A DNA stretch of 64,000 nt from SAR86 cluster bacterium AG-390-O18 (GTDB lineage: Bacteria > Pseudomonadota > Gammaproteobacteria > Magnimaribacterales > AG-339-G14), in the NCBI GenBank assembly GCA_003279605.1, contig QCHF01000001.1:90075-154074 (forward strand). Direction: 5' to 3'. The position numbers and the translations under genes are program-made. A model generated the notes under the pieces. That model had not been told where the DNA came from. It was given only the letters and a program-made list of their open reading frames with translations, and did not search any database. The stretch's first letter is position 1; each line of letters opens with the position of its first letter. Shown one piece after another: positions 1 to 64,000 of the stretch.

Positions 1-21
1 TATGCTGGCAGTGTATTTTCG

Positions 22-41
22 GGAGCTTCCATCGAAGCTCC
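22..41. repeat. 8-bp hairpin downstream of nrdB
   Basis: GGAGCTTC and GAAGCTCC are perfect inverted repeats around a 4-base loop, lying beyond the stop codon of the minus-strand nrdB gene. There is no clear T run on either side, so it may be a processing or stability hairpin and not an intrinsic terminator. Confidence 0.4.
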
Positions 42-50
42 ACGATGCGC

Positions 51-77
51 AACTATTAAAGGATAGTTCTTTTTTCT
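51..77 (+). terminator. Possible intrinsic terminator for a plus-strand unit left of the window
   Basis: AACTAT and ATAGTT form a 6-bp stem with a 6-base loop, followed by C and a run of six T. It would end a plus-strand transcript converging on nrdB. The stem is AT-rich and weak. Confidence 0.35.
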
Positions 78-1315
78 TAATCCCAACTCAAAGCGCCACC
101 AGTCTGGTATTCAATGACGCGAGTTTCAAAGAAATTCTTTTCTTTACGCAAGTCCATGATCTCAGACATCCAAGGAAAAGGATTAGTTGCATTAGGAAAT
201 TCTTCTTCAAGTCCAATTTGGGTAAGTCTTCGGTTTGCAATGAATTTTAAATAATCAGACATGCTCTCAGCGTTCATCCCTAAAATACCACCAGGCATGG
301 TGTCATGAGCGTACTCGATTTCTAATTGAGTTCCTTGCAAAATCATATTCCTAGCTTCTGCTTGCATAGCTTCATCCCAGAGCTGGGGATTTTCAAGTTT
401 TATCTGATTGATCATGTCTATTCCAAAATTAACGTGCATAGATTCATCTCTTAAAATGTACTGAAACTGCTCAGCTGTTCCTGTCATTTTATTTCTGTTC
501 CCCATGGATAATATTTGAGTGAAACCACAGTAAAAGAAAATTCCTTCCAACACACAGTAAAAGGCAATTAGATTTCTCAACAAAGTTTTATCATCTTCTA
601 ATGACCCGGTTTTAAAATTTTGGTCAGCAAGAGATTCTGTGAAAGGAAGAGCCCAAGCAGCTTTTCTAGCTACTGATGGAATTTCCTTATACATGTTGAA
701 TATTTCACCTTCGTCCATACCTAGAGATTCGATTACGTATTGATAGGCATGAGTATGAATTGCCTCTTCTAAGGCTTGCCTTAACAAGTACTGTCTACAT
801 TCAGGATTTGTGATGTGTCGGTATAAGGATAAAACAATGTTATTTGCTACCAATGAGTCTGCTGTGGAGAAAAATCCAAGGTTTCTCATAACAATTCTTC
901 TTTCGTCCTCAGTAAGACCATTTGGGTCTTTCCAAAGAGCCACATCAGCAGTCATATTTATTTCTTGCGGCATCCAATGATTAGCACTTCCATCAAGATA
1001 TTTCTGCCAGGCCCAATCGTATTTGAAGGGGACCAATTGGTTTACGTCGGCACGACAATTGATCATTTGTTTTTGATCAACATCAACTCTACTTGATGCG
1101 CCTTCTAGCTCTTCCAAGCCTTTTTCTATATCTAGATTATCCAAGGCTTCTGATACATCATTAATTGAGCCTGTGCTTACCGATGGTTTAGTGGCTAGGG
1201 TTACAGCATCCTCTTCCACAACTGCAGTTTGTTGCATGGCAACTTGTGCTTTGGCTGGTTCAGCTTCTGGCGTTTTTTGTTTTTCTTCTGAGTTAAAGTC
1301 ATCCCAAGTTAACAT
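77..1315 (-). CDS. nrdB: Class Ia ribonucleotide reductase, beta (radical) subunit
   Basis: Small subunit of aerobic ribonucleotide reductase, holding the di-iron tyrosyl-radical centre that starts reduction of ribonucleotides to deoxyribonucleotides in the cytoplasm. The ferritin-like core shows likely iron ligands in TADSLVANN (about 151-159), [11 protein letters not shown] (about 183-193, with candidate radical Tyr) and [10 protein letters not shown] near residue 290. At 412 residues it is longer than Escherichia coli NrdB. The extra length is an N-terminal tail of about 85 mostly polar, acidic residues. The start has a strong AGGAGGT ribosome site. It lies 18 bases after nrdA, so the two are surely one operon. 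Assignment is secure; the exact metal and radical chemistry is inferred from the family. Confidence 0.96.
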
Positions 1316-1333
1316 AGCTACCTCCTTATAAAA

Positions 1334-4150
1334 TTACTGACATGCCTCGCAGTCAGGATCGTCAATGGAACATGCTTCCGGCTGATCGTAGGTTTTAGGT
1401 TCAGTCTTAACAGCGTTAAGCTCCATATTGGTTATTGTTGATTTTTCGGTTGTTGTGGCACTTCTTGATCTTAGATAGTAAGTCGTTTTTAAACCTCTTA
1501 ACCAAGCCATTCGATACATGATATCGAGTTTCTTTCCATTAGGCTCTGAAACGTAGAGATTCAATGACTGACTTTGATCTATCCATTTTTGTCTTCTGCT
1601 TGCTGCTTCAATAAGCCACTTGGGCTCCACCTCAAAAGAGGTAGCAAACAGTCTCTTAATATCTTCTGGTACTCTGGCAATACTTTCTAAGCTTCCATTA
1701 AGGTTTTTAAGATCATAAACCATAACCTCATCCCACATACCTATTTCTTTCAGCGCATCTACCAGATGCATGTTTATGACTGTAAATTCTCCTGAGAGAT
1801 TTGATTTTACAAATAGGTTTGAATAGGTTGGTTCAATTGATTGGGTTAATCCTGTGATATTAGCAATAGTCGCTGTTGGTGCAATTGCCATTGTATTTGA
1901 GTTTCTCATGCCTTGGCTTTTGACTTTTTCTCTTAGAGCATCCCAATCAAGACGAGTTGTCTTATCAACTTCAATGAAGTCTTTACCCCTTTGTTTTTCA
2001 AGAATGTTTATTGAATCGAGTGGTAATATTCCCTGGCTCCAAAGAGAGCCTTCATACGAAGAGTAAGAACCTCTTTCTTTGGCTAGATCGGAAGATGCGT
2101 TTATTGCCATGTAACTCACTAATTCCATCGACTCATCAGCAAAGTCAACTGCAGCTTCTGAAGCGTATGGTATTTTCTTAATGTATAGCGCGTCTTGAAA
2201 ACCCATGATTCCCATACCTATGGGTCGATGTTTAAAGTTTGAGTTTTCTGCTTGAGGCACTGCATAGTAATTTATATCTATGACGTTATCGAGCATTCGG
2301 ATTGCCGTGGTTACGTTTTTTTCGAGCTTATCTTTGTCTAGGCTTCCTTCTGCATCAAGATGATTTGGGATATTAATTGAGCCTAAGTTACAAACTGCAA
2401 TTTCATCATTTGAAGTATTAAGCGTAATTTCTGTACATAGATTTGACGAATGAATTACCCCTGTATGTTGCTGTGGAGATCTTAAGTTACATGCGTCTTT
2501 GAAAGTAATCCAAGGATGACCAGTTTCAAAAAGCATGGACAGTATCTTTCGCCATAACTCTTCTGCTTCCACTTCTTTATAAGCTTTAAGCTTTCCTTCC
2601 TGAGCAAGCTTTTCATATTCTTCGTACTTTTCTTTGAAAGCTTCACCAGATAGATCATGCAATTCAGGAGTTTCATTTGGAGTGAAGAGGGTCCACTTTT
2701 TTCCTTCGAACACTCTTTCCATGAAAAGATCTGGAACCCAATTGGCAGTGTTCATATCATGTGTTCTTCTTCTATCATCACCTGTATTTTTTCTTAGTTC
2801 CACAAATTCTTCGATGTCTAGATGCCAAGTTTCTAAATATGCGCAAACCGCTCCCTTTCTTTTTCCGCCTTGATTAACAGCGACAGCTGTATCGTTAACT
2901 ACCTTTAAGAAAGGCACCACTCCTTGAGATTTTCCATTTGTTCCTTTGATATGAGCTCCCATTCCTCTTACAGGTGTCCAGTCATTTCCAAGACCACCCG
3001 CCCATTTGGAAAGCATGGCATTATCTTGAAGAGCGCCATAAATTCCATGCAAGTCATCCGGGACAGTAGTCAAATAACATGAAGACAATTGGGAATGCAT
3101 AGTTCCTGAATTGAATAGGGTTGGCGTTGAACTCATATAGTCGAAAGAAGATAATAATTCATAGAACTCTAAAGCTCGCTGTTCTCTATTTTCTTCGTTT
3201 AGAGCCAAGCCCATTGCAACTCTCATGAAGAATACCTGTGGAAGTTCAAATCTTATTTCATTTGAGTGAATGAAATACCTGTCGTAGAGAGTCTGAATCC
3301 CCAAGTAAGAGAAAAGCAAATCATTGTCTGGATTCATAGCTTTGCCGAGCAAATCCAAGTCATAGTTTGCTAGCTCTGGATCAAGCAGTTCCAACTCAAT
3401 CCCTTTTTTTATAAAAGCTTTTAAAGCTTCAGGGTAGAATGCTGTCATTTCCTCATGTGTTGCATTCTCTGTAATTTCAAGAAAAGAAAGAGCCTCTGAT
3501 CTTAGACTGTCCAAGAGAATTCGTGCTGTTGCAAAGGTATAGTTTGGCTCTACTTCGACAAGAGAACGAGCTGAAAGAACCAATGCTTCTTTTACTTCAT
3601 GTTCTGGTGCTCCTTCATATAGGTTTTTGTTTGCTTCTAATATAATTTTTTCACTATCTGTGCCTTCTAAGTCGTTGCATGCTTCTCCGGCAATGAGCTC
3701 AATTCTTTCAGAAGTTTTAAGTTCCTCTTTTTCTGGTCGATCGTGAATGTGAGTTTCTATTGCTCTTTGGTTTGCTCTTTCGGCACGATATAAAACATAT
3801 TCTCTTGCAACTTTATGCTCTTCAGAGCGCATCAAAGCCAGTTCCACCTGATCTTGTATTTCTTCTATGTGAATAGTCCCACCAGACGGCATTCTTTTCT
3901 TGAAGATATCTTCTACTTGGCTACTCAGAGCTGATACTCTGGTGTGAACGCTTGAAGATGCAGCTGCTGCACTAGTATGCACAGCTAAAAAAGCTTTTGT
4001 TATCGCAATTTCTATTTTCGACCCATCAAAGTCAACGACGGATCCGTTTCTCTTTATAATTCTTAGCTGGCCGGGAGAAACCATAGCTTTTTTTGGTTCA
4101 GATTGGACTGCTTTCTGCTTCTTTTCTTCTATCGTTTCTGTTGTTTCCAA
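1334..4150 (-). CDS. nrdA: Class Ia ribonucleotide reductase, alpha (catalytic) subunit
   Basis: Catalytic subunit that reduces ribonucleoside diphosphates using a thiyl radical supplied by NrdB. The N-terminal part has an ATP-cone allosteric domain (IIKRNGSVVDFDG near residue 32). The barrel carries the active-site cysteines in QLSSCYLTTV, NLCTEITLNTS and AVCNLGSIN. The C-terminus ends in a redox-active CEAC pair used for re-reduction by thioredoxin or glutaredoxin. Length 938 is within range for proteobacterial forms. The start is a TTG codon preceded by AAGGA. It is the first gene of nrdA-nrdB, with a NrdR-like box about 45 bases upstream. Identification is secure. Confidence 0.96.
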   Translation of the reverse strand: METTETIEEKKQKAVQSEPKKAMVSPGQLRIIKRNGSVVDFDGSKIEIAITKAFLAVHTSAAAASSSVHTRVSALSSQVEDIFKKRMPSGGTIHIEEIQDQVELALMRSEEHKVAREYVLYRAERANQRAIETHIHDRPEKEELKTSERIELIAGEACNDLEGTDSEKIILEANKNLYEGAPEHEVKEALVLSARSLVEVEPNYTFATARILLDSLRSEALSFLEITENATHEEMTAFYPEALKAFIKKGIELELLDPELANYDLDLLGKAMNPDNDLLFSYLGIQTLYDRYFIHSNEIRFELPQVFFMRVAMGLALNEENREQRALEFYELLSSFDYMSSTPTLFNSGTMHSQLSSCYLTTVPDDLHGIYGALQDNAMLSKWAGGLGNDWTPVRGMGAHIKGTNGKSQGVVPFLKVVNDTAVAVNQGGKRKGAVCAYLETWHLDIEEFVELRKNTGDDRRRTHDMNTANWVPDLFMERVFEGKKWTLFTPNETPELHDLSGEAFKEKYEEYEKLAQEGKLKAYKEVEAEELWRKILSMLFETGHPWITFKDACNLRSPQQHTGVIHSSNLCTEITLNTSNDEIAVCNLGSINIPNHLDAEGSLDKDKLEKNVTTAIRMLDNVIDINYYAVPQAENSNFKHRPIGMGIMGFQDALYIKKIPYASEAAVDFADESMELVSYMAINASSDLAKERGSYSSYEGSLWSQGILPLDSINILEKQRGKDFIEVDKTTRLDWDALREKVKSQGMRNSNTMAIAPTATIANITGLTQSIEPTYSNLFVKSNLSGEFTVINMHLVDALKEIGMWDEVMVYDLKNLNGSLESIARVPEDIKRLFATSFEVEPKWLIEAASRRQKWIDQSQSLNLYVSEPNGKKLDIMYRMAWLRGLKTTYYLRSRSATTTEKSTITNMELNAVKTEPKTYDQPEACSIDDPDCEACQ

Positions 4151-4192
4151 AACAATTCCTTCTAAAAAAATTTACTAAAATGGATGTGTAAA

Positions 4193-4208
4193 ACACAACA
4201 TATTGTGT
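4193..4208. promoter_or_regulatory. Candidate NrdR box upstream of nrdA
   Basis: The near-palindrome ACACAACATATTGTGT matches the known shape of NrdR operators, the ATP/dATP-responsive repressor sites in front of ribonucleotide reductase genes. It sits about 45 bases upstream of the nrdA start and about 107 upstream of glpK. NrdR usually binds two boxes about three helical turns apart; I see only one good copy. Confidence 0.55.
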
Positions 4209-4315
4209 TTTCTTAACAATGAAGTACAAGATAAAGGGTTTTTATCAAAAAAGCAATACAACAATTTATGAAAATTTAGTGGATAGGCTGTGTATAAGTG
4301 TATATAAATATGTTC

Positions 4316-5758
4316 ATGTCTAAGTATTACATTTCAATAGACCAAGGCACCACGAGCTCAAGAGCAGTTCTATATGACAGCTCTTTTGATGAGATATCGC
4401 AAGAACAGCAGGAATTTAAACAATACTATCCCGCAGAAGGCTTGGTAGAGCACGATCCTGAGGAAATTTGGTCTTCTGTTATAAGTTCAGTGAGATCCTT
4501 GATGAGCAAGAACAGTGTAAAGAGCTCTGATGTGATTTCTATTGGTATCACTAATCAAAGAGAAACAGTCATGCTTTGGGATAAAGATGGCAAAGTTATA
4601 AATAAAGCCATTGTTTGGCAAGATCGTAGAACAACTGAATTCTGTGAAGAACTAAAAATTAAAGGTACTGAGTCTGAAGTAACTGAAAAAACTGGTCTCT
4701 TGCTCGATCCTTATTTTTCAGCAACTAAAGCTCGCTGGTTATTGAAAGAATACAAAATTGATCCGAGTAGATATTTTTTTGGCACCATTGATACATTTCT
4801 TGTTTGGAAGTTAACAGAAGGAAAAAGCTTTAAGACAGATGTAACCAATGCATCTAGGACATCATTATTAAATATTGATTCCATCAAATGGGATGAGAGT
4901 TTATTAGATATATTTGAGTTAGGTGGCTTAAACCTACCAGAGGTAACTAAGAACACTGCTGATTTCGGCTCAACAAAACTTTTTGGAGGAGAGATAAAGA
5001 TATCTGGCATTGCAGGCGACCAACAAGCATCTTTAATAGGACAAGGTTGTTTTGCTAGAGGTCAATTAAAAAGTACTTATGGCACAGGATGTTTTTTAAT
5101 GGCAAATACAGGAAAAAAAAGACAAAACTCCTCAAACAAGCTTTTATCAACTATAGCCTACCATGTAGATGATTTATGCTATGCCCTAGAAGGAAGTATT
5201 TTTATGGCCGGAGCTAATTTTCAATGGCTCAGAGATAAGATGAATTTTTTTGAAGATGTCAACGAATCGGAAGAACTTGCTAAAAGAGCAGATCCTAATT
5301 CCAATATTTTTCTAATTCCTGCTTTTGTAGGCTTAGGAGCTCCGCATTGGGTTCCTGACGCTAGAGGGGCTATTTTTGGACTTACAAGAGACACGGGGAG
5401 AGAAGAATTGAGCTTGGCTACCCACGAAGCAATTGCTTTTCAGACTAAAGAGATCATATCTTCTTTAGAAAATGACGGGATAAAAGTAGATAGCGTAAGA
5501 ATTGATGGTGGTTTAACGAGAAACGATTTCTTTAATCAGATTTTATCTAGCATTATTGAATTGGAGGTTTTGCTTTCCAAATCTATTGAATCTACTGCTT
5601 TAGGTGCTGCTTATCTTGCTGGTATTGGGGCTGGAGAAGTTTCACTGCAAGATGTTTCTAAGAACTGGTCGCCAAAGGCAGAATATAATCCAGATACCAG
5701 TTACGATTTGAAAAGATATGAGATCTGGAAAGAATTTTTAAATAGATTAATCAGCTAA
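4316..5758 (+). CDS. glpK: Glycerol kinase
   Basis: Cytoplasmic FGGY-family kinase that phosphorylates glycerol with ATP to glycerol 3-phosphate, feeding phospholipid synthesis (plsB is also in this window) and glycolysis. The N-terminal phosphate-binding motif YISIDQGTTSSRAVLYD begins at residue 4. The second lobe contains GIAGDQQASLIGQG, STYGTGCF and the C-terminal GGLTRNDF and ALGAAYLAG motifs. In-frame GTG and ATG codons at 4298 and 4310 are possible, but ATG at 4316 puts the start where the family normally begins. No glpF or glpD is adjacent. The 3' end overlaps convergent argF by 12 bases. Confidence 0.95.
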   Translation: MSKYYISIDQGTTSSRAVLYDSSFDEISQEQQEFKQYYPAEGLVEHDPEEIWSSVISSVRSLMSKNSVKSSDVISIGITNQRETVMLWDKDGKVINKAIVWQDRRTTEFCEELKIKGTESEVTEKTGLLLDPYFSATKARWLLKEYKIDPSRYFFGTIDTFLVWKLTEGKSFKTDVTNASRTSLLNIDSIKWDESLLDIFELGGLNLPEVTKNTADFGSTKLFGGEIKISGIAGDQQASLIGQGCFARGQLKSTYGTGCFLMANTGKKRQNSSNKLLSTIAYHVDDLCYALEGSIFMAGANFQWLRDKMNFFEDVNESEELAKRADPNSNIFLIPAFVGLGAPHWVPDARGAIFGLTRDTGREELSLATHEAIAFQTKEIISSLENDGIKVDSVRIDGGLTRNDFFNQILSSIIELEVLLSKSIESTALGAAYLAGIGAGEVSLQDVSKNWSPKAEYNPDTSYDLKRYEIWKEFLNRLIS

Positions 5759-6643
5759 CAAAAACTCAAGAAGGCTCTGCTGAACATGCAATCTATTCTC
5801 AGCCTGGTCCCATACCATGCTCTGAGCGTGTTCCAACATTGTAAAGCTTATTTCTTCACCTCTGTGAGCAGGTAAACAATGCAAAAAGATTGCATTGTCT
5901 TCTGCAAGACTCATATCTTTTTCTTCAATAAAGAAGTTTTTAAAAGTTTTCCTTCTTTCTTTCGAAGAGGATTCGTTGTTCATAGAAGTCCATACATCTG
6001 TCGTGACGATTTGGGCTTTTTCAAGAGCCTCATTTTTTGATGATGCTAACGTTATAAAATCTTTAGCATTATTTAGCAATGGTTGATATGGCTCACAACC
6101 TTTTGGACAAAAAATACTTATTTCAAAATCAAATATAGAGGCAGCTTCAATATAAGAATTGCAAACGTTATTTCCATCTCCGATCCAGCATACTTTTTTT
6201 AGAATTACGTCCTCATTTCTTTCCCTGAAAGTCATCAAGTCCGCTAGGATCTGACAGGGATGAAATAAATCAGTTAAACCATTAATCACAGGAACAGAGG
6301 AGTTCTCTGAAAAAAGCTTCAACTCTTCGTGACTATCGTTTCTAATTACAACAGCATCAAGTATGGAAGATAAAACTTTAGCAGTATCCGGAATTGGCTC
6401 ACCTCTGGACATTTGCAACTCAGATGAACTTAAGAAAATTGTGTTCCCTCCCAATTTGTTCATAGCTACTTCAAAGGAAACTCTGGTTCTTGTAGAGGGC
6501 TTTTGAAAAATTAGGCCAAGAGTTTTTTTATCGAAGATATCTGATGATTCAGATTTTGTTTTAATCTCAATTGCTCTATTAATGATATGTGAAAGGTCTT
6601 CTTTAGAAAAATTATCAAAATTTAAGAAATGCTTTGGTCTCAT
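5747..6643 (-). CDS. argF: Ornithine carbamoyltransferase
   Basis: Forms citrulline from ornithine and carbamoyl phosphate in arginine biosynthesis. The carbamoyl-phosphate motif KPSTRTRVSFE lies near residue 49, HPCQILADL near 128, and the ornithine-side FLHCLPAHRGEEI near 252. Length 298 is normal for the anabolic enzyme. It stands alone and is transcribed divergently from serA across a 72-base gap. A TATAAC hexamer lies only 9 bases before the ATG and no Shine-Dalgarno sequence is evident, so the transcript may have almost no leader. The family call is firm; anabolic rather than catabolic use is inferred. Confidence 0.94.
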   Translation of the reverse strand: MRPKHFLNFDNFSKEDLSHIINRAIEIKTKSESSDIFDKKTLGLIFQKPSTRTRVSFEVAMNKLGGNTIFLSSSELQMSRGEPIPDTAKVLSSILDAVVIRNDSHEELKLFSENSSVPVINGLTDLFHPCQILADLMTFRERNEDVILKKVCWIGDGNNVCNSYIEAASIFDFEISIFCPKGCEPYQPLLNNAKDFITLASSKNEALEKAQIVTTDVWTSMNNESSSKERRKTFKNFFIEEKDMSLAEDNAIFLHCLPAHRGEEISFTMLEHAQSMVWDQAENRLHVQQSLLEFLLAD

Positions 6644-6715
6644 TTAATTTAAGTTATAGAATTGCAGATTCAAAAAACTAATACTAATAGACTTCATTAA
6701 ATAAATAAAATTCAT

Positions 6716-7897
6716 ATGACGCAAAAAATTAAAACTTTCAATGCAATTGCTGAGAAAGGTCTGAATATCCTTCAAGAAAAAAAATTTGAGGTATCAGATA
6801 ACCTTTCTGATCCAGATGCAATTATTTTGAGAAGCCATAAGCTCAAAAAGGAAGATTTTGGCAAAAATCTTAAAGCCATAGCTAGAGCTGGAGCGGGAGT
6901 AAATAACATTCCTGTCGAAGAGTGTTCTGATCTTGGAATCCCAGTTTTTAATACTCCAGGAGCAAATGCAAACGCAGTTAAAGAAATAGTTTTAGCAGCA
7001 TTATTAATGTCTTCCAGAGGTCTTTTTCAAGGAGCCAATTTTGTTAATTCAATAGAAGAGTCTAATCAAGATGAATTAAAACCATTAATTGAATCTGGAA
7101 AAAAAAGTTTCAAAGGCAGAGAATTAACTGGCGGGACCTTAGGCGTTGTTGGTATGGGAGCTATAGGCTCTAAAGTTGCTGATATGGGAGTAATGCTAGG
7201 TATGAATGTAATTGGTTATGATCCAGCCATTACGGTTGAAGCTGCTTGGAAATTGCCTAATAAAGTTGAAAGAAAAGAAAGCATCGAAGACGTTTTTAAG
7301 GAATCCGACTATATTTCTCTCCATGTGCCCGCAAATGATAAAACCAAGGGTCTTATAAACTCTGATTTACTTAAAAATGCTAAAAAGGGCTTAAGACTAA
7401 TAAATTTTGCAAGAGATGAAATAGTAGTCTCAAAAGACATTATAGATAGCCTAGATAAAAGGATTCTAAGTAAATACATTACAGACTTTGCTGATTTGGA
7501 ATTAATCTCGAGGGCTAAGACGGCTAACGAAGTAATTATTTTGCCTCATATTGGAGCTAGTACAAGCCAAGCAGAAGAAAATTGTTCTGTCATGGCCGCT
7601 GAACAGCTTGATGATTTTTTGAATAACGGAAACATTAAAAATTCAGTTAATTTTCCTGAGTTAATTGAACCTAGACCTTCAGAATTTAGGATTACTCTTT
7701 CTAATAAGAATCATCCAGGAATGATAGGAAAAATAACTACCGTATTGGCTGATAATAAATTAAATATCATAGATATGGTCAATAAAAGTAGAGGCGATAT
7801 TGCTTATAATATAATTGATCTAGAAACTAAACCACCGGAAAGGGTTTTAGCTGATTTGTCCTCTCTAGATGATGTCATCTCTGTGAGAGAGGTATAA
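6716..7897 (+). CDS. serA: D-3-phosphoglycerate dehydrogenase
   Basis: First enzyme of serine biosynthesis, oxidising 3-phosphoglycerate with NAD. The protein has a substrate-binding half, a Rossmann domain with GMGAIGSKVADMG near residue 145, a catalytic Arg in NFARDEIVV, an acidic residue in DFADLELI, and the catalytic His in PHIGASTSQAEE near 282. A C-terminal ACT domain of about 75 residues, starting around 318 (FRITLSNKNHPGMIGKI), is the usual site of serine feedback. Length 393 fits the short ACT-containing type. It is followed after 2 bases by a short-chain dehydrogenase, so the two are co-transcribed. Confidence 0.92.
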   Translation: MTQKIKTFNAIAEKGLNILQEKKFEVSDNLSDPDAIILRSHKLKKEDFGKNLKAIARAGAGVNNIPVEECSDLGIPVFNTPGANANAVKEIVLAALLMSSRGLFQGANFVNSIEESNQDELKPLIESGKKSFKGRELTGGTLGVVGMGAIGSKVADMGVMLGMNVIGYDPAITVEAAWKLPNKVERKESIEDVFKESDYISLHVPANDKTKGLINSDLLKNAKKGLRLINFARDEIVVSKDIIDSLDKRILSKYITDFADLELISRAKTANEVIILPHIGASTSQAEENCSVMAAEQLDDFLNNGNIKNSVNFPELIEPRPSEFRITLSNKNHPGMIGKITTVLADNKLNIIDMVNKSRGDIAYNIIDLETKPPERVLADLSSLDDVISVREV

Positions 7898-7899
7898 AA

Positions 7900-8661
7900 A
7901 TGACAAAACCAGTTGCAATTATTACAGGCGGCAGTAGAGGGGTTGGTGCCGAGGTTTCAAAACTTCTTGCAAGTAAGGGTTGGAATATAGCAATTACTTG
8001 TTCAAGTTCAATTGAAGACGCAAATGAAGTAAGTAAAGAGTGTGAAACCTTGGGTGCAGAGACAATTGTTCTAAAAGCAGATGTTTCACAGCCTGAATCT
8101 TGTGCTCAAACAGTAGAAGAAACTATCAAAAAATGGGGAAAATTAGATTCTTTGATTAATAATGCCGGAACCACTAAATTCAATGCACATGAAAATTTAG
8201 ATGGCCTCTCTAAAGATGATTTTCTTGGATTATATGCAACAAATACTGTGGGACCTTATATGATGATTAAAGAAGCCAGAGAAAGCCTTCTCAAATCAAA
8301 TAATCCATCGGTTGTAAATGTTGCGTCTATAGCTGGAGTTTTAGGAATAGGAAGTTCCGTAGCATATGCTGCATCAAAAGGAGCTCTAATAAACATGACC
8401 AAGTCTCTTGCAAGAGCCTTAGGACCAATAAGAATCAATGCTATTTGTCCTGGATTCATACAAGGAGATTGGTTGAAGAATGGTTTAGGCGAGGAAACCT
8501 ATGAGTTTGTAAAAAAATCTACTGAAGATAGTGTTCCATTAAATTTAACCTGTACTGCAGAGCAGGTTGCTGAGACAATTTGTTATTTTGTAGAGTCTGG
8601 ATCAACGATAACAGGCGAAACATTATTACTTGATGGTGGAATGCATTTGGGCAATTATTAA
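7900..8661 (+). CDS. Short-chain dehydrogenase/reductase (FabG-like)
   Basis: Classical NAD(P)-dependent SDR enzyme of 253 residues. It has the cofactor motif TGGSRGVG near residue 10, NNAG at about 87, the active-site Ser in VNVASIAGVLG, and the catalytic YAASK near 153, with the C-terminal GETLLLDGG typical of FabG-like proteins. It follows serA by 2 bases and is likely translated from the same mRNA. The substrate cannot be read from sequence: 3-oxoacyl carriers, sugars or hydroxy acids are all possible. There is no acpP or fabF neighbour to support a role in core fatty-acid synthesis. Confidence 0.88.
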   Translation: MTKPVAIITGGSRGVGAEVSKLLASKGWNIAITCSSSIEDANEVSKECETLGAETIVLKADVSQPESCAQTVEETIKKWGKLDSLINNAGTTKFNAHENLDGLSKDDFLGLYATNTVGPYMMIKEARESLLKSNNPSVVNVASIAGVLGIGSSVAYAASKGALINMTKSLARALGPIRINAICPGFIQGDWLKNGLGEETYEFVKKSTEDSVPLNLTCTAEQVAETICYFVESGSTITGETLLLDGGMHLGNY

Positions 8662-8664
8662 GCC

Positions 8665-9756
8665 CTAAAAATATTTTTCTACATATTCTTTTGTAAAACC
8701 TACAATCTCGTCTTCTCGGCCTTCTTTAACCTTCATAACCCATTCAGGATCGGATAAGAGAGCCCTTCCTACAGCAACCATATCGAATTCTTCTCTCTCA
8801 AACATCTCCACTAAAGTTTTAATGGATGAAGTGTTAGCTTTATCATTGCCTACGTACAAACCTATAAAATCTGAATCAAGTCCTACACTTCCCACAGTAA
8901 TGGTAGGTTTATTGGTTATTTTTTTAGTCCAACCTGCAAGATTTAAATCAGAACCTTCAAATTCTGGTTCCCAGTATCTCCTAGTACTGGCATGAAAGAC
9001 ATCAACCCCTGAATCAGATATAGGTCCTAAAAAAGTTTCCAAATCTTCAGGGGTGGGGGCAAGTATTGCGTCGTAATCTTGTTGTTTCCATTGAGAAAAT
9101 CTCAGCATTATAGGAAAATCATTACCAACAAGTTTTCTAGCACGTGAAACTATTTCGCAGACAAACTTTGTTCTTAAATCTTCCTCTTTGCCATATTTAT
9201 CTCTCCTAACGTTAGTATCTCGCCAGAAAAATTGATCAATCATATATCCATGAGCTCCATGAAGTTCGACACCATCAAAACCTAACATTTTTATAATTTC
9301 AATATCCTTTACGTAGTTTTGAATGAGATCTTCAACGTCATTATCTGTCATTTCATAAGCTACTTTTTTATCTTTTCTTACTAAACCTGAAGGCGTATAA
9401 CCAGGTACCTCAGGATTTGGAGGCTGACCAAGTTTTCTTATTCCTCCCACATGCCATAGTTGACAAAATATTGTGGAACCTTGTTCCTGAACAGCAGAAA
9501 TTAAATTCTTCCAGCCTTCATGAGATTCTTGTCTTAAATTTGGAACATTAGGATAGCCACTTGATGCAGGATGACTCATTTCAACACCTTCAGTTATGAT
9601 CATTCCAACCTCTGCAGCTGCTCTTCGTTTGTAATATTCTAAATTCTGATCTGTAGGAATGCCGTTTGGTGACATACTTCTTGTCATAGGCGCCATAGCT
9701 ATTCTGTTTGGTACAACTAAGCTATTGATTTTTATTGGTTTAAATAATCCTTCCAT
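8665..9756 (-). CDS. Old-yellow-enzyme family NADH:flavin oxidoreductase
   Basis: FMN-dependent ene-reductase of 363 residues with a TIM-barrel fold. The N-terminus has the family start FKPIKINSLVVPNRIAMAPM and TRS. The centre has the HGAHGYMIDQFFWRDTNVR signature near residue 186, including the substrate-binding His, and the C-terminal part has the phosphate-binding VAVGRALLSDPEW motif. Such enzymes reduce activated C=C bonds in enones, nitro compounds or nitrate esters; the physiological substrate is unknown. It converges with the preceding SDR gene (3 bases apart). Two inverted repeats in its upstream region are possible operators. Confidence 0.9.
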   Translation of the reverse strand: MEGLFKPIKINSLVVPNRIAMAPMTRSMSPNGIPTDQNLEYYKRRAAAEVGMIITEGVEMSHPASSGYPNVPNLRQESHEGWKNLISAVQEQGSTIFCQLWHVGGIRKLGQPPNPEVPGYTPSGLVRKDKKVAYEMTDNDVEDLIQNYVKDIEIIKMLGFDGVELHGAHGYMIDQFFWRDTNVRRDKYGKEEDLRTKFVCEIVSRARKLVGNDFPIMLRFSQWKQQDYDAILAPTPEDLETFLGPISDSGVDVFHASTRRYWEPEFEGSDLNLAGWTKKITNKPTITVGSVGLDSDFIGLYVGNDKANTSSIKTLVEMFEREEFDMVAVGRALLSDPEWVMKVKEGREDEIVGFTKEYVEKYF

Positions 9757-9789
9757 TTTTACCTCTATTTGTATTCAGAATATATAAAA

Positions 9790-9799
9790 TCCTATAGGA
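9790..9799. promoter_or_regulatory. Palindrome TCCTATAGGA upstream of the OYE gene
   Basis: A perfect 10-base palindrome 34 bases upstream of the minus-strand reductase start codon. The position suits a repressor operator; the regulator is unknown. Confidence 0.3.
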
Positions 9800-9951
9800 A
9801 TAAGAATTTTTTTATAGTATCTTTTATATGAGTTACACACAAAAGTTTATTTGTTTTTTTTAAATTAAAGCTTTGCATATATTTTGATGCATTATCATGG
9901 TGCAAACTTATTAACCTTATAAGTTATTGATTTTATTGACTAATATATAAG

Positions 9952-9968
9952 TGGTTAAAAATTAACCA
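9952..9968. promoter_or_regulatory. Inverted repeat TGGTTAA-aaa-TTAACCA
   Basis: Perfect 7-base arms around a 3-base spacer in the OYE/ung gap, consistent with a dimeric regulator site. AT-rich arms raise the chance of coincidence. Confidence 0.3.
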
Positions 9969-10017
9969 ATTTGGCTAAAACACTTCTGTTACAAGGTTCC
10001 AATCAATCTTCCTTATT

Positions 10018-10052
10018 TTATCCAAAGAGTTATCCACAATTTCTGTGGATAA
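10018..10052. promoter_or_regulatory. DnaA-box-like cluster upstream of ung
   Basis: TTATCCAAA (10018-10026) is followed by consensus TTATCCACA (10030-10038) and its exact inverse TGTGGATAA (10044-10052). The 9-mer is the classical DnaA recognition sequence. The flanks are very AT-rich. Three boxes could mark DnaA control of ung, a DnaA-titration site or part of an origin. The inverted pair could alternatively be a plain hairpin or an operator for another protein. Confidence 0.45.
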
Positions 10053-10081
10053 AAAAATAAAATATTTGCTAATATTTCGTG

Positions 10082-10750
10082 ATGGTTGCGAGCTTAGAAT
10101 CATGGAAAGAAGTTGCTACTGAATATGGTTTAAAAGACATTTTAAAACCTATTAGAAAAAAATTATCCGAAGTTTCTTCACAGAAAAAAAAAATACATCC
10201 AAGCAGCAAAGATATTTTTAGGGCATTTGAATTAACGTCTTTTAAAAACGTAAAAATTATAATACTTGGACAAGATCCCTATCATGGTCCCAATCAGGCA
10301 AATGGCCTAGCCTTTTCAGTTAATTCAGAAGTTAGATTTCCTCCATCTTTGCTTAATATATTTAAGGAATATTCAAAAGATTTAAATTTACCTATTCCCA
10401 TTGATGGAAATTTATCAGCCTGGGCAGAACGAGGAGTTCTACTTTTAAATTCTATCTTAACCGTTGAATCTGGATCTCCAGGATCTCATAAGGATTTTGG
10501 ATGGGAACAATTTACTAATCAGATTATTAAAGCCTTAAGTGATAAAAAATCAAATTTAGTTTTCATTCTATGGGGAGCATATGCTCAATCAAAGAAAATT
10601 CTTATAGATTCTTCAAAACATTTAATAATAGCATCACCTCATCCATCTCCATTATCAGCTCACAGAGGTTTTTTTGGATCAAAACCTTTTTCTAAGACTA
10701 ACGATTATCTTAGAAAAAATAAAAATGAAGAAATAGATTGGAAAATATAA
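10082..10750 (+). CDS. ung: Uracil-DNA glycosylase
   Basis: Removes uracil from DNA to start base-excision repair. Family 1 motifs are present: the water-activating GQDPYHGPNQANGLAFSV (Asp about residue 65), LLLNSILTVE, and HPSPLSAHRGFFG with the catalytic His. The length of 222 residues is typical. The ATG at 10082 fits the family better than the overlapping GTG at 10079. A TAATAT hexamer lies 6 bases before the ATG with no Shine-Dalgarno sequence, so a leaderless mRNA is possible. The 3' end faces ygfZ across 3 bases. Identification is secure. Confidence 0.95.
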   Translation: MVASLESWKEVATEYGLKDILKPIRKKLSEVSSQKKKIHPSSKDIFRAFELTSFKNVKIIILGQDPYHGPNQANGLAFSVNSEVRFPPSLLNIFKEYSKDLNLPIPIDGNLSAWAERGVLLLNSILTVESGSPGSHKDFGWEQFTNQIIKALSDKKSNLVFILWGAYAQSKKILIDSSKHLIIASPHPSPLSAHRGFFGSKPFSKTNDYLRKNKNEEIDWKI

Positions 10751-10753
10751 GAT

Positions 10754-11425
10754 CTATAGAATGTTTAAAATTTCCCCGTCTAGAAAAATAGATTTAGTTT
10801 GATCATCTTTATTTTTGAAAAAAACGAAGCCGTATTTACCTTCTTTAGATAAAATCTCTCCAATTTTTTTCCCTGCTTTATTATAAATTGAAGACTCTTT
10901 AATCTCGTCTTGTAAATTATCAGCAATTTTAAGGGCAAATTTCAATTTCCCTCTATATTCCATTCTTGCAATGACTTCTTGGCCATTAAAGCAGCCTTTT
11001 GAAAAATCAATTAGTTCATTATTCTGATAATTAAGTTCATGAGGAGTATATTTTGCGGAAGTATGTTTATTTACTTCCACTATTCCTTCATTGATTAGGA
11101 ATTTCATCCATTCAGAAGAGTTTAGTTCTTCTTCGAAGTTATCTTTGTTATCTTTTTTCAATTTAGCATCAAAAAAAGGAATATATATCTTCATATGTTC
11201 TTCAAAAGAAATAAACAATTCTTCTAAAATTACGATCTTAAATCCATTTTCAACTTTCTTGATCCAAAAAGTTGCCATAACTCTACCTTTATTATTGCAA
11301 ATGCAGGCTGGCATAAAATCCTTATCTGAAATCTTTTCTACATCTATTGTAATTTGCCCTTGTAAGAATTCTCCTGCTTGGGATCCTTCTACAATAAGAT
11401 AAGTATGTTTTTGTGAAAATTTCAT
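10754..11425 (-). CDS. ygfZ: YgfZ/GcvT-family folate-binding protein (Fe-S cluster maintenance)
   Basis: Member of the GcvT-like tetrahydrofolate-binding family. The diagnostic K-G-C-x-x-G-Q-E motif appears as KGCFNGQEVIARMEYRGK near residue 143. In Escherichia coli the homologue supports repair or assembly of certain Fe-S enzymes such as MiaB. At 223 residues it is shorter than the E. coli protein of about 326, so part of the barrel is trimmed. It is divergent from sdhE, an arrangement also found in E. coli (ygfY-ygfZ), which supports both calls. The start codon lies inside the upstream region of sdhE. Confidence 0.85.
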   Translation of the reverse strand: MKFSQKHTYLIVEGSQAGEFLQGQITIDVEKISDKDFMPACICNNKGRVMATFWIKKVENGFKIVILEELFISFEEHMKIYIPFFDAKLKKDNKDNFEEELNSSEWMKFLINEGIVEVNKHTSAKYTPHELNYQNNELIDFSKGCFNGQEVIARMEYRGKLKFALKIADNLQDEIKESSIYNKAGKKIGEILSKEGKYGFVFFKNKDDQTKSIFLDGEILNIL

Positions 11426-11462
11426 GCTTTTTTTATATTTTCCTGATTATATAATTCTTTCT

Positions 11463-11711
11463 GTGAGCAACCTATTAAATAAAGCTAAATTTAAGGCAAG
11501 AAGAGGACTGAATGAATTAGACAAAATCTTTGTGCCTTTTGTCGAAAAAAGGTTCTTATCTTTGGATAATTTTCAAGTTAAACAACTTTTTGAGCTTCTT
11601 GAAATTGACGACGTTTCTTTAGCAGACATTATCATTTATAAAAAAATGGATTATCCAATTGAACTCAGAGAAATATTTGAAGAAATATTTGAATTTTATA
11701 GTGAAATTTAG
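11463..11711 (+). CDS. sdhE: Succinate dehydrogenase flavinylation factor
   Basis: Small soluble protein that promotes covalent FAD attachment to the flavoprotein subunit of succinate dehydrogenase. The RRGLNELDKIFVPF segment corresponds to the conserved RRGMxELD flavinylation motif, followed by a short helical domain with LFELLEIDDVSLADII. A GTG at 11463 gives an 82-residue protein of normal length. An upstream in-frame ATG at 11424 would overlap the ygfZ start codon and add a hydrophobic stretch not typical of the family. The neighbouring ygfZ gene is the expected partner. No sdhABCD genes are in the window. Confidence 0.85.
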   Translation: MSNLLNKAKFKARRGLNELDKIFVPFVEKRFLSLDNFQVKQLFELLEIDDVSLADIIIYKKMDYPIELREIFEEIFEFYSEI

Positions 11712-11712
11712 C

Positions 11713-11740
11713 TGAACTTGTGGACAATACGCATGTCTAT
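11713..11740 (+). promoter_or_regulatory. Candidate sigma-E-type promoter of rpoE
   Basis: TGAACTT at 11713-11719, a 16-base spacer, then TCTAT at 11736-11740 closely matches the sigma-E pattern GGAACTT-N16-TCTGA. It lies directly before rpoE, where autoregulated promoters occur in related bacteria. Confidence 0.6.
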
Positions 11741-11752
11741 AAGGATTAGGAC

Positions 11753-12328
11753 ATGGAAAACGATATAAACATTATTAATCTTGTCAAAAAAGGGGATGTG
11801 AGAGCCTTCGATATCCTTGTGGTTAAATACCAAGATAGACTTGTCTATTCTGTTTATAAGTTTTGTAAAGACTATGAATTGTCTCAAGATATTGCTCAAG
11901 AAGCTTTTGTTAAAGCTTTTAGAAATATTGATAAATTTAGAGGAGAAAGTTCTTTCTATACTTGGATTTACAGAATTGCTATCAATACAGCAAAAAACTA
12001 TTTTTCAAATAAATCTAGAGGAGCTGAAACTTATAATGAAGATGTTCTTGATAGCGCTTTATCTGAGATGTCTTTAAATTCAGATAATCCTGAAACTCTT
12101 TTAGAAGCAGAAGAAATGAAAGATGCTGTTAATCAGGCTTTTCAAAACTTACCTGACGAAATAAGATCTACCTTATCTCTTAGAGAATATGACGGATTGA
12201 GCTATGAAGAAATATCTAAAGTCCAAAACTGTCCAATTGGTACGGTGAGATCTAGAATTTTTAAAGGAAGAGAGCTTATCAACGAAACTTTTTCTAAATT
12301 AGGGCTGTCTAAATCTTGGAGTAATTAA
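11753..12328 (+). CDS. rpoE: Extracytoplasmic-stress sigma factor RpoE/AlgU
   Basis: ECF-type sigma factor that directs RNA polymerase to envelope-stress genes. Region 2 spans roughly residues 20-90 and contains DIAQEAFVKAFRNI and SFYTWIYRIAINTAKNY. Region 4 lies at about 130-185 and contains LREYDGLSYEEIS and CPIGTVRSRIFKGRELI, the helix-turn-helix for -35 recognition. Length 191 matches RpoE/AlgU exactly. The downstream gene is its membrane anti-sigma factor, followed by a periplasmic protease and lepA, the AlgU-MucA-(MucB-MucC)-MucD order of pseudomonads. A sigma-E-like promoter lies just upstream. Confidence 0.95.
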   Translation: MENDINIINLVKKGDVRAFDILVVKYQDRLVYSVYKFCKDYELSQDIAQEAFVKAFRNIDKFRGESSFYTWIYRIAINTAKNYFSNKSRGAETYNEDVLDSALSEMSLNSDNPETLLEAEEMKDAVNQAFQNLPDEIRSTLSLREYDGLSYEEISKVQNCPIGTVRSRIFKGRELINETFSKLGLSKSWSN

Positions 12329-12329
12329 T

Positions 12330-13019
12330 ATGGAATCAAGTGTAGATCAAAGATTATCTTTACTTTTGGATGGCGAAGCCTCCGAATTTGAAACGCGTAG
12401 ACTTGTTGAAGATATTTCCAATAATCCTCATATTAAGAAGCGCTGGCTTGAGATGAATAAACAAAAATCAGCGCTTCGAAGAGAACTTTTAATGCCGAAT
12501 CTTGACCTTTCTTCCAAAATCCAAAACGAACTTCAAAAATCCAAAAAAATAAACAACCAAAAACATCACGATTATCATTTTAGCTGGGGAAAAATTCCCT
12601 ATATGAGGACCTGTTCTTATCTTTTTGGTCTCTGTTTTACTCTCACCTTTTTATTTTTCGAATTTTCCTCCCAACCCAATCAATCTTTCCTCCAAGTCTC
12701 AGCTCCAAAAACCTTAGTTTCCACAATAAATCCAGTCATCCTTGATGATTACGGTAGAAACTTCGATGGAAACCTTCGAAGCTATAAATTCATTTCCAAT
12801 AATCAAGTAGAGGCTAATTATGGAATCAAGGGTTCAAATGCAAATCTTAAGTTAAAATTTTTCCTTGAGGATGGTTCTAACACTATGAAACTATCTTCTA
12901 TTGCTAATGGCGTTACTATTAATACTAGGAAGGGTGACAAATCAATGATTATTAATCTTTCTAGCGATAAATTATCCAACCAAAAATTGATAAGTATTTC
13001 TAATTTAATTTTAGAATAA
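12330..13019 (+). CDS. rseA: RseA/MucA-like anti-sigma factor
   Basis: Single-pass inner-membrane protein expected to hold RpoE inactive until proteolysis. The N-terminal cytoplasmic segment (VDQRLSLLLDGEASEFETRR, residues 5-24) matches the RseA/MucA sigma-binding domain. One membrane helix lies at about 94-112, and a periplasmic region of about 115 residues follows. The start is 1 base after the rpoE stop. The periplasmic part is poorly recognisable. RseB and RseC (MucB, MucC) genes are absent, so how stress is sensed is uncertain. Confidence 0.82.
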   Translation: MESSVDQRLSLLLDGEASEFETRRLVEDISNNPHIKKRWLEMNKQKSALRRELLMPNLDLSSKIQNELQKSKKINNQKHHDYHFSWGKIPYMRTCSYLFGLCFTLTFLFFEFSSQPNQSFLQVSAPKTLVSTINPVILDDYGRNFDGNLRSYKFISNNQVEANYGIKGSNANLKLKFFLEDGSNTMKLSSIANGVTINTRKGDKSMIINLSSDKLSNQKLISISNLILE

Positions 13020-13033
13020 ATAAAAATTCAACT

Positions 13034-14449
13034 ATGCAAAAAAAAATATTTGTATTATTTACTCTCATGATTGTCTCCAGCATGGGTTGGAGCCAATTGA
13101 ACCAAAACGTATCAGATCTTCCCAATTTTTCTTCTCTTGCTGAGCAAGTAACACCTGCAGTTGTCAATGTAAGCGTCACAAAAGTTATTAAATCTCCAGC
13201 TCAAAATGAAATGAGAAGAGGGCCTTTCAACGACCCTTTTTTTGATGACTTTTTTGGCTCTCCTTACAATCCTCCAAACCGTGATAGAAAGGTTGCATCA
13301 GGAGGTTCAGGATTCATCATTTCAGAAGATGGGTATATTTTGACAAATCATCATGTAATTGAAGATGCCTCAGAAGTTGTAGTTAGTCTTCAAGATAGAA
13401 GGGAATTTTCTGCAGAGATAATTGGAAGCGATAAAAAATCAGACGTTGCTCTTTTGAAGGTCAAAACTAATGAAAACCTTCCTTTTTTAAACTTAGGAGA
13501 TTCGGAAAAGGTAAGAGTTGGCGACTGGGTCATGGCAATCGGATCTCCTTATAGACTTAATGCAACAGTAACTGCGGGAATAGTAAGTGCAAAAGCTAGA
13601 AGCGTTCCAGGACAAAGCACTTCATATATACCTTTCATTCAGTCAGATGTAGCTATTAATCCAGGAAACTCAGGCGGTCCTTTATTCAATCTTAACGGAG
13701 AAGTCATCGGCATTAACGCAATGATTTACTCTAATCGAGGAGGGTATATGGGAATTTCCTTCACCATTCCCATTAACTATGCAGATGAAATAGTTAGACA
13801 GATCAAAGAAAATGGATTTGTCTCTAGAGGTTGGTTGGGTGTAGCAGTTCAGGAAGTTACTAAGGATTTAGCAGATTCGTTTGGTTTGGATGTACCGCGT
13901 GGGGCACTAATTGGAAGTGTTTTGAAAGATTCTCCAGCGGAAAAAGCCGGACTAAAAAATGGCGATGTAATTATTGATTTTGATGGACAACAAATAATTT
14001 ATTCAGGCGATCTTCCTCAGATTGTAGGAAGAATACCGCCTGAAAAAAAAGTGAACGCAACTATATTTAGAGATGGAAAAAAAGTATCTGTTCCTGTGAC
14101 AACTGGCAAATTAGATGAAAAAGTTACGCAAGACACAACCGTTGATAGAAAAGAAGAAACCGGAAATATTTTAGGCATCGCCGTCAAAGATATCGCTTCC
14201 TTGTCGGATCCAGAACAAAAACAATTGGGTCAAAACAAAGGAGTCGTGGTATCGAGTGTTTTTCAAGGACCTGCATCTGAAGCTGGAATCAGAAGAGGCG
14301 ACATAATCGATAAAATACAGTTTAAGGATGTAAGTAATATCAAAGATTATGAAAAAATTTCTAAAGCTTTAAAAAAAGGCTCTACCATTGCTTTAAGAAT
14401 TATCAGAGATAAAAACGGTTCTTTTCTCACCCTTAAAATTCCAAAATAG
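13034..14449 (+). CDS. mucD: Periplasmic Do-type serine protease (DegP/MucD family)
   Basis: HtrA-family protease/chaperone for misfolded envelope proteins. An N-terminal signal peptide ends near residue 20. The trypsin-like domain holds His107 (TNHHVIE), Asp137 (SDVALLKV) and Ser213 ([11 protein letters not shown]). Two PDZ domains follow, at about 260-350 and 375-465 ([18 protein letters not shown]). A variable [13 protein letters not shown] loop between signal and protease domains is typical. Its place after the anti-sigma gene matches mucD of pseudomonads, so it is likely in the sigma-E regulon. Catalytic residues are intact. Confidence 0.93.
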
Positions 14450-14463
14450 GACATAATGCCCGC

Positions 14464-16263
14464 ATGTCGAGCCATGCTTCTATAAATCAGATAAGAAATT
14501 TTTGCATCATTGCGCATATTGATCACGGAAAATCCACGCTCGCAGATCGTCTCATCGAAATATGCGGAGGCTTAAGCGAACGGGAAATGCAAAATCAAGT
14601 GTTGGACTCTCTTGATTTGGAAAGAGAAAGGGGCATTACCATCAAAGCTCAGTCGGTATACCTAGAATATGAGTTGGATGAAGAAAAGTATCAGATTAAC
14701 TTAATAGATACTCCCGGACACGTGGACTTTGCCTATGAAGTATCAAGGTCTTTAGCTGCTTGTGATGGAGCTATTTTACTTGTCGATGCTTCTCAAGGAG
14801 TTGAAGCACAAACTCTCTCTACTTGTTATAACGCTATCGATCAAGGGCTGACGATATTTCCTGTATTAAATAAAATTGACTTAAAACAATCGGATCCAGA
14901 AAGAGTCAAACAAGAGATAGAAGAAATAATTGGCTTAGAAGCAAGCAAAGCACCAGCGATAAGTGCAAAGGATGGGTTCGGTGTTAAAGATTTATTGGAA
15001 AAAATTATCAGAGAAATACCTGCTCCAGAAGGTTCCATTACAGAACCATTACAGGCTTTGATAATTGACTCTTGGTTTGATCAATACCTTGGAATTGTCT
15101 CTTTGGTAAGAGTGGTAAATGGCGAAATAAATCTTGGTGATAAAATTAAATTTTCCTCAAATAATAATGTTCATTTAGTAGAAAAATTGGGAGTCTTTAC
15201 TCCCAAAAGATTAGAAAAAACTAAACTAGTTGCAGGAGAAGTTGGTTTTATCTGTGCCGGAGTTAGAAGTATTAAAGGTGCTCCTGTTGGAGATACCATA
15301 GTTCTGCCTGATAAAAGTAACTCTTTGCCAGGATTCAAGCCAATAAGTCCTCAAGTTTTTGCTGCGCTTTATCCTTTAGATTCTGGTGAATTTGAATCAT
15401 TTAGAGAATCTTTAGAAAAACTAGCGTTAAACGATGCTGCTTTGCAATTTGAACCAGAGCAATCTCAGGCTTTAGGTTCCGGTTTTAGATGTGGGTTTTT
15501 GGGAACGCTACACATGGAAATCATTATAGAGAGACTCCAAAGAGAGCATGGAATTGAGCTTTTGGCTACAGCTCCTACTGTCGTTTATGAAATTTTATTG
15601 AAAAACAATGATGTGATTGAAATTGAAAATCCAAGTAAATATCCTGATCCAAGTTCAATAGAGGAAGTCAGGGAGCCAATAGCTCTTGCAACTATTCTTG
15701 TTCCAGAAGATTACGTTGGAAATGTTATCTCTCTTTGTGTAGAAAGGAGAGGAAGTCAAAAGTCTCTTAGATATGTGGGAGGACAAATAGAATTGGTTTA
15801 TGAAATGCCCATGAATGAAATTGTTCTAGATTTCTTTGACAAATTGAAATCAACCAGTAAAGGATACGCATCTCTAGACTATGATTTTGTCAGATTTGAC
15901 CAAAGTGATATTACTCGAATTGATATCTTGCTTAATGGTGAAAAGGTTGATGCTCTCAACTTCATGGTGCATCGCTCAAAAGCAGACTATAAAGGAAGGG
16001 AACTAACAAAAGCTCTAAGAGAAGTCATTCCTAGACAGATGTACGATGTTGCAATTCAAGCTGCCATTGGAAACAAAATTATTTCTCGAGAGACAGTCAA
16101 AGCTTACCGTAAAGATGTAACAGCTAAACTTTATGGTGGAGATGTAACGCGAAAGAAAAAACTTTTGGAAAAACAGAAAGCTGGTAAGAAAAAAATGCGT
16201 CAGATTGGAAAAATAGATGTTCCGCAAGAAGCATTTTTATCGGTTTTAAAAGTAAGCAAATAA
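14464..16263 (+). CDS. lepA: Elongation factor 4 (translational GTPase LepA)
   Basis: Ribosome-associated GTPase implicated in 30S biogenesis and back-translocation. G motifs are complete: AHIDHGKS near residue 17, DTPGH near 82, NKID near 136 and SAKDG. EF-G-like domains follow, and the LepA-specific C-terminal domain ends in lysine-rich sequence ([18 protein letters not shown]). Length 599 is standard. It lies between mucD and lepB, a conserved order. A CATAAT hexamer lies 6 bases before the ATG, hinting at an internal, nearly leaderless promoter in addition to read-through. Confidence 0.97.
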
Positions 16264-16265
16264 TT

Positions 16266-17246
16266 ATGTATGAATCAATTTTAATAATTTCAGTAATCAT
16301 AATTTCTATCTTGTTTGCAGCATGGGTTTACTCAGAGAAAAAATTAGATGGTAAATTTTCCAAGACCATCAGTACTGTCTCTTTCCCTTTTCCTCTTTTA
16401 GCTTTGTATGCGGTTTTCAAACTTAACATCAGCTTTGGTTATATTTTAGTTGGTTTAACTTTGGTTTCACTTGCAATTTGGATTATCTCTCGACGAACCG
16501 ATTTAGTGAATTTGCAAAAAGAGGCAAGATCTTTTTTCTTAATTCTCCTTGGCATAACTATTTTTAGATCATTTATTTATGAGCCTTTCCAAATTCCCAC
16601 AGAGTCTATGATTCCTCAGATACAGGTTGGAGATTTTTTGGTAGTGGATAAATTTTCTTATGGCTTAAAAAATCCTGTTGGAAAATCAACTTGGTTTGAA
16701 ACTAGAGAGCCAAACAAAGGTGAGATGGTTGCATTCATTCCAGAGCATACTATTTGCAGCTCACCAATTGAAAATGCTTATCCTGAAAAAAATTTCGATA
16801 GCTCTCAGGAGTATCTCTGGCAACGTTACAGCGAAGCTTGTACTCCCTTGGGTCTTACTTTTGTTAAAAGATTGATAGCCAAAGAAGGAGATGAAGTCAT
16901 TTATCGAAATAAAGAATTGATAGTTAATGGTGAAAAGTTAAAAAGAGAGTTTTTATCTTCAAATGATGATGAAGTTTATTTAAAAGAGTTCTACCAAGAT
17001 AAGTCTTACACGATAAGACTATTACAAAACTATAGGAATCAACTTACATATGGAGCTGAACGTAAATGGGTAGTACCAAAAGATTATTATTTCGTAATGG
17101 GCGACAACAGAGATAACAGCGCTGATAGCAGAAGTTGGGGCTTTGTGCCAAAGCAAAACGTGGTTGGTAAACCAGCTTTTATATGGATGCATTGGGAGTG
17201 CCTAACCTGTCTTCCTTCTTTTTCAAGGAATAAATTTTTGAATTAA
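16266..17246 (+). CDS. lepB: Signal peptidase I
   Basis: Inner-membrane Ser/Lys endopeptidase that removes signal peptides from Sec and Tat substrates in the periplasm. Hydrophobic segments at about 3-20, 35-52 and 55-75 precede the catalytic domain. The Ser is in PTESMIPQIQVGDFLVVDKF (near 116), the Lys in FVKRLIAKEGD (near 200), and box E is MGDNRDNSADSRSWGFV (near 278). Length 326 is close to the E. coli enzyme. It starts 2 bases after lepA and ends 2 bases before rnc, so it is firmly part of the operon. Confidence 0.95.
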   Translation: MYESILIISVIIISILFAAWVYSEKKLDGKFSKTISTVSFPFPLLALYAVFKLNISFGYILVGLTLVSLAIWIISRRTDLVNLQKEARSFFLILLGITIFRSFIYEPFQIPTESMIPQIQVGDFLVVDKFSYGLKNPVGKSTWFETREPNKGEMVAFIPEHTICSSPIENAYPEKNFDSSQEYLWQRYSEACTPLGLTFVKRLIAKEGDEVIYRNKELIVNGEKLKREFLSSNDDEVYLKEFYQDKSYTIRLLQNYRNQLTYGAERKWVVPKDYYFVMGDNRDNSADSRSWGFVPKQNVVGKPAFIWMHWECLTCLPSFSRNKFLN

Positions 17247-17248
17247 GA

Positions 17249-17920
17249 ATGAGTCTTGCCGAGTTAGAAAATTCTATTGGTTATGAATTTAAAAATAAGA
17301 AACTATTGGATGAAGCTATTACGCATAAAAGCATAAACTCTGATTTCAATAATGAAAGGTTAGAGTTCCTTGGCGATTCAGTAATTTCACTTGTTGTTTC
17401 AGAAGCCTTGCATTTTGAAGAGAGTTCTCTCGACGAAGGAAAATTAAGTATTTACCGCTCTAGAATCGTAAGCAGATCTTCATTGAGCAAAGCGGGCCTA
17501 AAAATAAAATTAGATAAGTATTTACATGCAGGTTCAGCGCTTAAGAATAATCAAAACCTAACAGAAACTATCATCGGGAACACTTTAGAAGCTCTTATTG
17601 GAGCTATTTTTCTTGATTCTGATTTTTTAATAGCAAAAGAAATTACCTTATCTATTTTAGATATAGATTTTTCTAAACTTTTATTAGAAGAACAGAAAGA
17701 TTCAAAAACTCTTCTTCAGGAATTTTTACAGTCTTTAGACGAAGATTTGCCTGAATACGTAACTACTGAAAAAAGGCAAAATCGAGAAATTTATTTTGTC
17801 TCTAAGGTAACTTTGCCAATACATAATGTTTGTGGTGAAGGACAAGGAAAAAGTAAAAAATTAGCAGAACAAGAGGCCGCTTCTAACGCTTTAATCATAC
17901 TGAATAAAGATGGAAAATAA
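17249..17920 (+). CDS. rnc: Ribonuclease III
   Basis: Double-strand-specific endoribonuclease that processes rRNA precursors and structured mRNAs. The catalytic signature NERLEFLGDSVISLVVSEAL starts at about residue 34 and a second acidic cluster lies in ETIIGNTLEALIGAIFLDSD near 107. A C-terminal double-stranded-RNA-binding domain (about 155-222) ends in GQGKSKKLAEQEAASNALI. The stop overlaps the start of era by 11 bases, implying translational coupling of the two RNA-metabolism genes. Confidence 0.96.
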   Translation: MSLAELENSIGYEFKNKKLLDEAITHKSINSDFNNERLEFLGDSVISLVVSEALHFEESSLDEGKLSIYRSRIVSRSSLSKAGLKIKLDKYLHAGSALKNNQNLTETIIGNTLEALIGAIFLDSDFLIAKEITLSILDIDFSKLLLEEQKDSKTLLQEFLQSLDEDLPEYVTTEKRQNREIYFVSKVTLPIHNVCGEGQGKSKKLAEQEAASNALIILNKDGK

Positions 17921-18803
17921 ATTTGGTTTTGTTTCGCTATCAGGCCGAACAAATGTTGGTAAATCAACCTTGCTAAATGCTTTCTTTCAAAAAAAGATTG
18001 CCATTACTTCGAGAAAACCGCAGACCACGCGCAATCGTATTTTAGGAATACTCACAGAAGAAAAATCTCAAATCGTTTTTCTAGATACCCCCGGAGTACA
18101 TCTTGGCTATAAAAGGCAGCTTAACAAAGTCATGAATAAAATCGCCTCTCACTGTTATGAAGAGGTAGATCTTGTTCTTTTTTTAATTGATCGTTTTAAG
18201 TGGCAAAAGGAAGAAGAAAATATTCTTAAAAGTTTAAAAAACCTCAATAAGCCTGTAGTTTTAGTCATAAACAAAATAGACAGATTAAGAGATAAAACTA
18301 AGCTATTAGCATTTATCAAAGATATTAGTGAAAAATTTAATTTTTTATCTATTGTTCCAATATCCGCATTGAAAAAAAATAATTTAATAGAATTGAAAAA
18401 TGTAATTTTAAACAATCTGGAAACTGGTCCTCATCATTTCCCAGAAGACTCTTTAACAGAGTTTTCAGATAATTTTTTTATTTCAGAAATAATTAGAGAA
18501 AAAGCAATCAATAGATTGGGCGATGAATTGCCTTATCGTCTGAATGTCGTGATTGAAAAAATTGATGAATCAAAAAAGCTTAAGACCATTTATGCAGCCA
18601 TCATCACTGAGTCCCAAAGTCAAAAAGGAATCATCCTTGGCAAGCAGGGCAGTATGATTAAAGCCATCGGAACAGCTGCCAGAAAAGAATTGGAAAAAGA
18701 GTTTTCAAAAAAAGTGAACCTTCAACTTTGGGTTAAAGCTAATAAAAATTGGACAAACGATATCAACAAGTTAAAAAAATTTGGGCTTGGAGTTGATTTT
18801 TGA
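17910..18803 (+). CDS. era: GTPase Era (30S ribosome assembly)
   Basis: Essential GTPase that binds the 3' end of 16S rRNA during 30S maturation. Motifs: G1 GRTNVGKS near residue 12, G2 and G3 around QTTRNRILG and DTPGV, and G4 NKID near 120. The C-terminal KH domain (about 200-297) contains GIILGKQGSMIKAIGTAARKE split over its RNA-binding loop. Length 297 is standard. The start lies within the rnc 3' end and the stop overlaps the recO TTG start. Confidence 0.96.
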   Translation: MENKFGFVSLSGRTNVGKSTLLNAFFQKKIAITSRKPQTTRNRILGILTEEKSQIVFLDTPGVHLGYKRQLNKVMNKIASHCYEEVDLVLFLIDRFKWQKEEENILKSLKNLNKPVVLVINKIDRLRDKTKLLAFIKDISEKFNFLSIVPISALKKNNLIELKNVILNNLETGPHHFPEDSLTEFSDNFFISEIIREKAINRLGDELPYRLNVVIEKIDESKKLKTIYAAIITESQSQKGIILGKQGSMIKAIGTAARKELEKEFSKKVNLQLWVKANKNWTNDINKLKKFGLGVDF

Positions 18804-19498
18804 AATCTTTAGGTACCAACGAATCAGAAGCAATTCTTTTATTAAGTAGAAAGTTCTCAGAAACCAGTCTGATCTGCGAGCTTTTTACCAGAAAAAATGG
18901 CAGAGTTTCTGTCATAGCGAAAGGAGCTCGATCAAAAAAAAACAAATTTCAAAATGTTGCTGCTCCAAATATTCTAGCTAACGTAAATTATTCTGGTAGA
19001 AGCGAACTAAAGACTTTAACTTCTTGGGAAGAAATCAAATACTTTCAAATACTTGGAAAAAATTTAAAAATTTTACTGTATCTCAACGAATTGATTTTCA
19101 AATTAATAGAAAAGGAAGCTAAACAGGAGAAAATTTTTGATGCCATAATTAATTTTTATAAGACCCTAGCATTGGGTGAAGCTAAAAATATTGAGATATC
19201 TTTAAGAGAGTTTGAATATTTTTTAATCTGTGAGCTAGGTTATGGATTTAATTTTCAAGTTGATGACAAAGGTAAAGAGATACAAAAAGATGGAATCTAC
19301 TATTTTCATCCAGCTCAAGGATTTTCAGAAAAACCTTTAAATAATTTTTTAAAAGTCTCTGGAATTGATATCATAAATTTTACCAATGGAAAAATCATTT
19401 CTGCTTCAGCAAGAAGTAAAATAAAAAAAATTATGCAACTTGCTATCTCTTACATTGCTGAAAAACCTATGAATGCGGGAACAATATTCAATGACTAA
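18800..19498 (+). CDS. recO: Recombination mediator RecO
   Basis: RecFOR component that helps load RecA onto SSB-coated DNA during gap repair. An N-terminal OB fold (about 1-80, with EAILLSRKFSETSLICELFT) is followed by a helical domain. The zinc-binding cysteines of some RecO proteins are not evident. Length 232 is normal. The start is a TTG overlapping the era stop. Sequence conservation is modest as usual for RecO, but position after era is diagnostic. In many gammaproteobacteria pdxJ follows; here acpS follows directly. Confidence 0.88.
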   Translation: MKSLGTNESEAILLLSRKFSETSLICELFTRKNGRVSVIAKGARSKKNKFQNVAAPNILANVNYSGRSELKTLTSWEEIKYFQILGKNLKILLYLNELIFKLIEKEAKQEKIFDAIINFYKTLALGEAKNIEISLREFEYFLICELGYGFNFQVDDKGKEIQKDGIYYFHPAQGFSEKPLNNFLKVSGIDIINFTNGKIISASARSKIKKIMQLAISYIAEKPMNAGTIFND

Positions 19499-19877
19499 AT
19501 TAAGAAGTGGAATAGATTTGGTAAAGGTCTCAAGACTAGCAAAGGCTTATGAAAACTTTGGTCTTAGATTTCTGCATAGAATATATGACAATCTTGAGAT
19601 AGAACAATTTCAAAAAAAATCTTCTAGAGCTAAACCTTTCTTTTTGGCAAAAAACTTTGCTGGTAAAGAAGCTGTATCAAAAGTCATAGGCTATGGCTTC
19701 ACCAATGGTGTCAGGCCAAAAGACATTGTAATAGTCAGAAAATACGGTGGCCCAAAAGTTAAACTTAATGGAAGAGCTAAATTATTGGCAAAAGAGCAAG
19801 GGCTTAAAGATATTTCCCTTAGCTTAAGCGATACCGAAGAACACGCAACTGCAATGGCTGTAGCAATCACCGAATGA
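19491..19877 (+). CDS. acpS: Holo-[acyl-carrier-protein] synthase
   Basis: Transfers phosphopantetheine from CoA to apo-acyl carrier protein, activating fatty-acid synthesis. The N-terminal [10 protein letters not shown] has the magnesium-binding Asp, and [20 protein letters not shown] near residue 50 supplies the conserved Glu-Lys region. C-terminal [16 protein letters not shown] matches the family ending. Start at ATG 19491, which overlaps the end of recO; the upstream in-frame ATG at 19473 would add an atypical leader. Length 128 is standard. Confidence 0.93.
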
Positions 19878-20521
19878 ATCTCATTATTTTAGGTCCACCT
19901 GGAGCTGGTAAAGGTACTCAAGCAGCTTTCATTGCTTCGGAAAAAAACATTCCGCATATCTCGACAGGTGACATGTTACGAGAAGCCATTAAGAAAGGAA
20001 CAGAATTAGGCTTGCAGGCAAAGGCAGTAATGGATGCCGGAAATTTGGTTTCCGATGAGCTAATCATCGAATTGGTCAAAGAGAGGATTTCACAAGACGA
20101 TTGTAAGAATGGCTTTTTATTTGATGGTTTTCCTCGGACCATACCTCAAGCTGAAGCCCTTAAGGGAAATAACGTTGACATAAATGGAGTCATAGAATTA
20201 GTTATTGCAGATGAAGAAATTATCAAAAGAATGTCTGGTCGAAGAATCCACTTGGCGTCAGGTAGAACATACCATATTGATTTCAATCCACCCAAAAAAC
20301 CTGGGCTGGATGATGAAACGGGCGAGGAACTTATCATTAGAAAAGATGATGAGCCAGAAACAGTCAAAGACCGTCTTAAAGTCTATTGGACTCAAACTCA
20401 ACCGTTGATTGAATATTATTCTAATTTTAAAAACATCTCAGATTTCAAGTATCTTGCTGTTGATGGCACTTTATCCGTTGAGGAAATTAAAAATAATATT
20501 AAAGACTTTTTATCTCAGTAA
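19874..20521 (+). CDS. adk: Adenylate kinase
   Basis: Interconverts ATP plus AMP and two ADP. The Walker [16 protein letters not shown] begins at residue 7, the AMP-binding [10 protein letters not shown] is near 30, DGFPRT is near 84, and the LID domain lies at about 120-160. The LID lacks zinc cysteines, as in most Gram-negative enzymes. Length 215 matches the long bacterial form. It overlaps acpS by 4 bases and abuts tsaB, so it is part of the lepA-to-uppP run. Confidence 0.97.
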
Positions 20522-21193
20522 ATGACCAATATTTTAGCTATTGAAACCTCTTCGGTTTACTGTTCAATTGGCTTAGCAAAAAATAAAGAAATATATATCG
20601 AGCATTCTCAGGAAGAAAATACTCACGGTAAAAATATTTTTGGTTTTATCGATAACCTCCTTAAGAAATCTCAACTTGAAAAAGAAGAGCTAGACTTCAT
20701 TGCCTTGAGTGTTGGCCCAGGATCTTTTACAGGTTTAAGGGTAGGGTGTTCTGTAGCGCAAGGCCTTGCGTTTGGGTTGCAAAAGAAAATTTTACCTTTG
20801 TCTAGCCTTGTGGTTTTAGCTCAGACTGTTTTTTTGGAACACAAAGTCAAAGAACTTTTTATTGTCAAAGAAGCACATATGAACGACTTATATGTTGGTA
20901 AATTTATAAGAAAAAATAATGATTTAGCTCTCCCTTTAATCAATGATGCTGCCATTAAGAAAACAGAACTCTCAGATTTTATTTCTTCAGATAACAAGGA
21001 AGTCATCTGTAGTGATTGTCATCAGTTTTTAGACTACTTAATTAAACCGAGCCTTTTAGAAACAAATAATCATGCAAAAGGTTTATTACACTTAGCCTGT
21101 TATCTCGATGATTTAGATACCAGATTGAAAAATCCTGAAGAGGTATATCCCACTTATCTATCAGGCACTGATCAATGGAAGAGGGTTAAATAA
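20522..21193 (+). CDS. tsaB: tRNA t6A modification protein TsaB
   Basis: Non-catalytic partner of TsaD in making N6-threonylcarbamoyl-adenosine at position 37 of ANN-decoding tRNAs. The ASKHA-fold N-terminus NILAIETSSVYCSIGLA and the conserved VGPGSFTGLRVG near residue 65 identify it. Length 223 is normal. It starts immediately after the adk stop and ends immediately before uppP. TsaC, TsaD and TsaE genes are not in the window. Confidence 0.92.
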   Translation: MTNILAIETSSVYCSIGLAKNKEIYIEHSQEENTHGKNIFGFIDNLLKKSQLEKEELDFIALSVGPGSFTGLRVGCSVAQGLAFGLQKKILPLSSLVVLAQTVFLEHKVKELFIVKEAHMNDLYVGKFIRKNNDLALPLINDAAIKKTELSDFISSDNKEVICSDCHQFLDYLIKPSLLETNNHAKGLLHLACYLDDLDTRLKNPEEVYPTYLSGTDQWKRVK

Positions 21194-21970
21194 ATGGAAG
21201 TTTTGCAAATTCTAATTTTATCAATCATTCAAGGCTTGACTGAATTTTTGCCTATTTCTAGCTCTGCGCACTTAATAATCACTTCCTCAATCTTAGGTCA
21301 AGAGACCCAATCAATCACTGTTGATATTTTTGCTCATGGTGGCAGTTTATTTGCAGTAATTATTTATTTTAGAGCAGAACTAGCTGACGCTTTACAAGAT
21401 TACAAATTGTCTTCAAGCGATTCTTTTTTAAATAAATTATTGCTTGGATCCTTGCCAATATTAATTACAGGATTTTTATTAAGAGATTTCATTTCAGAAA
21501 ATTTAAGGACACTAGACATAATTGCGCTTTCAACTATTTTTTTTGGCATTCTTCTTTGGATTGCTGATAGAGGTTCAAAAGAACAAACGCCTTATGAATC
21601 CGTAACTTTTAAACATGCTTTTTTCATTGGTTTAGCTCAATGCTTGGCTTTGATTCCAGGAACCAGCCGTTCGGCCATCACAATAATTTGTGCTTTATTT
21701 TTGAGTTACTCCAGAACGGTTGCCTCTAAGTTTGCTTTTATGCTTGCAATACCTACTTTGGGTATTATTTTCCTTTCTGAAATTATCGCCTTAGGATTTA
21801 CCTCATCAGAAATATATTGGTTTGATGTTCTTTTAGTTTCAACCTTTTCGTTTTTAAGCTCTTACTTATGCATCGGAATTTTTTTAAACCTCATCGAGAG
21901 AATAGGGTTTACACCTTTTGTCGTCTATAGAGTTTTGCTGGGGATTTTTTTATTTTTTTTAGCCTACTAA
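21194..21970 (+). CDS. uppP: Undecaprenyl-diphosphatase (BacA/UppP)
   Basis: Integral membrane phosphatase that recycles the undecaprenyl carrier for peptidoglycan and surface polysaccharides; high dosage gives bacitracin resistance in known hosts. The protein is mostly hydrophobic helices, with the family motifs GLTEFLPISSSAHLI near residue 14 (catalytic Glu and Ser) and ALIPGTSRSAITI near 155 (catalytic Arg). Length 258 is slightly short but normal. It is the last gene of the rpoE-to-uppP run and overlaps the convergent GST gene by 12 bases. Confidence 0.95.
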   Translation: MEVLQILILSIIQGLTEFLPISSSAHLIITSSILGQETQSITVDIFAHGGSLFAVIIYFRAELADALQDYKLSSSDSFLNKLLLGSLPILITGFLLRDFISENLRTLDIIALSTIFFGILLWIADRGSKEQTPYESVTFKHAFFIGLAQCLALIPGTSRSAITIICALFLSYSRTVASKFAFMLAIPTLGIIFLSEIIALGFTSSEIYWFDVLLVSTFSFLSSYLCIGIFLNLIERIGFTPFVVYRVLLGIFLFFLAY

Positions 21971-22810
21971 TTGTCTTTTGATGCTCCACCCACTATATTT
22001 TTGAACCACATAAAAGATATAGGATATGAATCTAACGATTCCTGGAATCTTTGTTTCTTTTGCAAAAACTTCTCTTTTTAACAAGCTTTCGAACCAATCA
22101 TTAACATTGGGATGAAGAATATGTATTGGATATCTTGCAGCCTTAAGTCTTGAAACATAAATAAACCATGCAATATCGGGCAAGGTTAGTTCGTTGCCTA
22201 AAATGTAGGTATGGTGAGTAAGTTTTTCATTTAATTCATCAAGATGGAGTTTGAGATTGAGTAAAGATTTGGTTGCAACCTCGTCTGTGATCCCTGCTTT
22301 TTTATAATTCTCCCAAAACTTTCTATTTGCATCGTCTTCTAAATCCTCATTTCCATGCAAGGTAGCCTTTGATTTTGATTTTTCTTGAATTTTTACGTTA
22401 TTCAGGAATTTTGGAACTAAGAATTTAAAAGTAACATTTCGGATATCTAAGTGAAGGTCATTTTCTTCAATCATCATCTGATTTATCTCTTCTTCTTTAT
22501 CTGCAGGTATCAAACTCACGGTGGGAAATTTATTGTCCAAATATTTAAGGATGTCATTACTCTCGATATGAACTTCTCCGTCATCGACCAAAACAGGAAC
22601 CAATGATCTTGGAGTAATACCTTGAAAGTAAGGAGAAAAGTTTTCTTTTTTTTGAAGATTTATATGATGGCCTGTGTAAACTATATTTTTTAGACCCATA
22701 AAAATTCTTGTTTTCATTGAACAAGCAGAAAAAGTGAAATGAAAGAGATGGATTCCTTTCCAAGAAAGGACTTCTTTTGTTTTAATATCTTCTTGTCTTA
22801 GTTTAACCAT
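21959..22810 (-). CDS. Glutathione S-transferase-like protein
   Basis: Soluble protein of 283 residues with a thioredoxin-like N-terminal half and helical C-terminal half. VPVLVDDGEVHIESNDILKYL near residue 71, spread over the glutathione-contact Glu/Ser region, and LPDIAWFIYVSRL near 207 are typical GST signatures. The C-terminal 50 residues are hydrophobic and basic. Substrate is unknown; such proteins may conjugate glutathione or act as stress proteins. It is divergent from rsmJ across 14 bases and convergent with uppP. Confidence 0.78.
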   Translation of the reverse strand: MVKLRQEDIKTKEVLSWKGIHLFHFTFSACSMKTRIFMGLKNIVYTGHHINLQKKENFSPYFQGITPRSLVPVLVDDGEVHIESNDILKYLDNKFPTVSLIPADKEEEINQMMIEENDLHLDIRNVTFKFLVPKFLNNVKIQEKSKSKATLHGNEDLEDDANRKFWENYKKAGITDEVATKSLLNLKLHLDELNEKLTHHTYILGNELTLPDIAWFIYVSRLKAARYPIHILHPNVNDWFESLLKREVFAKETKIPGIVRFISYIFYVVQKYSGWSIKRQLVG

Positions 22811-22824
22811 CGTTTTTTACTGAC

Positions 22825-23598
22825 ATGAATAATTTTACAGAAAGAAACCCATTTGTATCCTATCTTTCGAAGAATGAAATCAGATTTGCGGAACAATTTG
22901 CTGCTAAACACGGTTTGGAATTAATCACACCGAGAAACTTAAGGATTTCCGAAACACACAAGCAAGTCATATGGGCATCAGCCAAAAATCTTGCTTTGCA
23001 AGATTTGTCAATAAAGAACTCAAAACCTTTTGTAATCGATTACATGGATTTTAAAAAAATTATGGCTAAATCATCTTTACTAAAGAAATGTTTTTCCAAA
23101 AAAGATATTGGGAGAAAGGTAATTGATTTAACCGCAGGATATTGTATAGATGCTTTAGAAATAAGTTTCCTCGGGTATTCAGTCACTGCTATAGAGAAAA
23201 AATCTTGGCTGTATGAATTTGCAAATCAATGTTTGCAAAACTCAAAGCATAAACATTTGCAACATGCCATTAATCGAATAGATTTTCTAAATGGCGACTC
23301 TTTGGATCTTATAAAAAAATATTTGGATCATGAGATTGTCTATCTGGATCAAATGTTTGAACAAAAAAATGATGCAAGAGCCAAAAAAGAAATACAATTT
23401 TTAAGAAATTTAGATTTTGAAGAATTTGATTTGAATAGATTTAAAAAGTCCCTAAAAGAAAACAATTTTAAGAAAATCATTTACAAATCAGCTTTGCATA
23501 GCAACATGAGCTCGCTTATCAATTTAAAGCCTTCCCGTGTTATAAAAGGGAAAGCATTTAAATACAATATATTTACTGTAGACCAGGAGAACGAATGA
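22825..23598 (+). CDS. rsmJ: 16S rRNA (guanine1516-N2)-methyltransferase
   Basis: S-adenosylmethionine-dependent methyltransferase acting on G1516 of 16S rRNA, a gammaproteobacterial enzyme. VIDLTAGYCIDALEISFLGY near residue 96 is the SAM-binding motif. VYLDQMFEQKNDARAKKEI near 172 corresponds to the family D-P-M-F-x-x-K catalytic region, but with Gln in place of the usual Pro. The C-terminus carries the KGxAFKYxIF ending. Length 257 is normal. It overlaps the MazG-like gene by 4 bases (ATGA). The family call is good; full activity with the Pro-to-Gln change is an assumption. Confidence 0.87.
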   Translation: MNNFTERNPFVSYLSKNEIRFAEQFAAKHGLELITPRNLRISETHKQVIWASAKNLALQDLSIKNSKPFVIDYMDFKKIMAKSSLLKKCFSKKDIGRKVIDLTAGYCIDALEISFLGYSVTAIEKKSWLYEFANQCLQNSKHKHLQHAINRIDFLNGDSLDLIKKYLDHEIVYLDQMFEQKNDARAKKEIQFLRNLDFEEFDLNRFKKSLKENNFKKIIYKSALHSNMSSLINLKPSRVIKGKAFKYNIFTVDQENE

Positions 23599-23963
23599 AT
23601 TATCAAAAAGATGTATCTAACTTTATGATCCTAGGAGAACAAAAAATAGCTTCAGATCTAAATCTTAAAAATGAGCAAACTCAGCTTTATATGAATTTGA
23701 TCAAAGAGGAGTTTGAAGAGACCGCGAAAGCATTTGATGATGAAGACCTGGTTGAGGTTGCTGATGGTCTAGCTGATATGGTTTGGGTCATTATGGGTAT
23801 GTGCAATAGCGTGGGCATAGATTTTGATAAGATTTGGGAAGAGGTGAAAAGCTCAAATATGAGTAAATTTGTTGATGGAAAATTTATTAAAAATGATGCT
23901 GGGAAAATTATGAAACCAGAGACTTATTTCAAACCAAATATCAAAAAAGCTTTGGGTTTATAA
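23595..23963 (+). CDS. MazG-like nucleotide pyrophosphohydrolase
   Basis: All-alpha NTP pyrophosphatase-like protein of 122 residues. The metal-binding pattern E-x-x-E with a second acidic pair is seen as IKEEFEETAKAF and VEVADGLADMVWVIMG (about 31-75). Members hydrolyse nucleoside triphosphates or deoxynucleotides to monophosphates, often for nucleotide-pool housekeeping. It is translationally coupled to rsmJ and ends just before a strong intrinsic terminator. The substrate is not predictable. Confidence 0.8.
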   Translation: MNYQKDVSNFMILGEQKIASDLNLKNEQTQLYMNLIKEEFEETAKAFDDEDLVEVADGLADMVWVIMGMCNSVGIDFDKIWEEVKSSNMSKFVDGKFIKNDAGKIMKPETYFKPNIKKALGL

Positions 23964-23965
23964 TT

Positions 23966-23993
23966 CATGCCGCCTTGACGGCGGCATGTTTTT
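23966..23993 (+). terminator. Intrinsic terminator after rsmJ-MazG-like unit
   Basis: CATGCCGCC and GGCGGCATG form a perfect 9-bp GC-rich stem with a 5-base loop, followed by TTTTT. It separates the plus-strand unit from convergent hsp20. Confidence 0.85.
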
Positions 23994-24000
23994 GGGGAGA

Positions 24001-24447
24001 TTATTCTGTAATTAATTCGCCTGAATTAATTTGAATAACTTTTGCTTTTTCCGACTCTGGAATAATCCTTTCTAGATTTATTTTTAATAAACCATTCTTT
24101 AGATCGGCTGTTTTTACAACAACTTCAGGCGCAAGAGAAAATTGCAGTTTAAAAGCTCTCGCAGCAATACCTTGATGTAAGACTTCTCCAGAAGAATTTT
24201 TAGAACCTTCGTGAGTGATGCTCAAGTTGTTTTCCTTAGTTTCGACGCTTAAATCGTCTTCACTAAGACCTGCAACTGCGACCTCGATGGTAATATCATT
24301 CCCTTCACGTTTGATGTTGTATGGTGGATAAGACCTTGAGTCTTCTCCTATCTCACTGAATGTTCTCAATGTATCGAATAGACTGTCGAATCCTAAAAAC
24401 CTCGTTGAGAAGAAAGGATCTGATAAATTTAATACACTATTTTTCAT
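24001..24447 (-). CDS. Small heat-shock protein (Hsp20/IbpA type)
   Basis: ATP-independent holdase chaperone of 148 residues. The alpha-crystallin domain lies at about 36-135 with YPPYNIKREGNDITIEVAVA, and the conserved A-x-x-x-x-GLL motif appears as ADLKNGLLKINLE. A short C-terminal tail carries the KAKVIQI anchor of I-x-I type. The ATG at 24447 is preferred because a TAAGGAG ribosome site lies just before it; an ATG at 24492 lacks one. A TTGACA/TTTTAT-like promoter with an overlapping CTTGAA lies about 55 bases upstream, so heat-shock control is possible but not proven. Confidence 0.9.
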   Translation of the reverse strand: MKNSVLNLSDPFFSTRFLGFDSLFDTLRTFSEIGEDSRSYPPYNIKREGNDITIEVAVAGLSEDDLSVETKENNLSITHEGSKNSSGEVLHQGIAARAFKLQFSLAPEVVVKTADLKNGLLKINLERIIPESEKAKVIQINSGELITE

Positions 24448-24576
24448 AATAAACTCCTTAAATTTAAGCAAGTTAATAAAAAGACACCTCATTCAAGCAT
24501 GTCAACCTATGGAAAGATCTCATTACGACAACCTTTCTCAATATTTATATTGGGGTATTTTTTATTTTTTCAAGAC

Positions 24577-26946
24577 TTAATAAGTACTTTTGGAGAGTTC
24601 TTTCAGCCAATTTGGCTCTAAAAACTTACTTGCATCTTTTTCTAATCGTTGAGTGATTCTAGTGGGATAAAGCATTCCTTCATCATCTTCGCGGACATAT
24701 TTATTTTCTATTAAACGATTTAAGAAAACATCAAACATCCATTTTTCAGAAAATTCTGGGGTCAGTCTTGCATGAGTTTTTTCTAAATTTTTAAGAATCT
24801 CTAAGGAATTTCTTTCTAGTATATTTTTCGAAATATGCTCTTCTGAATTTTTCCATAATTGAGAAATTAGAACGTAAAATCTATCAATGGATGGTTGAAC
24901 AAGTTTTCCCAGTGATTGAGTTTCATAAAACTCCTTTGATTTGAAATTAGGCCTTTTAAAAAACTTGGAATCTTCTTGAATAAGGTTTTTATTTATAAGT
25001 TTGTTTAGCTTTAAGTCAATTAATCGATCCAATTCAGCTTCATCCCATTTAAGAAAAAATTCTTCTTTTAAAAATGGATAAATCATTTTTATGGACTGCA
25101 ATAAATCTTCCTTAACGATTTCTTTTTTGTACTGAAAAAAACCACATATAAGGGATTCAAAAATTAGAAGGTGAGAAATATTATTTCTATAAAAGCTAAG
25201 TTTAGCTGCCTCCAAATTTGTAAGAGAAATTCTATTGTTTAAGTCTTCTTTAGAAAGAAAACCTAATTTGTTCATCTGTTCTATTATTTCTTCTCCGGTT
25301 TTTTCACATATTAAAGTTTTTGAAGAATATTTATCTTCTAACAATAATCGCTTCAATAATTCAACCCTTGAAATAAGTTCTTGTCTTGAGATAGAGAAAC
25401 CATCGCTATTTAAAATTGCCAATGAAAACAATGCAGTTGAGGTAACAACAGTCGAATCATTGATATTTGTCATAATTTTTTTACCAAGAATTGGGGTAAC
25501 TTTAAAGAGCCAATCCTTTTCAGATTGATAGTCGCTAAGAGGATATTCTTTTAAAAGGTTATTCAAACTTATAGGCTTTCCAAATTGTAAATAAGCCTCA
25601 CCAAGATAATTTCTAAAATCTTTAAATACTGAAAAAATATCTTTTAAACTTTCTTTTTTCTTTTCTGCCCCCATTACTTCGTTAATATAGGAATTTCCCT
25701 CAAGGACTTTTTCATAGTTAATAGAAATAGGAACAAAACTAACCTGCTTTTCATCCATACCCAAGAAGGATCGGAGAATCATCGAAATAATTCCAGGCCT
25801 TGGCGGCATTAATTTTCCTGATCTAGATCGACCGCCCTCTGGAAAAAATTCTATCGAGTGACCTCTTTGCATTAATTTTCTTAAATGCTCATAAAAAACT
25901 ACAGAATAAAGACGATTATTGCTAAAAGAACGCCTCATAAAAAAAGCACCTCCTTTTCTCAAAAGCGGACCCACCAGCGGTAGATTTAAATTTTTACCTG
26001 CAACGATCTGAGGCAACATCAAATCTTTGTAATAAAGCAAATAAGACAAGGCTAAATAATCAATATGGGAGCGATGACAAGGTGAAAAAATTAGAGAGTT
26101 ACTTGGAGCAATTTTTCTAATTTCTTCAAAATTTAATACTTCCAAGTTCTCATATCTAGAATTCCAAAACCAAGTTAGGGCTCTATCGTAAAGGTAAATA
26201 AATGGATAAGACATATCCGAGCAGATTTCCCATACATATTTAGTAGCTTTTTTTCTTAACTTGATTGTTTTTTTCTGACTACCTTCTGACTCCGATTCAA
26301 TATAACTTTTTATGGAATTAGAATTTAAGATGCTAGTCACTAATGTTCTTCTATTGGAAATATCTGGTCCCAGATAAGCTTTTCGATTTTGTCTAAACCT
26401 AGCTCTTAAAAGTCTTTCAGTTTTTAAGACAAGATTTTTATCCGACTCAGGACTATTGAAAATGTCATCTACTTCAAGGGGTTTGTGAAAAAATATTTTT
26501 ACATTTCTACCATTAACAAAAAGTTTGAATAAGTTTCTGATAAAACTAGTTCCCTCCCAAGATTCTCTAAATAAAAGCTTCAGCCAGTTATCTTGTCGTT
26601 CTGGCGATTTCCCCCAAAAAACGTCTACCGGAATAATGATTGCTTTTTTTGAAAAATTTCGATTTCCAGCAAGGGTGCTCAATTCTTTTGGATGCATTCT
26701 TTTTGGAGTCTGCCAAGGAAATTTTCTTTTTGGATTTCTGATTTGAAAATAATTTTTCTTTATTGGAGATTTTGCTTTCATTAATTTAAGTTCAGTAAAA
26801 TTATTTTGCTTAGTAAGGACTTTTAAAGCCTGAAAATCTATCCTTGAAGTTGAGGAAAGCGCATAGATAATGTCTTCATTTTTCAAAAGCAATTCGGTTT
26901 TTTTTGATTCACTCTCGTGATTGGCTTTTATTAGAAAATTAAACAT
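24577..26946 (-). CDS. plsB: Glycerol-3-phosphate O-acyltransferase
   Basis: Inner-membrane enzyme that acylates glycerol 3-phosphate at position 1, the first step of phospholipid synthesis. The acyltransferase block contains motif I HRSHIDYLALSYLL (about 291), motif II with GGAFFMRRSF (about 335), motif III EFFPEGGRSRSGKLMPPRPG (about 375) and motif IV VSFVPISINYE (about 408). At 789 residues it matches the long gammaproteobacterial PlsB. It is a lone gene. Together with glpK it supplies and uses glycerol 3-phosphate. Confidence 0.95.
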   Translation of the reverse strand: MFNFLIKANHESESKKTELLLKNEDIIYALSSTSRIDFQALKVLTKQNNFTELKLMKAKSPIKKNYFQIRNPKRKFPWQTPKRMHPKELSTLAGNRNFSKKAIIIPVDVFWGKSPERQDNWLKLLFRESWEGTSFIRNLFKLFVNGRNVKIFFHKPLEVDDIFNSPESDKNLVLKTERLLRARFRQNRKAYLGPDISNRRTLVTSILNSNSIKSYIESESEGSQKKTIKLRKKATKYVWEICSDMSYPFIYLYDRALTWFWNSRYENLEVLNFEEIRKIAPSNSLIFSPCHRSHIDYLALSYLLYYKDLMLPQIVAGKNLNLPLVGPLLRKGGAFFMRRSFSNNRLYSVVFYEHLRKLMQRGHSIEFFPEGGRSRSGKLMPPRPGIISMILRSFLGMDEKQVSFVPISINYEKVLEGNSYINEVMGAEKKKESLKDIFSVFKDFRNYLGEAYLQFGKPISLNNLLKEYPLSDYQSEKDWLFKVTPILGKKIMTNINDSTVVTSTALFSLAILNSDGFSISRQELISRVELLKRLLLEDKYSSKTLICEKTGEEIIEQMNKLGFLSKEDLNNRISLTNLEAAKLSFYRNNISHLLIFESLICGFFQYKKEIVKEDLLQSIKMIYPFLKEEFFLKWDEAELDRLIDLKLNKLINKNLIQEDSKFFKRPNFKSKEFYETQSLGKLVQPSIDRFYVLISQLWKNSEEHISKNILERNSLEILKNLEKTHARLTPEFSEKWMFDVFLNRLIENKYVREDDEGMLYPTRITQRLEKDASKFLEPNWLKELSKSTY

Positions 26947-27032
26947 TAGAAGTCATTCCTTCTTTTATAGTGATAAAATGCGGATTTTAACAAAACAAAT
27001 CTTATTTTTTTTGAATTTTACCTTGTAATATA

Positions 27033-27118
27033 GCCGGAGTGGCGGAATTGGTAGACGCGTTCGATTCAAAATCGAGTGCCCACAAGGCGTGAGAGTTCGA
27101 GTCTCTCCTCCGGCACCA
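27033..27118 (+). tRNA. tRNA-Leu (CAA)
   Basis: Class II tRNA of 86 bases with encoded CCA. The acceptor stem is GCCGGAG/CTCCGGC, the anticodon loop TTCAAAA gives anticodon CAA, and a variable arm and a GTTCGAGTC T-loop follow. It decodes UUG and lies 14 bases before yajC, so may share its transcript. Confidence 0.96.
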
Positions 27119-27132
27119 AAGGAGAAATAATT

Positions 27133-27447
27133 ATGAAAGAAACTGAAATAATAATGGCCCAACAAACACCAAGTTTTTTTGGTCCGCAATTAATTTTATT
27201 AATTGGTTTTGTAGCCATTATGTACTTTTTAATCATCAGACCCCAAAACAAAAGACTTAAAGCTCAGAAAGAAATGATCCAATCGCTTGCTGTGGGAGAT
27301 GAAGTAATTGCTTCTGGCGGCATGGTCTGTGTTATTACAAAAATGAACGATGACTTTTTAACAGTGCGGGCTAATGATACTGTTCTTACAATTCAGCGGG
27401 AATCTGTAAGTAACGTTTTGCCGAAAGGAACAATTAAATCTCTCTAA
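27133..27447 (+). CDS. yajC: Sec translocase accessory subunit YajC
   Basis: Small single-pass inner-membrane partner of SecDF-YidC. A hydrophobic segment at about 15-38 is followed by the conserved FLIIRPQNKRLKAQKEM and a cytoplasmic domain with GDEVIASGGMVCVITK. The ATG at 27133 follows GGAG by 8 bases. Length 104 is standard. It is the first gene of yajC-secD-secF, directly behind tRNA-Leu. Queuosine genes (queA, tgt) that often precede it are missing. Confidence 0.94.
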   Translation: MKETEIIMAQQTPSFFGPQLILLIGFVAIMYFLIIRPQNKRLKAQKEMIQSLAVGDEVIASGGMVCVITKMNDDFLTVRANDTVLTIQRESVSNVLPKGTIKSL

Positions 27448-27450
27448 AAA

Positions 27451-29271
27451 GTGCTCAGATTTCAACTCTGGAAAATAGTAATCATATTGTTTGTCATTAC
27501 CATTGGCATAACGTATGCATTACCTAATTTTTATCCTCCAAGTCCAGCAGTTCAAATCACCTTAGATAGTTCTTTGGGAAAAATATCTCCTAATATCGCA
27601 AAACGAATCGAACAACTAGCAACAGAAACAGAAATAAGTTTCTCTTCTAATTTAAGCGAAGAACTTGATGGATACGAATCAATTTTATTTAAGTCAGAGA
27701 ATTATCAAGATCAAATTAAGCTTAAAGAATATCTAGAACAAAACTTAGAGAGAGAATTTGTTATAGCTCTGAATTTAGCTCCAAATACTCCGGCCTGGCT
27801 CTCAGATATTCAAGCTTCACCAATGAAACTGGGCTTAGATCTTAGAGGAGGAGTTCATTTTTTAATGGAAGTAGACTCAGAATTACTCATTTCAACTCGC
27901 TTAGAATCTTATTTGGCTGACATTAAAAGAAAGCTCAGAGAGGAGCGCATTGGAATTAGTCGATCTGAAATTGTTGATAACAGAATAATTTTCTCTACAA
28001 GAACGGATGCTACAGATCAGTTAGACGATTATCTGAAAAGCAACATAGATCTTGAGTATAGAAAGCAGGACAATAACCAATTTATTGTCGAGTACAACGA
28101 GCAAGGCCTTGATGATTTAATTGATTATGCAGTTTCCCAAAATTTAGTGACTCTAAGAAATAGAGTCAATGAGCTAGGGATCTCTGAGCCTGTCGTAGTT
28201 CGTCAGGGAAAAAATAGAATTTCTGTTCAACTGCCTGGCGTCCAAGATACTGCAGAAGCAAAAAAAATCATCGGGAAAACTGCTAATTTAGAGTTTCGTC
28301 TTGAGGCTGAATCCAATAGTTTGCTATCTAGGACAGATCAATTTGATTTTTCCGGACAGCGTGTGAGATTGTTAAAGCAAGTCATTATTACCGGTGACAA
28401 AGTTGCAGATGCCAGTGTTGGATACGATGAAAGTGGATTCCCTCAAGTAAATATTTCTCTAGATGGCGAAGGCGGAACAAAGATGCATCGTTCAACCAGG
28501 AACAATGTAGGCAGAAAGATGGCCGTTATTTTTGTTGAACGCAAAATCAGAACATCCAATAGCAGTGATGAAATAGAAAGCTACTTTGATAAAAGAATCA
28601 TTAGCTTAGCTACTATTCAATCAGCTCTTGCAAATCAATTCAGAATAACCGGCTTAGATAGTCCAAACGCAGCTTCTGAGTTAGCGCTTCTTCTTAGAGC
28701 AGGGGCCTTAGCTGCACCAATGAATTTTGTTGAAGAGGGTACAGTTGGGCCTTCTTTAGGAGCTGATAACATTCGGGTTGGAGTGCAATCTCTAGTTCTT
28801 GGCTTGTCTTTGGTTTTAATGTTTATGATTTTTTACTACAAAGTTTTTGGAATCATTGCCAATATTGCAGTAGCATTAAATATTGTTTTGATAAGCGCCA
28901 TTATGTCGATTTTATCAGCAACCTTGACATTACCTGGCATTGCAGGAATTGTCTTAACAATTGGAATGGCGGTAGATGCAAACGTTTTAATTTTCTCTAG
29001 AATCAAAGAAGAATTAAAAAATAGACTCAAACCCTTGGATGCAATAAATGCTGGATATGATAGAGCGTACATCACTATTGTAGACGCAAATTTAACTACT
29101 TTAATCGTAGCATTGATTCTTTATACGATTGGAACAGGCCCGGTTCAAGGCTTTGCAATAACCTTGTCTGTCGGAATTTTAACCTCGATGTTTACTGCTA
29201 TTTTGGTGACAAGATTTTTAGTTTGGCTGATCTATAGAAATCGAAAACATCTTGAAACACTTTGGATATAA
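27451..29271 (+). CDS. secD: Protein translocase subunit SecD
   Basis: RND-superfamily membrane protein that uses the proton gradient to pull proteins across the inner membrane after SecA action. It has an N-terminal helix, a large periplasmic P1 region containing the conserved MKLGLDLRGGVHFLMEV (about 125), and a C-terminal block of five membrane helices with GMAVDANVLIFSRIKEEL near 510. Length 606 is standard. The start is GTG, 3 bases after yajC. Confidence 0.96.
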   Translation: MLRFQLWKIVIILFVITIGITYALPNFYPPSPAVQITLDSSLGKISPNIAKRIEQLATETEISFSSNLSEELDGYESILFKSENYQDQIKLKEYLEQNLEREFVIALNLAPNTPAWLSDIQASPMKLGLDLRGGVHFLMEVDSELLISTRLESYLADIKRKLREERIGISRSEIVDNRIIFSTRTDATDQLDDYLKSNIDLEYRKQDNNQFIVEYNEQGLDDLIDYAVSQNLVTLRNRVNELGISEPVVVRQGKNRISVQLPGVQDTAEAKKIIGKTANLEFRLEAESNSLLSRTDQFDFSGQRVRLLKQVIITGDKVADASVGYDESGFPQVNISLDGEGGTKMHRSTRNNVGRKMAVIFVERKIRTSNSSDEIESYFDKRIISLATIQSALANQFRITGLDSPNAASELALLLRAGALAAPMNFVEEGTVGPSLGADNIRVGVQSLVLGLSLVLMFMIFYYKVFGIIANIAVALNIVLISAIMSILSATLTLPGIAGIVLTIGMAVDANVLIFSRIKEELKNRLKPLDAINAGYDRAYITIVDANLTTLIVALILYTIGTGPVQGFAITLSVGILTSMFTAILVTRFLVWLIYRNRKHLETLWI

Positions 29272-29272
29272 A

Positions 29273-30172
29273 ATGCAGATAAATTTCATGGGACCAAGGA
29301 AGATAGCTTCATGGTTATCCATTGCATTGGTTGTCCTGTCCATTTTTTCTCTGACCTTTAAAGGGTTAAATGCAGGCTTAGATTTTACTGGCGGTACTTT
29401 GATTGAAATTAAGATGTCCCAATCAGCCAACTTAGAAGAAATTAGAGAAGTGCTTGGATCAAAATTGGAAGATGATTTTCAGGTCTCTTATTTTGGTTCA
29501 GAGCAAGATGTTCTTATTAAGATTCCTGGAGGTTCGGAAAATAATTTATCGGACGAAATAGTCTCTGCATTGAAAAATTCATTTGAGTTTGATTTAAGAC
29601 GTAAAGACTTTATTGGTCCTCAAATAGGAGAAGAGTTAAGAGATCAAGGAGGCTTGGGGATATTAGCAGCTATGTTGGTAATGATGGTCTACATTATGTT
29701 TAGATTTCAATTCAAGTTTGCCATTGGCGCTCTCTTAGCTCTCATTCATGACGTTTTAATTGTATTGGGTATTTTCTCAATATTTTATATAGGTTTTAAC
29801 TTAACGGTATTAGCAGCCGTATTAGCAGTTATTGGCTACTCACTTAACGACACAATAGTAGTTTCGGACCGAATCAGAGAAAATTATCGAAGGAAAAGAA
29901 AGTCAGATAACGTCGATGTCATCAATAGGTCTTTGAATCAAATGCTAGGAAGAACCTTAATTACTTCATTAACAACTTTATTGGTTTTATTTGCTCTTCT
30001 TATTTTAGGTGGAGATTTCATTCAGAATTTTGCGATAGCTTTAATTTGTGGCGTCATTGTTGGCACTTATTCATCAATCTATGTTCTTTGTAATAATTTG
30101 ATTTTGATGAATTTAAATTTTGAAGATCTTGCTATCAAAAAAAGTGAAACTTATGATGACGGAATGCCTTAA
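29273..30172 (+). CDS. secF: Protein translocase subunit SecF
   Basis: Partner of SecD in the SecDF complex. The N-terminal helix is followed by GLNAGLDFTGGTLIEI (near 33) and a periplasmic domain. Five membrane helices then carry VIGYSLNDTIVVSDRIREN near 180 and a conserved RTLITSLTTLLV. ATG at 29273 lies 1 base after the secD stop and gives the usual length of 299; a TTG at 29252 inside secD is less likely. A bidirectional-looking terminator follows. Confidence 0.95.
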   Translation: MQINFMGPRKIASWLSIALVVLSIFSLTFKGLNAGLDFTGGTLIEIKMSQSANLEEIREVLGSKLEDDFQVSYFGSEQDVLIKIPGGSENNLSDEIVSALKNSFEFDLRRKDFIGPQIGEELRDQGGLGILAAMLVMMVYIMFRFQFKFAIGALLALIHDVLIVLGIFSIFYIGFNLTVLAAVLAVIGYSLNDTIVVSDRIRENYRRKRKSDNVDVINRSLNQMLGRTLITSLTTLLVLFALLILGGDFIQNFAIALICGVIVGTYSSIYVLCNNLILMNLNFEDLAIKKSETYDDGMP

Positions 30173-30208
30173 AAAAAAGGGAGGCCCGAAGACCCCCCTA
30201 ATTTTTTA
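30171..30208. terminator. Probable bidirectional terminator between secF and the YRG-repeat gene
   Basis: AGGGAGG and CCCCCCT pair with one mismatch around an 8-base loop. It is flanked by eight A on the left and six T on the right, so each strand reads as stem plus T run. It serves the 3' ends of both convergent genes. Confidence 0.6.
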
Positions 30209-30219
30209 CTATTCCTCAA

Positions 30220-30384
30220 TTAAGCAGAATGTTTTACGCCACGGTAAATACCGTTTTGTAACTTTCCTGACTTATCTGACTCTATAGCATCATGCTTAAC
30301 GCCTCTGTAAACACCTGGTTGAGTATTTTGTTTCTCAACGTGAAGGTTGTTCTCAGTGACTTTGATACCTCTGTAAGTAGACAT
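30220..30384 (-). CDS. 54-residue YRG-repeat small protein (DUF4278-like)
   Basis: Short frame starting MSTYRGIKVTENN and ending NGIYRGVKHSA. Three copies of a YRG[IV]K[HV] motif lie at residues 4-8, 26-31 and 47-52, spaced about 22 residues. That motif resembles the Tyr-Arg-Gly core of DUF4278 proteins, whose function is unknown. The start is supported by GGAGG 6 bases before the ATG, the stop by a terminator about 12 bases beyond. A good promoter pattern lies about 210 bases upstream, giving a long GC-rich leader. The protein is polar with no signal or membrane segment, so probably cytoplasmic. Function is not assigned. Confidence 0.8.
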   Translation of the reverse strand: MSTYRGIKVTENNLHVEKQNTQPGVYRGVKHDAIESDKSGKLQNGIYRGVKHSA

Positions 30385-30585
30385 ATCGCCTCCAGTTTTC
30401 GTTTCGATTATGTTTCATGTGCCTCACGGCATACACCCTCGTAACGCGTTCCTTCGGTAGATATTCGGTCTCGTTCCCCATAAAAGGTACTTGCTAGCCT
30501 TTCTACACATCGTGCAGAAAGAGGTTTTCCTATCTTCCTACTTCCGTTCAATGCACTAAAAAAGAGCATTGAATGAACGATTAAT
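30385..30585 (-). ncRNA. GC-rich structured 5' leader or small RNA
   Basis: About 200 bases between a promoter-like sequence and the YRG-repeat gene. Much of it (about 30421-30480) is far richer in G and C than the surrounding chromosome. Stems seen on the minus strand: TTCAATGC/GCATTGAA; a 10-bp hairpin CTTTCTGCAC-gat-GTGTAGAAAG at 30499-30521; and UGCC-GUGA-GGCA, closed by a GNRA-type tetraloop, at about 30418-30433. It matches no RNA I recognise (not 6S, tmRNA, RNase P or SRP RNA). It could be a cis-regulatory leader or a stable RNA. Confidence 0.5.
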
Positions 30586-30589
30586 GTGC

Positions 30590-30619
30590 ATTTTATCAAA
30601 AAAATTAAGGGTTTGTAAA
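30590..30619 (-). promoter_or_regulatory. Sigma-70-type promoter for the leader/YRG-repeat gene
   Basis: Read on the minus strand: TTTACA (30619-30614), an 18-base spacer, TAAAAT (30595-30590). It lies right after the suhB stop codon and would start transcription near 30583. Confidence 0.55.
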
Positions 30620-30623
30620 CATT

Positions 30624-31415
30624 TCAGATCAAAGATTTTGTAATTTCTTGGTTGATAGCTTTTACGCATAACATGTTACCTGCAACAATACTGTGTGTAG
30701 AAAATACATCTTCGTTACCATTGAAATCATTTATAAAGCCACCGGCCTCCATTACTAACAATGCTCCAGCTGCAAAATCCCAAACCTTCATGCCATATCC
30801 TAAAAATGCATCAAGTTTTCCAGATGCAACAAAAGCAAGATCTAAAGCTGTTGATCCTGTCCTTCGCAAAGTTAAAGAGTTTGAATAAAGATTTCTAATT
30901 AATGTTAGCTGATCAAATTTTGGCTCAAGAGTAGGACCACCATGAAATGAATTACATATTAACGAGTTTTTTAAACCATTTATTTCAGAAACTCTTATAC
31001 GAGTTTTATTTAAATAAGCTCCTTTTCCTTTTGATGCATAATATTCATCATCTCTAGAAAGATCATAAATTAAGCCATGCTCTATAGAACCCTTATAAAA
31101 ACATGCAATTGATATTGAGTAAAAGGGAAAATCATGGATGAAGTTCGTGGTGCCGTCTAAGGGATCTATTACCCAATGATAATCAGCATTTTTATTACCT
31201 TGACGACCAGTTTCTTCTCCTTCGAAAGAATGATCAGGAAAAGAGGTCTTTAGAGTATCGATGATTATATTCTCTGCAATACTATCTACCTGAGTTACAA
31301 AATCAGTAGGCCCTTTTTCAAAAATATTAATTTTGTCTCTGCGACGAGAAAATTTATGAATTTCTTTTGCAGCAAGTCGAGCGGCATTAATCGCAATAGT
31401 AACTTTTGGTTCCAT
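30624..31415 (-). CDS. suhB: Inositol-1-monophosphatase family protein SuhB
   Basis: Magnesium-dependent phosphatase; the gammaproteobacterial SuhB also binds RNA polymerase and aids rRNA transcription. Metal-site motifs are EGEETG near residue 66, WVIDPLDGTTNFIHDFP near 82 and KVWDFAAGALLVMEAGG near 210. Length 263 is standard. It is divergent from trmJ, the same neighbourhood as in E. coli. Whether it works mainly as an enzyme or as the transcription factor cannot be told here. Confidence 0.92.
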   Translation of the reverse strand: MEPKVTIAINAARLAAKEIHKFSRRRDKINIFEKGPTDFVTQVDSIAENIIIDTLKTSFPDHSFEGEETGRQGNKNADYHWVIDPLDGTTNFIHDFPFYSISIACFYKGSIEHGLIYDLSRDDEYYASKGKGAYLNKTRIRVSEINGLKNSLICNSFHGGPTLEPKFDQLTLIRNLYSNSLTLRRTGSTALDLAFVASGKLDAFLGYGMKVWDFAAGALLVMEAGGFINDFNGNEDVFSTHSIVAGNMLCVKAINQEITKSLI

Positions 31416-31450
31416 GGTTTTTTGTAAGGAAAGAATTGTAAACTATAAAG

Positions 31451-32194
31451 GTGTCCGATTCTTCACTTAAAAATAAATTTGATTTCATTTTGGTTGAACC
31501 ATCTCACCCTGGAAATATTGGAGCTACTGCAAGAGCAATTAAAAATATGGGATTTCAAAATCTTTCTTTGATAAATCCAAAAAATTTTCCAAATGATGAT
31601 GCCTTTTATAGAGCCAAAGGAGCAAAAGATATTTTAGAAAATGTAAAAATTTATGAAGACTTACCTTCTTCTATAGAAGATGCTACTTTGATTTTTGGTA
31701 CCAGTGCAAGAACCAGAACCATTCCATGGCCAACAAAGACTTCATCTGAATTAAGCACTATTTTAAAAAAAACACTTGAAAGCTCCAATGCCAAAATTTG
31801 TTTTATTTTTGGAAGGGAAATCAGCGGTCTAAGCAACGAAGAACTTCAAATGTGCGATTATCATATAAAGATACCTACTGATGAAGATTTTTCGTCTATA
31901 AATTTATCTCATGCAGTTCAAATTATTTCTTATGTCTTGAAAATGGAATTAGATAACTTTGATTCTAAGCAAGGAATTAAAGAAGAAATCCCAACGTTTC
32001 AAGAAAATGAACACTTAATTGATCATTTTGATGTAGTAATGAAAAAAATGGATTTTTATGATCAGGAAAATCCTAAGCAAGTAAAGACAAGAATGCGTAG
32101 ACTCGTTAAACGTCTTCAACCTGATAAATTAGAAATGGGTATCCTTAGAGGTTTTTTAGCTAAAATCGAACAAATACTTAACAAAAAAAATTAG
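31451..32194 (+). CDS. trmJ: tRNA (cytidine/uridine-2'-O)-methyltransferase TrmJ
   Basis: SPOUT-class enzyme that methylates the ribose at position 32 of several tRNAs. The N-terminal part has FILVEPSHPGNIGATARAIK near residue 11, the trefoil-knot motifs are FIFGREISGLSNEEL near 117 and INLSHAVQIISYVL near 150, and a helical C-terminal extension follows. The start is GTG at 31451. Length 247 fits TrmJ. It is divergent from suhB and followed by tRNA-Glu. Confidence 0.92.
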   Translation: MSDSSLKNKFDFILVEPSHPGNIGATARAIKNMGFQNLSLINPKNFPNDDAFYRAKGAKDILENVKIYEDLPSSIEDATLIFGTSARTRTIPWPTKTSSELSTILKKTLESSNAKICFIFGREISGLSNEELQMCDYHIKIPTDEDFSSINLSHAVQIISYVLKMELDNFDSKQGIKEEIPTFQENEHLIDHFDVVMKKMDFYDQENPKQVKTRMRRLVKRLQPDKLEMGILRGFLAKIEQILNKKN

Positions 32195-32219
32195 TCTGAT
32201 AAAATCACATTCCTTCAGT

Positions 32220-32294
32220 GTCCCCTTCGTCTAGCGGTTAGGACACCGGGTTTTCATCTCGGCAACAGGGGTTCGATCCCCCTAGGGGACGCCA
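32220..32294 (+). tRNA. tRNA-Glu (TTC)
   Basis: 75-base tRNA with encoded CCA. The acceptor stem is GTCCCCT/AGGGGAC and the anticodon loop TTTTCAT gives TTC. A hairpin GCCAAGA/TCTTGGC at 32291-32310 begins with the tRNA's own discriminator and CCA, possibly guiding 3' processing or termination. Confidence 0.96.
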
Positions 32295-32333
32295 AGAATT
32301 TTCTCTTGGCAGTAATAGCTACTTTGCTTTTTC

Positions 32334-32385
32334 TTAGTGCAAATAAAGTTTCTGAATATCTATTTTTGGAAAGTTTTAGTGCAAA
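32334..32385. promoter_or_regulatory. Direct repeats TTAGTGCAAA upstream of glnK
   Basis: Identical 10-mers at 32334-32343 and 32376-32385, 42 bases apart (about four DNA turns), so a regulator could sit on one helix face. A TATAAT lies at 32437-32442, 32 bases before glnK. No sigma-54 promoter was recognised. Confidence 0.35.
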
Positions 32386-32473
32386 AATTAGTTTTTTCGT
32401 TGTTTTGTCTTCAAATTCTACTTAATTTCGAAGCTCTATAATTTCATTCATTAATCTTTAATTAGGTGAAGAT

Positions 32474-32830
32474 ATGAAACTTTTAACAATAGTCGTTAAG
32501 CCGTCTAGATCCGACGGAGTTAGACGAGCTTTATCAACTATTGGTACTGGTGGAGCTACTATCATTTCTGCTCAAGGTTTTGGCACCCAAAAGGGTCATT
32601 CCGAAACTTATCGTGGAGCAAGTTATGAAGTAGACACAAAACCTAAAACAATGTTTCAAGTTGCTTGTAAAGACGATGACGTTGAAAACATCATCCGAGC
32701 CGTGCGAGAAGTCGCAAATACCGGTGAGATTGGTGATGGCAAGATTTTTGTAACAGAACTTAACGATGTCGTTCGCATCAGGACAGGTGAAACTGGTGAG
32801 GACGCAATAAAGGAGAATAGCAATGAGTGA
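32474..32830 (+). CDS. glnK: Nitrogen regulatory PII protein GlnK
   Basis: Trimeric signal protein that reads ATP/ADP and 2-oxoglutarate, and gates AmtB or controls glutamine metabolism. The T-loop ETYRGASYEVD includes the uridylylation Tyr at residue 51. TGEIGDGKIFV near 83 is the C-terminal nucleotide-contact signature. Length 118 is slightly long. An AGGTGA ribosome site precedes the ATG. The 3' end overlaps amtB by 8 bases, the classic glnK-amtB coupling, which favours GlnK over GlnB. Confidence 0.93.
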   Translation: MKLLTIVVKPSRSDGVRRALSTIGTGGATIISAQGFGTQKGHSETYRGASYEVDTKPKTMFQVACKDDDVENIIRAVREVANTGEIGDGKIFVTELNDVVRIRTGETGEDAIKENSNE

Positions 32831-34049
32831 ATTAGAGTATGCTTTAAATACTTTTTATTTATTAATCTCTGGAGCCTTCGTAATGTGGATGGCTGCAGGG
32901 TTTACTATGTTAGAAGCCGGTTTAGTTAGATCTAAAAATGTATCAGAAATTGTTACTAAAAATATAGGTCTATACTCGATCGCATGTGTCATGTACTTAG
33001 TATGTGGTTTCTTTTTAATGTACCCAGGTGATAGCGTATACAACGCATACTTCCCAATGATTGGTAGTACTTGGGGTATGTCTTTAGGTGGCTTAACTTT
33101 CAATACCGATTTAGGTTATTCAGATGCTGCTGACTTTTTCTTTCAAGTAGTTTTCGTTGCGACAGCAATGTCAATTATTTCTGGAGCAGTTGCAGAAAGA
33201 ATGAAATTAATGCCATTTTTCTTATTTGCCATAGTCCTAACCGGCTTTATCTACCCAGTTCAAGGTTACTGGAAATGGGGTGGCGGTTGGTTAGACGCTA
33301 TTGGCTATACTGACTTTGCAGGATCGGGTGTTGTCCACTTATGTGGTGCAGCAGCTGCACTTGCTGCGGTAATTATTCTTGGTCCAAGAACAGGTAAGTA
33401 CAGTTCTGATGGATCCGTCAAAGTTATGAGAGGTTCAAACATTCCAATCGCAGCTTTAGGTGCATTAATCCTTTGGTTAGGTTGGTTTGGATTCAACGGT
33501 GGTTCTCAATTAGCTATTAACGATGCTGCAAATGCAAATGCAGTTGCTCAAGTTTTTCTAAACACAAATGCTTCCGCTGCAGGTGGTGTAATTGGTGCAT
33601 TACTAATAGCTAAAGTTCTTACTGGTAAGGCAGATGTAACAATGGCCATTAACGGCGCCATTGCAGGATTGGTTGCTATTACAGCAGCTCCTGATACTCC
33701 TTCAGGCGGACTAGCCACAATCATTGGATTTATTGGCGGCATAATCGTTTACTTCTCAGTGGTCTTCTTAGACACAGTGCTTAAGATAGATGATCCAGTT
33801 GGTGCGATTTCAGCTCACGGTACTGTTGGTATTTGGGGCATCATGGCGACACCACTTTCAGGTGCTGGAGCCTTTGGAACTCAAGCAATTGGAGCGATTT
33901 CAATTTTCCTTTGGGCTTTCATCTGTACTGCAGGTACTTTGTTAGTGCTAAATGCAATTATGGGTTTAAGACCTTCAGAGGAAGAAGAAACTTCAGGATT
34001 GGACGCTTCAGAAATTGGAGTGGAAGCTTATCCCGAATTTAAAGATTAA
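32823..34049 (+). CDS. amtB: Ammonium transporter AmtB
   Basis: Trimeric inner-membrane channel for ammonium uptake, of 408 residues and about 11 helices. Conserved segments include FVMWMAAGFTMLEAGLVR near residue 19, DFAGSGVVHLCGAAAALAA near 163 with the first pore His, and AHGTVGIWGIMATPLSGAG near 330 with the second His region. There is no cleavable signal peptide, unlike E. coli AmtB, because the protein begins close to helix 1. It is coupled to glnK and ends at a strong terminator. Confidence 0.95.
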   Translation: MSELEYALNTFYLLISGAFVMWMAAGFTMLEAGLVRSKNVSEIVTKNIGLYSIACVMYLVCGFFLMYPGDSVYNAYFPMIGSTWGMSLGGLTFNTDLGYSDAADFFFQVVFVATAMSIISGAVAERMKLMPFFLFAIVLTGFIYPVQGYWKWGGGWLDAIGYTDFAGSGVVHLCGAAAALAAVIILGPRTGKYSSDGSVKVMRGSNIPIAALGALILWLGWFGFNGGSQLAINDAANANAVAQVFLNTNASAAGGVIGALLIAKVLTGKADVTMAINGAIAGLVAITAAPDTPSGGLATIIGFIGGIIVYFSVVFLDTVLKIDDPVGAISAHGTVGIWGIMATPLSGAGAFGTQAIGAISIFLWAFICTAGTLLVLNAIMGLRPSEEEETSGLDASEIGVEAYPEFKD

Positions 34050-34070
34050 TTAATTATCCTCCCCCCTAAA

Positions 34071-34100
34071 AGCAGGTAAGGAAACTTACCTGCTTTTTTT
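34071..34100 (+). terminator. Intrinsic terminator after glnK-amtB
   Basis: AGCAGGTAAG-gaaa-CTTACCTGCT is a perfect 10-bp stem with a 4-base loop, followed by six T. Confidence 0.9.
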
Positions 34101-34112
34101 ATATAATTTCAC

Positions 34113-36119
34113 ATGCCCTTTGTTTTCTTTTTGTCAGTTTTCTTTTCTAGCTTTTCTTTTCTTGCTGATACGAATGAAGAGCTTACCGTCTCTACTAATC
34201 AAAATTGGAATTTCAAACCTTCCTTAGAAACGATCTCAACTGACGAAAAAAGATTTTTAAATACAACTCACGCCAAAGAACTTTTCAATTCTTCAGCAGG
34301 TAGTTGGATTAGCAGAGGATCCGGTCAAGAAAGTTTAATCTCCCTTAGATCTCCGGTATTAACCGGTTCCGGAGCTTGCGGATCATTCTTGATTTTAGAA
34401 GATGGTTTGCCAATCAGGCCAGCTGGATTTTGTAACGTAAATAATCTATTTGAGGTTTCTATAAATTTAGCCTCCATGGTTGAAATTTTAAAAGGACCAT
34501 CCAGCGCAAGATTTGGCGGCAATGCCTTGCATGGGGCAATTAATTTTCAATCTCTTAAGGTTGATACAGATAATTATCTCAAAACAGAAGCAAACGATGA
34601 CGAGTCTTTCAAAGCATCTTTTCAATATCAGGAAGCAACCAATTGGTCCTTGGGAGTTGCTTTAGATAGAGATAAAGGATTTAGAGATTCTAGTGGTTTT
34701 GACCAACAAAAATTGTCTTTTAAATCAAAAAACAACATTAAGAACTGGCAAGCTACAACATATTTAAACCTAACCAACATAAACCAAGAAACAGCTGGCT
34801 ATATCAGCTCTTATAAATCAAGTTTAAGATTAACCAATGCCAATCCAGAAGCATATCGCGATGCCAAGTCATTTCGACTAAATACGCTCTTAATCCAAAA
34901 TAAAGATAATTTTGAATTTCAGCTAAGACCATACCTCAGGTATAGCAAGATGGATTTCATCCAGCACTATCTTCCTGGAAAGCCTATAGAAAAAAATCGC
35001 CAGACAAGTTCAGGTTTGAATTTCTTAATCGATATTAAAAACTTTCCTGACCATAAACTATCCTTTGGAATTAATTTTGAAATGGCTGCAATTCAATTAG
35101 AAGAATTTCAAGCAAACACACTTACAACCAGTTCAGCTTTTAACAATGCGGTGAGACCACAAGGCTTGCATTACGATTTTGAAGTCGACACCAACTTAAT
35201 AGCTATGTTTTTATCTCATGAATTTATAACTGATGACGATTTTAAAATATTTTCAAATGTTAGATCTGAGAGACTCAACTACGATTACGATAATCTCATG
35301 CTTGATGGAAGAACTAGAGCTGATGGCACGGAATGTGGGTTTGGCGGTTGTTATTACTCAAGACCAGCAGATGCTGATATTTCTTTTTCTGATAATTCAT
35401 TTAGATTTGGATTCTCAAAAAAAGTCCTATCAAATGAATTTTTTTTTCAATTAAGCAAAGGTTTTCGACCACCTCAAATAAATGAGCTTTTTAGACTGCA
35501 AAAAGCACAAACATTAGCTGACTTAAAATCTGAAAAAATAGATTCCTTTGAATTTGGAATTCTTTCAACTGGAGATAACTTTTTAAACAAATTTGTTCTA
35601 TTTTCTTCCAAGAAAAATAATTACATCTATAAAGATGCTGATTCATCAACTGTAGCTGGAGGCAAATCAAAACATCAAGGTATTGAGATTTCTGGCTCCG
35701 TGGATGTAACTCCTAAACTGATGATCAAATATGCTTGGAGTTTTGCTGAACATCTTTATGATTATTCTTTATCGTCCATTGGAGTTTATGAGGGAAATTT
35801 GATCGATACGGCGCCACGAGTGCAAGGGAGTATATTTTTTAATATCTTTCCACTTGATAAGCTAACCCTTCAAATTGAAGAAGAATACTTGGGTAAATAC
35901 TTTACCGACCCTGCAAACCAATATAGTTATCCCGGACATTATTTGACTAATTTTAGAGGTTTTTATAATTTGACCTCAAAGCTTGATATCAACTTCAGCC
36001 TTATCAATGTATTCAATAAACGCTACGCCGAACGGGCAGATTACTCCTCTTTTTCTGGACAAAGATATTTTCCAGGTCTTCCGATACAATGGCGATTCGG
36101 GTTTAGTTATTCTTTTTAA
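34113..36119 (+). CDS. TonB-dependent outer-membrane receptor
   Basis: Outer-membrane active-uptake receptor. A signal peptide (about 1-18, ending FSFLAD) is followed by a plug domain (about 40-155) with SLRSPVLTGSGACGSFLILE and the PSSARFGGNALHGAINFQ plug-end motif. A 22-strand-type barrel follows, with late motifs KGFRPPQINELFR near 452 and INVFNKRYAERADYS near 630, ending in the aromatic terminus FGFSYSF. At 668 residues it belongs to the shorter cobalamin/siderophore-like class; the ligand is unknown. TATAAT lies 5 bases before the ATG and no ribosome site is seen, so the message may be leaderless. Confidence 0.9.
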   Translation: MPFVFFLSVFFSSFSFLADTNEELTVSTNQNWNFKPSLETISTDEKRFLNTTHAKELFNSSAGSWISRGSGQESLISLRSPVLTGSGACGSFLILEDGLPIRPAGFCNVNNLFEVSINLASMVEILKGPSSARFGGNALHGAINFQSLKVDTDNYLKTEANDDESFKASFQYQEATNWSLGVALDRDKGFRDSSGFDQQKLSFKSKNNIKNWQATTYLNLTNINQETAGYISSYKSSLRLTNANPEAYRDAKSFRLNTLLIQNKDNFEFQLRPYLRYSKMDFIQHYLPGKPIEKNRQTSSGLNFLIDIKNFPDHKLSFGINFEMAAIQLEEFQANTLTTSSAFNNAVRPQGLHYDFEVDTNLIAMFLSHEFITDDDFKIFSNVRSERLNYDYDNLMLDGRTRADGTECGFGGCYYSRPADADISFSDNSFRFGFSKKVLSNEFFFQLSKGFRPPQINELFRLQKAQTLADLKSEKIDSFEFGILSTGDNFLNKFVLFSSKKNNYIYKDADSSTVAGGKSKHQGIEISGSVDVTPKLMIKYAWSFAEHLYDYSLSSIGVYEGNLIDTAPRVQGSIFFNIFPLDKLTLQIEEEYLGKYFTDPANQYSYPGHYLTNFRGFYNLTSKLDINFSLINVFNKRYAERADYSSFSGQRYFPGLPIQWRFGFSYSF

Positions 36120-36147
36120 GTAACTCATATCCCATATTTTTTTTATC

Positions 36148-37521
36148 ATGCAAGAATCTACTGCTCGTACAGATATTGACGAAGAATCAACCGAAAAGGT
36201 TGCCAGTCCTGAGACTCTCTCTGTATGGGGCCTCGCTTGGCCATCCATATTAGCAAATGTCTTATTTGCCTCTGTTGGCGTAGTAGCCTTGAAAGCAGTA
36301 GGAAATTTAGGTACTGATGCTGTTGCTGCAGTGGGTACGGGCGGTCGAATCTTTTTCGTAATTCAATCCATCATGATGGCAATATCAACAGGAACCACGG
36401 CTTTGGTTGCTAGAGCTTATGGCGCAAGACGATATCAAGAAGCGAGCCAGGTTTTATATGACTCAATTTTAATAAGTATTTTTTTAAGCTTTATCTCTAT
36501 TTTTGTCATTTGGGTTGCTGGCGAAGATTTAATGAATCTTTTTGGTTTAGAGTTAGAGGCAAAAGATTTAGCTCTTGATTATTTAAAAGTACTTATCTTG
36601 TTCGCTCCAGCTTTTGGAGTTTCAATTGTTCAAGGCGCTGCAGTTAGAGCTGCAGGAGATGTGAAGACACCCCTTTATTTGGGTTTAATTCAAAACGTAA
36701 TAAACATTTTCCTTTTGATAGGCTTGGTTAATGGCCGATTTGGCTTTCCCGAACTTGGTGTTGTTGGAGCTGCTTATGCTGGAGGTATATCTTTTGCTAT
36801 TGGGACAGTATTAGGAATTTTAGTTTGGGTTTTGAAAATCATTACTATTCCTTTGCCAAAACTCAATAGTTTTTCTTTTTCTAGGTTTAGAGAACTGATT
36901 CATGTTTCTACGCCAGCTGGACTGGAACAGGGTGTATTTCAGTTAGGCCTTCTTCTCTATTTTTGGATTATTTCCTTGTATGGAAACGCACCGATTGCTG
37001 CTTACAACGTTGGTATAAATATTTTGATGCTCTCATTTATGGTTGGTCAAGGCTTTACAGTCGCTGGCGCTACTTTAACTGGACAATTTATAGGCGCGGA
37101 AAATCCTAAAGAAGCAAAAAGAAGTGGATGGCGTTCTGCTGGATTGACCATGGTTTCTATGGGAATTTTAGGGATAATTTTAGCTTTAGCATCTCGTCCT
37201 ATCGCTAGTTTCTTTGTAGATGATCCAGAGGTTATTCGTTTAACGGTTTTATTTGTCTGGCTTTTGGGAATCATGCAGCCGCTGATGGCTTTGGAATTTG
37301 CTTTGGGTGGAGCATTACGTGGAGCAGGTGATACCAAATCTCCACTCTATATCATTACGATTAGTTTAATTTTCTTTAGACTTACCTTTGCTGGACTTTT
37401 TGTTTGGCTAGATTTTCCTATTGAATATATTTTCGGTAGCTTGATTATCGACTACATTGTTAAAGGAATTCTCTTTACATATCGCTTTGAATCTGGTCGG
37501 TGGATAAAGCTTAAAACCTAG
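36148..37521 (+). CDS. MATE-family multidrug/metabolite exporter
   Basis: Inner-membrane antiporter of 457 residues with about 12 helices in two homologous halves. It has MATE signatures: LAWPSILANVLFASVG near residue 29, GTTALVARAYGARR near 88 (half 1), and a matching GQGFTVAGATLTGQFIGAEN near 298 (half 2). RGAGDTKSPLYI near 391 repeats the earlier RAAGDVKTPLYLG. Family members export drugs, vitamins or organic acids using sodium or proton gradients. It follows the TonB receptor by 28 bases and precedes proteorhodopsin by 86. Confidence 0.9.
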   Translation: MQESTARTDIDEESTEKVASPETLSVWGLAWPSILANVLFASVGVVALKAVGNLGTDAVAAVGTGGRIFFVIQSIMMAISTGTTALVARAYGARRYQEASQVLYDSILISIFLSFISIFVIWVAGEDLMNLFGLELEAKDLALDYLKVLILFAPAFGVSIVQGAAVRAAGDVKTPLYLGLIQNVINIFLLIGLVNGRFGFPELGVVGAAYAGGISFAIGTVLGILVWVLKIITIPLPKLNSFSFSRFRELIHVSTPAGLEQGVFQLGLLLYFWIISLYGNAPIAAYNVGINILMLSFMVGQGFTVAGATLTGQFIGAENPKEAKRSGWRSAGLTMVSMGILGIILALASRPIASFFVDDPEVIRLTVLFVWLLGIMQPLMALEFALGGALRGAGDTKSPLYIITISLIFFRLTFAGLFVWLDFPIEYIFGSLIIDYIVKGILFTYRFESGRWIKLKT

Positions 37522-37607
37522 AGTTTTTCAAAAAATACGTATATTATCTAAAACATAACTCATTTAGGAGAGTTAATTTATAAATTAAATCACTTTTGGG
37601 AGGATTT

Positions 37608-38294
37608 ATGGGCTATTTAGCTACAAATGATTACGTAGGTATCTCGTTCTGGATTGCGACTGCTATTATGTTAGCGTCGACAGTATTCTTCTTTGTAGAA
37701 AGACAAGACGTATCTGGTAAGTGGAGAACTTCACTTACTGTTGCAGGTCTTGTAACTGGTATTGCTTTTTGGCATTACCTTTACATGAGAGGGATGTGGT
37801 CAGATATGGGAGCTTCGCCTACGGTATTTAGATACATTGACTGGTTAATCACAGTACCACTTCAAATCATTGAGTTTTACTTGATTGTTGCAGCTGTTAC
37901 AGCGGTAAGCGCAGGAATATTCTGGCGTTTACTTATTGCTTCAATCGTAATGCTTGTTGGTGGTTATCTTGGTGAAACAGGATTGTGGGCACCTTCAGTG
38001 GGATTCGCTGTAGGAATGATTGCTTGGGTATACATCATCTATGAAATATTTCTTGGTGAGACTGCTGCAGCAAACGCCTCGAGTGGAAACTCTGCAAGTC
38101 AAAGCGCATTTAATACAATTAAATGGATCGTAACTGTTGGTTGGGCAATTTACCCACTTGGTTACGCGCTTGGTTATTTTGCAGGCGGAGTCAATAACGA
38201 AGCATTAAACATTGTTTATAACCTTGCTGACTTGATCAACAAAACAGCATTCGGTTTAGCAATTTGGGCAGCTGCTAAAGCAGATTCAGCTTAG
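37608..38294 (+). CDS. Proteorhodopsin, blue-tuned light-driven proton pump
   Basis: Seven-helix retinal protein that pumps protons outward in light. Key residues by position here: His56 (partner of the acceptor), Asp78 in RYIDWLITVP (proton acceptor), Gln86 at the tuning site, where Gln gives blue absorption, Glu89 (proton donor), and Lys212 in ADLINKTAFG (retinal Schiff base). The ATG at 37608 follows GGGAGG by 6 bases. An in-frame stop 9 bases before the upstream TTG at 37596 rules out a signal peptide, unlike many proteorhodopsins. A strong terminator follows, so it is a single-gene unit. No carotenoid or retinal-synthesis genes are in the window. Confidence 0.96.
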   Translation: MGYLATNDYVGISFWIATAIMLASTVFFFVERQDVSGKWRTSLTVAGLVTGIAFWHYLYMRGMWSDMGASPTVFRYIDWLITVPLQIIEFYLIVAAVTAVSAGIFWRLLIASIVMLVGGYLGETGLWAPSVGFAVGMIAWVYIIYEIFLGETAAANASSGNSASQSAFNTIKWIVTVGWAIYPLGYALGYFAGGVNNEALNIVYNLADLINKTAFGLAIWAAAKADSA

Positions 38295-38311
38295 TATCAG
38301 CCTGATAAAGA

Positions 38312-38345
38312 AAAACCCTAGCTTTTTCAGCTAGGGTTTTTTTTT
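38312..38345 (+). terminator. Intrinsic terminator after proteorhodopsin
   Basis: AAAACCCTAGCT and AGCTAGGGTTTT form a perfect 12-bp stem with a 5-base loop, followed by further T residues. Confidence 0.92.
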
Positions 38346-38456
38346 AAGAGCCCCTTGCACAAGTCTCCCCCAAGAGCACAAGGGACAAAAAGAAATATAT
38401 AAAATTCTTCCTCAGCGGTCAAAAGAAATTAAAAAAAATTATAAGAAAAAAAAGCT

Positions 38457-39194
38457 TTAAAGAATTGCATCAAAAGTTTCGCTGATGCTGGCATTGATAA
38501 CTATATCTGCAAACTGATCCATTTCAGTAGCTTCATTATTCAAAATCACAAACTTGGCACCATTTTGTTTACCAAGTAAAGGTATCGTTGCAGCCGGATA
38601 AACTACAAGCGATGAACCGGCTGCAATCATGAGATCGCAATTGGCTGCTTCGTTTTGAGCGCGCATCATTTCCTTCTCTGGCATCGGCTGACCAAAGGAA
38701 ATGGTTGCTGTTTTAATGAAACCTTTGCAATCCTGACAAGTCGGCGGCTCTTGATTTTCTTTGAAAGCTTGATGGATGGGTTCTAGCTCAAATTTCTTAT
38801 CGCAATTAAGGCATACGGCATAAGTTGCGTTGCCATGAATTTCTGTAACTTGATCGTCTGCCAGACCTGCTGCCTGATGCAAATTATCAACATTTTGGGT
38901 AACGCAATGGCCGTTCTCTTTTGCTTTAATAATGTTTGCTATGGCTTCGTGACCTTTATTAGGCTTAAATTGAGAAAAATTACTTTTGAAATTGACACTT
39001 TGTTCCCAATATTTTCTTCGCATGTCTTTTGAAGATATAAAATCTTGATAATAAATCGGAGTATTTTTTTTCCAAAAACCATTTGGCCCCCTGAAATCAG
39101 GAATTCCAGAATCGGTACTTATCCCAGCGCCTGTAAAAAATACTGGGTAAGAAGAGTTCTTTATGAGCTTTTTAAATTTTTCAAGATTGGACAT
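38457..39194 (-). CDS. cobB: NAD-dependent protein deacylase (sirtuin)
   Basis: Removes acetyl or longer acyl groups from protein lysines using NAD. Motifs: GAGISTDSGIPDFRGPNGFW near residue 22, CVTQNVDNLHQAAG near 97 and the catalytic His in EIHGN near 118. Two zinc-binding cysteine pairs are present (CLNC and CQDC). The C-terminal GSSLVVYPAATIP binds NAD. Length 245 is normal for a bacterial class II/III sirtuin. It is a single gene between proteorhodopsin and tRNA-Gly. The preferred acyl group is not determinable. Confidence 0.92.
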   Translation of the reverse strand: MSNLEKFKKLIKNSSYPVFFTGAGISTDSGIPDFRGPNGFWKKNTPIYYQDFISSKDMRRKYWEQSVNFKSNFSQFKPNKGHEAIANIIKAKENGHCVTQNVDNLHQAAGLADDQVTEIHGNATYAVCLNCDKKFELEPIHQAFKENQEPPTCQDCKGFIKTATISFGQPMPEKEMMRAQNEAANCDLMIAAGSSLVVYPAATIPLLGKQNGAKFVILNNEATEMDQFADIVINASISETFDAIL

Positions 39195-39287
39195 AAAAAT
39201 AAACTATAAATAAGAGTTTAAATTTTTCTGAAAAAAAATTCTATCGAACTTGAAATAACTTATTTCTAAGAGTAAATTGAATTTCTT

Positions 39288-39363
39288 GCGAGTATAGCTC
39301 AGCTGGTAGAGCGCGACCTTGCCAAGGTCGAGGCCACGGGTTCGAACCCCGTTACTCGCTCCA
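39288..39363 (+). tRNA. tRNA-Gly (GCC)
   Basis: 76-base tRNA with encoded CCA: acceptor GCGAGTA/TACTCGC, anticodon loop TTGCCAA giving GCC, and a GTTCGAACC T-arm. The cyclase-family gene starts 18 bases later. Confidence 0.97.
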
Positions 39364-39381
39364 TTTTTTTGGAGCGCTATT

Positions 39382-40311
39382 ATGAAATATTTATTAATTG
39401 CTTCCGTCTTTTTTTTCAATACTTTGTTAGCTAACGAATCTTGTGAGCACTCCAAGTGGGGAAAAGGAGACGAGATAGGAAATGCTAATCTAATGACTGA
39501 TAAGTCCGTTTTAGATGCTGCAAAACTAATCAAAACTGGAAAGGTTTATAGCTTAGGATTGGTTTTAGATTCTAATACTCCTGCTTATCCACCAAGAAGT
39601 TTGAATTTGCAAGTAGTGCAACCCACTCAACAATTCGGTGAAAAAGCATTTCCAAATTCAACATATAACGATGATATTTTTCAAGGTTGGTTTGGTATTG
39701 GTTCCCAACTGGATGGTTTGGGACATATCGGTAGGCCAGATGGTAAATTTTACAATTGCTTTGATGGGAAAAAAATTGCCCCAATAACCGGGCTAACAAA
39801 ATTAGGAATAGAAAAAGTTCCGCCAATGGTTACTCGAGGGGTTCTTTTTGACATGACAAAAGTCTTGGGAATTGAGTATCTAAAAGCCGGCCAAACTTTT
39901 TCCGTAAAAGACCTTCAAGCCGCTGAAAAAAAACAAGGAGTAAAAGTTCAAAAAGGAGATGTTGTTTTATTTCATACCGGTTGGACCGATGCCATGTTGG
40001 AAAAATTTCCAGAAAAATGGGGTGCTGAAATACCAGGACTTACGCCGGAGTTAGCGCAATACCTAGCTGATAAGGAAGTCATAGCGGTGGGTTCAGATAC
40101 TTATGGATTGGATGTTATTCCACCTGTAAATCCAATGGAGCCTTTTCAAGGACATGTTATTTTGCTGCAAGAAAATGGGATTTATATTTTAGAAGCCATG
40201 AATACCGGTCCTTTAGCAAAGGATAAAGCTTATGAATTTTTGTTTGTTTTAGGCCAGGCTAAAGTAAGGGGTGCAGTACAAATGTATATAAATCCTATTG
40301 CAATTAAATGA
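39382..40311 (+). CDS. Secreted cyclase-family metal hydrolase (kynurenine-formamidase-like)
   Basis: Protein of 309 residues with a cleavable signal peptide (MKYLLIASVFFFNTLLANE), so probably periplasmic. It belongs to the cyclase/kynurenine formamidase-like family (COG1878 type). GSQLDGLGHIGRPDG near residue 107 aligns with the family H-x-G-T-H-x-D metal motif, but keeps only the Asp and a downstream His. VLFHTGWTDAM near 194 is also typical. The ATG at 39382 follows GGAG by 8 bases; upstream starts would run through tRNA-Gly. Substrate is unknown: isatin, formylkynurenine and other cyclic amides or esters are possible. Confidence 0.82.
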   Translation: MKYLLIASVFFFNTLLANESCEHSKWGKGDEIGNANLMTDKSVLDAAKLIKTGKVYSLGLVLDSNTPAYPPRSLNLQVVQPTQQFGEKAFPNSTYNDDIFQGWFGIGSQLDGLGHIGRPDGKFYNCFDGKKIAPITGLTKLGIEKVPPMVTRGVLFDMTKVLGIEYLKAGQTFSVKDLQAAEKKQGVKVQKGDVVLFHTGWTDAMLEKFPEKWGAEIPGLTPELAQYLADKEVIAVGSDTYGLDVIPPVNPMEPFQGHVILLQENGIYILEAMNTGPLAKDKAYEFLFVLGQAKVRGAVQMYINPIAIK

Positions 40312-40312
40312 A

Positions 40313-40954
40313 TTAAATTTGATCTGCAAAATCGTGATTTTTGTCTCGATGACCTGCCTCGTCAGCTCTTACCGCAATAACCACATCTCTTAAAGACGCA
40401 TTTAAGTCAAGGTTCCAATAATCAATAGCAATTTGTGGAGCCGGGCGATTTAGGATTTTCCCATTATCAATTTCAGCTAAGTATTCTGAATAAGAAGTGA
40501 CGGCTTCTTCTTCGAAATATCCAATCATGCGATGCGCTGTTTTCTTGAAAAAGATATAAAGAAAAGTGTAAAAAATTCCAAAAGAGATTTGGGCTAATAA
40601 AATGAGAAATCTTTCAAATTTAGAAGGCTTAGCGATTTCTATAAAAGTCATGAGATGCATCCTTTCGTTTTCAGCTTCTTCAAGCAATTCTTTGATCATG
40701 CCATTATCATCTTTCATATTTCGCAAAGATCTTAAGTGGTGAATGACTCCAGCTACCATGCCAGGAACACCTGCAACAGTTTCTAAAACTACTGCACGAT
40801 GACCGTATCTTTTTCGAAAAAGCGTATCTGCAAGAAATCTCAATGCTTTGGTTATTAAGAGCGCGAACGAATCACTGAAACCGCTAGGGGGAGTGTGAGG
40901 GCTGGCATCAGTAGATCCATTCGATACAAAATCGTTGTTTTCTGTATTTAGCAT
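40313..40954 (-). CDS. aox: Alternative oxidase (cyanide-insensitive quinol oxidase)
   Basis: Di-iron membrane-bound quinol oxidase that reduces oxygen to water without pumping protons. All iron-ligand motifs are present: LET (Glu58), NERMHL (Glu97, His100), FEEEAVTSY (Glu148) and RADEAGHR (Glu199, His202), with spacing like the trypanosome enzyme. Hydrophobic helices at about 115-138 suit interfacial membrane attachment. At 213 residues it is the short bacterial form, without the mitochondrial leader. It stands alone, convergent with the cyclase-family gene by 1 base. Prokaryotic AOX is patchily distributed, so transfer in the lineage is possible. Confidence 0.93.
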   Translation of the reverse strand: MLNTENNDFVSNGSTDASPHTPPSGFSDSFALLITKALRFLADTLFRKRYGHRAVVLETVAGVPGMVAGVIHHLRSLRNMKDDNGMIKELLEEAENERMHLMTFIEIAKPSKFERFLILLAQISFGIFYTFLYIFFKKTAHRMIGYFEEEAVTSYSEYLAEIDNGKILNRPAPQIAIDYWNLDLNASLRDVVIAVRADEAGHRDKNHDFADQI

Positions 40955-41063
40955 GAAGGAACTATATATACTTCTAAGTTATATAAAATATTTTAAACCT
41001 AATTATTAGATATATATAGCTTTTTTGCATAAGTGCTAAAGTTTAAGAAAAAAAGAGGTTACT

Positions 41064-41873
41064 GTGAATGCAATTAAAACTGAAATGAAAGAAAAAGGTG
41101 TCTATCTTATTACTTTAAATAGACCAAAAGTACTCAATAGCTTGAATAAGGAAATCATCGATGAATTGCTAGAGGTATTCGATAAAGTTTATTCCGATCA
41201 ATCAATTAGAACTATTGTACTCACGGGAGAGGGGAGAGGTTTTTGTAGCGGCGCTGATCTTGCTGGCGGCGGCTGGCCAAGTGATCCTAGCTGGTCACCT
41301 GGAGAGTCCACAGCTAATGCTATGGAAATTGGCTTCAATCCATTGGTGAGGAAAATTGTTAATTGTCCAAAACCTGTAGTAAACGCAATTAATGGCATAG
41401 CGGCTGGGGGAGGCGTTGGCTTAGCTTTATGCGGCGATTTAATTCTGGCTGCTGATACTGCTAAATTCAAGTTGGTATTTGGTCCGCAATTAGGAATCAT
41501 TCCAGATGTAGGCGCGTCCTGGCTAGTTCCAAATCTTTTGGGCCGAGCTAAGGCAAATGGAATGGCTTTGCTAGGAGAGGATATCAGTGCAGTGCAAGCA
41601 GAAGCATGGGGTTTAATATGGAAAGTTGTTCCAGAGAAGGAGTTACTAAGTGAAGCTTGTACATTGGCAGGTCAAATGGCAGATGGGGCAATCACTGGAC
41701 TTAAAGCGATTGTAAAAGCACATGATAACGCCCTCCAGGTTTCTTTGTCAGATCAATTAGATTATGAAAGAGATACCCAAAGAGTACTGTGTGATGGCGA
41801 GGTTTTCAAAGAAGGTGTTCAAGCATTCTTAGAAAAGAGAAAGCCAAATTTTAGGGATATCGAAGAAGTTTAA
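41064..41873 (+). CDS. Enoyl-CoA hydratase/isomerase
   Basis: Crotonase-fold enzyme acting on acyl-CoA thioesters. Oxyanion-hole motifs are GRGFCSGADLAGGG near residue 55 and NGIAAGGGVGLALCGDLILA near 112, with a following QLGIIPDVGASWLVP holding the usual Glu/Asp region. In the second catalytic position the family Glu is replaced by Asp (PDVGASW), which suggests isomerase-like or altered specificity. The GTG start follows AGAGG. It fits a role in fatty-acid or steroid side-chain degradation together with the acyl-CoA dehydrogenases 5 kb downstream. Confidence 0.87.
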   Translation: MNAIKTEMKEKGVYLITLNRPKVLNSLNKEIIDELLEVFDKVYSDQSIRTIVLTGEGRGFCSGADLAGGGWPSDPSWSPGESTANAMEIGFNPLVRKIVNCPKPVVNAINGIAAGGGVGLALCGDLILAADTAKFKLVFGPQLGIIPDVGASWLVPNLLGRAKANGMALLGEDISAVQAEAWGLIWKVVPEKELLSEACTLAGQMADGAITGLKAIVKAHDNALQVSLSDQLDYERDTQRVLCDGEVFKEGVQAFLEKRKPNFRDIEEV

Positions 41874-41879
41874 TCTAAC

Positions 41880-43010
41880 TTATCTAGAATTGAGTCTTTC
41901 GAGAAGATTTGTATAAATCCCTTTAAGAGTATCAAGATCTTGAAGACTAACGCATTCATCTGTTTTATGAATGGTTTCATTAAGCGGGCCTAACTCAACT
42001 ATTTCAGAACCCATGACTTGAAGAAATCGTCCATCCGAGGTTCCGCCACCGTTATTGATGACTGGCTCGTAACCAGTTACTGATTTTACTGAGTCAACAA
42101 TTTGCTCAATGAAGTATTTTTTTTCTGTAAGATAAGGTAAGCCACTTAAGACCCAATCTATTTCATATTTAAGATTCTGTTTTTTTAGAACTGCTTCAAA
42201 AGTTTCTTTCAAATGCGCTTCGTTCGATTCTGAACAAAATCTAAAATTGAACATCATTTCAAGTACTCCGGGAACAACATTAGTAGCACCCGTTCCAGAT
42301 TTGATATTGGAAATTTGAAAAGAGGTAGGCTGAAAGTGCTCGTTACCTTGATCCCAAGTGATGCTTTCCAATTCTGAAATTAATTTAGCACTGGTAAAAA
42401 TCGGATTTTCTACTTTTTCTGGATAGGCTACATGCCCTTGTTTGCCTAAAACCTTTAACGTTCCACTCAAAGATCCTCTTCTGCCAATTCTGATCGTATC
42501 CCCAACTTTTTTATTAGACGAAGGTTCTCCAACCAAACAAAAGTCTATATGTTCACCTTCGTCCATGAATTTTTTAATAATTACATCAATTTTTCCATCT
42601 TCTGGCTCACCTTCTTCATTGGAAGTTAATAAAACTGCTAAGCGATAATTGAGAGAAGGTTTGGTGCTGAGAAAATCTTTTAAAGCCAATAAGTAGGTTG
42701 CAATATTTCCTTTCATATCAGCAGTTCCTCGACCAAACATATGATCGTCAATCGTTATTGCAGAAAATGGCGGCTGACTCCAGTTCTCAACCGGTCCAGT
42801 AGGCACGACATCTGTATGTCCCAAGAAGCACATCAAAGGACCTTGATCGCCAAGTACTGCATAAAGATTTTCTACATTATCGTAATTTATACGTTCGCAG
42901 TGAAAACCCATATCTTTAAGCATTGGCTCAATAAGATCAAAGCATCCTTCATCCTTAGGCGTAATCGATTCGATTTTGATCAAATCTTCTAATAAATTTT
43001 GTATTTCCAT
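41880..43010 (-). CDS. dapE: Succinyl-diaminopimelate desuccinylase
   Basis: M20-family zinc peptidase that releases L,L-diaminopimelate from its succinyl form for lysine and peptidoglycan synthesis. Zinc-site motifs: FLGHTDVVPTGP near residue 62, GRGTADMKGNIA near 94, TSNEEGEPEDG near 129 and VGEPSS near 160. The last His region is LNETIHKTDE near 345. The NNGGGTSDGRF dimer-site motif near 315 is also characteristic. Length 376 is exact for DapE. TATAAT lies 8 bases before the ATG and no ribosome site is visible. Confidence 0.94.
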   Translation of the reverse strand: MEIQNLLEDLIKIESITPKDEGCFDLIEPMLKDMGFHCERINYDNVENLYAVLGDQGPLMCFLGHTDVVPTGPVENWSQPPFSAITIDDHMFGRGTADMKGNIATYLLALKDFLSTKPSLNYRLAVLLTSNEEGEPEDGKIDVIIKKFMDEGEHIDFCLVGEPSSNKKVGDTIRIGRRGSLSGTLKVLGKQGHVAYPEKVENPIFTSAKLISELESITWDQGNEHFQPTSFQISNIKSGTGATNVVPGVLEMMFNFRFCSESNEAHLKETFEAVLKKQNLKYEIDWVLSGLPYLTEKKYFIEQIVDSVKSVTGYEPVINNGGGTSDGRFLQVMGSEIVELGPLNETIHKTDECVSLQDLDTLKGIYTNLLERLNSR

Positions 43011-43105
43011 CTGGCGCTATTATAAATCCTTAAACAAACTTGTTTTAATATTTATTTCTACTGCTAAAATCATTCTTTTATTAGAACCAAATCTTAGGAA
43101 CCCAT

Positions 43106-45262
43106 ATGACAAATCGTATTCAAAAAGGCGATCTTCAAGTAAGCGAAGAATTAGACAAATTAATTACAGAAAAAGTTTGCGTGGATATTGATGTTGAGCC
43201 AGATCACTTTTGGAATTCTTTCAATGAAATTGTAAAAGAATTCACCCCAAGAAATAGAGCGTTATTAGAAGAACGAGAAGAGCTTCAAACTAAAATAGAT
43301 AATTGGCATAAAGAAAATAAAGATTTTGATAAAGAAACATACAAAAGTTTTTTAAAGGAAATCGGATACTGGGTAGATACCAACGATGACTTTGAAATAG
43401 AAACCACCAACGTGGATGAAGAAATTTCAACTATTGCCGGAGCGCAACTAGTGGTTCCGGTTATGAATGCTAGGTTCGCATTGAATGCTGCCAACGCTAG
43501 ATGGGGCAGTCTTTATGATGCTTTATATGGGACAGATATGATTTCCGAAGATGATGGCGCAGATCGCGGAGGTGCCTACAATCCAGTAAGAGGAGATAAG
43601 GTAATAGAATTTTCAAAAAACTTTATGAATGAAAATTTTCCTTTGAGCAATGGTTCCTACCAAGAAATTGCTGCTTTTCAGATAAGTGATGGAAATCTTG
43701 AAATCACTCTTAAAGATCAAAGCAAAGTGACTTTAGCGGATACTGATAAGTTTGAAGGTTACTCAGGAGATGTAGAGAACCCAAAAGGAATATTAATGAA
43801 GAATAATAACCTCCATGTAGAAATACAAATTGATCGGGAGGATTCAGTGGGCAAGGATGATTTAGCTGGAATAAAAGACATCCTTGTTGAGTCGGCAGTG
43901 ACAACCATTCAAGACTGTGAAGACTCAGTTGCTGCCGTAGATGGCGAAGACAAAGCTACAGTCTATAGCAATTGGCTTGGCTTGATGCAGGGTAATTTAG
44001 AGGAAACTTTTGACAAAGGTGGCAAAGCCATGACACGAAAACTTAACCCTGACCGAGATTATTCTAAACCCGATGGGGCAGCATTTACTTTATCAGGCAG
44101 AAGCACCATGTTGGTTAGAAACGTTGGTCATTTAATGACTACTCCGGCTATTTTAGATGCTGAAGGTAATGAAATTTTTGAGGGCATCATGGATGCCATG
44201 TTTACCATCACAATTGCTAAACACGACTTGCTGAGCAAAGGTTCAATTAAAAACAGCCGCACTGGCAGTATCTATATTGTGAAACCTAAAATGCATGGTC
44301 CTAAAGAAGTGCAATTAACTTGTGACTTATTTGCTGCTGTAGAAAAAGCAGTGGGCCTAGCACCTTTAACAGCAAAAGTTGGGATTATGGATGAAGAACG
44401 TCGCACAACCATAAATCTAAAAGAATGCATCAAAGTAGCCAAGGATAGAGTAATTTTCATCAATACCGGTTTCTTAGACCGTACTGGAGATGAGATACAC
44501 ACTTCTATGGAAGCAGGTCCAATGATAAGAAAAGCGCAAATGAAACAAGAGCCTTGGATTCTTGCCTACGAAGATTGGAACGTCGACAAGGGCTTGCAAA
44601 CGGGCTTCAAGGGAAAAGCTCAAATCGGTAAAGGGATGTGGGCCATGCCAGATGAAATGCTCGGTATGTATGAAAATAAGACCGTTCATCCAAAAGCTGG
44701 TGCTAATTGCGCCTGGGTGCCTTCCCCAACTGCAGCCACTTTACACGCACTGCACTATCATCAAATCAGCGTACCAAGCGTGCAAGATGACTTAAAACAA
44801 AGAAAAGAAGCCAATATGGACGAAATTTTGGAAATTCCTCTTTTGAAAGAAGAGCTTTCCAAAGAAGAAATTCAGGCTGAGTTGGACAACAACGCGCAAG
44901 GAATCTTAGGTTACGTGGTACGTTGGATTGATCAAGGAGTAGGTTGTTCTAAAGTACCCGACATCAATAACGTTGGTTTAATGGAAGACCGAGCAACTTG
45001 CCGAATTTCCAGTCAGCACATTGCCAATTGGTTGCATCATGGGCTCTGTGATGAGGCGCAAGTCTTAGAGACCATGAAAAAAATGGCAGTGGTTGTAGAT
45101 GATCAAAATTCTGGAGATCCAGTTTATGAAAACATGGCTCCAAGCTATGATGGTGATGCATTTAAAGCTGCATGCGATTTGGTTTTAAAAGGTCGAGTGC
45201 AACCGAGCGGTTATACCGAGCCAATCCTGCATGCACAGCGTTTGGTTAAAAAAGCAAATTAA
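43106..45262 (+). CDS. glcB: Malate synthase G
   Basis: Condenses glyoxylate and acetyl-CoA to malate, completing the glyoxylate bypass or assimilating glycolate-derived glyoxylate. The 718-residue length and central motifs define the G isoform, not the shorter A form: [14 protein letters not shown] near 330, [17 protein letters not shown] near 428 with the catalytic region, and [16 protein letters not shown] near 457. A late [20 protein letters not shown] segment near 533 is also conserved. No isocitrate lyase or glycolate oxidase gene is in the window. It is followed after 8 bases by an amidohydrolase. Confidence 0.95.
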
Positions 45263-45270
45263 TTAAAAGC

Positions 45271-46299
45271 ATGAGCAATCTTTCTCAGCAAGAATGGTTG
45301 GCTCAAATATCTGAAGAGATCATTGATCCAGAACAGAGAATCATCGATCCTCATCATCATCTTTGGCCAGGCGTATCAAGTGCCTCTTCGGAAAATTCTA
45401 ATCAATATCTTTTAGAGGATCTTTGGGCAGACACGGGTTCAGGACACAACGTCACTAACACGGTTTTTATTGATTGCAGTCAATGTTATTGGAATTCAAC
45501 TGATCAAGCCTTAAATCCAGTAGGGGAGACGGAATTTGTCAAAAAAATAGCTGACGAATCAAAAGCAGATCCAAAGCAAGCAACCATTTCTGGCATTGTA
45601 GGACATGTGGATATGCTTCTTGGTTTTGAGACAGAGCGTGTTTTGGAAAAACATCTCGAGATAGGGCAAGAATTATTCAAAGGCATTCGGCATGCTGGGG
45701 GTTGGGATCCTCATCCTGATGTAAGAAATTCTCATCACGATGCCTGTGAGGGTTTATATCTTCAACCAAATTTTCTTGACGGGTTACAAACTCTCGCAAA
45801 ATTAGGTTACGTTTTTGAAGCGTGGCAATATCATCATCAAATTCCTCAAATCACTGAATTGGCAAAACAATTTCCAGACTTGGTTATTATTTTGAATCAT
45901 TTCAGTGGTCCTTTAGGCATAGGGCCATATGAAAACAAACAAGCAGATATTTTCCCTCAATGGCAAAAGGATTTGAAAGAACTTAGTCTGCATGAGAATG
46001 TATTTGCCAAACTTGGTGGATTAGCAATGCCAGTGAACGGTTTTGGTTTTCATATTCAAGACAAACCTCCTACATCAGATGAATTTATTTTGAAACAAAA
46101 AGCTTATTACGAAACTGCCTTAGAGTATTTCACTCCAAAAAGATGTATGTTTGAAAGCAATTTCCCTGTAGATAAGGCATCAATTTCATATTCTGTTTTA
46201 TGGAACGCTTTCAAAAAATTAGCAACTAGTTATAGCGCTTCAGAAAAAGATCAGCTTTTTTATAAAACCGCTTCAACGGTTTATCGAATTACTGATTGA
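45271..46299 (+). CDS. Amidohydrolase-2 family metal hydrolase (COG3618 type)
   Basis: TIM-barrel amidohydrolase of 342 residues. RIIDPHHHLWPG near residue 23 has the paired metal-binding His, GIRHAGGWDPHP is near 136, VIILNHFSGPLG near 206 supplies the central His, and FESNFPVDKASIS near 298 has the metal-binding Asp. Family members open lactones or decarboxylate aromatic acids; the substrate is not recognisable. It is likely co-transcribed with glcB and overlaps a convergent acyl-CoA dehydrogenase gene by 11 bases. Confidence 0.85.
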   Translation: MSNLSQQEWLAQISEEIIDPEQRIIDPHHHLWPGVSSASSENSNQYLLEDLWADTGSGHNVTNTVFIDCSQCYWNSTDQALNPVGETEFVKKIADESKADPKQATISGIVGHVDMLLGFETERVLEKHLEIGQELFKGIRHAGGWDPHPDVRNSHHDACEGLYLQPNFLDGLQTLAKLGYVFEAWQYHHQIPQITELAKQFPDLVIILNHFSGPLGIGPYENKQADIFPQWQKDLKELSLHENVFAKLGGLAMPVNGFGFHIQDKPPTSDEFILKQKAYYETALEYFTPKRCMFESNFPVDKASISYSVLWNAFKKLATSYSASEKDQLFYKTASTVYRITD

Positions 46300-47383
46300 A
46301 CCCTTGAATTTCTGCTGCTTCTTCTCTTACCAATTCAGGTCCGCCGAGAAGCTGTCGATTTAAGCCAATTCGTTTGAACCAATAATGCAAGCCAAGAAGA
46401 TCGGTAAAGCCCATGCCACCATGCACTTCTGTAGCTTTTTTTGAAACCATTTTAGCTACCTCAGAAATATGAGATTTTGCCTGACAAGCCTGCAGACGCG
46501 CTTCAGTTGGCTCATGATCAAAAGAATGAGCTGCTTGCCATAACATTGCATAACAAGGTTCCAAGTCGGAAGCCATCTCAGCACACATATGTTTCACTGC
46601 TTGAAAGGAACCGATTACACGATTAAATTGCTTACGCTCTTTAGCGTAAGAAACAGCCTTTTCAATCATGCTTTCTGATGCTCCTAAACTATCCGCAGCA
46701 AATATTATTCGCCCAGCATCTAAAACTTTTTTTGCAATTTCAGGATCATTTTCAGAAGCAGACAAAACTTCAGCTGAAACATTTTTTAAATTTAGTTCCA
46801 AATAGCTTCTGGTTTTGTCAACTGAAGTCAGGGTTGTAATTTCAATGCCTTTATCTTTTGCATCCACTAAAAAGAGTACTCCTCCTTTTGTAGCTAGAAG
46901 AAAATAATCAGCCCGATCCCCATCGATCACAAACAAAGCTTTTCCATTCGCTTTGCCATTTGCCAAATCAATTCCGGCATCTTCTCGAGCTGCAACATAC
47001 TCGCTCATGCCTACGCCAAACTTCATTTCGTTGGAAACAATTTGGGGTAAATATTTAGCTTTTTGGTCATCCGAACCTGCTAAATTGAGCGCTATTGGCG
47101 CCATCACGTATGAGCCTGCAAAAGGAATGGGACCAACTCCAGTGCCTAAGCCCTGAGAAACAGCTACTGCTGATAATAAATCCGCACCCAAGCCACCGTA
47201 TTCTTCAGGCACCAACAAGGCGTTTATTCCCAAATTGATTAGCCCGCTGTAAATCTCTTGAGCAAGAGCTTCATCTTCTCCATTGGCTATTTTTCTGATT
47301 TCATCAACTGTTACGTTGTCGGCTAAAAACTTTTTAACGTAGTCCTGAAATTGTTCTTGTTCTTCCGATAATCCAAAAAACAT
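46289..47383 (-). CDS. Acyl-CoA dehydrogenase-like subunit, probably the non-canonical partner
   Basis: FAD-dependent acyl-CoA dehydrogenase family protein of 364 residues. The N-terminal helical part has LLVPEEYGGLGADL near residue 56. The C-terminal part has AKERKQFNRVIGSFQAVKHM near 248 and ATEVHGGMGFTDLLG near 316. The usual FAD-contact T-E-P-x-A-G-S-D segment is degenerate (GVGMSEYVAAREDAG), and the C-terminal catalytic-Glu position is not evident. It directly abuts a second, more canonical dehydrogenase, as in heteromeric enzymes that act on steroid side chains. The heteromer idea is inference. Confidence 0.85.
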   Translation of the reverse strand: MFFGLSEEQEQFQDYVKKFLADNVTVDEIRKIANGEDEALAQEIYSGLINLGINALLVPEEYGGLGADLLSAVAVSQGLGTGVGPIPFAGSYVMAPIALNLAGSDDQKAKYLPQIVSNEMKFGVGMSEYVAAREDAGIDLANGKANGKALFVIDGDRADYFLLATKGGVLFLVDAKDKGIEITTLTSVDKTRSYLELNLKNVSAEVLSASENDPEIAKKVLDAGRIIFAADSLGASESMIEKAVSYAKERKQFNRVIGSFQAVKHMCAEMASDLEPCYAMLWQAAHSFDHEPTEARLQACQAKSHISEVAKMVSKKATEVHGGMGFTDLLGLHYWFKRIGLNRQLLGGPELVREEAAEIQGFNQ

Positions 47384-48630
47384 TACAAAGCCTCCGTTAC
47401 TTTAGGTTCTTTGGGCATTCCCAATCCACGTTCAGAGATAATATTTTTCTGAATTTGATTGGTTCCACCACCAATAATCAGTCCTAAGAAATACATATAC
47501 GTGAACTGAAAAGAACCGTCTTCCTTAAGATAAGGACTGTCTTCATAAAGCGTGCCGATTTCTCCAAGGACATCAATCGCTAGGCCTTCGAGTTCATGAC
47601 GCAATTCAGTACCTACTAACTTTTGAATCATCCCGCCAAGTTTGACGTTCTGTCCAGGATTTATTTTTGAGGAAAGCAATCTTAAGGAGTGTGCCTGACT
47701 TGCCATGACTTTACCTTGAACTTGCATCAATCGGTCTCGATAAGAAGGAATGTCAATCAAACGTCTACCATCGATGGTTTGTTCTTTCATCAAATTGATT
47801 AAAGTGTTCAGTCGATTCATCGTGGCATTGGGATCAGCCAAAGAACCACGTTCATGACCCAAAACTGAGTTAGCCACTGACCAACCTTCACCACGCTTGG
47901 CTACAATATTTTCTTCAGGAACTGTAACATCATCAAAAAATACTTCGTTAAATCCTGCCTTTAAAGTCATATCAACCAAGGGCCTAATTTCAATACCTGG
48001 AGTATCCATTGGAATTAAAATAAAACTGATTCCAGAATGCTTAGGAGCTTGTGGTTCGGTTCTAACCAAGCAAAACATCATCTGTGAATATTGCGCCGTA
48101 CTGGTCCAAATTTTTTGCCCATTGATTACCCAGTTTCCATCTATAAGTTCTCCTTTGGTTTGCAGACTAGCTAAGTCACTTCCGGCATTCGGCTCGGAAT
48201 AACCCTGACACCAAATCAGTTCACCATGCAAAGTAGGGCGAATGTATTTTTGTTTTTGTTCTTCACTGCCCCATTCAAGCAAGGTCGGTACCAACATGTC
48301 GATTCCTTGACCACCCATGCCTCCAGGAATTTTTGCCTTGGAAAATTCAGTAGCTATGATTCGACTTTTAATGATATCGGTATCACCACCAAAACCTCCA
48401 TATTCTTTGGGAATGGCTCGAGCAACAAAACCTTTTTCAATTAATATTTTTTGCCACTCAGAACGGGTAACCTCTTTGGATGATTTTTTGCTGGCAGAAG
48501 AGCCGCTGAGCGCATCTGACATATTGCCGTCATTGCTCTCGCTTTTAAACGATACCCCTTGGTACTCTTTACAGAAAGCTTGTACATCTTTGCGAAAATC
48601 TTCGTATTCAGCACCATAATTTAAATCCAT
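47383..48630 (-). CDS. Acyl-CoA dehydrogenase
   Basis: Flavoenzyme of 415 residues that introduces an alpha-beta double bond into acyl-CoA. It retains YSEPNAGSDLASLQTKGE near residue 153, GQKIWTSTAQYSQMMFCLVR near 184, and the C-terminal FAD contact GGGTNQIQKNIISERGLG near 387. The usual catalytic Glu next to GTxQIQ is Gly; a Glu in VLGHERGSLAD near 276 is a likely substitute base, as in isovaleryl-type enzymes. A Ser/Lys-rich insertion lies at about 31-56. The start has AAGGAG. A CTTAC/GTAAG inverted repeat lies 19 bases upstream of the ATG. It shares its last base with the following dehydrogenase gene. Confidence 0.92.
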   Translation of the reverse strand: MDLNYGAEYEDFRKDVQAFCKEYQGVSFKSESNDGNMSDALSGSSASKKSSKEVTRSEWQKILIEKGFVARAIPKEYGGFGGDTDIIKSRIIATEFSKAKIPGGMGGQGIDMLVPTLLEWGSEEQKQKYIRPTLHGELIWCQGYSEPNAGSDLASLQTKGELIDGNWVINGQKIWTSTAQYSQMMFCLVRTEPQAPKHSGISFILIPMDTPGIEIRPLVDMTLKAGFNEVFFDDVTVPEENIVAKRGEGWSVANSVLGHERGSLADPNATMNRLNTLINLMKEQTIDGRRLIDIPSYRDRLMQVQGKVMASQAHSLRLLSSKINPGQNVKLGGMIQKLVGTELRHELEGLAIDVLGEIGTLYEDSPYLKEDGSFQFTYMYFLGLIIGGGTNQIQKNIISERGLGMPKEPKVTEAL

Positions 48631-48648
48631 TTGTTTCTCCTTCTATTA

Positions 48649-48660
48649 CTTACTGGTAAG
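48649..48660. promoter_or_regulatory. Inverted repeat CTTAC-TG-GTAAG before the acyl-CoA dehydrogenase pair
   Basis: 5-base arms with a 2-base spacer, 19 bases upstream of the minus-strand dehydrogenase start. It could be an operator for a TetR/FadR-type regulator; short arms make it tentative. Confidence 0.3.
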
Positions 48661-48688
48661 CAATTATTCTAAGGCTAAATAACCTAAA

Positions 48689-48721
48689 CGCCAACTGAAC
48701 GGTACAAAACTATTGTTGGCG
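48689..48721. repeat. Inverted repeat CGCCAAC...GTTGGCG
   Basis: Perfect 7-base arms with a 19-base loop, between the dehydrogenase pair and a divergent gene. The spacing suits a hairpin or a two-site operator. Confidence 0.35.
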
Positions 48722-48754
48722 CTTGGATAGCAAAATAGCTAAAATCAAAAAATC

Positions 48755-49423
48755 ATGACTCGCTGGTTTGTCATCTTCTTAACTTCTTTGCTTATTGTTT
48801 TGGGCGCTCGCTATGGAACCTACTCACCACTGCCAAAAGCAGTGTTTGTTGATTGCGACACTCCGGTTGCTGAAAATAAATTGCAAGGTCTTTGGGAATT
48901 GGATCGTATTGATAACTATGAGGCTTTTCATGAAGGTCTTGAATCAGATTCAGGTTTTCTAAGCTACTTAGAAACTTCTGCTTACCCATTTATCTTAGCG
49001 AGAAGTCAACTTTACCGAATTGAGCAATGTGGTAAAGAAATCGCTCTTACGGTCAATTATCTGCGTACTTGGCTTGTTGCAACTGCTGAAATAGATGAAC
49101 CGGATATTCAATTGGAACTGCAAGATTTCAAATCCGAGTTGAAACAAACTTTCCAGGAAGTCCTCACGGATGTCAAAGATGCCTTCGCTGTTGAAGCGAA
49201 ACCAGAAGCTGACAGAGTTTTAAAATTTTTACGAAAATCCGATAGTTTAAATATTGCTGCAGAACTAATATTTGCCGGAGAAGAAATTACCCTTTATGGG
49301 TCACTGAATGGTAAGAACTACAAAGAACGAATTTATTATGATGCTGGCGAGCTGGTTAGGGTAATTGCTTTTGTAGACTCTAAACTAGGATCAACGGATT
49401 TTATTTATCGTCGTTATCCTTAG
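48755..49423 (+). CDS. Exported or membrane-anchored protein of unknown function
   Basis: I do not recognise this 222-residue protein. Residues 1-18 form a hydrophobic segment (WFVIFLTSLLIVLGA), probably an uncleaved anchor or signal peptide. The rest is polar and acidic, starting with VDCDTPV and LQGLWELDRI. The centre (about 115-150) is rich in Glu, Lys and Gln and likely helical. Two cysteines (in VDCDT and EQCGK) could form a periplasmic disulfide. A TAAAAT hexamer lies 9 bases before the ATG. The 3' end overlaps the convergent TetR gene by 23 bases. Confidence 0.75.
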   Translation: MTRWFVIFLTSLLIVLGARYGTYSPLPKAVFVDCDTPVAENKLQGLWELDRIDNYEAFHEGLESDSGFLSYLETSAYPFILARSQLYRIEQCGKEIALTVNYLRTWLVATAEIDEPDIQLELQDFKSELKQTFQEVLTDVKDAFAVEAKPEADRVLKFLRKSDSLNIAAELIFAGEEITLYGSLNGKNYKERIYYDAGELVRVIAFVDSKLGSTDFIYRRYP

Positions 49424-50036
49424 TTTCCCAATGAAAGGTTTCATTTAGAATCCGCTCAATTATCTGATCCCTTTGTGCATTTGGAATGTCAACAACCGTT
49501 ACGTTTTTTGCCAACTTTGCAAACGCTTCTTTTTCTGATAATTCTCCTTTTACAATTTGATCCACTGCTCCGATTGCTGCCCATTGCATGTAATGTCTCG
49601 CGTCTTTGAATTGGATTAAATCTTCTATATCTGTATTTTTAATTTGCTTTGCTTTGACAGCATTTAAAAAATTATTCTCCATATTTGGTTGAGAAATTTC
49701 TTTAAAAACCTGGATCAACATTTGTACATCCTTAAGTAGCCAATTAATAGATGGCGAATTTACTAATAAATTGATACCTCTCAGCAAAGCCAAGTAGATG
49801 ATGTAAACATAATCTTTTTCGTTTTTGACATTGAGTTTAAACTCAATCAAGACATTTCTAACCGTTTTATTTAAAGCCTCAATTTGAATATCTTCAATGC
49901 TATTAAAATGGTTGTAAAAGGTCCCATAACCTACATCAGCAATTTTGATGAGTTTTTTTACACTAATTTTCTCAACATCTTCTATGTTGAGATATTCGAT
50001 AGCTGCATCTATAAGCTTTTCTTTAGTTTTACTCAT
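49401..50036 (-). CDS. TetR-family transcriptional regulator
   Basis: DNA-binding repressor-type protein of 211 residues from the ATG at 50036 (MSKTKEKLIDAAIEYL). The N-terminal helix-turn-helix contains VKKLIKIADVGYGTFYNHF near residue 26. The remaining 150 residues form the ligand and dimer domain, ending in a charged tail (ETKDNDDK). An in-frame ATG at 50090 would add 18 hydrophobic residues and is less likely. It is divergent from the giant surface-protein gene, whose ATG is 60 bases away, so control of that gene or of its own promoter is plausible. No clear operator is visible. Confidence 0.88.
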   Translation of the reverse strand: MSKTKEKLIDAAIEYLNIEDVEKISVKKLIKIADVGYGTFYNHFNSIEDIQIEALNKTVRNVLIEFKLNVKNEKDYVYIIYLALLRGINLLVNSPSINWLLKDVQMLIQVFKEISQPNMENNFLNAVKAKQIKNTDIEDLIQFKDARHYMQWAAIGAVDQIVKGELSEKEAFAKLAKNVTVVDIPNAQRDQIIERILNETFHWETKDNDDK

Positions 50037-50096
50037 TTGGACATAGTGTACAGATAATATGACATCCATTATAGAATTTGCTTTAATCATATAAAT

Positions 50097-53000
50097 ATGA
50101 AGATAAAAAAATACTTTTTATCTCATCAAAGTACCAAAAAATTAATAATTAGAATTTTTGTAACCTTGGTGGGATTACCGCTAAGTTCTCTTGCTCTTAC
50201 TCAAGAAGAGATTGGGGTTGCTGCTGCTGTAAATACTACAACTACAGATAATTTTTATGATCCTTCAGGGATGTTTGAAGAACGTCGCTTGGTAGAAGAA
50301 GGTTACAAAATTATTCAAAACCGCACCATCGAAACGGATGAAAAGGGTAAAGCCCAGATGATTTTAATCGATGGCACAGCTTTCACGATTGGACCAAATT
50401 CAAAAGTTATCTTAGATAAATTTGTTTACAACCCAGAAACAAATGATGGTTTTTTGGAAATGCAGGCTACCGGACTTCTACGGTTGGTAGGTGGAAAAGT
50501 TACTAAAAAAAATGCTGCGACTATTAATACCAACGTTGCAACGGTCGGAATTCGTGGTGGAATTGTTATTGTCGATGCCGACAATGAATCGACTTCTGCA
50601 GCATTTGTTTATGGTCAAGAAATGGAAGTCATCCCTTTACAAAACCAAGGTGGTCGAACCGTTTTAACAGAAGATGGCTTTGTTGTTGAGGTCAATGATC
50701 CTTATGATGATATTGATACACCAGAACTTCTTACAGCGGAAGCTTTAGCTGGATACTCAGCTGAATTTGAAGGCGATGAAGAAGAAGAGGAAGAAGAGTC
50801 TGAATCTGATTCAGAGACTGAAGAAGAAGAGGAAGAGGAGTCCGAAGAAGAGTCCGAAGAAGAGTCCGAAGAAGAATCCGAAGAAGAATCCGAAGAAGAG
50901 TCTTCAGAAGAAGAATCCGAAGAAGAATCCGAAGAAGAATCCGAAGAAGAATCCGAAGAAGAGTCTTCAGAAGAAGAATCTGAAGAAGAAGAGTCAACTG
51001 AAGAAGAGTCAACCGAAGAAGAAGGAGCCGAAGATCAAAATGAAGAAACTTCTGACAATGATGAGTCAAGTTCAGAGTCTTCAGATGAAAAAGAAGAAGC
51101 ACCTGTTGAAGAAACTGACACTGATGATGGATCTCAAGAAGACACTCCAGAAACTGAACAACAAGATGACTCTCAAACATCACAGGATGAAGAAACCAAT
51201 GCTGATCTGCCAGGAGATAACAACTCCGTAGACGACAAACCAACTGGCGACTCAGAAAAACCTGATGCAGGAAGACCAGATGGTAGCGGTGAAGTAGATC
51301 TAGATAATGAATTTAATGAAGTTGGAGACGATAAAGAAGAGCCAGAAATTGTCATTGATGAAGATTCTCTTTTAACCGATTCTGGTATTTCTGATAATAG
51401 TTCCAATGTTGCTCCTGATCAATTGACAACCTCTGATGATATTGGTGGTGAACTAGGTGATGACTTGTTCGAGATAGAGCAAGAAGAAGAGGAGCCTGCT
51501 GAAGAAACTACTGAAGAAGTCCAAGACACTACAGCTGAAACGGTCCAGCAAGAAGCCATAGAAGAAAAAATGTCGGCTAATGTTTCAGTTAGAGCTGATT
51601 CGTTTATTGAGAGCTCACCAAAAAATACTTTAGTAGCAACAACTGCTGTTGAAGGAAACAATATGACTTATGCCTTAGAAAATGACTTTGGTGTTTTTAA
51701 AGTAAATAAAAGAGGAAAGATCAAAACCAAAAGTTTTCTTGATTTTGAGACTGCCGAAAAGTATGACTTGGTTCTTCTGGTTACAAATAATAAAGGCAAG
51801 ACCGTAAGAGTGCCTTTTACCGTCAATATTGCTGACGTTTCTGAATTGAGTGCAACTGGAACAGTTCGAGCTGCAGCTTTTCATGAAGGCGATAACGTAA
51901 ATAAAATTTTAGGGGATATTTTTCCAGTTTCAGATGAAACTCCAACCTACGAAATCACAGGAACAGGTAAAGAATACTTTCGAATCAATAACAATGGAAA
52001 ACTTAGATTAGATAAAGCTTTTAATTATTCAGCACAAAGTAAATTTAATTTGGTAATTAAGGTTACTAGCGGTACCGATAGCGTGGATGTGCCGTTGACA
52101 ATAAACGTTTTGGAAAACATTGCGCCTGATTTTTCGGCTGCTTGTCAAAGTTCTTGTGCTTTAGCTGAAAGTGCTTCTACTGGAACAGTAATTATTAATA
52201 CCACCAGAACCGATACCGATATCGACAATCTGACTTATTCTTTGGAAAATAATTTCGGCAATAAATTTAATATCAATCAAACAACCGGTCAGGTTACCTT
52301 AAATAGTGCTTTGGATTATGAGACTACCACTTCATATACTTTAAATGTCATAGCTACTGATTCAAAAGGAATCACCAAAGAACGCAGCTCTACTTTTAAC
52401 GTTACAGATGTAGCGGTGGGTTTTAGCGGCACCCTTGTCTCTGCGAGTAAATCAGAAAATATCGCGACCGGCGCAGTTATTTTAAACTCTGCCGTGAATG
52501 GTTTTCCGAGTGCAACCTATTCCTTAAGTGGCGGTAATTCAAAATTCGCCATCAATGCTTCTACAGGACAAGTGACATTGGCCAATGCCCTAGATTATGA
52601 AACAGCAACTTCTCACACTTTTAGTGTGACTGCTACTGCAGGAGGCGAATCCGAAACTGCAAACTTTACTTTAAACGTTGATAACTTTACTTATACCGTT
52701 TCAGATTCTGGAGCTTCTTCAAGCTATGTAAAAAAAGGAACTTATTTTCGAACAGCAAATTCTAATTTCACTTATTTACTGGATGAAGATATCGTATCCA
52801 AAGGAGCATCAGATAGAGTCGTTGGTGATTTTGGCACAGGCATTGCAGGTACTACTTATGGTATAGAAGGGACTAATCGCGGTAACTTTACTATAGATTC
52901 TGCAGGTATTTTAAGTATTAAAAACTATACTGGCGGTCCAGGAAGCGCAAATCCTATAATTATCAATGAAGGCTATACTCAAAATACAGGAACGCTAGAC

Positions 53001-56000
53001 GTCAGGGTTACGGCTGATATTCCAGGTGAAGGTCAAGTTTCTTCTCCATTATTTTACGTTAAGGGAAAAAATGTCGAGTCAAACGAAAACTTGGTGATGA
53101 AATTTGCCAGTGGTTACAATAATGTAACTCACGATTTTCAAGGAAACAATCCATTTAAAGCAACCGCACATCGTAATGCCAGTGGAAGCGGTGGACACAA
53201 CAACCAGGTAGTCACTGAATCGGTTTTAACGGTAGCCGATCGAGTAAGCAGTCCACATATAGCCTCAGCCAACGATCAGTTTTACACGCGCTATGGTCAA
53301 AATGGTGGCAAGACCTATTACCGAACCAGTACGGTAGCGAATGGTGATAACGAACACGGTACCGAAATTTTGGATTTTGAATATTGGTTCCCGGTGGACT
53401 CGTCAACCAGTAACGACACTGCTCGACAGTATGCCCCAATGTCTGAGGCCAATGCTGGTTGGGATGCTGCAAGACCTACCAGAGAAGAGGCTAAATATGC
53501 TTGCTTGGACTCCGGACAAGGTTGTGGTGGTGGCACCACCGAACATGCCTTGAGTGGTAATTGGACAGCTACAACAGAAGGCTCTAATTTTTCTGGTTAT
53601 AAAGTCACGCAAAGAAATTTTGGTCGAAATACAGATTATCTTTTGAATTCTAGTATAAACGGTGCCAACGCCGGAAATGGAACTGGAACCGATACTGTTT
53701 TGGGTCAATATAATAATAACTTTGGTGGGACTAACAATAATTACACTTCCGAATTTGAAACCGTGACTCTACCTGAAACTTTTAATTTTTTTGGACAATC
53801 TTTTTCTCATATTTACGTTAATGAGAATGGATTTTTAACTTTCGGTAATGGTGGCGCTAATTCAGATAAACCTTGGCATCAACAAAGTTTAAATGGTAAC
53901 AGCAATCAAACTTATGTAGCGGCGTATCGGGGTGGTGGTAGGCCTTTGATGTATCTGCATGAAGCGAATGCCTATTCTAATTCTGGCGGATCTATGCTTC
54001 CTGATAGTTATAAATTACCTAACGTTTACGGAAAGCCTGGAACAACTAATGCAGATAATCTGGATAACACGATCTTTGCTCTCTGGCATGATTACTTTAC
54101 TGATAGTGATAATAATAATTGGTCAATACGCCAATTATGGAATAGTACGACAAAAATCCTGACCATCGGTTGGTACAACATCAGAAGTTTTAGCAACTCG
54201 AACAACAATCATGAAGCAAACTTCGAAGTCCAGTTAAATTTTAACGATGATTCTTTTCGAATCGTTCAAGGAGATTTTGGAAATAGTTTTCCTCATCAAG
54301 TAGCAAATAATTCATTTATCGGAATTTCCAAAGACGTCTCTTGTGCATCAAGCGCTGAAGACATTTCCATGTGTGAAGGAAAAGATTACATCCAACTTTA
54401 TTTTCACGATTCTCATTTTGGCGATTATGAAAGTCCCTCGATGAATTACTTCCACAGTTTTCAAAACCCGAATGGCAGCGATTCACCCAATCAAATCCAC
54501 AGCATGTATAACGCCTACTTTACCAACAACCAAACGGTTAATGGTACAACCTATTGCTATAACGATCAGACCGGTTTTAATGCCTTAGATTCAACCACTT
54601 GTACGAACAGTTACAATGCGTATACAGCGAAGGATGCTACCCACTTTAGTTTTAGCCCACAAGGTACGGGCGGGGTCAAAAACGTTCTTCTGCCTTCGAA
54701 CATCAAACAATCTTATCGTTCCGGTCATATGGGGCAATTCATGTGGATGCATTTGGATAAAGATCCAACCACTTTGGGTTACACACCACCAGCAAACAAT
54801 GCGACCGGTTTCGATGCTGCAGGACCCAATTCTCGAGACGGTGTAACCGGCGGCTCGCTGAGTGCAGGAAGTGCAATCAGTCACACGACGGCAACTGATG
54901 AAATTGTTATTGGGGGAGAGGTTTATACTGCGAGCAAACTTGAATCTTTCTTAAACAATACCAAGAAGGTAGTTGCCTACGCACCCATTCCTTTGTTGCA
55001 CACCAACAAATACGAATTACCGCAATATGCTGGACAATCGGATGTACGGTTCAGACGAGCGCATACCATCATGCCGAACTTTATTTCTACCGATTATATG
55101 GAGAGTAAAGACAACGGAACTGACGCCAATTTTGATTTTCACCAACTGCGCGATGACGATCATTGCAAAGGCAACATCAGTTGTATCGTTTACAACACCG
55201 ATGGCAGCACCAGTTTCAATGCCCAAGACGGTTCCTCAAACACCAAAACCGAAGCTCACATTGATGGTATGTATGGGTACGCGGCTAAAGCATTGGACCA
55301 CAATGTGCATGTCGCCTCAGAACGTTTTGGTAATTTAGCTGATAATGCTGATTTCGTGCCTGTCGGACAATCGCTTTGGTATCAGGTTTACAACCCATCC
55401 GGCAGAGGTGTGGGTTTGTTTGCGCAACTCAATTGGAGTTGTGGAACCGGTAAACCTTGTGGTGAGCATACGCCTAATGAAACCGGTGCTCCTCACAATT
55501 CGCAACAGAGTTTATTCTCTGTCTTGGTTGTAGACTCCGGTGATAAATCCGATTTTGCTACTTCTCAGACTTCATCTGCAGGATATGCAGTTTCTTCAAC
55601 GGGAACAGTTGTTGATGGCTCGCATTATTGGAGTTACAAACGTAGAGACGGTAGAACCACGACAACCGATGGTGCTTATGCGGGTGCAGAAAAAACAACG
55701 CAAATTACTTTTGGTATAAACCCGATTGCTTGTGTTTCCGGACCGGATAACGGTTGTTTCTTTGGCGACAATCAAGGTGCGGGTTCCTCTACGATTGGTG
55801 CGCCATCAACTGCAATCATCACCACCAGCGATCCTTGTAGCTCAGGGCACGCAACTTCATTTACTGGCTGTCATATAGAAACATCTGGAAGTCCAAAGAA
55901 TATGGAACTGGGTGTGATGTATTCCATGGCTGCCAATGACTCTGCGACTTTAGCGGATCAGAAGTATAAAACCGAAACTTTCTATCAAGGTATTGCTCAA

Positions 56001-57272
56001 CAAAAACAATACAACGGTTCCAGCTATGTGGATGCTATAAATTTAGCAGGTTCCAACAGTTGGCGTTCGGGCATTACTACTTCAGCAAATACTTGGAACG
56101 GAAGATTCTCAGGACATTGGATGACTGATGTTGAGTCAACCCAAAAAAGCATGCCACAGTATTTTCGAGCACCGTTGACGGCTACCTTTGATGAAACCAA
56201 CGACCGAGTCAAAGTCATCGCCAATAACATAAACATTCATCCGGATCCCGATTGGAATACGGGTACCAGTTCCGGAGACAACACTTGGTATCATTCTGGC
56301 GGTTGCGGTTTTGACGGCGTTTCTTGGTCTGCCGGCAGCTGTTCGTCTGTGTATCGTTTGGTAGGAAATACTGGAGCTACTTTGCAATTTGGTGATGATG
56401 ACAATCAAAAAGATAGCGCTACTTTTGCGAATTCCGCTTACATCAATAAAAAAGTCTTCGGCGCCATACTTAAAAACGAATCAAAAAATATTCATTACAC
56501 TGGTGGTACTACCAATTTTGAAAGTCGAAATGTTGATAATGCCGGTGCAATGGTCACTTGGGATACCATCGATGAAAAAGACAAAGACTGGCTAAGCACC
56601 TGTTCCGGATTTCAAAGTTCTGATTGTGCAGACCCCGAACCGTCCTTGGAATACATGACTTGGGGGATATGGGCCATGGCCACCAACGATGGCCTTGAGT
56701 ACATGACTGGCGAACAACCGAGCGCCGTGCATATGGGAACATGGTATGCCGGAGATTTATTGGATGCGAGCGATTGGCCAGTCAGTCGAACCGCAAATCT
56801 TGCTGGTATGGCAATGTTCAGCATGTGGAAAAGTCAAACCGTAGGTGGGGTTACGACCAATTACAACTGGACCGAAGGTTCCAGAGCACAAGGCTCTGTG
56901 GTCTTTGATGGCTCGGGGAATTACGGCGTAACCATCCATGTTCATGACCTGGGTAGAACCAATTGTGACAACGGTGCAGCCAGTGGATACGGTTGTAGTT
57001 CGGGCTCTGGAGCTTACGCAAATAATTGGACCGAGGGACAAAGCATGGGCACCATTACCTGGCAGGCATCCGGCACTAACGGAAATCCAAATTTTAGTGG
57101 AGGAGATAGTGCTGCTGGTGTTGCAGGCCTTGGCGTGAGTACTTGGAAGAGCATGCAGGGCAGTCTTTACGGCACTGCCTCGCACGTTGAAGCAGGCGCG
57201 GAGCTAATTTATTCCAAACAAAATTCAAGTAATTATATTCAAGCGATTGGTACCGTAATTTTATCGGAGTAG
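50097..57272 (+). CDS. Giant exported FecR/cadherin-like/nidogen-like surface protein
   Basis: 2391-residue protein, probably surface or periplasmic. Parts in order: basic signal peptide (about 1-34, h-region IIRIFVTLVGLPLSSLA); FecR-like beta domain (about 75-190, with NVATVGIRGG); acidic Ser/Glu repeat tract (about 225-325); acidic linker to about 490; four cadherin-like repeats (about 495-865, with ALDYET and INxxTGQVTL signatures); a further beta module to about 990; and a nidogen-like module around 1195-1420 (FFGQSFSHIYVNENGFLTFG). The remaining 970 residues are unrecognised but hold many closely spaced Cys pairs. No LPxTG, RTX repeat or autotransporter barrel is seen, so export and anchoring are unclear. 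Adhesion or matrix function is inference. Confidence 0.8.
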   Translation: MKIKKYFLSHQSTKKLIIRIFVTLVGLPLSSLALTQEEIGVAAAVNTTTTDNFYDPSGMFEERRLVEEGYKIIQNRTIETDEKGKAQMILIDGTAFTIGPNSKVILDKFVYNPETNDGFLEMQATGLLRLVGGKVTKKNAATINTNVATVGIRGGIVIVDADNESTSAAFVYGQEMEVIPLQNQGGRTVLTEDGFVVEVNDPYDDIDTPELLTAEALAGYSAEFEGDEEEEEEESESDSETEEEEEEESEEESEEESEEESEEESEEESSEEESEEESEEESEEESEEESSEEESEEEESTEEESTEEEGAEDQNEETSDNDESSSESSDEKEEAPVEETDTDDGSQEDTPETEQQDDSQTSQDEETNADLPGDNNSVDDKPTGDSEKPDAGRPDGSGEVDLDNEFNEVGDDKEEPEIVIDEDSLLTDSGISDNSSNVAPDQLTTSDDIGGELGDDLFEIEQEEEEPAEETTEEVQDTTAETVQQEAIEEKMSANVSVRADSFIESSPKNTLVATTAVEGNNMTYALENDFGVFKVNKRGKIKTKSFLDFETAEKYDLVLLVTNNKGKTVRVPFTVNIADVSELSATGTVRAAAFHEGDNVNKILGDIFPVSDETPTYEITGTGKEYFRINNNGKLRLDKAFNYSAQSKFNLVIKVTSGTDSVDVPLTINVLENIAPDFSAACQSSCALAESASTGTVIINTTRTDTDIDNLTYSLENNFGNKFNINQTTGQVTLNSALDYETTTSYTLNVIATDSKGITKERSSTFNVTDVAVGFSGTLVSASKSENIATGAVILNSAVNGFPSATYSLSGGNSKFAINASTGQVTLANALDYETATSHTFSVTATAGGESETANFTLNVDNFTYTVSDSGASSSYVKKGTYFRTANSNFTYLLDEDIVSKGASDRVVGDFGTGIAGTTYGIEGTNRGNFTIDSAGILSIKNYTGGPGSANPIIINEGYTQNTGTLDVRVTADIPGEGQVSSPLFYVKGKNVESNENLVMKFASGYNNVTHDFQGNNPFKATAHRNASGSGGHNNQVVTESVLTVADRVSSPHIASANDQFYTRYGQNGGKTYYRTSTVANGDNEHGTEILDFEYWFPVDSSTSNDTARQYAPMSEANAGWDAARPTREEAKYACLDSGQGCGGGTTEHALSGNWTATTEGSNFSGYKVTQRNFGRNTDYLLNSSINGANAGNGTGTDTVLGQYNNNFGGTNNNYTSEFETVTLPETFNFFGQSFSHIYVNENGFLTFGNGGANSDKPWHQQSLNGNSNQTYVAAYRGGGRPLMYLHEANAYSNSGGSMLPDSYKLPNVYGKPGTTNADNLDNTIFALWHDYFTDSDNNNWSIRQLWNSTTKILTIGWYNIRSFSNSNNNHEANFEVQLNFNDDSFRIVQGDFGNSFPHQVANNSFIGISKDVSCASSAEDISMCEGKDYIQLYFHDSHFGDYESPSMNYFHSFQNPNGSDSPNQIHSMYNAYFTNNQTVNGTTYCYNDQTGFNALDSTTCTNSYNAYTAKDATHFSFSPQGTGGVKNVLLPSNIKQSYRSGHMGQFMWMHLDKDPTTLGYTPPANNATGFDAAGPNSRDGVTGGSLSAGSAISHTTATDEIVIGGEVYTASKLESFLNNTKKVVAYAPIPLLHTNKYELPQYAGQSDVRFRRAHTIMPNFISTDYMESKDNGTDANFDFHQLRDDDHCKGNISCIVYNTDGSTSFNAQDGSSNTKTEAHIDGMYGYAAKALDHNVHVASERFGNLADNADFVPVGQSLWYQVYNPSGRGVGLFAQLNWSCGTGKPCGEHTPNETGAPHNSQQSLFSVLVVDSGDKSDFATSQTSSAGYAVSSTGTVVDGSHYWSYKRRDGRTTTTDGAYAGAEKTTQITFGINPIACVSGPDNGCFFGDNQGAGSSTIGAPSTAIITTSDPCSSGHATSFTGCHIETSGSPKNMELGVMYSMAANDSATLADQKYKTETFYQGIAQQKQYNGSSYVDAINLAGSNSWRSGITTSANTWNGRFSGHWMTDVESTQKSMPQYFRAPLTATFDETNDRVKVIANNINIHPDPDWNTGTSSGDNTWYHSGGCGFDGVSWSAGSCSSVYRLVGNTGATLQFGDDDNQKDSATFANSAYINKKVFGAILKNESKNIHYTGGTTNFESRNVDNAGAMVTWDTIDEKDKDWLSTCSGFQSSDCADPEPSLEYMTWGIWAMATNDGLEYMTGEQPSAVHMGTWYAGDLLDASDWPVSRTANLAGMAMFSMWKSQTVGGVTTNYNWTEGSRAQGSVVFDGSGNYGVTIHVHDLGRTNCDNGAASGYGCSSGSGAYANNWTEGQSMGTITWQASGTNGNPNFSGGDSAAGVAGLGVSTWKSMQGSLYGTASHVEAGAELIYSKQNSSNYIQAIGTVILSE
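50841..51024. repeat. 12-bp Ser-Glu-Glu-Glu codon repeat array
   Basis: In-frame tandem units of tccgaagaagar encode S-E-E-E. Two higher-order blocks of five and four units each end in tct-tca-gaa-gaa-gaa (SSEEE), then decay into T-E-E-E variants. Unit length is a multiple of three, so slippage would change tract length without shifting frame. Confidence 0.9.
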
Positions 57273-57301
57273 TAAAGAGGAATTATGTAAAGGAATTTAA
57301 A

Positions 57302-57388
57302 GGAGCGTAATATTTTAAATAACGTTTGCCGTTGTCTTTTTGGTACTTAGGCGACAATTTCGTTAATCCATTTAAAGGATTACGCTCC
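57302..57388 (+). ncRNA. Structured intergenic RNA-like element
   Basis: 87 bases closed by perfect 10-base inverted repeats GGAGCGTAAT (57302-57311) and ATTACGCTCC (57379-57388). Inside, TAACG pairs with CGTTA, and GTTGTC with GACAAT, giving a coaxial stem series with an asymmetric internal loop. A direct repeat ATTTAAAGGA occurs at 57295-57304 and 57370-57379. It may be a 3' UTR structure of the giant gene, a small RNA, or a small inverted-repeat element. Orientation is assumed from the following plus-strand terminator. Confidence 0.5.
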
Positions 57389-57423
57389 CTGGGCCCGGCC
57401 TTGTGCCGGGTTCAGTTTTTTTT
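57389..57423 (+). terminator. Intrinsic terminator after the giant gene
   Basis: CTGGGCCCGGC-cttgt-GCCGGGTTCAG is an 11-bp stem including two G-T pairs, followed by eight T. It is by far the most GC-rich short stretch nearby. Confidence 0.88.
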
Positions 57424-57455
57424 AATTTGATAGGTATAATGGACAACTTTTTATC

Positions 57456-58217
57456 ATGAGACAATTTATAGATTTTTTTCTAGCAATTCGCGACAGTCGA
57501 TTTTTTACCGGTTTGGTGATTACGGTGATTGTTGCTTCAGCTATTTATGCTGGCGCTAGTTCGTACAACATTCCTTCACAATATGCGTTGATAATCGACT
57601 ATCTCGATTACGCCATTACAATTTTTTTCTTAATTGAAATATTGATTCGAATGTTTGCTGAGGCAAATCATCCTTTGAGATTTTTTAAAAACGGGTGGAA
57701 TATTTTTGATTTAGTCATCGTGGTTGTTAGTTTGATACCAGTTGATGGCGCCTCCAGTGCTTTCGTTGCTCGTCTTTTACGAATTGTCAGAGTGCTGAGA
57801 ATCATAACGGTGATTCCTGCTTTTCGACACATTGTGGAGTCTTTATTTAGGTCGTTACCGCGAGTTGCTTTCATTGCCTTGTTGATGTTCATTGTGATTT
57901 ACATTTGGGCAGCAATAGGTACGTTAATTTTCAGCGAAGCCGATCCGGAGCATTGGCGTAACATTGGTATTGCAGCATTAACGCTGGCGCAGGTTGCAAC
58001 TTACGACGATTGGGCAGCAGTCATGTCTGAAGTAAGCGATGTCTATCCTTTTGCTTGGGTCTATTTCCTCAGTTTTATTTTAGTGACCTCAGTCGTTTTA
58101 TTGAACATGGTCATTGGGATCATCGTAGATGTAATGAGTCGCGACGCCCGAGAAAATCTTTTTGATAACGTGGACACAAACGACCACGTGGTTACCAAAG
58201 AAAACGAAGGATTATGA
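57456..58217 (+). CDS. Voltage-gated cation channel, one-domain bacterial type
   Basis: Six-helix ion channel of 253 residues related to NaChBac/NavAb. S1-S3 span about 15-95. S4 carries Arg106, 109, 112 and 115 at every third residue (RLLRIVRVLRII), the voltage-sensor pattern. S5 is at about 137-158 and S6 at about 198-226 (LLNMVIGIIVDVM). The pore filter reads TYDDWAA (182-188) where sodium channels have TLESWSM-type sequence, so two Asp replace Glu-Ser. A polar C-terminal tail could tetramerise. TATAAT lies 15 bases before the ATG. It overlaps the next gene by 4 bases (ATGA). Confidence 0.92.
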   Translation: MRQFIDFFLAIRDSRFFTGLVITVIVASAIYAGASSYNIPSQYALIIDYLDYAITIFFLIEILIRMFAEANHPLRFFKNGWNIFDLVIVVVSLIPVDGASSAFVARLLRIVRVLRIITVIPAFRHIVESLFRSLPRVAFIALLMFIVIYIWAAIGTLIFSEADPEHWRNIGIAALTLAQVATYDDWAAVMSEVSDVYPFAWVYFLSFILVTSVVLLNMVIGIIVDVMSRDARENLFDNVDTNDHVVTKENEGL

Positions 58218-58978
58218 GCTTCATAACCATCAGTACTTTCAACTATTTTTTGATTGCATGGTTAGCAGTGGGACTGGTGGCCTTTGTTTATTTGTTTTTT
58301 GAAACTGCCCCATACGGTAAGCACGTCTCAAAAGGTTGGGGTCCTGAGATCTCAGCCAAAGCCGGTTGGATCGTCGAAGAATGTCCGGCGTTTTTCTTGA
58401 TGCTCTTGTATTTTATTGTGGCTGGTGATTACACCAATCCAGTACACGTTATTTTTACGGTTTTGTATTGCGGTCATTATTTCAATCGAAGCTTTGTTTG
58501 GCCAATGCGTGCTCAGTCGACCGATAAAAAAATGCCCTTGATGGTGGTCTTTTCAGCCATTGGTTTCAATTTTGTTAACGTTTTTTTTCAAGGCACATGG
58601 ATTTTTCTTTTGAGCGATTACACCGGCGCTTGGCTTGTATCAATTCCTTTTCTTTTGGGTCTGGTGATTTTTTTTACTGGATTTTATATCAATGTTAGAT
58701 CGGATGAGATCATGATAAATCTGAGAAAGGATAAAGGCGAGGGTTATCACATTCCCAAAGGTTTTTTATTCAATAAGGTAAGTAACCCTAATTATCTGGG
58801 TGAGTTCATCGAATGGTTAGGTTGGGCCATCATGACTTGGAGCTGGGCAGGCTTGGTCTTTTTCTTATGGACAGTGTGTAATTTATTTCCACGCGCTGTT
58901 TCAAATCACAATTGGTACAAAAATAAATTCGAAGACTATCCTGCCGATAGAAAAGCAGTAATACCTAATATTATTTAA
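58214..58978 (+). CDS. Steroid 5-alpha-reductase-like membrane oxidoreductase
   Basis: Multi-pass membrane protein of 254 residues. The C-terminal part has the family signature: GYHIPKGFLFNKVSNPNYLG near residue 177, followed by EFIEWLGWAIMTWSWAG and LFPRAVSNHNWYKNKFEDYP near 223. Eukaryotic homologues reduce the delta-4 double bond of 3-oxo-steroids with NADPH; related bacterial proteins include isoprenylcysteine methyltransferase-like enzymes with a similar fold. The substrate here is unknown, possibly an enone lipid or sterol-like compound. It is translationally coupled to the ion-channel gene. Confidence 0.85.
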   Translation: MSFITISTFNYFLIAWLAVGLVAFVYLFFETAPYGKHVSKGWGPEISAKAGWIVEECPAFFLMLLYFIVAGDYTNPVHVIFTVLYCGHYFNRSFVWPMRAQSTDKKMPLMVVFSAIGFNFVNVFFQGTWIFLLSDYTGAWLVSIPFLLGLVIFFTGFYINVRSDEIMINLRKDKGEGYHIPKGFLFNKVSNPNYLGEFIEWLGWAIMTWSWAGLVFFLWTVCNLFPRAVSNHNWYKNKFEDYPADRKAVIPNII

Positions 58979-58988
58979 GAAACGACAT

Positions 58989-59390
58989 ATGGAAAGATTC
59001 ATTAAATATTTTTTAGGCTCGCTAATGATCTTCTCTTTAATTTTAGCGATTATGTTTATGATTATGCCGACTTATATGGATCAACTGACCGCCTTAGGAT
59101 TTACACCTGAGGAAATGCGTATTTGGGTTTATCGAGTTGTTGTACCAACATACTTTCTTACAATTGCTTACTTTTCCTATCGATATTTGAGTGGAAAAAA
59201 TCCAACTTCAACCGTTTGGCCCATTCTGATAGTAACCCTTTTCTTTTTGGTAACTCAGATAATTGGATTTATCTTTTTTTATTTTCATTGGATTCAAATT
59301 ATTTATTTTCTTATTACTGTGAGTTCATTTTTCATTTTGAGAGAAGCACATAACCGAAGAAAAAACGATATTTTTGGCAGTTCTCTTTAA
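58989..59390 (+). CDS. Small four-helix membrane protein, unknown function
   Basis: 133 residues with hydrophobic segments at about 10-28, 47-65, 74-95 and 97-116. The loops are short and the C-terminus is basic (REAHNRRKNDIF). I do not recognise the family. It begins 10 bases after the steroid-reductase-like gene, so probably belongs to the same transcript as the ion channel. Confidence 0.72.
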   Translation: MERFIKYFLGSLMIFSLILAIMFMIMPTYMDQLTALGFTPEEMRIWVYRVVVPTYFLTIAYFSYRYLSGKNPTSTVWPILIVTLFFLVTQIIGFIFFYFHWIQIIYFLITVSSFFILREAHNRRKNDIFGSSL

Positions 59391-59424
59391 TCATTTTGGC
59401 TGTTCAATATAATTAATTTTTAAT

Positions 59425-59712
59425 ATGTTGCAGAGACTAGATTTTTTAACCAAATTTTATATACGAACTGTTGCTGCTTTATGGATTCTTTTTGTTCCAG
59501 CGCTTTATTTGATTTCACTATTTTTAGGATCAGATAATATTTCTTTCAACCTTTTTTTAAACAGCTTGTTCGAATGGGCCGTTTTGGTCCCATTTGGGCT
59601 GGAACAAACAATACCAGAAAACATTGCTCCTTTAATAAGGTTCTTTTTTTGGTCTTTCTGGGTTTTAACAATCACCCGCTGGGTAATAACTGGAAAACAT
59701 TTTTACCAATAA
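59425..59712 (+). CDS. Small membrane protein, unknown function
   Basis: 95 residues with two to three hydrophobic segments (about 12-36, 43-58, 70-86) and aromatic-rich sequence such as FFFWSFWVLTITRW. TATAAT lies 11 bases before the ATG, and no ribosome site is obvious. It may have its own promoter or be read through from the 133-residue gene 34 bases upstream. Function not recognised. Confidence 0.65.
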   Translation: MLQRLDFLTKFYIRTVAALWILFVPALYLISLFLGSDNISFNLFLNSLFEWAVLVPFGLEQTIPENIAPLIRFFFWSFWVLTITRWVITGKHFYQ

Positions 59713-59716
59713 AAAC

Positions 59717-59884
59717 TTAAATTCCTATTAGGATTAAAGATACCAAGCCCCCAACAACAACTGAAAGATTAAATATTTTTTTGTCTGACAAAGGTGCTTT
59801 ACCATTGTAAGCACTGGATCGAAAATAATTATATAGAACGTACCAAAAAACAAAGGTTATAAAAGGCCATGCAAGTAAAAACAT
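59717..59884 (-). CDS. 55-residue two-helix membrane protein, unknown function
   Basis: Short minus-strand frame starting MFLLAWPFITFVFWYVLYNY and ending VVVGGLVSLILIGI. One hydrophobic helix at about 2-20, a charged middle (FRSSAYNGKAPLSDKK) and a second helix at about 38-55 fit a hairpin membrane protein. The start lies 13 bases after the stop of the 71-residue gene on the same strand, suggesting a two-gene unit. Support is from hydrophobic pattern and spacing only. Confidence 0.55.
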   Translation of the reverse strand: MFLLAWPFITFVFWYVLYNYFRSSAYNGKAPLSDKKIFNLSVVVGGLVSLILIGI

Positions 59885-59897
59885 GAATCAATGGCAA

Positions 59898-60113
59898 TTA
59901 ACCAAATATCATTTCACTTGAGAAATACAGCCCTAAATAGGTTAAAAAACCAACCGCTAGTGAGCCAAAAAACAACATCAGAGCTATTGATACAATTTCT
60001 GTCCAAAGCCATATGGTTTTCTTATCATCGTTGAGCCTGATGTAAATTTCTACAGCACCAAAGCAAATGGCAAATAAAGTTGCTAACAAAACAATGACAA
60101 TCACTTCATCCAT
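59898..60113 (-). CDS. 71-residue two-helix membrane protein, unknown function
   Basis: Starts MDEVIVIVLLATLFAICFGA, with helices at about 3-24 and 38-64 joined by a polar loop (RLNDDKKTIW). Ends YFSSEMIFG. It is the first of two minus-strand small membrane genes. Not recognised. Confidence 0.6.
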   Translation of the reverse strand: MDEVIVIVLLATLFAICFGAVEIYIRLNDDKKTIWLWTEIVSIALMLFFGSLAVGFLTYLGLYFSSEMIFG

Positions 60114-60203
60114 ATTCGAATTATAAGCAAATTAGCTATTAAATCTTTCTATTCTAACTTTATTGAATATGCGTATCTCTTTAATAGTTTGTAGAATAGA
60201 CGA

Positions 60204-60419
60204 ATGGGTGGATATGATTTTATGGTAGTCCTTTGGGTCATTTTCATTATAGTTGGCTTATTTCGAATTCGGGACGATTACCGAGATTACATAGCTGCAA
60301 AAGAAAAAATGAGTATCTCCTTAGGGACAAAACTTAGTATGTTTACGGGCGGAACTGCAATGACTTTATTTGGAATAGGTGGTTTGATATATCTTATTAA
60401 TAATCCAAATTTAGTTTAA
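60204..60419 (+). CDS. 71-residue two-helix membrane protein, unknown function
   Basis: Hydrophobic segments at about 5-20 and 47-66 flank a charged linker (RIRDDYRDYIAAKEKM). A TAGAAT hexamer lies 6 bases before the ATG with no ribosome site, another possible leaderless gene. It is divergent from the 71-residue minus-strand gene. Not recognised. Confidence 0.6.
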   Translation: MGGYDFMVVLWVIFIIVGLFRIRDDYRDYIAAKEKMSISLGTKLSMFTGGTAMTLFGIGGLIYLINNPNLV

Positions 60420-60472
60420 TTTTTTTTCTGGCAAATTTAAAAGATGTATAATTGCCGTTCATATCAAGATTT

Positions 60473-60547
<75 letters not shown>

Positions 60548-60549
60548 GC

Positions 60550-61860
60550 TTAATATTCTTTAAATAAGTAACCTGAAGTTAGATGCACAAACGCTTTGAC
60601 TCCGGTATCAAGAGACTCATCACTTACTTCAAAAAAAGGAGAGTGGTTACCAGCTGCTTTAGTCCAATCCTTTCCTACTTCTGTAACTCCCAAAAAGAAG
60701 AAGAAACCTGGTACTTGTTGAGCATAATAAGAAAAATCTTCAGCTCCAGTAGATAGATCGGTTCTAACCAAAAATTCTTTTCTATCAACAACCTTTTCAA
60801 GTATCGGAAGGACTCTTTCAGTAAGTTCAGGATCATTAATAGTTACAGGATAATTATTTCCAATTGGAATAATAACCTCAGCTGTTCCTCCGTTCATTTC
60901 AGCAGTACTTTTTGCAATGGTCGTCATTTCTTTAATTATTTTAGCTCTCATTTTAGGGTCGTAAGTACGCACAGTACCTTCCATAATAACCTCATCGGGG
61001 ATGATGTTACTTCGAACACCACCATGAATACTTCCTACTGTTATTACCGCAGGCAAGTTTCTTATATCGAGCTTACGGGAAACAATTGTATTGAAGGCGC
61101 TAACAATCTGAGAGCTTATCATGATGGGATCAATGCCAGCCCAAGGTGCAGAACCATGTGCTTGCTTTCCTTTAATGGTTATTTTCCAAGAGTCAGCTGC
61201 TGCCATCGTTGGTCCCTCTCTGTAGGCGATGATACCGTCAGGAGCTGGGTTTACGTGTAATCCGAATACCACATCGGGTTTATTTGTTTTAAAAATACCT
61301 TCTTTAAGCATCAACTTAGCTCCGCCTTCTTCACCAACTGGAGGACCTTCCTCAGCTGGTTGAAAGATAAACATGATGCTACCAACTAGTTTATCTCTGT
61401 GTTTTGAAAAAAATTCTGCGACGCCCATTAAGATTGCCATGTGAGCATCATGTCCACAGGCATGCATTACTCCAACGTCCAAACCATTAAAAGTTGAGCG
61501 CTCTTTTGAAGCAAAAGGTAATCCGGTTTGCTCAACAACAGGTAAAGCATCCATGTCAGCTCTGAGAGCAACCATGGGTCCAGGTTTATTTCCTCTCAAG
61601 ATTGCAATTAAACCGGTTTTTGCAACTCCCGTTGTCACTTCTAAATTTAACGATTTAAGATGTTTTTCTATGTACTTGGCTGTTTTAAATTCGCGGTTTG
61701 ATAATTCAGGATATTGGTGAAGATGTTGTCGCCAAGTAGTGACTTTTTGTAATAAAAAGTCAGACTCTAGATTAATTTGATCAACGAAATACTTCGAAGA
61801 AGCAAATGCTGAAAGAGGCACTAGCAAGAAGACAATTAATAATCTAAAAAAGACAATCAT
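60550..61860 (-). CDS. Exported M20-family amidohydrolase
   Basis: 436-residue metal-dependent amidohydrolase of the hippurate/indole-acetyl-amino-acid hydrolase type. It starts with a signal peptide (IVFFRLLIVFLLVPLSAFAS), so acts in the periplasm. Metal-site motifs: GVMHACGHDAHMAILMG near residue 129 with the bridging Cys and two His, FIFQPAEEGPPVGEEGGA near 165 with the catalytic Glu pair, VFGLHVNP near 199, and a late GAEDFSYYAQQVPG near 387. Likely substrates are N-acyl amino acids. It overlaps the upstream metallo-hydrolase by 4 bases, so the two are co-transcribed. Confidence 0.9.
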   Translation of the reverse strand: MIVFFRLLIVFLLVPLSAFASSKYFVDQINLESDFLLQKVTTWRQHLHQYPELSNREFKTAKYIEKHLKSLNLEVTTGVAKTGLIAILRGNKPGPMVALRADMDALPVVEQTGLPFASKERSTFNGLDVGVMHACGHDAHMAILMGVAEFFSKHRDKLVGSIMFIFQPAEEGPPVGEEGGAKLMLKEGIFKTNKPDVVFGLHVNPAPDGIIAYREGPTMAAADSWKITIKGKQAHGSAPWAGIDPIMISSQIVSAFNTIVSRKLDIRNLPAVITVGSIHGGVRSNIIPDEVIMEGTVRTYDPKMRAKIIKEMTTIAKSTAEMNGGTAEVIIPIGNNYPVTINDPELTERVLPILEKVVDRKEFLVRTDLSTGAEDFSYYAQQVPGFFFFLGVTEVGKDWTKAAGNHSPFFEVSDESLDTGVKAFVHLTSGYLFKEY

Positions 61861-62510
61861 TTGAATAATTGGTCAGCTACGTAAGGATTCGTAAGTCGTT
61901 CCTGACCAAATGTAGAAACTGGTCCGTGACCTGGTACAAAAGTCACATCATTTCCTAAAGGCCAGAGTTTGCCTCTGATCGCATCCAATAAGTCTTGAGT
62001 ATTACCTCTGGGTAGATCCGTCCTGCCAATTGAGCCTTGAAAAAGGACATCTCCAACGATGGCTAATTTTGATTCAGGATGATGAAATATTACATGTCCT
62101 GGCGTATGTCCTGGACAATGATAAACATCAAGTTTTTCTCCATCAATTTCAATTTGATCACCATCAGTTAACCAACGATTGGGTTCAAAGTTTTTTGCCG
62201 TATCCAATCCATATCGTTTGCCTTGTTCTTCCAAGGCATTGATTAAGAAACCATCATCTTTATGTGGACCTTCAATCTCAACTTCAAATTTTTGAGCTAA
62301 TTCAAAAGCACCACCGGCATGATCCAAATGTCCGTGCGTGATAAATACTTTAGAAAGTTTAAGACCCTGTTCTTGAATGAAATTTTCTATCAAAGATAAA
62401 TCTCCTCCAGGATCTGTAACTGCTGCAATCTTAGAAGACTCTTTCCAAATAACACATGAATTCTGCTGCAAAGGAGTCACAGGAATGATTGCTGCTTTTA
62501 GTGTAGCCAT
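61857..62510 (-). CDS. Metallo-beta-lactamase-fold hydrolase (glyoxalase-II-like)
   Basis: 217-residue binuclear zinc hydrolase. THGHLDHAGGAFELAQ near residue 58 is the HxHxDH motif, CPGHTPGHVIFHH near 131 supplies the third His, VGDVLFQGSIGRTDLPRG near 152 has the bridging Asp, and FVPGHGP near 191 has the last His. It belongs to the short YcbL-like group, without the C-terminal domain of true glyoxalase II. Likely a thioesterase for lactoyl-glutathione or other thioesters. A TATAAT lies about 22 bases before the ATG. Confidence 0.88.
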   Translation of the reverse strand: MATLKAAIIPVTPLQQNSCVIWKESSKIAAVTDPGGDLSLIENFIQEQGLKLSKVFITHGHLDHAGGAFELAQKFEVEIEGPHKDDGFLINALEEQGKRYGLDTAKNFEPNRWLTDGDQIEIDGEKLDVYHCPGHTPGHVIFHHPESKLAIVGDVLFQGSIGRTDLPRGNTQDLLDAIRGKLWPLGNDVTFVPGHGPVSTFGQERLTNPYVADQLFK

Positions 62511-62539
62511 GATTATAAAAAACTGACATTATTATAACC

Positions 62540-62567
62540 TATGAATTTTCAACTGTTAGTTGGGAAT
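62540..62567 (+). repeat. 28-bp direct repeat, left copy: remnant of hydrolase gene start
   Basis: Matches 63054-63081 with one mismatch. It includes ATG and the first nine codons of the epoxide-hydrolase-like gene; the reading frame then runs only to residue 29 before a stop. The two copies are 514 bases apart and bracket the 147-residue membrane-protein gene. Confidence 0.9.
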
Positions 62568-62614
62568 GGTTTTTTAGCTTGTAAGGCGTTGAAGATCAAA
62601 TTTTGGGAGAATTT

Positions 62615-63058
62615 ATGGAAGAAATGTTGATGCAAAGCAATCAGGTCGAATTGGGGGTATGGGAAGTTTTTGTACAATCAAGAATATCAATTTCAATTAT
62701 ATTTTTAGGAAATGTCATTTCTGTCTTGATTGCAATTTGGCTCTCTAGAGTATTAATAGAAAAAGGAGCTAACCTTTTTTTAAAACTTATCTTTACAGCA
62801 TTTGCTTTTGCAGTTTTTCTTAATGCTTTTAATAACGGCCAATGGGTCAATTTTTATCTGGATGGATTTGCTACATCTCTAGCTAACTTAGATGCAGTAA
62901 ATGGGGACATTGATATTAGCGCTACCTCTAAAGACTTTATTGACTCTGTTACGTCGCAAGGAATTTTTGGAAAGATTGGCATGTTTATTTTTTTTGTCAG
63001 CGGACTATTAATTGCAATTATTCCATTGTGGTTTAATACAAAACCTAAAAAAGTATGA
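62615..63058 (+). CDS. Membrane protein of unknown function inserted before the hydrolase gene
   Basis: 147 residues from ATG 62615, preceded by GGGAGA. Hydrophobic segments lie at about 21-45 (SISIIFLGNVISVLIAIWL), 55-72 and 116-138, with a polar acidic loop between (LANLDAVNGDIDISATSKDF). The C-terminus is basic (TKPKKV). No family recognised. It overlaps the next gene by 4 bases (ATGA). It is flanked by a direct repeat of the hydrolase gene start, suggesting it arrived, or was trapped, by a duplication. Confidence 0.75.
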   Translation: MEEMLMQSNQVELGVWEVFVQSRISISIIFLGNVISVLIAIWLSRVLIEKGANLFLKLIFTAFAFAVFLNAFNNGQWVNFYLDGFATSLANLDAVNGDIDISATSKDFIDSVTSQGIFGKIGMFIFFVSGLLIAIIPLWFNTKPKKV

Positions 63059-63081
63059 ATTTTCAACTGTTAGATGGGAAT
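63054..63081 (+). repeat. 28-bp direct repeat, right copy: functional hydrolase gene start
   Basis: Right-hand copy of the repeat at 62540-62567, here forming the true 5' end of the hydrolase gene. Confidence 0.9.
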
Positions 63082-64000
63082 AACTTAAAAATAAGAGCTG
63101 CAATAGAAGGCGAGGGACCTTTGGTGGTTTTGGTTCACGGTTGGCCAGAAAGTTGGTACAGCTGGCGTCATCAGATAGAGCCCTTGGCAAAAGCTGGTTT
63201 TAAAGTTGCAGCAATTGATGTTCGTGGTTATGGCGGATCTGATAAGCCATATGAAATAGCTGACTACTCTTTAAAGAATCTTGCGGCAGACATTGCTGGT
63301 GTTATTGATTCTTTGGGATACAAAGAAGCTTATTTGTTTGGCCATGATTGGGGCGGACCAATCGTATGGACTACTGGGCTTTTATATCAAAATACCATCA
63401 AAGCAGTTGGAGCGCTTTCGGTACCCTATACTCCAATTGGTGAGAAGTCTCTAATACAATTATTCAGAGAGTTGTATAAGGATAAATTTTTCTACCAATT
63501 ATATATTCAGGAAGAAGGGGTTGCGGAGGCTGAATTTGAAGCCGATGTTCGGAAAGCTTTAGAAATAACCTACTTCAGTGGCGATGGTAGAGGGATGCAA
63601 TTCATGATGGAAAATATTGGCAATCCTGCTTATAAAAAAACACCCGAGTCAAAAATGTTAGAAAATTCACCTGAATTTGACACTTATCCAAATTGGCTTA
63701 CTCAAGAAGATATGAATTATTTCATCAATGAATTTGAGCAGAGTGGTTTCCGCGGTCCTTTTAATAGATATCGCGCACAAGATATTGATTTTGAGGAATT
63801 GCAAGAATTTAAAAATGCTTCTTACCCTCTACCTGCTTGTTTCATCACGGGCACTTTAGATCCGGTTAATTTTTTTGCAAGAGATGAGAGTGCGTCAGAG
63901 GAAGATATTCTCAAAGCGTTCACAAAGAATTATGATGATTTGCGAAAAGTAGAGATTTTGGATGGTATTGGTCATTGGACCCAACAAGAAAATCCAGAAG
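63055..64000 (+). CDS. Epoxide-hydrolase-like alpha/beta hydrolase (3' end beyond window)
   Basis: Open from ATG 63055 to the right edge, 315 codons without a stop, so the gene is incomplete here. The alpha/beta-hydrolase core shows the oxyanion motif VHGWPESW near residue 28, DVRGYGGSDKP near 56, and the nucleophile Asp in FGHDWGGP near 102. A cap domain of about 100 residues follows, then the acidic residue region TGTLDPVN near 265 and the catalytic His in GIGHWTQQE near 308. Epoxide hydrolases and haloalkane dehalogenases share this plan; the HGWP and HDWGG motifs favour epoxide hydrolase. Confidence 0.88.
   Translation, partial: MNFQLLDGNNLKIRAAIEGEGPLVVLVHGWPESWYSWRHQIEPLAKAGFKVAAIDVRGYGGSDKPYEIADYSLKNLAADIAGVIDSLGYKEAYLFGHDWGGPIVWTTGLLYQNTIKAVGALSVPYTPIGEKSLIQLFRELYKDKFFYQLYIQEEGVAEAEFEADVRKALEITYFSGDGRGMQFMMENIGNPAYKKTPESKMLENSPEFDTYPNWLTQEDMNYFINEFEQSGFRGPFNRYRAQDIDFEELQEFKNASYPLPACFITGTLDPVNFFARDESASEEDILKAFTKNYDDLRKVEILDGIGHWTQQENPE

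Follow-up and report, generated by a model that had tools for sequence, protein, structure and literature searches.

The 64,000-nucleotide window analysed here, from the genome of the SAR86 cluster bacterium AG-390-O18 (1.28 Mb, 96.6% complete), encodes a one-domain voltage-gated cation channel with aspartate at two adjacent positions of its selectivity filter, D184 at the high-field-strength (HFS) site and D185 at position +1, the 'beacon'. What is new is that Asp at both the HFS and the +1 site occurs natively, and is conserved, in channels with a NavRh/AnclNav scaffold; a literature search with the TYDDW filter gave no match, although it may still be published. The best overall explanation, which we consider about evenly poised between right and wrong, is a divalent-binding, Ca2+-permeable voltage-gated channel, either mixed or Ca2+-preferring. 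The features discussed are collected in Table 1.

Table 1. Location of the channel gene, its functional elements and its neighbours (positions in the window).
Feature	Position	Strand	Basis
Bacteriorhodopsin-family gene	37596-38294	+	Pfam 7.9e-47
Giant FecR - acidic stretch - cadherin protein, 2391 aa	50097-57272	+	Pfam FecR and Cadherin; C-terminal fold; conserved context
Conserved structured RNA element between giant gene and channel gene	57302-57425	+	Terminator-like hairpin 57389-57415 and T-run at end
One-domain (6-TM) voltage-gated cation channel gene	57456-58217	+	ORF from ATG to stop; Pfam Ion_trans; PDB match NavRh 4dxw; AlphaFold2 model and Foldseek
S4 gating charges Arg106, 109, 112, 115	57771-57800	+	Invariant in 55 aligned channels
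Selectivity filter TYDDWAA, residues 182-188	57999-58019	+	Alignment; P1-P2 loop in model; D184/D185 invariant 29/29
Steroid 5-alpha-reductase-like membrane protein gene	58214-58978	+	Pfam Steroid_dh 9e-52; gene context
Small membrane-protein-like ORF	58989-59390		
Small membrane-protein-like ORF	59425-59712		

The open reading frame is complete, encodes 253 amino acids and lies exactly where the original prediction had placed a channel. Its product matched Pfam Ion_trans (PF00520; 149 bits, 1.5e-43) as a single six-transmembrane domain, which confirms the family. In a PDB search the best one-domain match was NavRh (4dxw; 4.8e-62, 213 bits), and NaChBac and NavAb scored only about 130-136 bits. 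The AlphaFold2 model had a mean pLDDT of 87, and Foldseek searches with it ranked NavRh first and also matched NavAb. Besides the four S4 arginines, the counter-charges Glu61 in S2 and Asp85 in S3 are invariant across the 55 aligned channels. With all four arginines present and the pore residues conserved under purifying selection, both sensor and pore are as intact as had been proposed, and the gene almost certainly encodes an intact voltage-gated cation channel. The protein has no C-terminal coiled coil of the NavAb/NaChBac kind.

The filter residues T182-Y183-D184-D185-W186-A187-A188 aligned without any shift with T175-L-E177-S178-W179 of NavAb (TLESWSM) and with TLESW of NaChBac, and the anchors on either side, Q-V-x-T and W, are conserved too. 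In the AlphaFold2 model, helix P1 (170-181), the filter loop (182-185) and P2 (186-194) follow in the expected order, and since TYDDWAA lies in the P1-P2 loop the filter is not displaced. A displaced filter or a frameshift was rejected on these two grounds. The proposed replacement of the Glu-Ser of NavAb and NaChBac by Asp-Asp thus stands, and the alignment suggested as a check for displacement put the motif exactly at the selectivity filter. The filter is neither TLESW with an HFS glutamate, as in canonical Na+-selective BacNav channels, nor of the CavMr type, having Asp instead of Gly at position 4. P2 starts one residue earlier than in NavAb and NaChBac, a property common to NavRh and the TFEDWTD (AnclNav) channels.

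Conservation was examined in 29 representatives of the YDDW clade, obtained after 95% redundancy removal from SAR86 and four Woeseiaceae-like MAG contigs. Invariant positions number 76 and include T182, D184, D185 and W186. Tyr183 is replaced once, by Phe (L051), and positions 187-188 vary (AA, GA or AN). D184 is present in all 29 clade members versus none of 93 channels from four other groups, which have Glu or Ser there. Within the genus the median dN/dS was 0.028, at a median dS that is saturated (>2). The invariance of the filter and the low dN/dS indicate that the pore is kept and not decaying; a pseudogene or a chance motif was rejected on the same evidence (dN/dS about 0.03, Asp-Asp in 29/29). 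The channel is under strong purifying selection.

To place the channel among one-domain channels, a maximum-likelihood tree of 90 sequences, NavPp and CavMr not among them, was built with the filter columns excluded. All 29 YDDW rows form one branch (support 100/100), so the clade has a single origin. This branch is nested in a clade (100/98) that also contains NavRh-type channels and the TFEDWTD channels of gammaproteobacteria but not NavAb-like channels or NaChBac. The phylogeny that had been recommended as a check thus assigns the channel to the NavRh/AnclNav (ancestor-like) branch, and close kinship to NavAb/NaChBac was rejected. The name AnclNav is applied to the TFEDWTD channels on the strength of their filter, which agrees with the group as described in PMC7041947; that study tested members of the family from Halomonas elongata and Teredinibacter turnerae. 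The sister group on the tree is the TLEGWPD channels, with weak support (85/11); the exact root and sister group are unsure owing to long branches near the root, flagged by a tool warning. Two further filter arrangements were seen among the sequences collected. A distant BacNav-like protein (L184:718-1512, +) has the filter TFDDWMA, a coiled-coil-like tail and has lost most S4 gating arginines; it is an independent Asp-Asp filter and, judged from its sequence, perhaps not voltage-gated. L168 and L169 each contain a tandem pair of genes for one-domain channels, whose filters are T[TM]EGWP[TD] and T[TS]EGWP[SD]; such a pair possibly encodes a heteromeric bacterial channel.

Channel matches were found in 71 of the 203 genomes of the order, always one per genome. 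The YDDW type accounts for 57 of these, as assigned by score and identity, with the filter letters read directly in representatives and not in all 57. The remaining 14 have TLEGWPD (four, L145-L148) or SSWE-like filters (ten, L149-L156, L019 and L020), and the types never occur together in one genome. SAR86 thus contains three mutually exclusive filter classes, TYDDW, CavMr-like TLEGWPD and NavRh-like SSWE, a division that is also new. The TLEGWPD filter (L145, L146, L147, L148) is one letter from that of Ca2+-selective CavMr (TLEGWVD), so by the CavMr rule these channels are predicted to select Ca2+. Outside SAR86, YDDW channels occur in three Woeseiaceae-labelled MAGs (L045, L047, L048) and in one probably misbinned contig titled Flammeovirgaceae (L046), which nests with the Woeseiaceae-labelled sequences. 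An Opitutia-titled sequence (L023) was likewise taken as misbinned because it is 88% identical to the SAR86 protein. None of the viral contigs searched encodes a relative of the channel, and viral cargo was rejected as its nature.

The gene upstream of the channel adds a second new element. Near its N-terminus the product carries a FecR domain. It also has a region rich in D and E (142 of the 345 residues at 216-560) and cadherin repeats containing LDYE/LDFE motifs, and its C-terminal part is modelled, at low to medium confidence (pLDDT 67), as a barrel that resembles TbpB and the C-terminal domain of NHBA. A query with this C-terminal part found relatives in 49 of the 203 genomes of the order, 46 of them with a YDDW channel. 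In 38 of these 46 the giant gene is directly 5' of the channel on the same strand; in the other eight, which belong to genus g3 of the window's family, it is located elsewhere. No giant protein was found in the 14 SAR86 genomes with TLEGWPD or SSWE-like filters, nor in eight checked genomes with AnclNav-like or SSWE channels. The association is strong (Fisher p 3e-31), with the proviso that related genomes are not independent. Part of SAR86 often has one to three matches per genome, one copy adjoining the channel. The pair also occurs in Woeseiaceae-labelled MAGs, where the neighbour is a 2471-aa FecR-cadherin protein (L200:1916-9331, -). The linkage between this FecR-acidic-cadherin-TbpB-like surface protein gene and the YDDW channel has been long kept, and it suggests that the giant protein may be a physical or regulatory partner of the channel.

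The gap between the two genes holds an exceptionally conserved structured RNA element, also new, with 40 predicted pairs and ending in an intrinsic-terminator-like hairpin. The element is 85-100% identical in 8 of the 16 genomes of the host genus, and a 51-nt core is identical in seven. Genomes sharing this core differ at up to 66 of 81 fourfold-degenerate sites of the adjoining channel gene. An Rfam search of the element returned no family above threshold; it is a candidate sRNA or 3'-UTR RNA. A -10-like GTATAAT also lies between the genes, although a promoter scan of the gap gave no site above chance. The hairpin and this -10-like motif make shared transcription unlikely here, and a strict operon in the host genome was rejected. 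In other families the gaps are short (35-60 nt) and have no terminator-like hairpin.

On the downstream side, the steroid 5-alpha-reductase-like gene overlaps the channel stop by 4 nt, but a lasting operon was rejected since this neighbour is conserved only within the genus. The two small ORFs that follow it have no Pfam match. The bacteriorhodopsin-family gene, about 19 kb from the channel, is possibly a light-driven source of the membrane potential that the channel would sense.

The best understood relatives differ from the channel in instructive ways. NavRh (Rickettsiales HIMB114), the nearest solved one-domain relative at about 45% identity, shares the shorter P2 start and also lacks a long C-terminal coiled coil, but its filter is TLSSWET, with Ser at the HFS site and an acidic residue after the Trp. 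Transplanted into NaChBac, this filter confers Na+ selectivity (PMC4225499). NavRh itself was silent in heterologous cells (PMC4225499), and the present channel may likewise fail to express. The AnclNavs, including NavPp (TLEDWTD), and the native CavMr are in the same branch and have extra acidic filter residues, with the gammaproteobacterial TFEDWTD channels standing close to the YDDW clade; however, NavPp, CavMr and the AnclNavs have Glu at position 3 and Asp at position 7, where the channel has Asp and Ala. The same Asp-Asp pair at positions 3-4 is found in engineered CavAb (TLDDWSD) and the NaChBac LDDWAD mutant, which differ by a third Asp at position 7, a NavAb/NaChBac backbone and a P2 one residue longer. 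NsvBa from Bacillus alcalophilus (TLDSWGS) is a native bacterial channel with an HFS Asp, but it has Ser at +1, belongs to the NaChBac branch and is non-selective. CatSper1, a subunit of the animal sperm Ca2+ channel, has Asp at the HFS and +1 positions (PMC10120453), but it is a eukaryotic protein and part of a heteromeric channel.

From these comparisons we propose a homotetrameric cation channel, from the NavRh/AnclNav branch of the BacNav superfamily, that is activated by depolarisation and in which the tetramer would carry eight filter carboxylates (Asp184 and Asp185 of each subunit). The Asp ring is expected to bind divalent cations strongly, which would make this not a strict TLESW-type Na+ channel but a Ca2+-permeable one, mixed or Ca2+-preferring; in sea water, membrane depolarisation would let in Ca2+ together with some Na+. 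That the channel is not Na+-selective in the TLESW sense is probable. A preference for Ca2+ over Na+ (PCa/PNa > 1) has an even chance at best. Thus, of the earlier proposal of a natural Ca2+-permeable or mixed channel, the native marine Asp-Asp channel and a plausible mixed or Ca2+ permeability stand, and Ca2+ preference is left finely balanced.

Several observations on other channels favour divalent permeation. The HFS Asp makes NsvBa non-selective with divalent permeation, D186E abolishes this and restores Na+ selectivity, and LDDWAD grafted into NsvBa gives a PCa/PNa of about 30 (PMC4225499). A +1 Asp in NaChBac (LEDWAS) yields Ca2+ current (PMC7764494), and the beacon Asp has been tied to Ca2+ selectivity or to Ca2+-blocked Na+ current (PMC10120453). 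The cadherin repeats and long acidic stretch of the conserved neighbour provide weak context for the Ca2+ reading. Na+/Ca2+ exchanger family genes say nothing about a Ca2+ role because they occur in most SAR86 genomes (155 of 203, including the host) with or without the channel. On the other hand, the channel, having Ala at positions 6 and 7, lacks the outer carboxylate of CavAb and CavMr, and in the AnclNavs NavPp and CavMr a position-4 Asp gives no Ca2+ selectivity or even lowers it: NavPp is Ca2+-blocked with a PCa/PNa of 0.31, and CavMr-G4D drops to about 8 (PMC7041947). The original prediction had carried over the Ca2+ preference of Asp-substituted NavAb (TLDDW series). This transfer is not supported: the channel is nearest NavRh, an AnclNav position-4 Asp brings no Ca2+ gain, and the last Asp of CavAb is missing. 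The NavAb analogy was the weakest part of that prediction, since in the closest relatives that have been characterised the charge rule is reversed by the scaffold context.

Our ranking puts a Ca2+-permeable or Ca2+-preferring channel first, a Ca2+-blocked Na+ channel resembling NavPp second and a non-selective channel third. In the second case the affinity of the Asp ring for Ca2+ or Mg2+ would be so high that these ions plug the pore instead of crossing it, leaving Na+ as the current carrier. NavPp, from the same branch and with a position-4 Asp, behaves in this way, and its T6A mutant (TLEDWAD), which matches the present channel in its position-6 Ala, shows a deeper block (PMC7041947). However, NavPp and all AnclNavs compared have Glu at position 3; Asp is found there only in the YDDW clade, and in NsvBa it accompanies divalent permeation (PMC4225499), which leaves this a rather doubtful reading. 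The aromatic Tyr183 need not cause block, as NavAb L176F does not (PMC10349818), with the qualification that this substitution is Phe and not Tyr. A non-selective pore, in which the site is wider because the Asp side chain is shorter, letting through Na+, K+ and Ca2+ alike, would follow the example of NsvBa and its D186E reversion (PMC4225499), but the additional +1 Asp raises divalent affinity and the position-6 Gly of NsvBa is Ala in most YDDW members (Gly in a minority), making it unlikely. A protein that conducts little or nothing and serves as voltage-sensing or structural partner of the giant surface protein might fit the conserved gene pair and the lack of NavRh current in heterologous cells (PMC4225499), but it is very improbable given the strong purifying selection on filter, pore-helix and S6 residues, as for a conducting pore.

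Because the filter has been retained by the whole YDDW clade, nature provides here a convenient case in which to test calcium passage. CavMr, with its Gly-based filter, is the one native prokaryotic Ca2+ channel that we found reported in the literature. The natural series TYDDW[AG][AN], TLEGWPD and TLSSWE (NavRh) on one scaffold branch makes the role of charge, glycine or scaffold in the choice between Na+ and Ca2+ directly testable. Given the rhodopsin in the same genome, a potential-gated channel could also bear on the sensing of light and energy state. A first lead on the purpose of such a channel comes from its linkage to the conserved giant surface protein. The most far-reaching version, a native SAR86 Ca2+ channel with CatSper1-like chemistry unlike that of CavMr, its Asp-Asp filter on a NavRh-like scaffold and working with the cadherin-bearing protein, is a long shot; if true, it would constitute a voltage-to-calcium-to-cell-surface link in bacteria.
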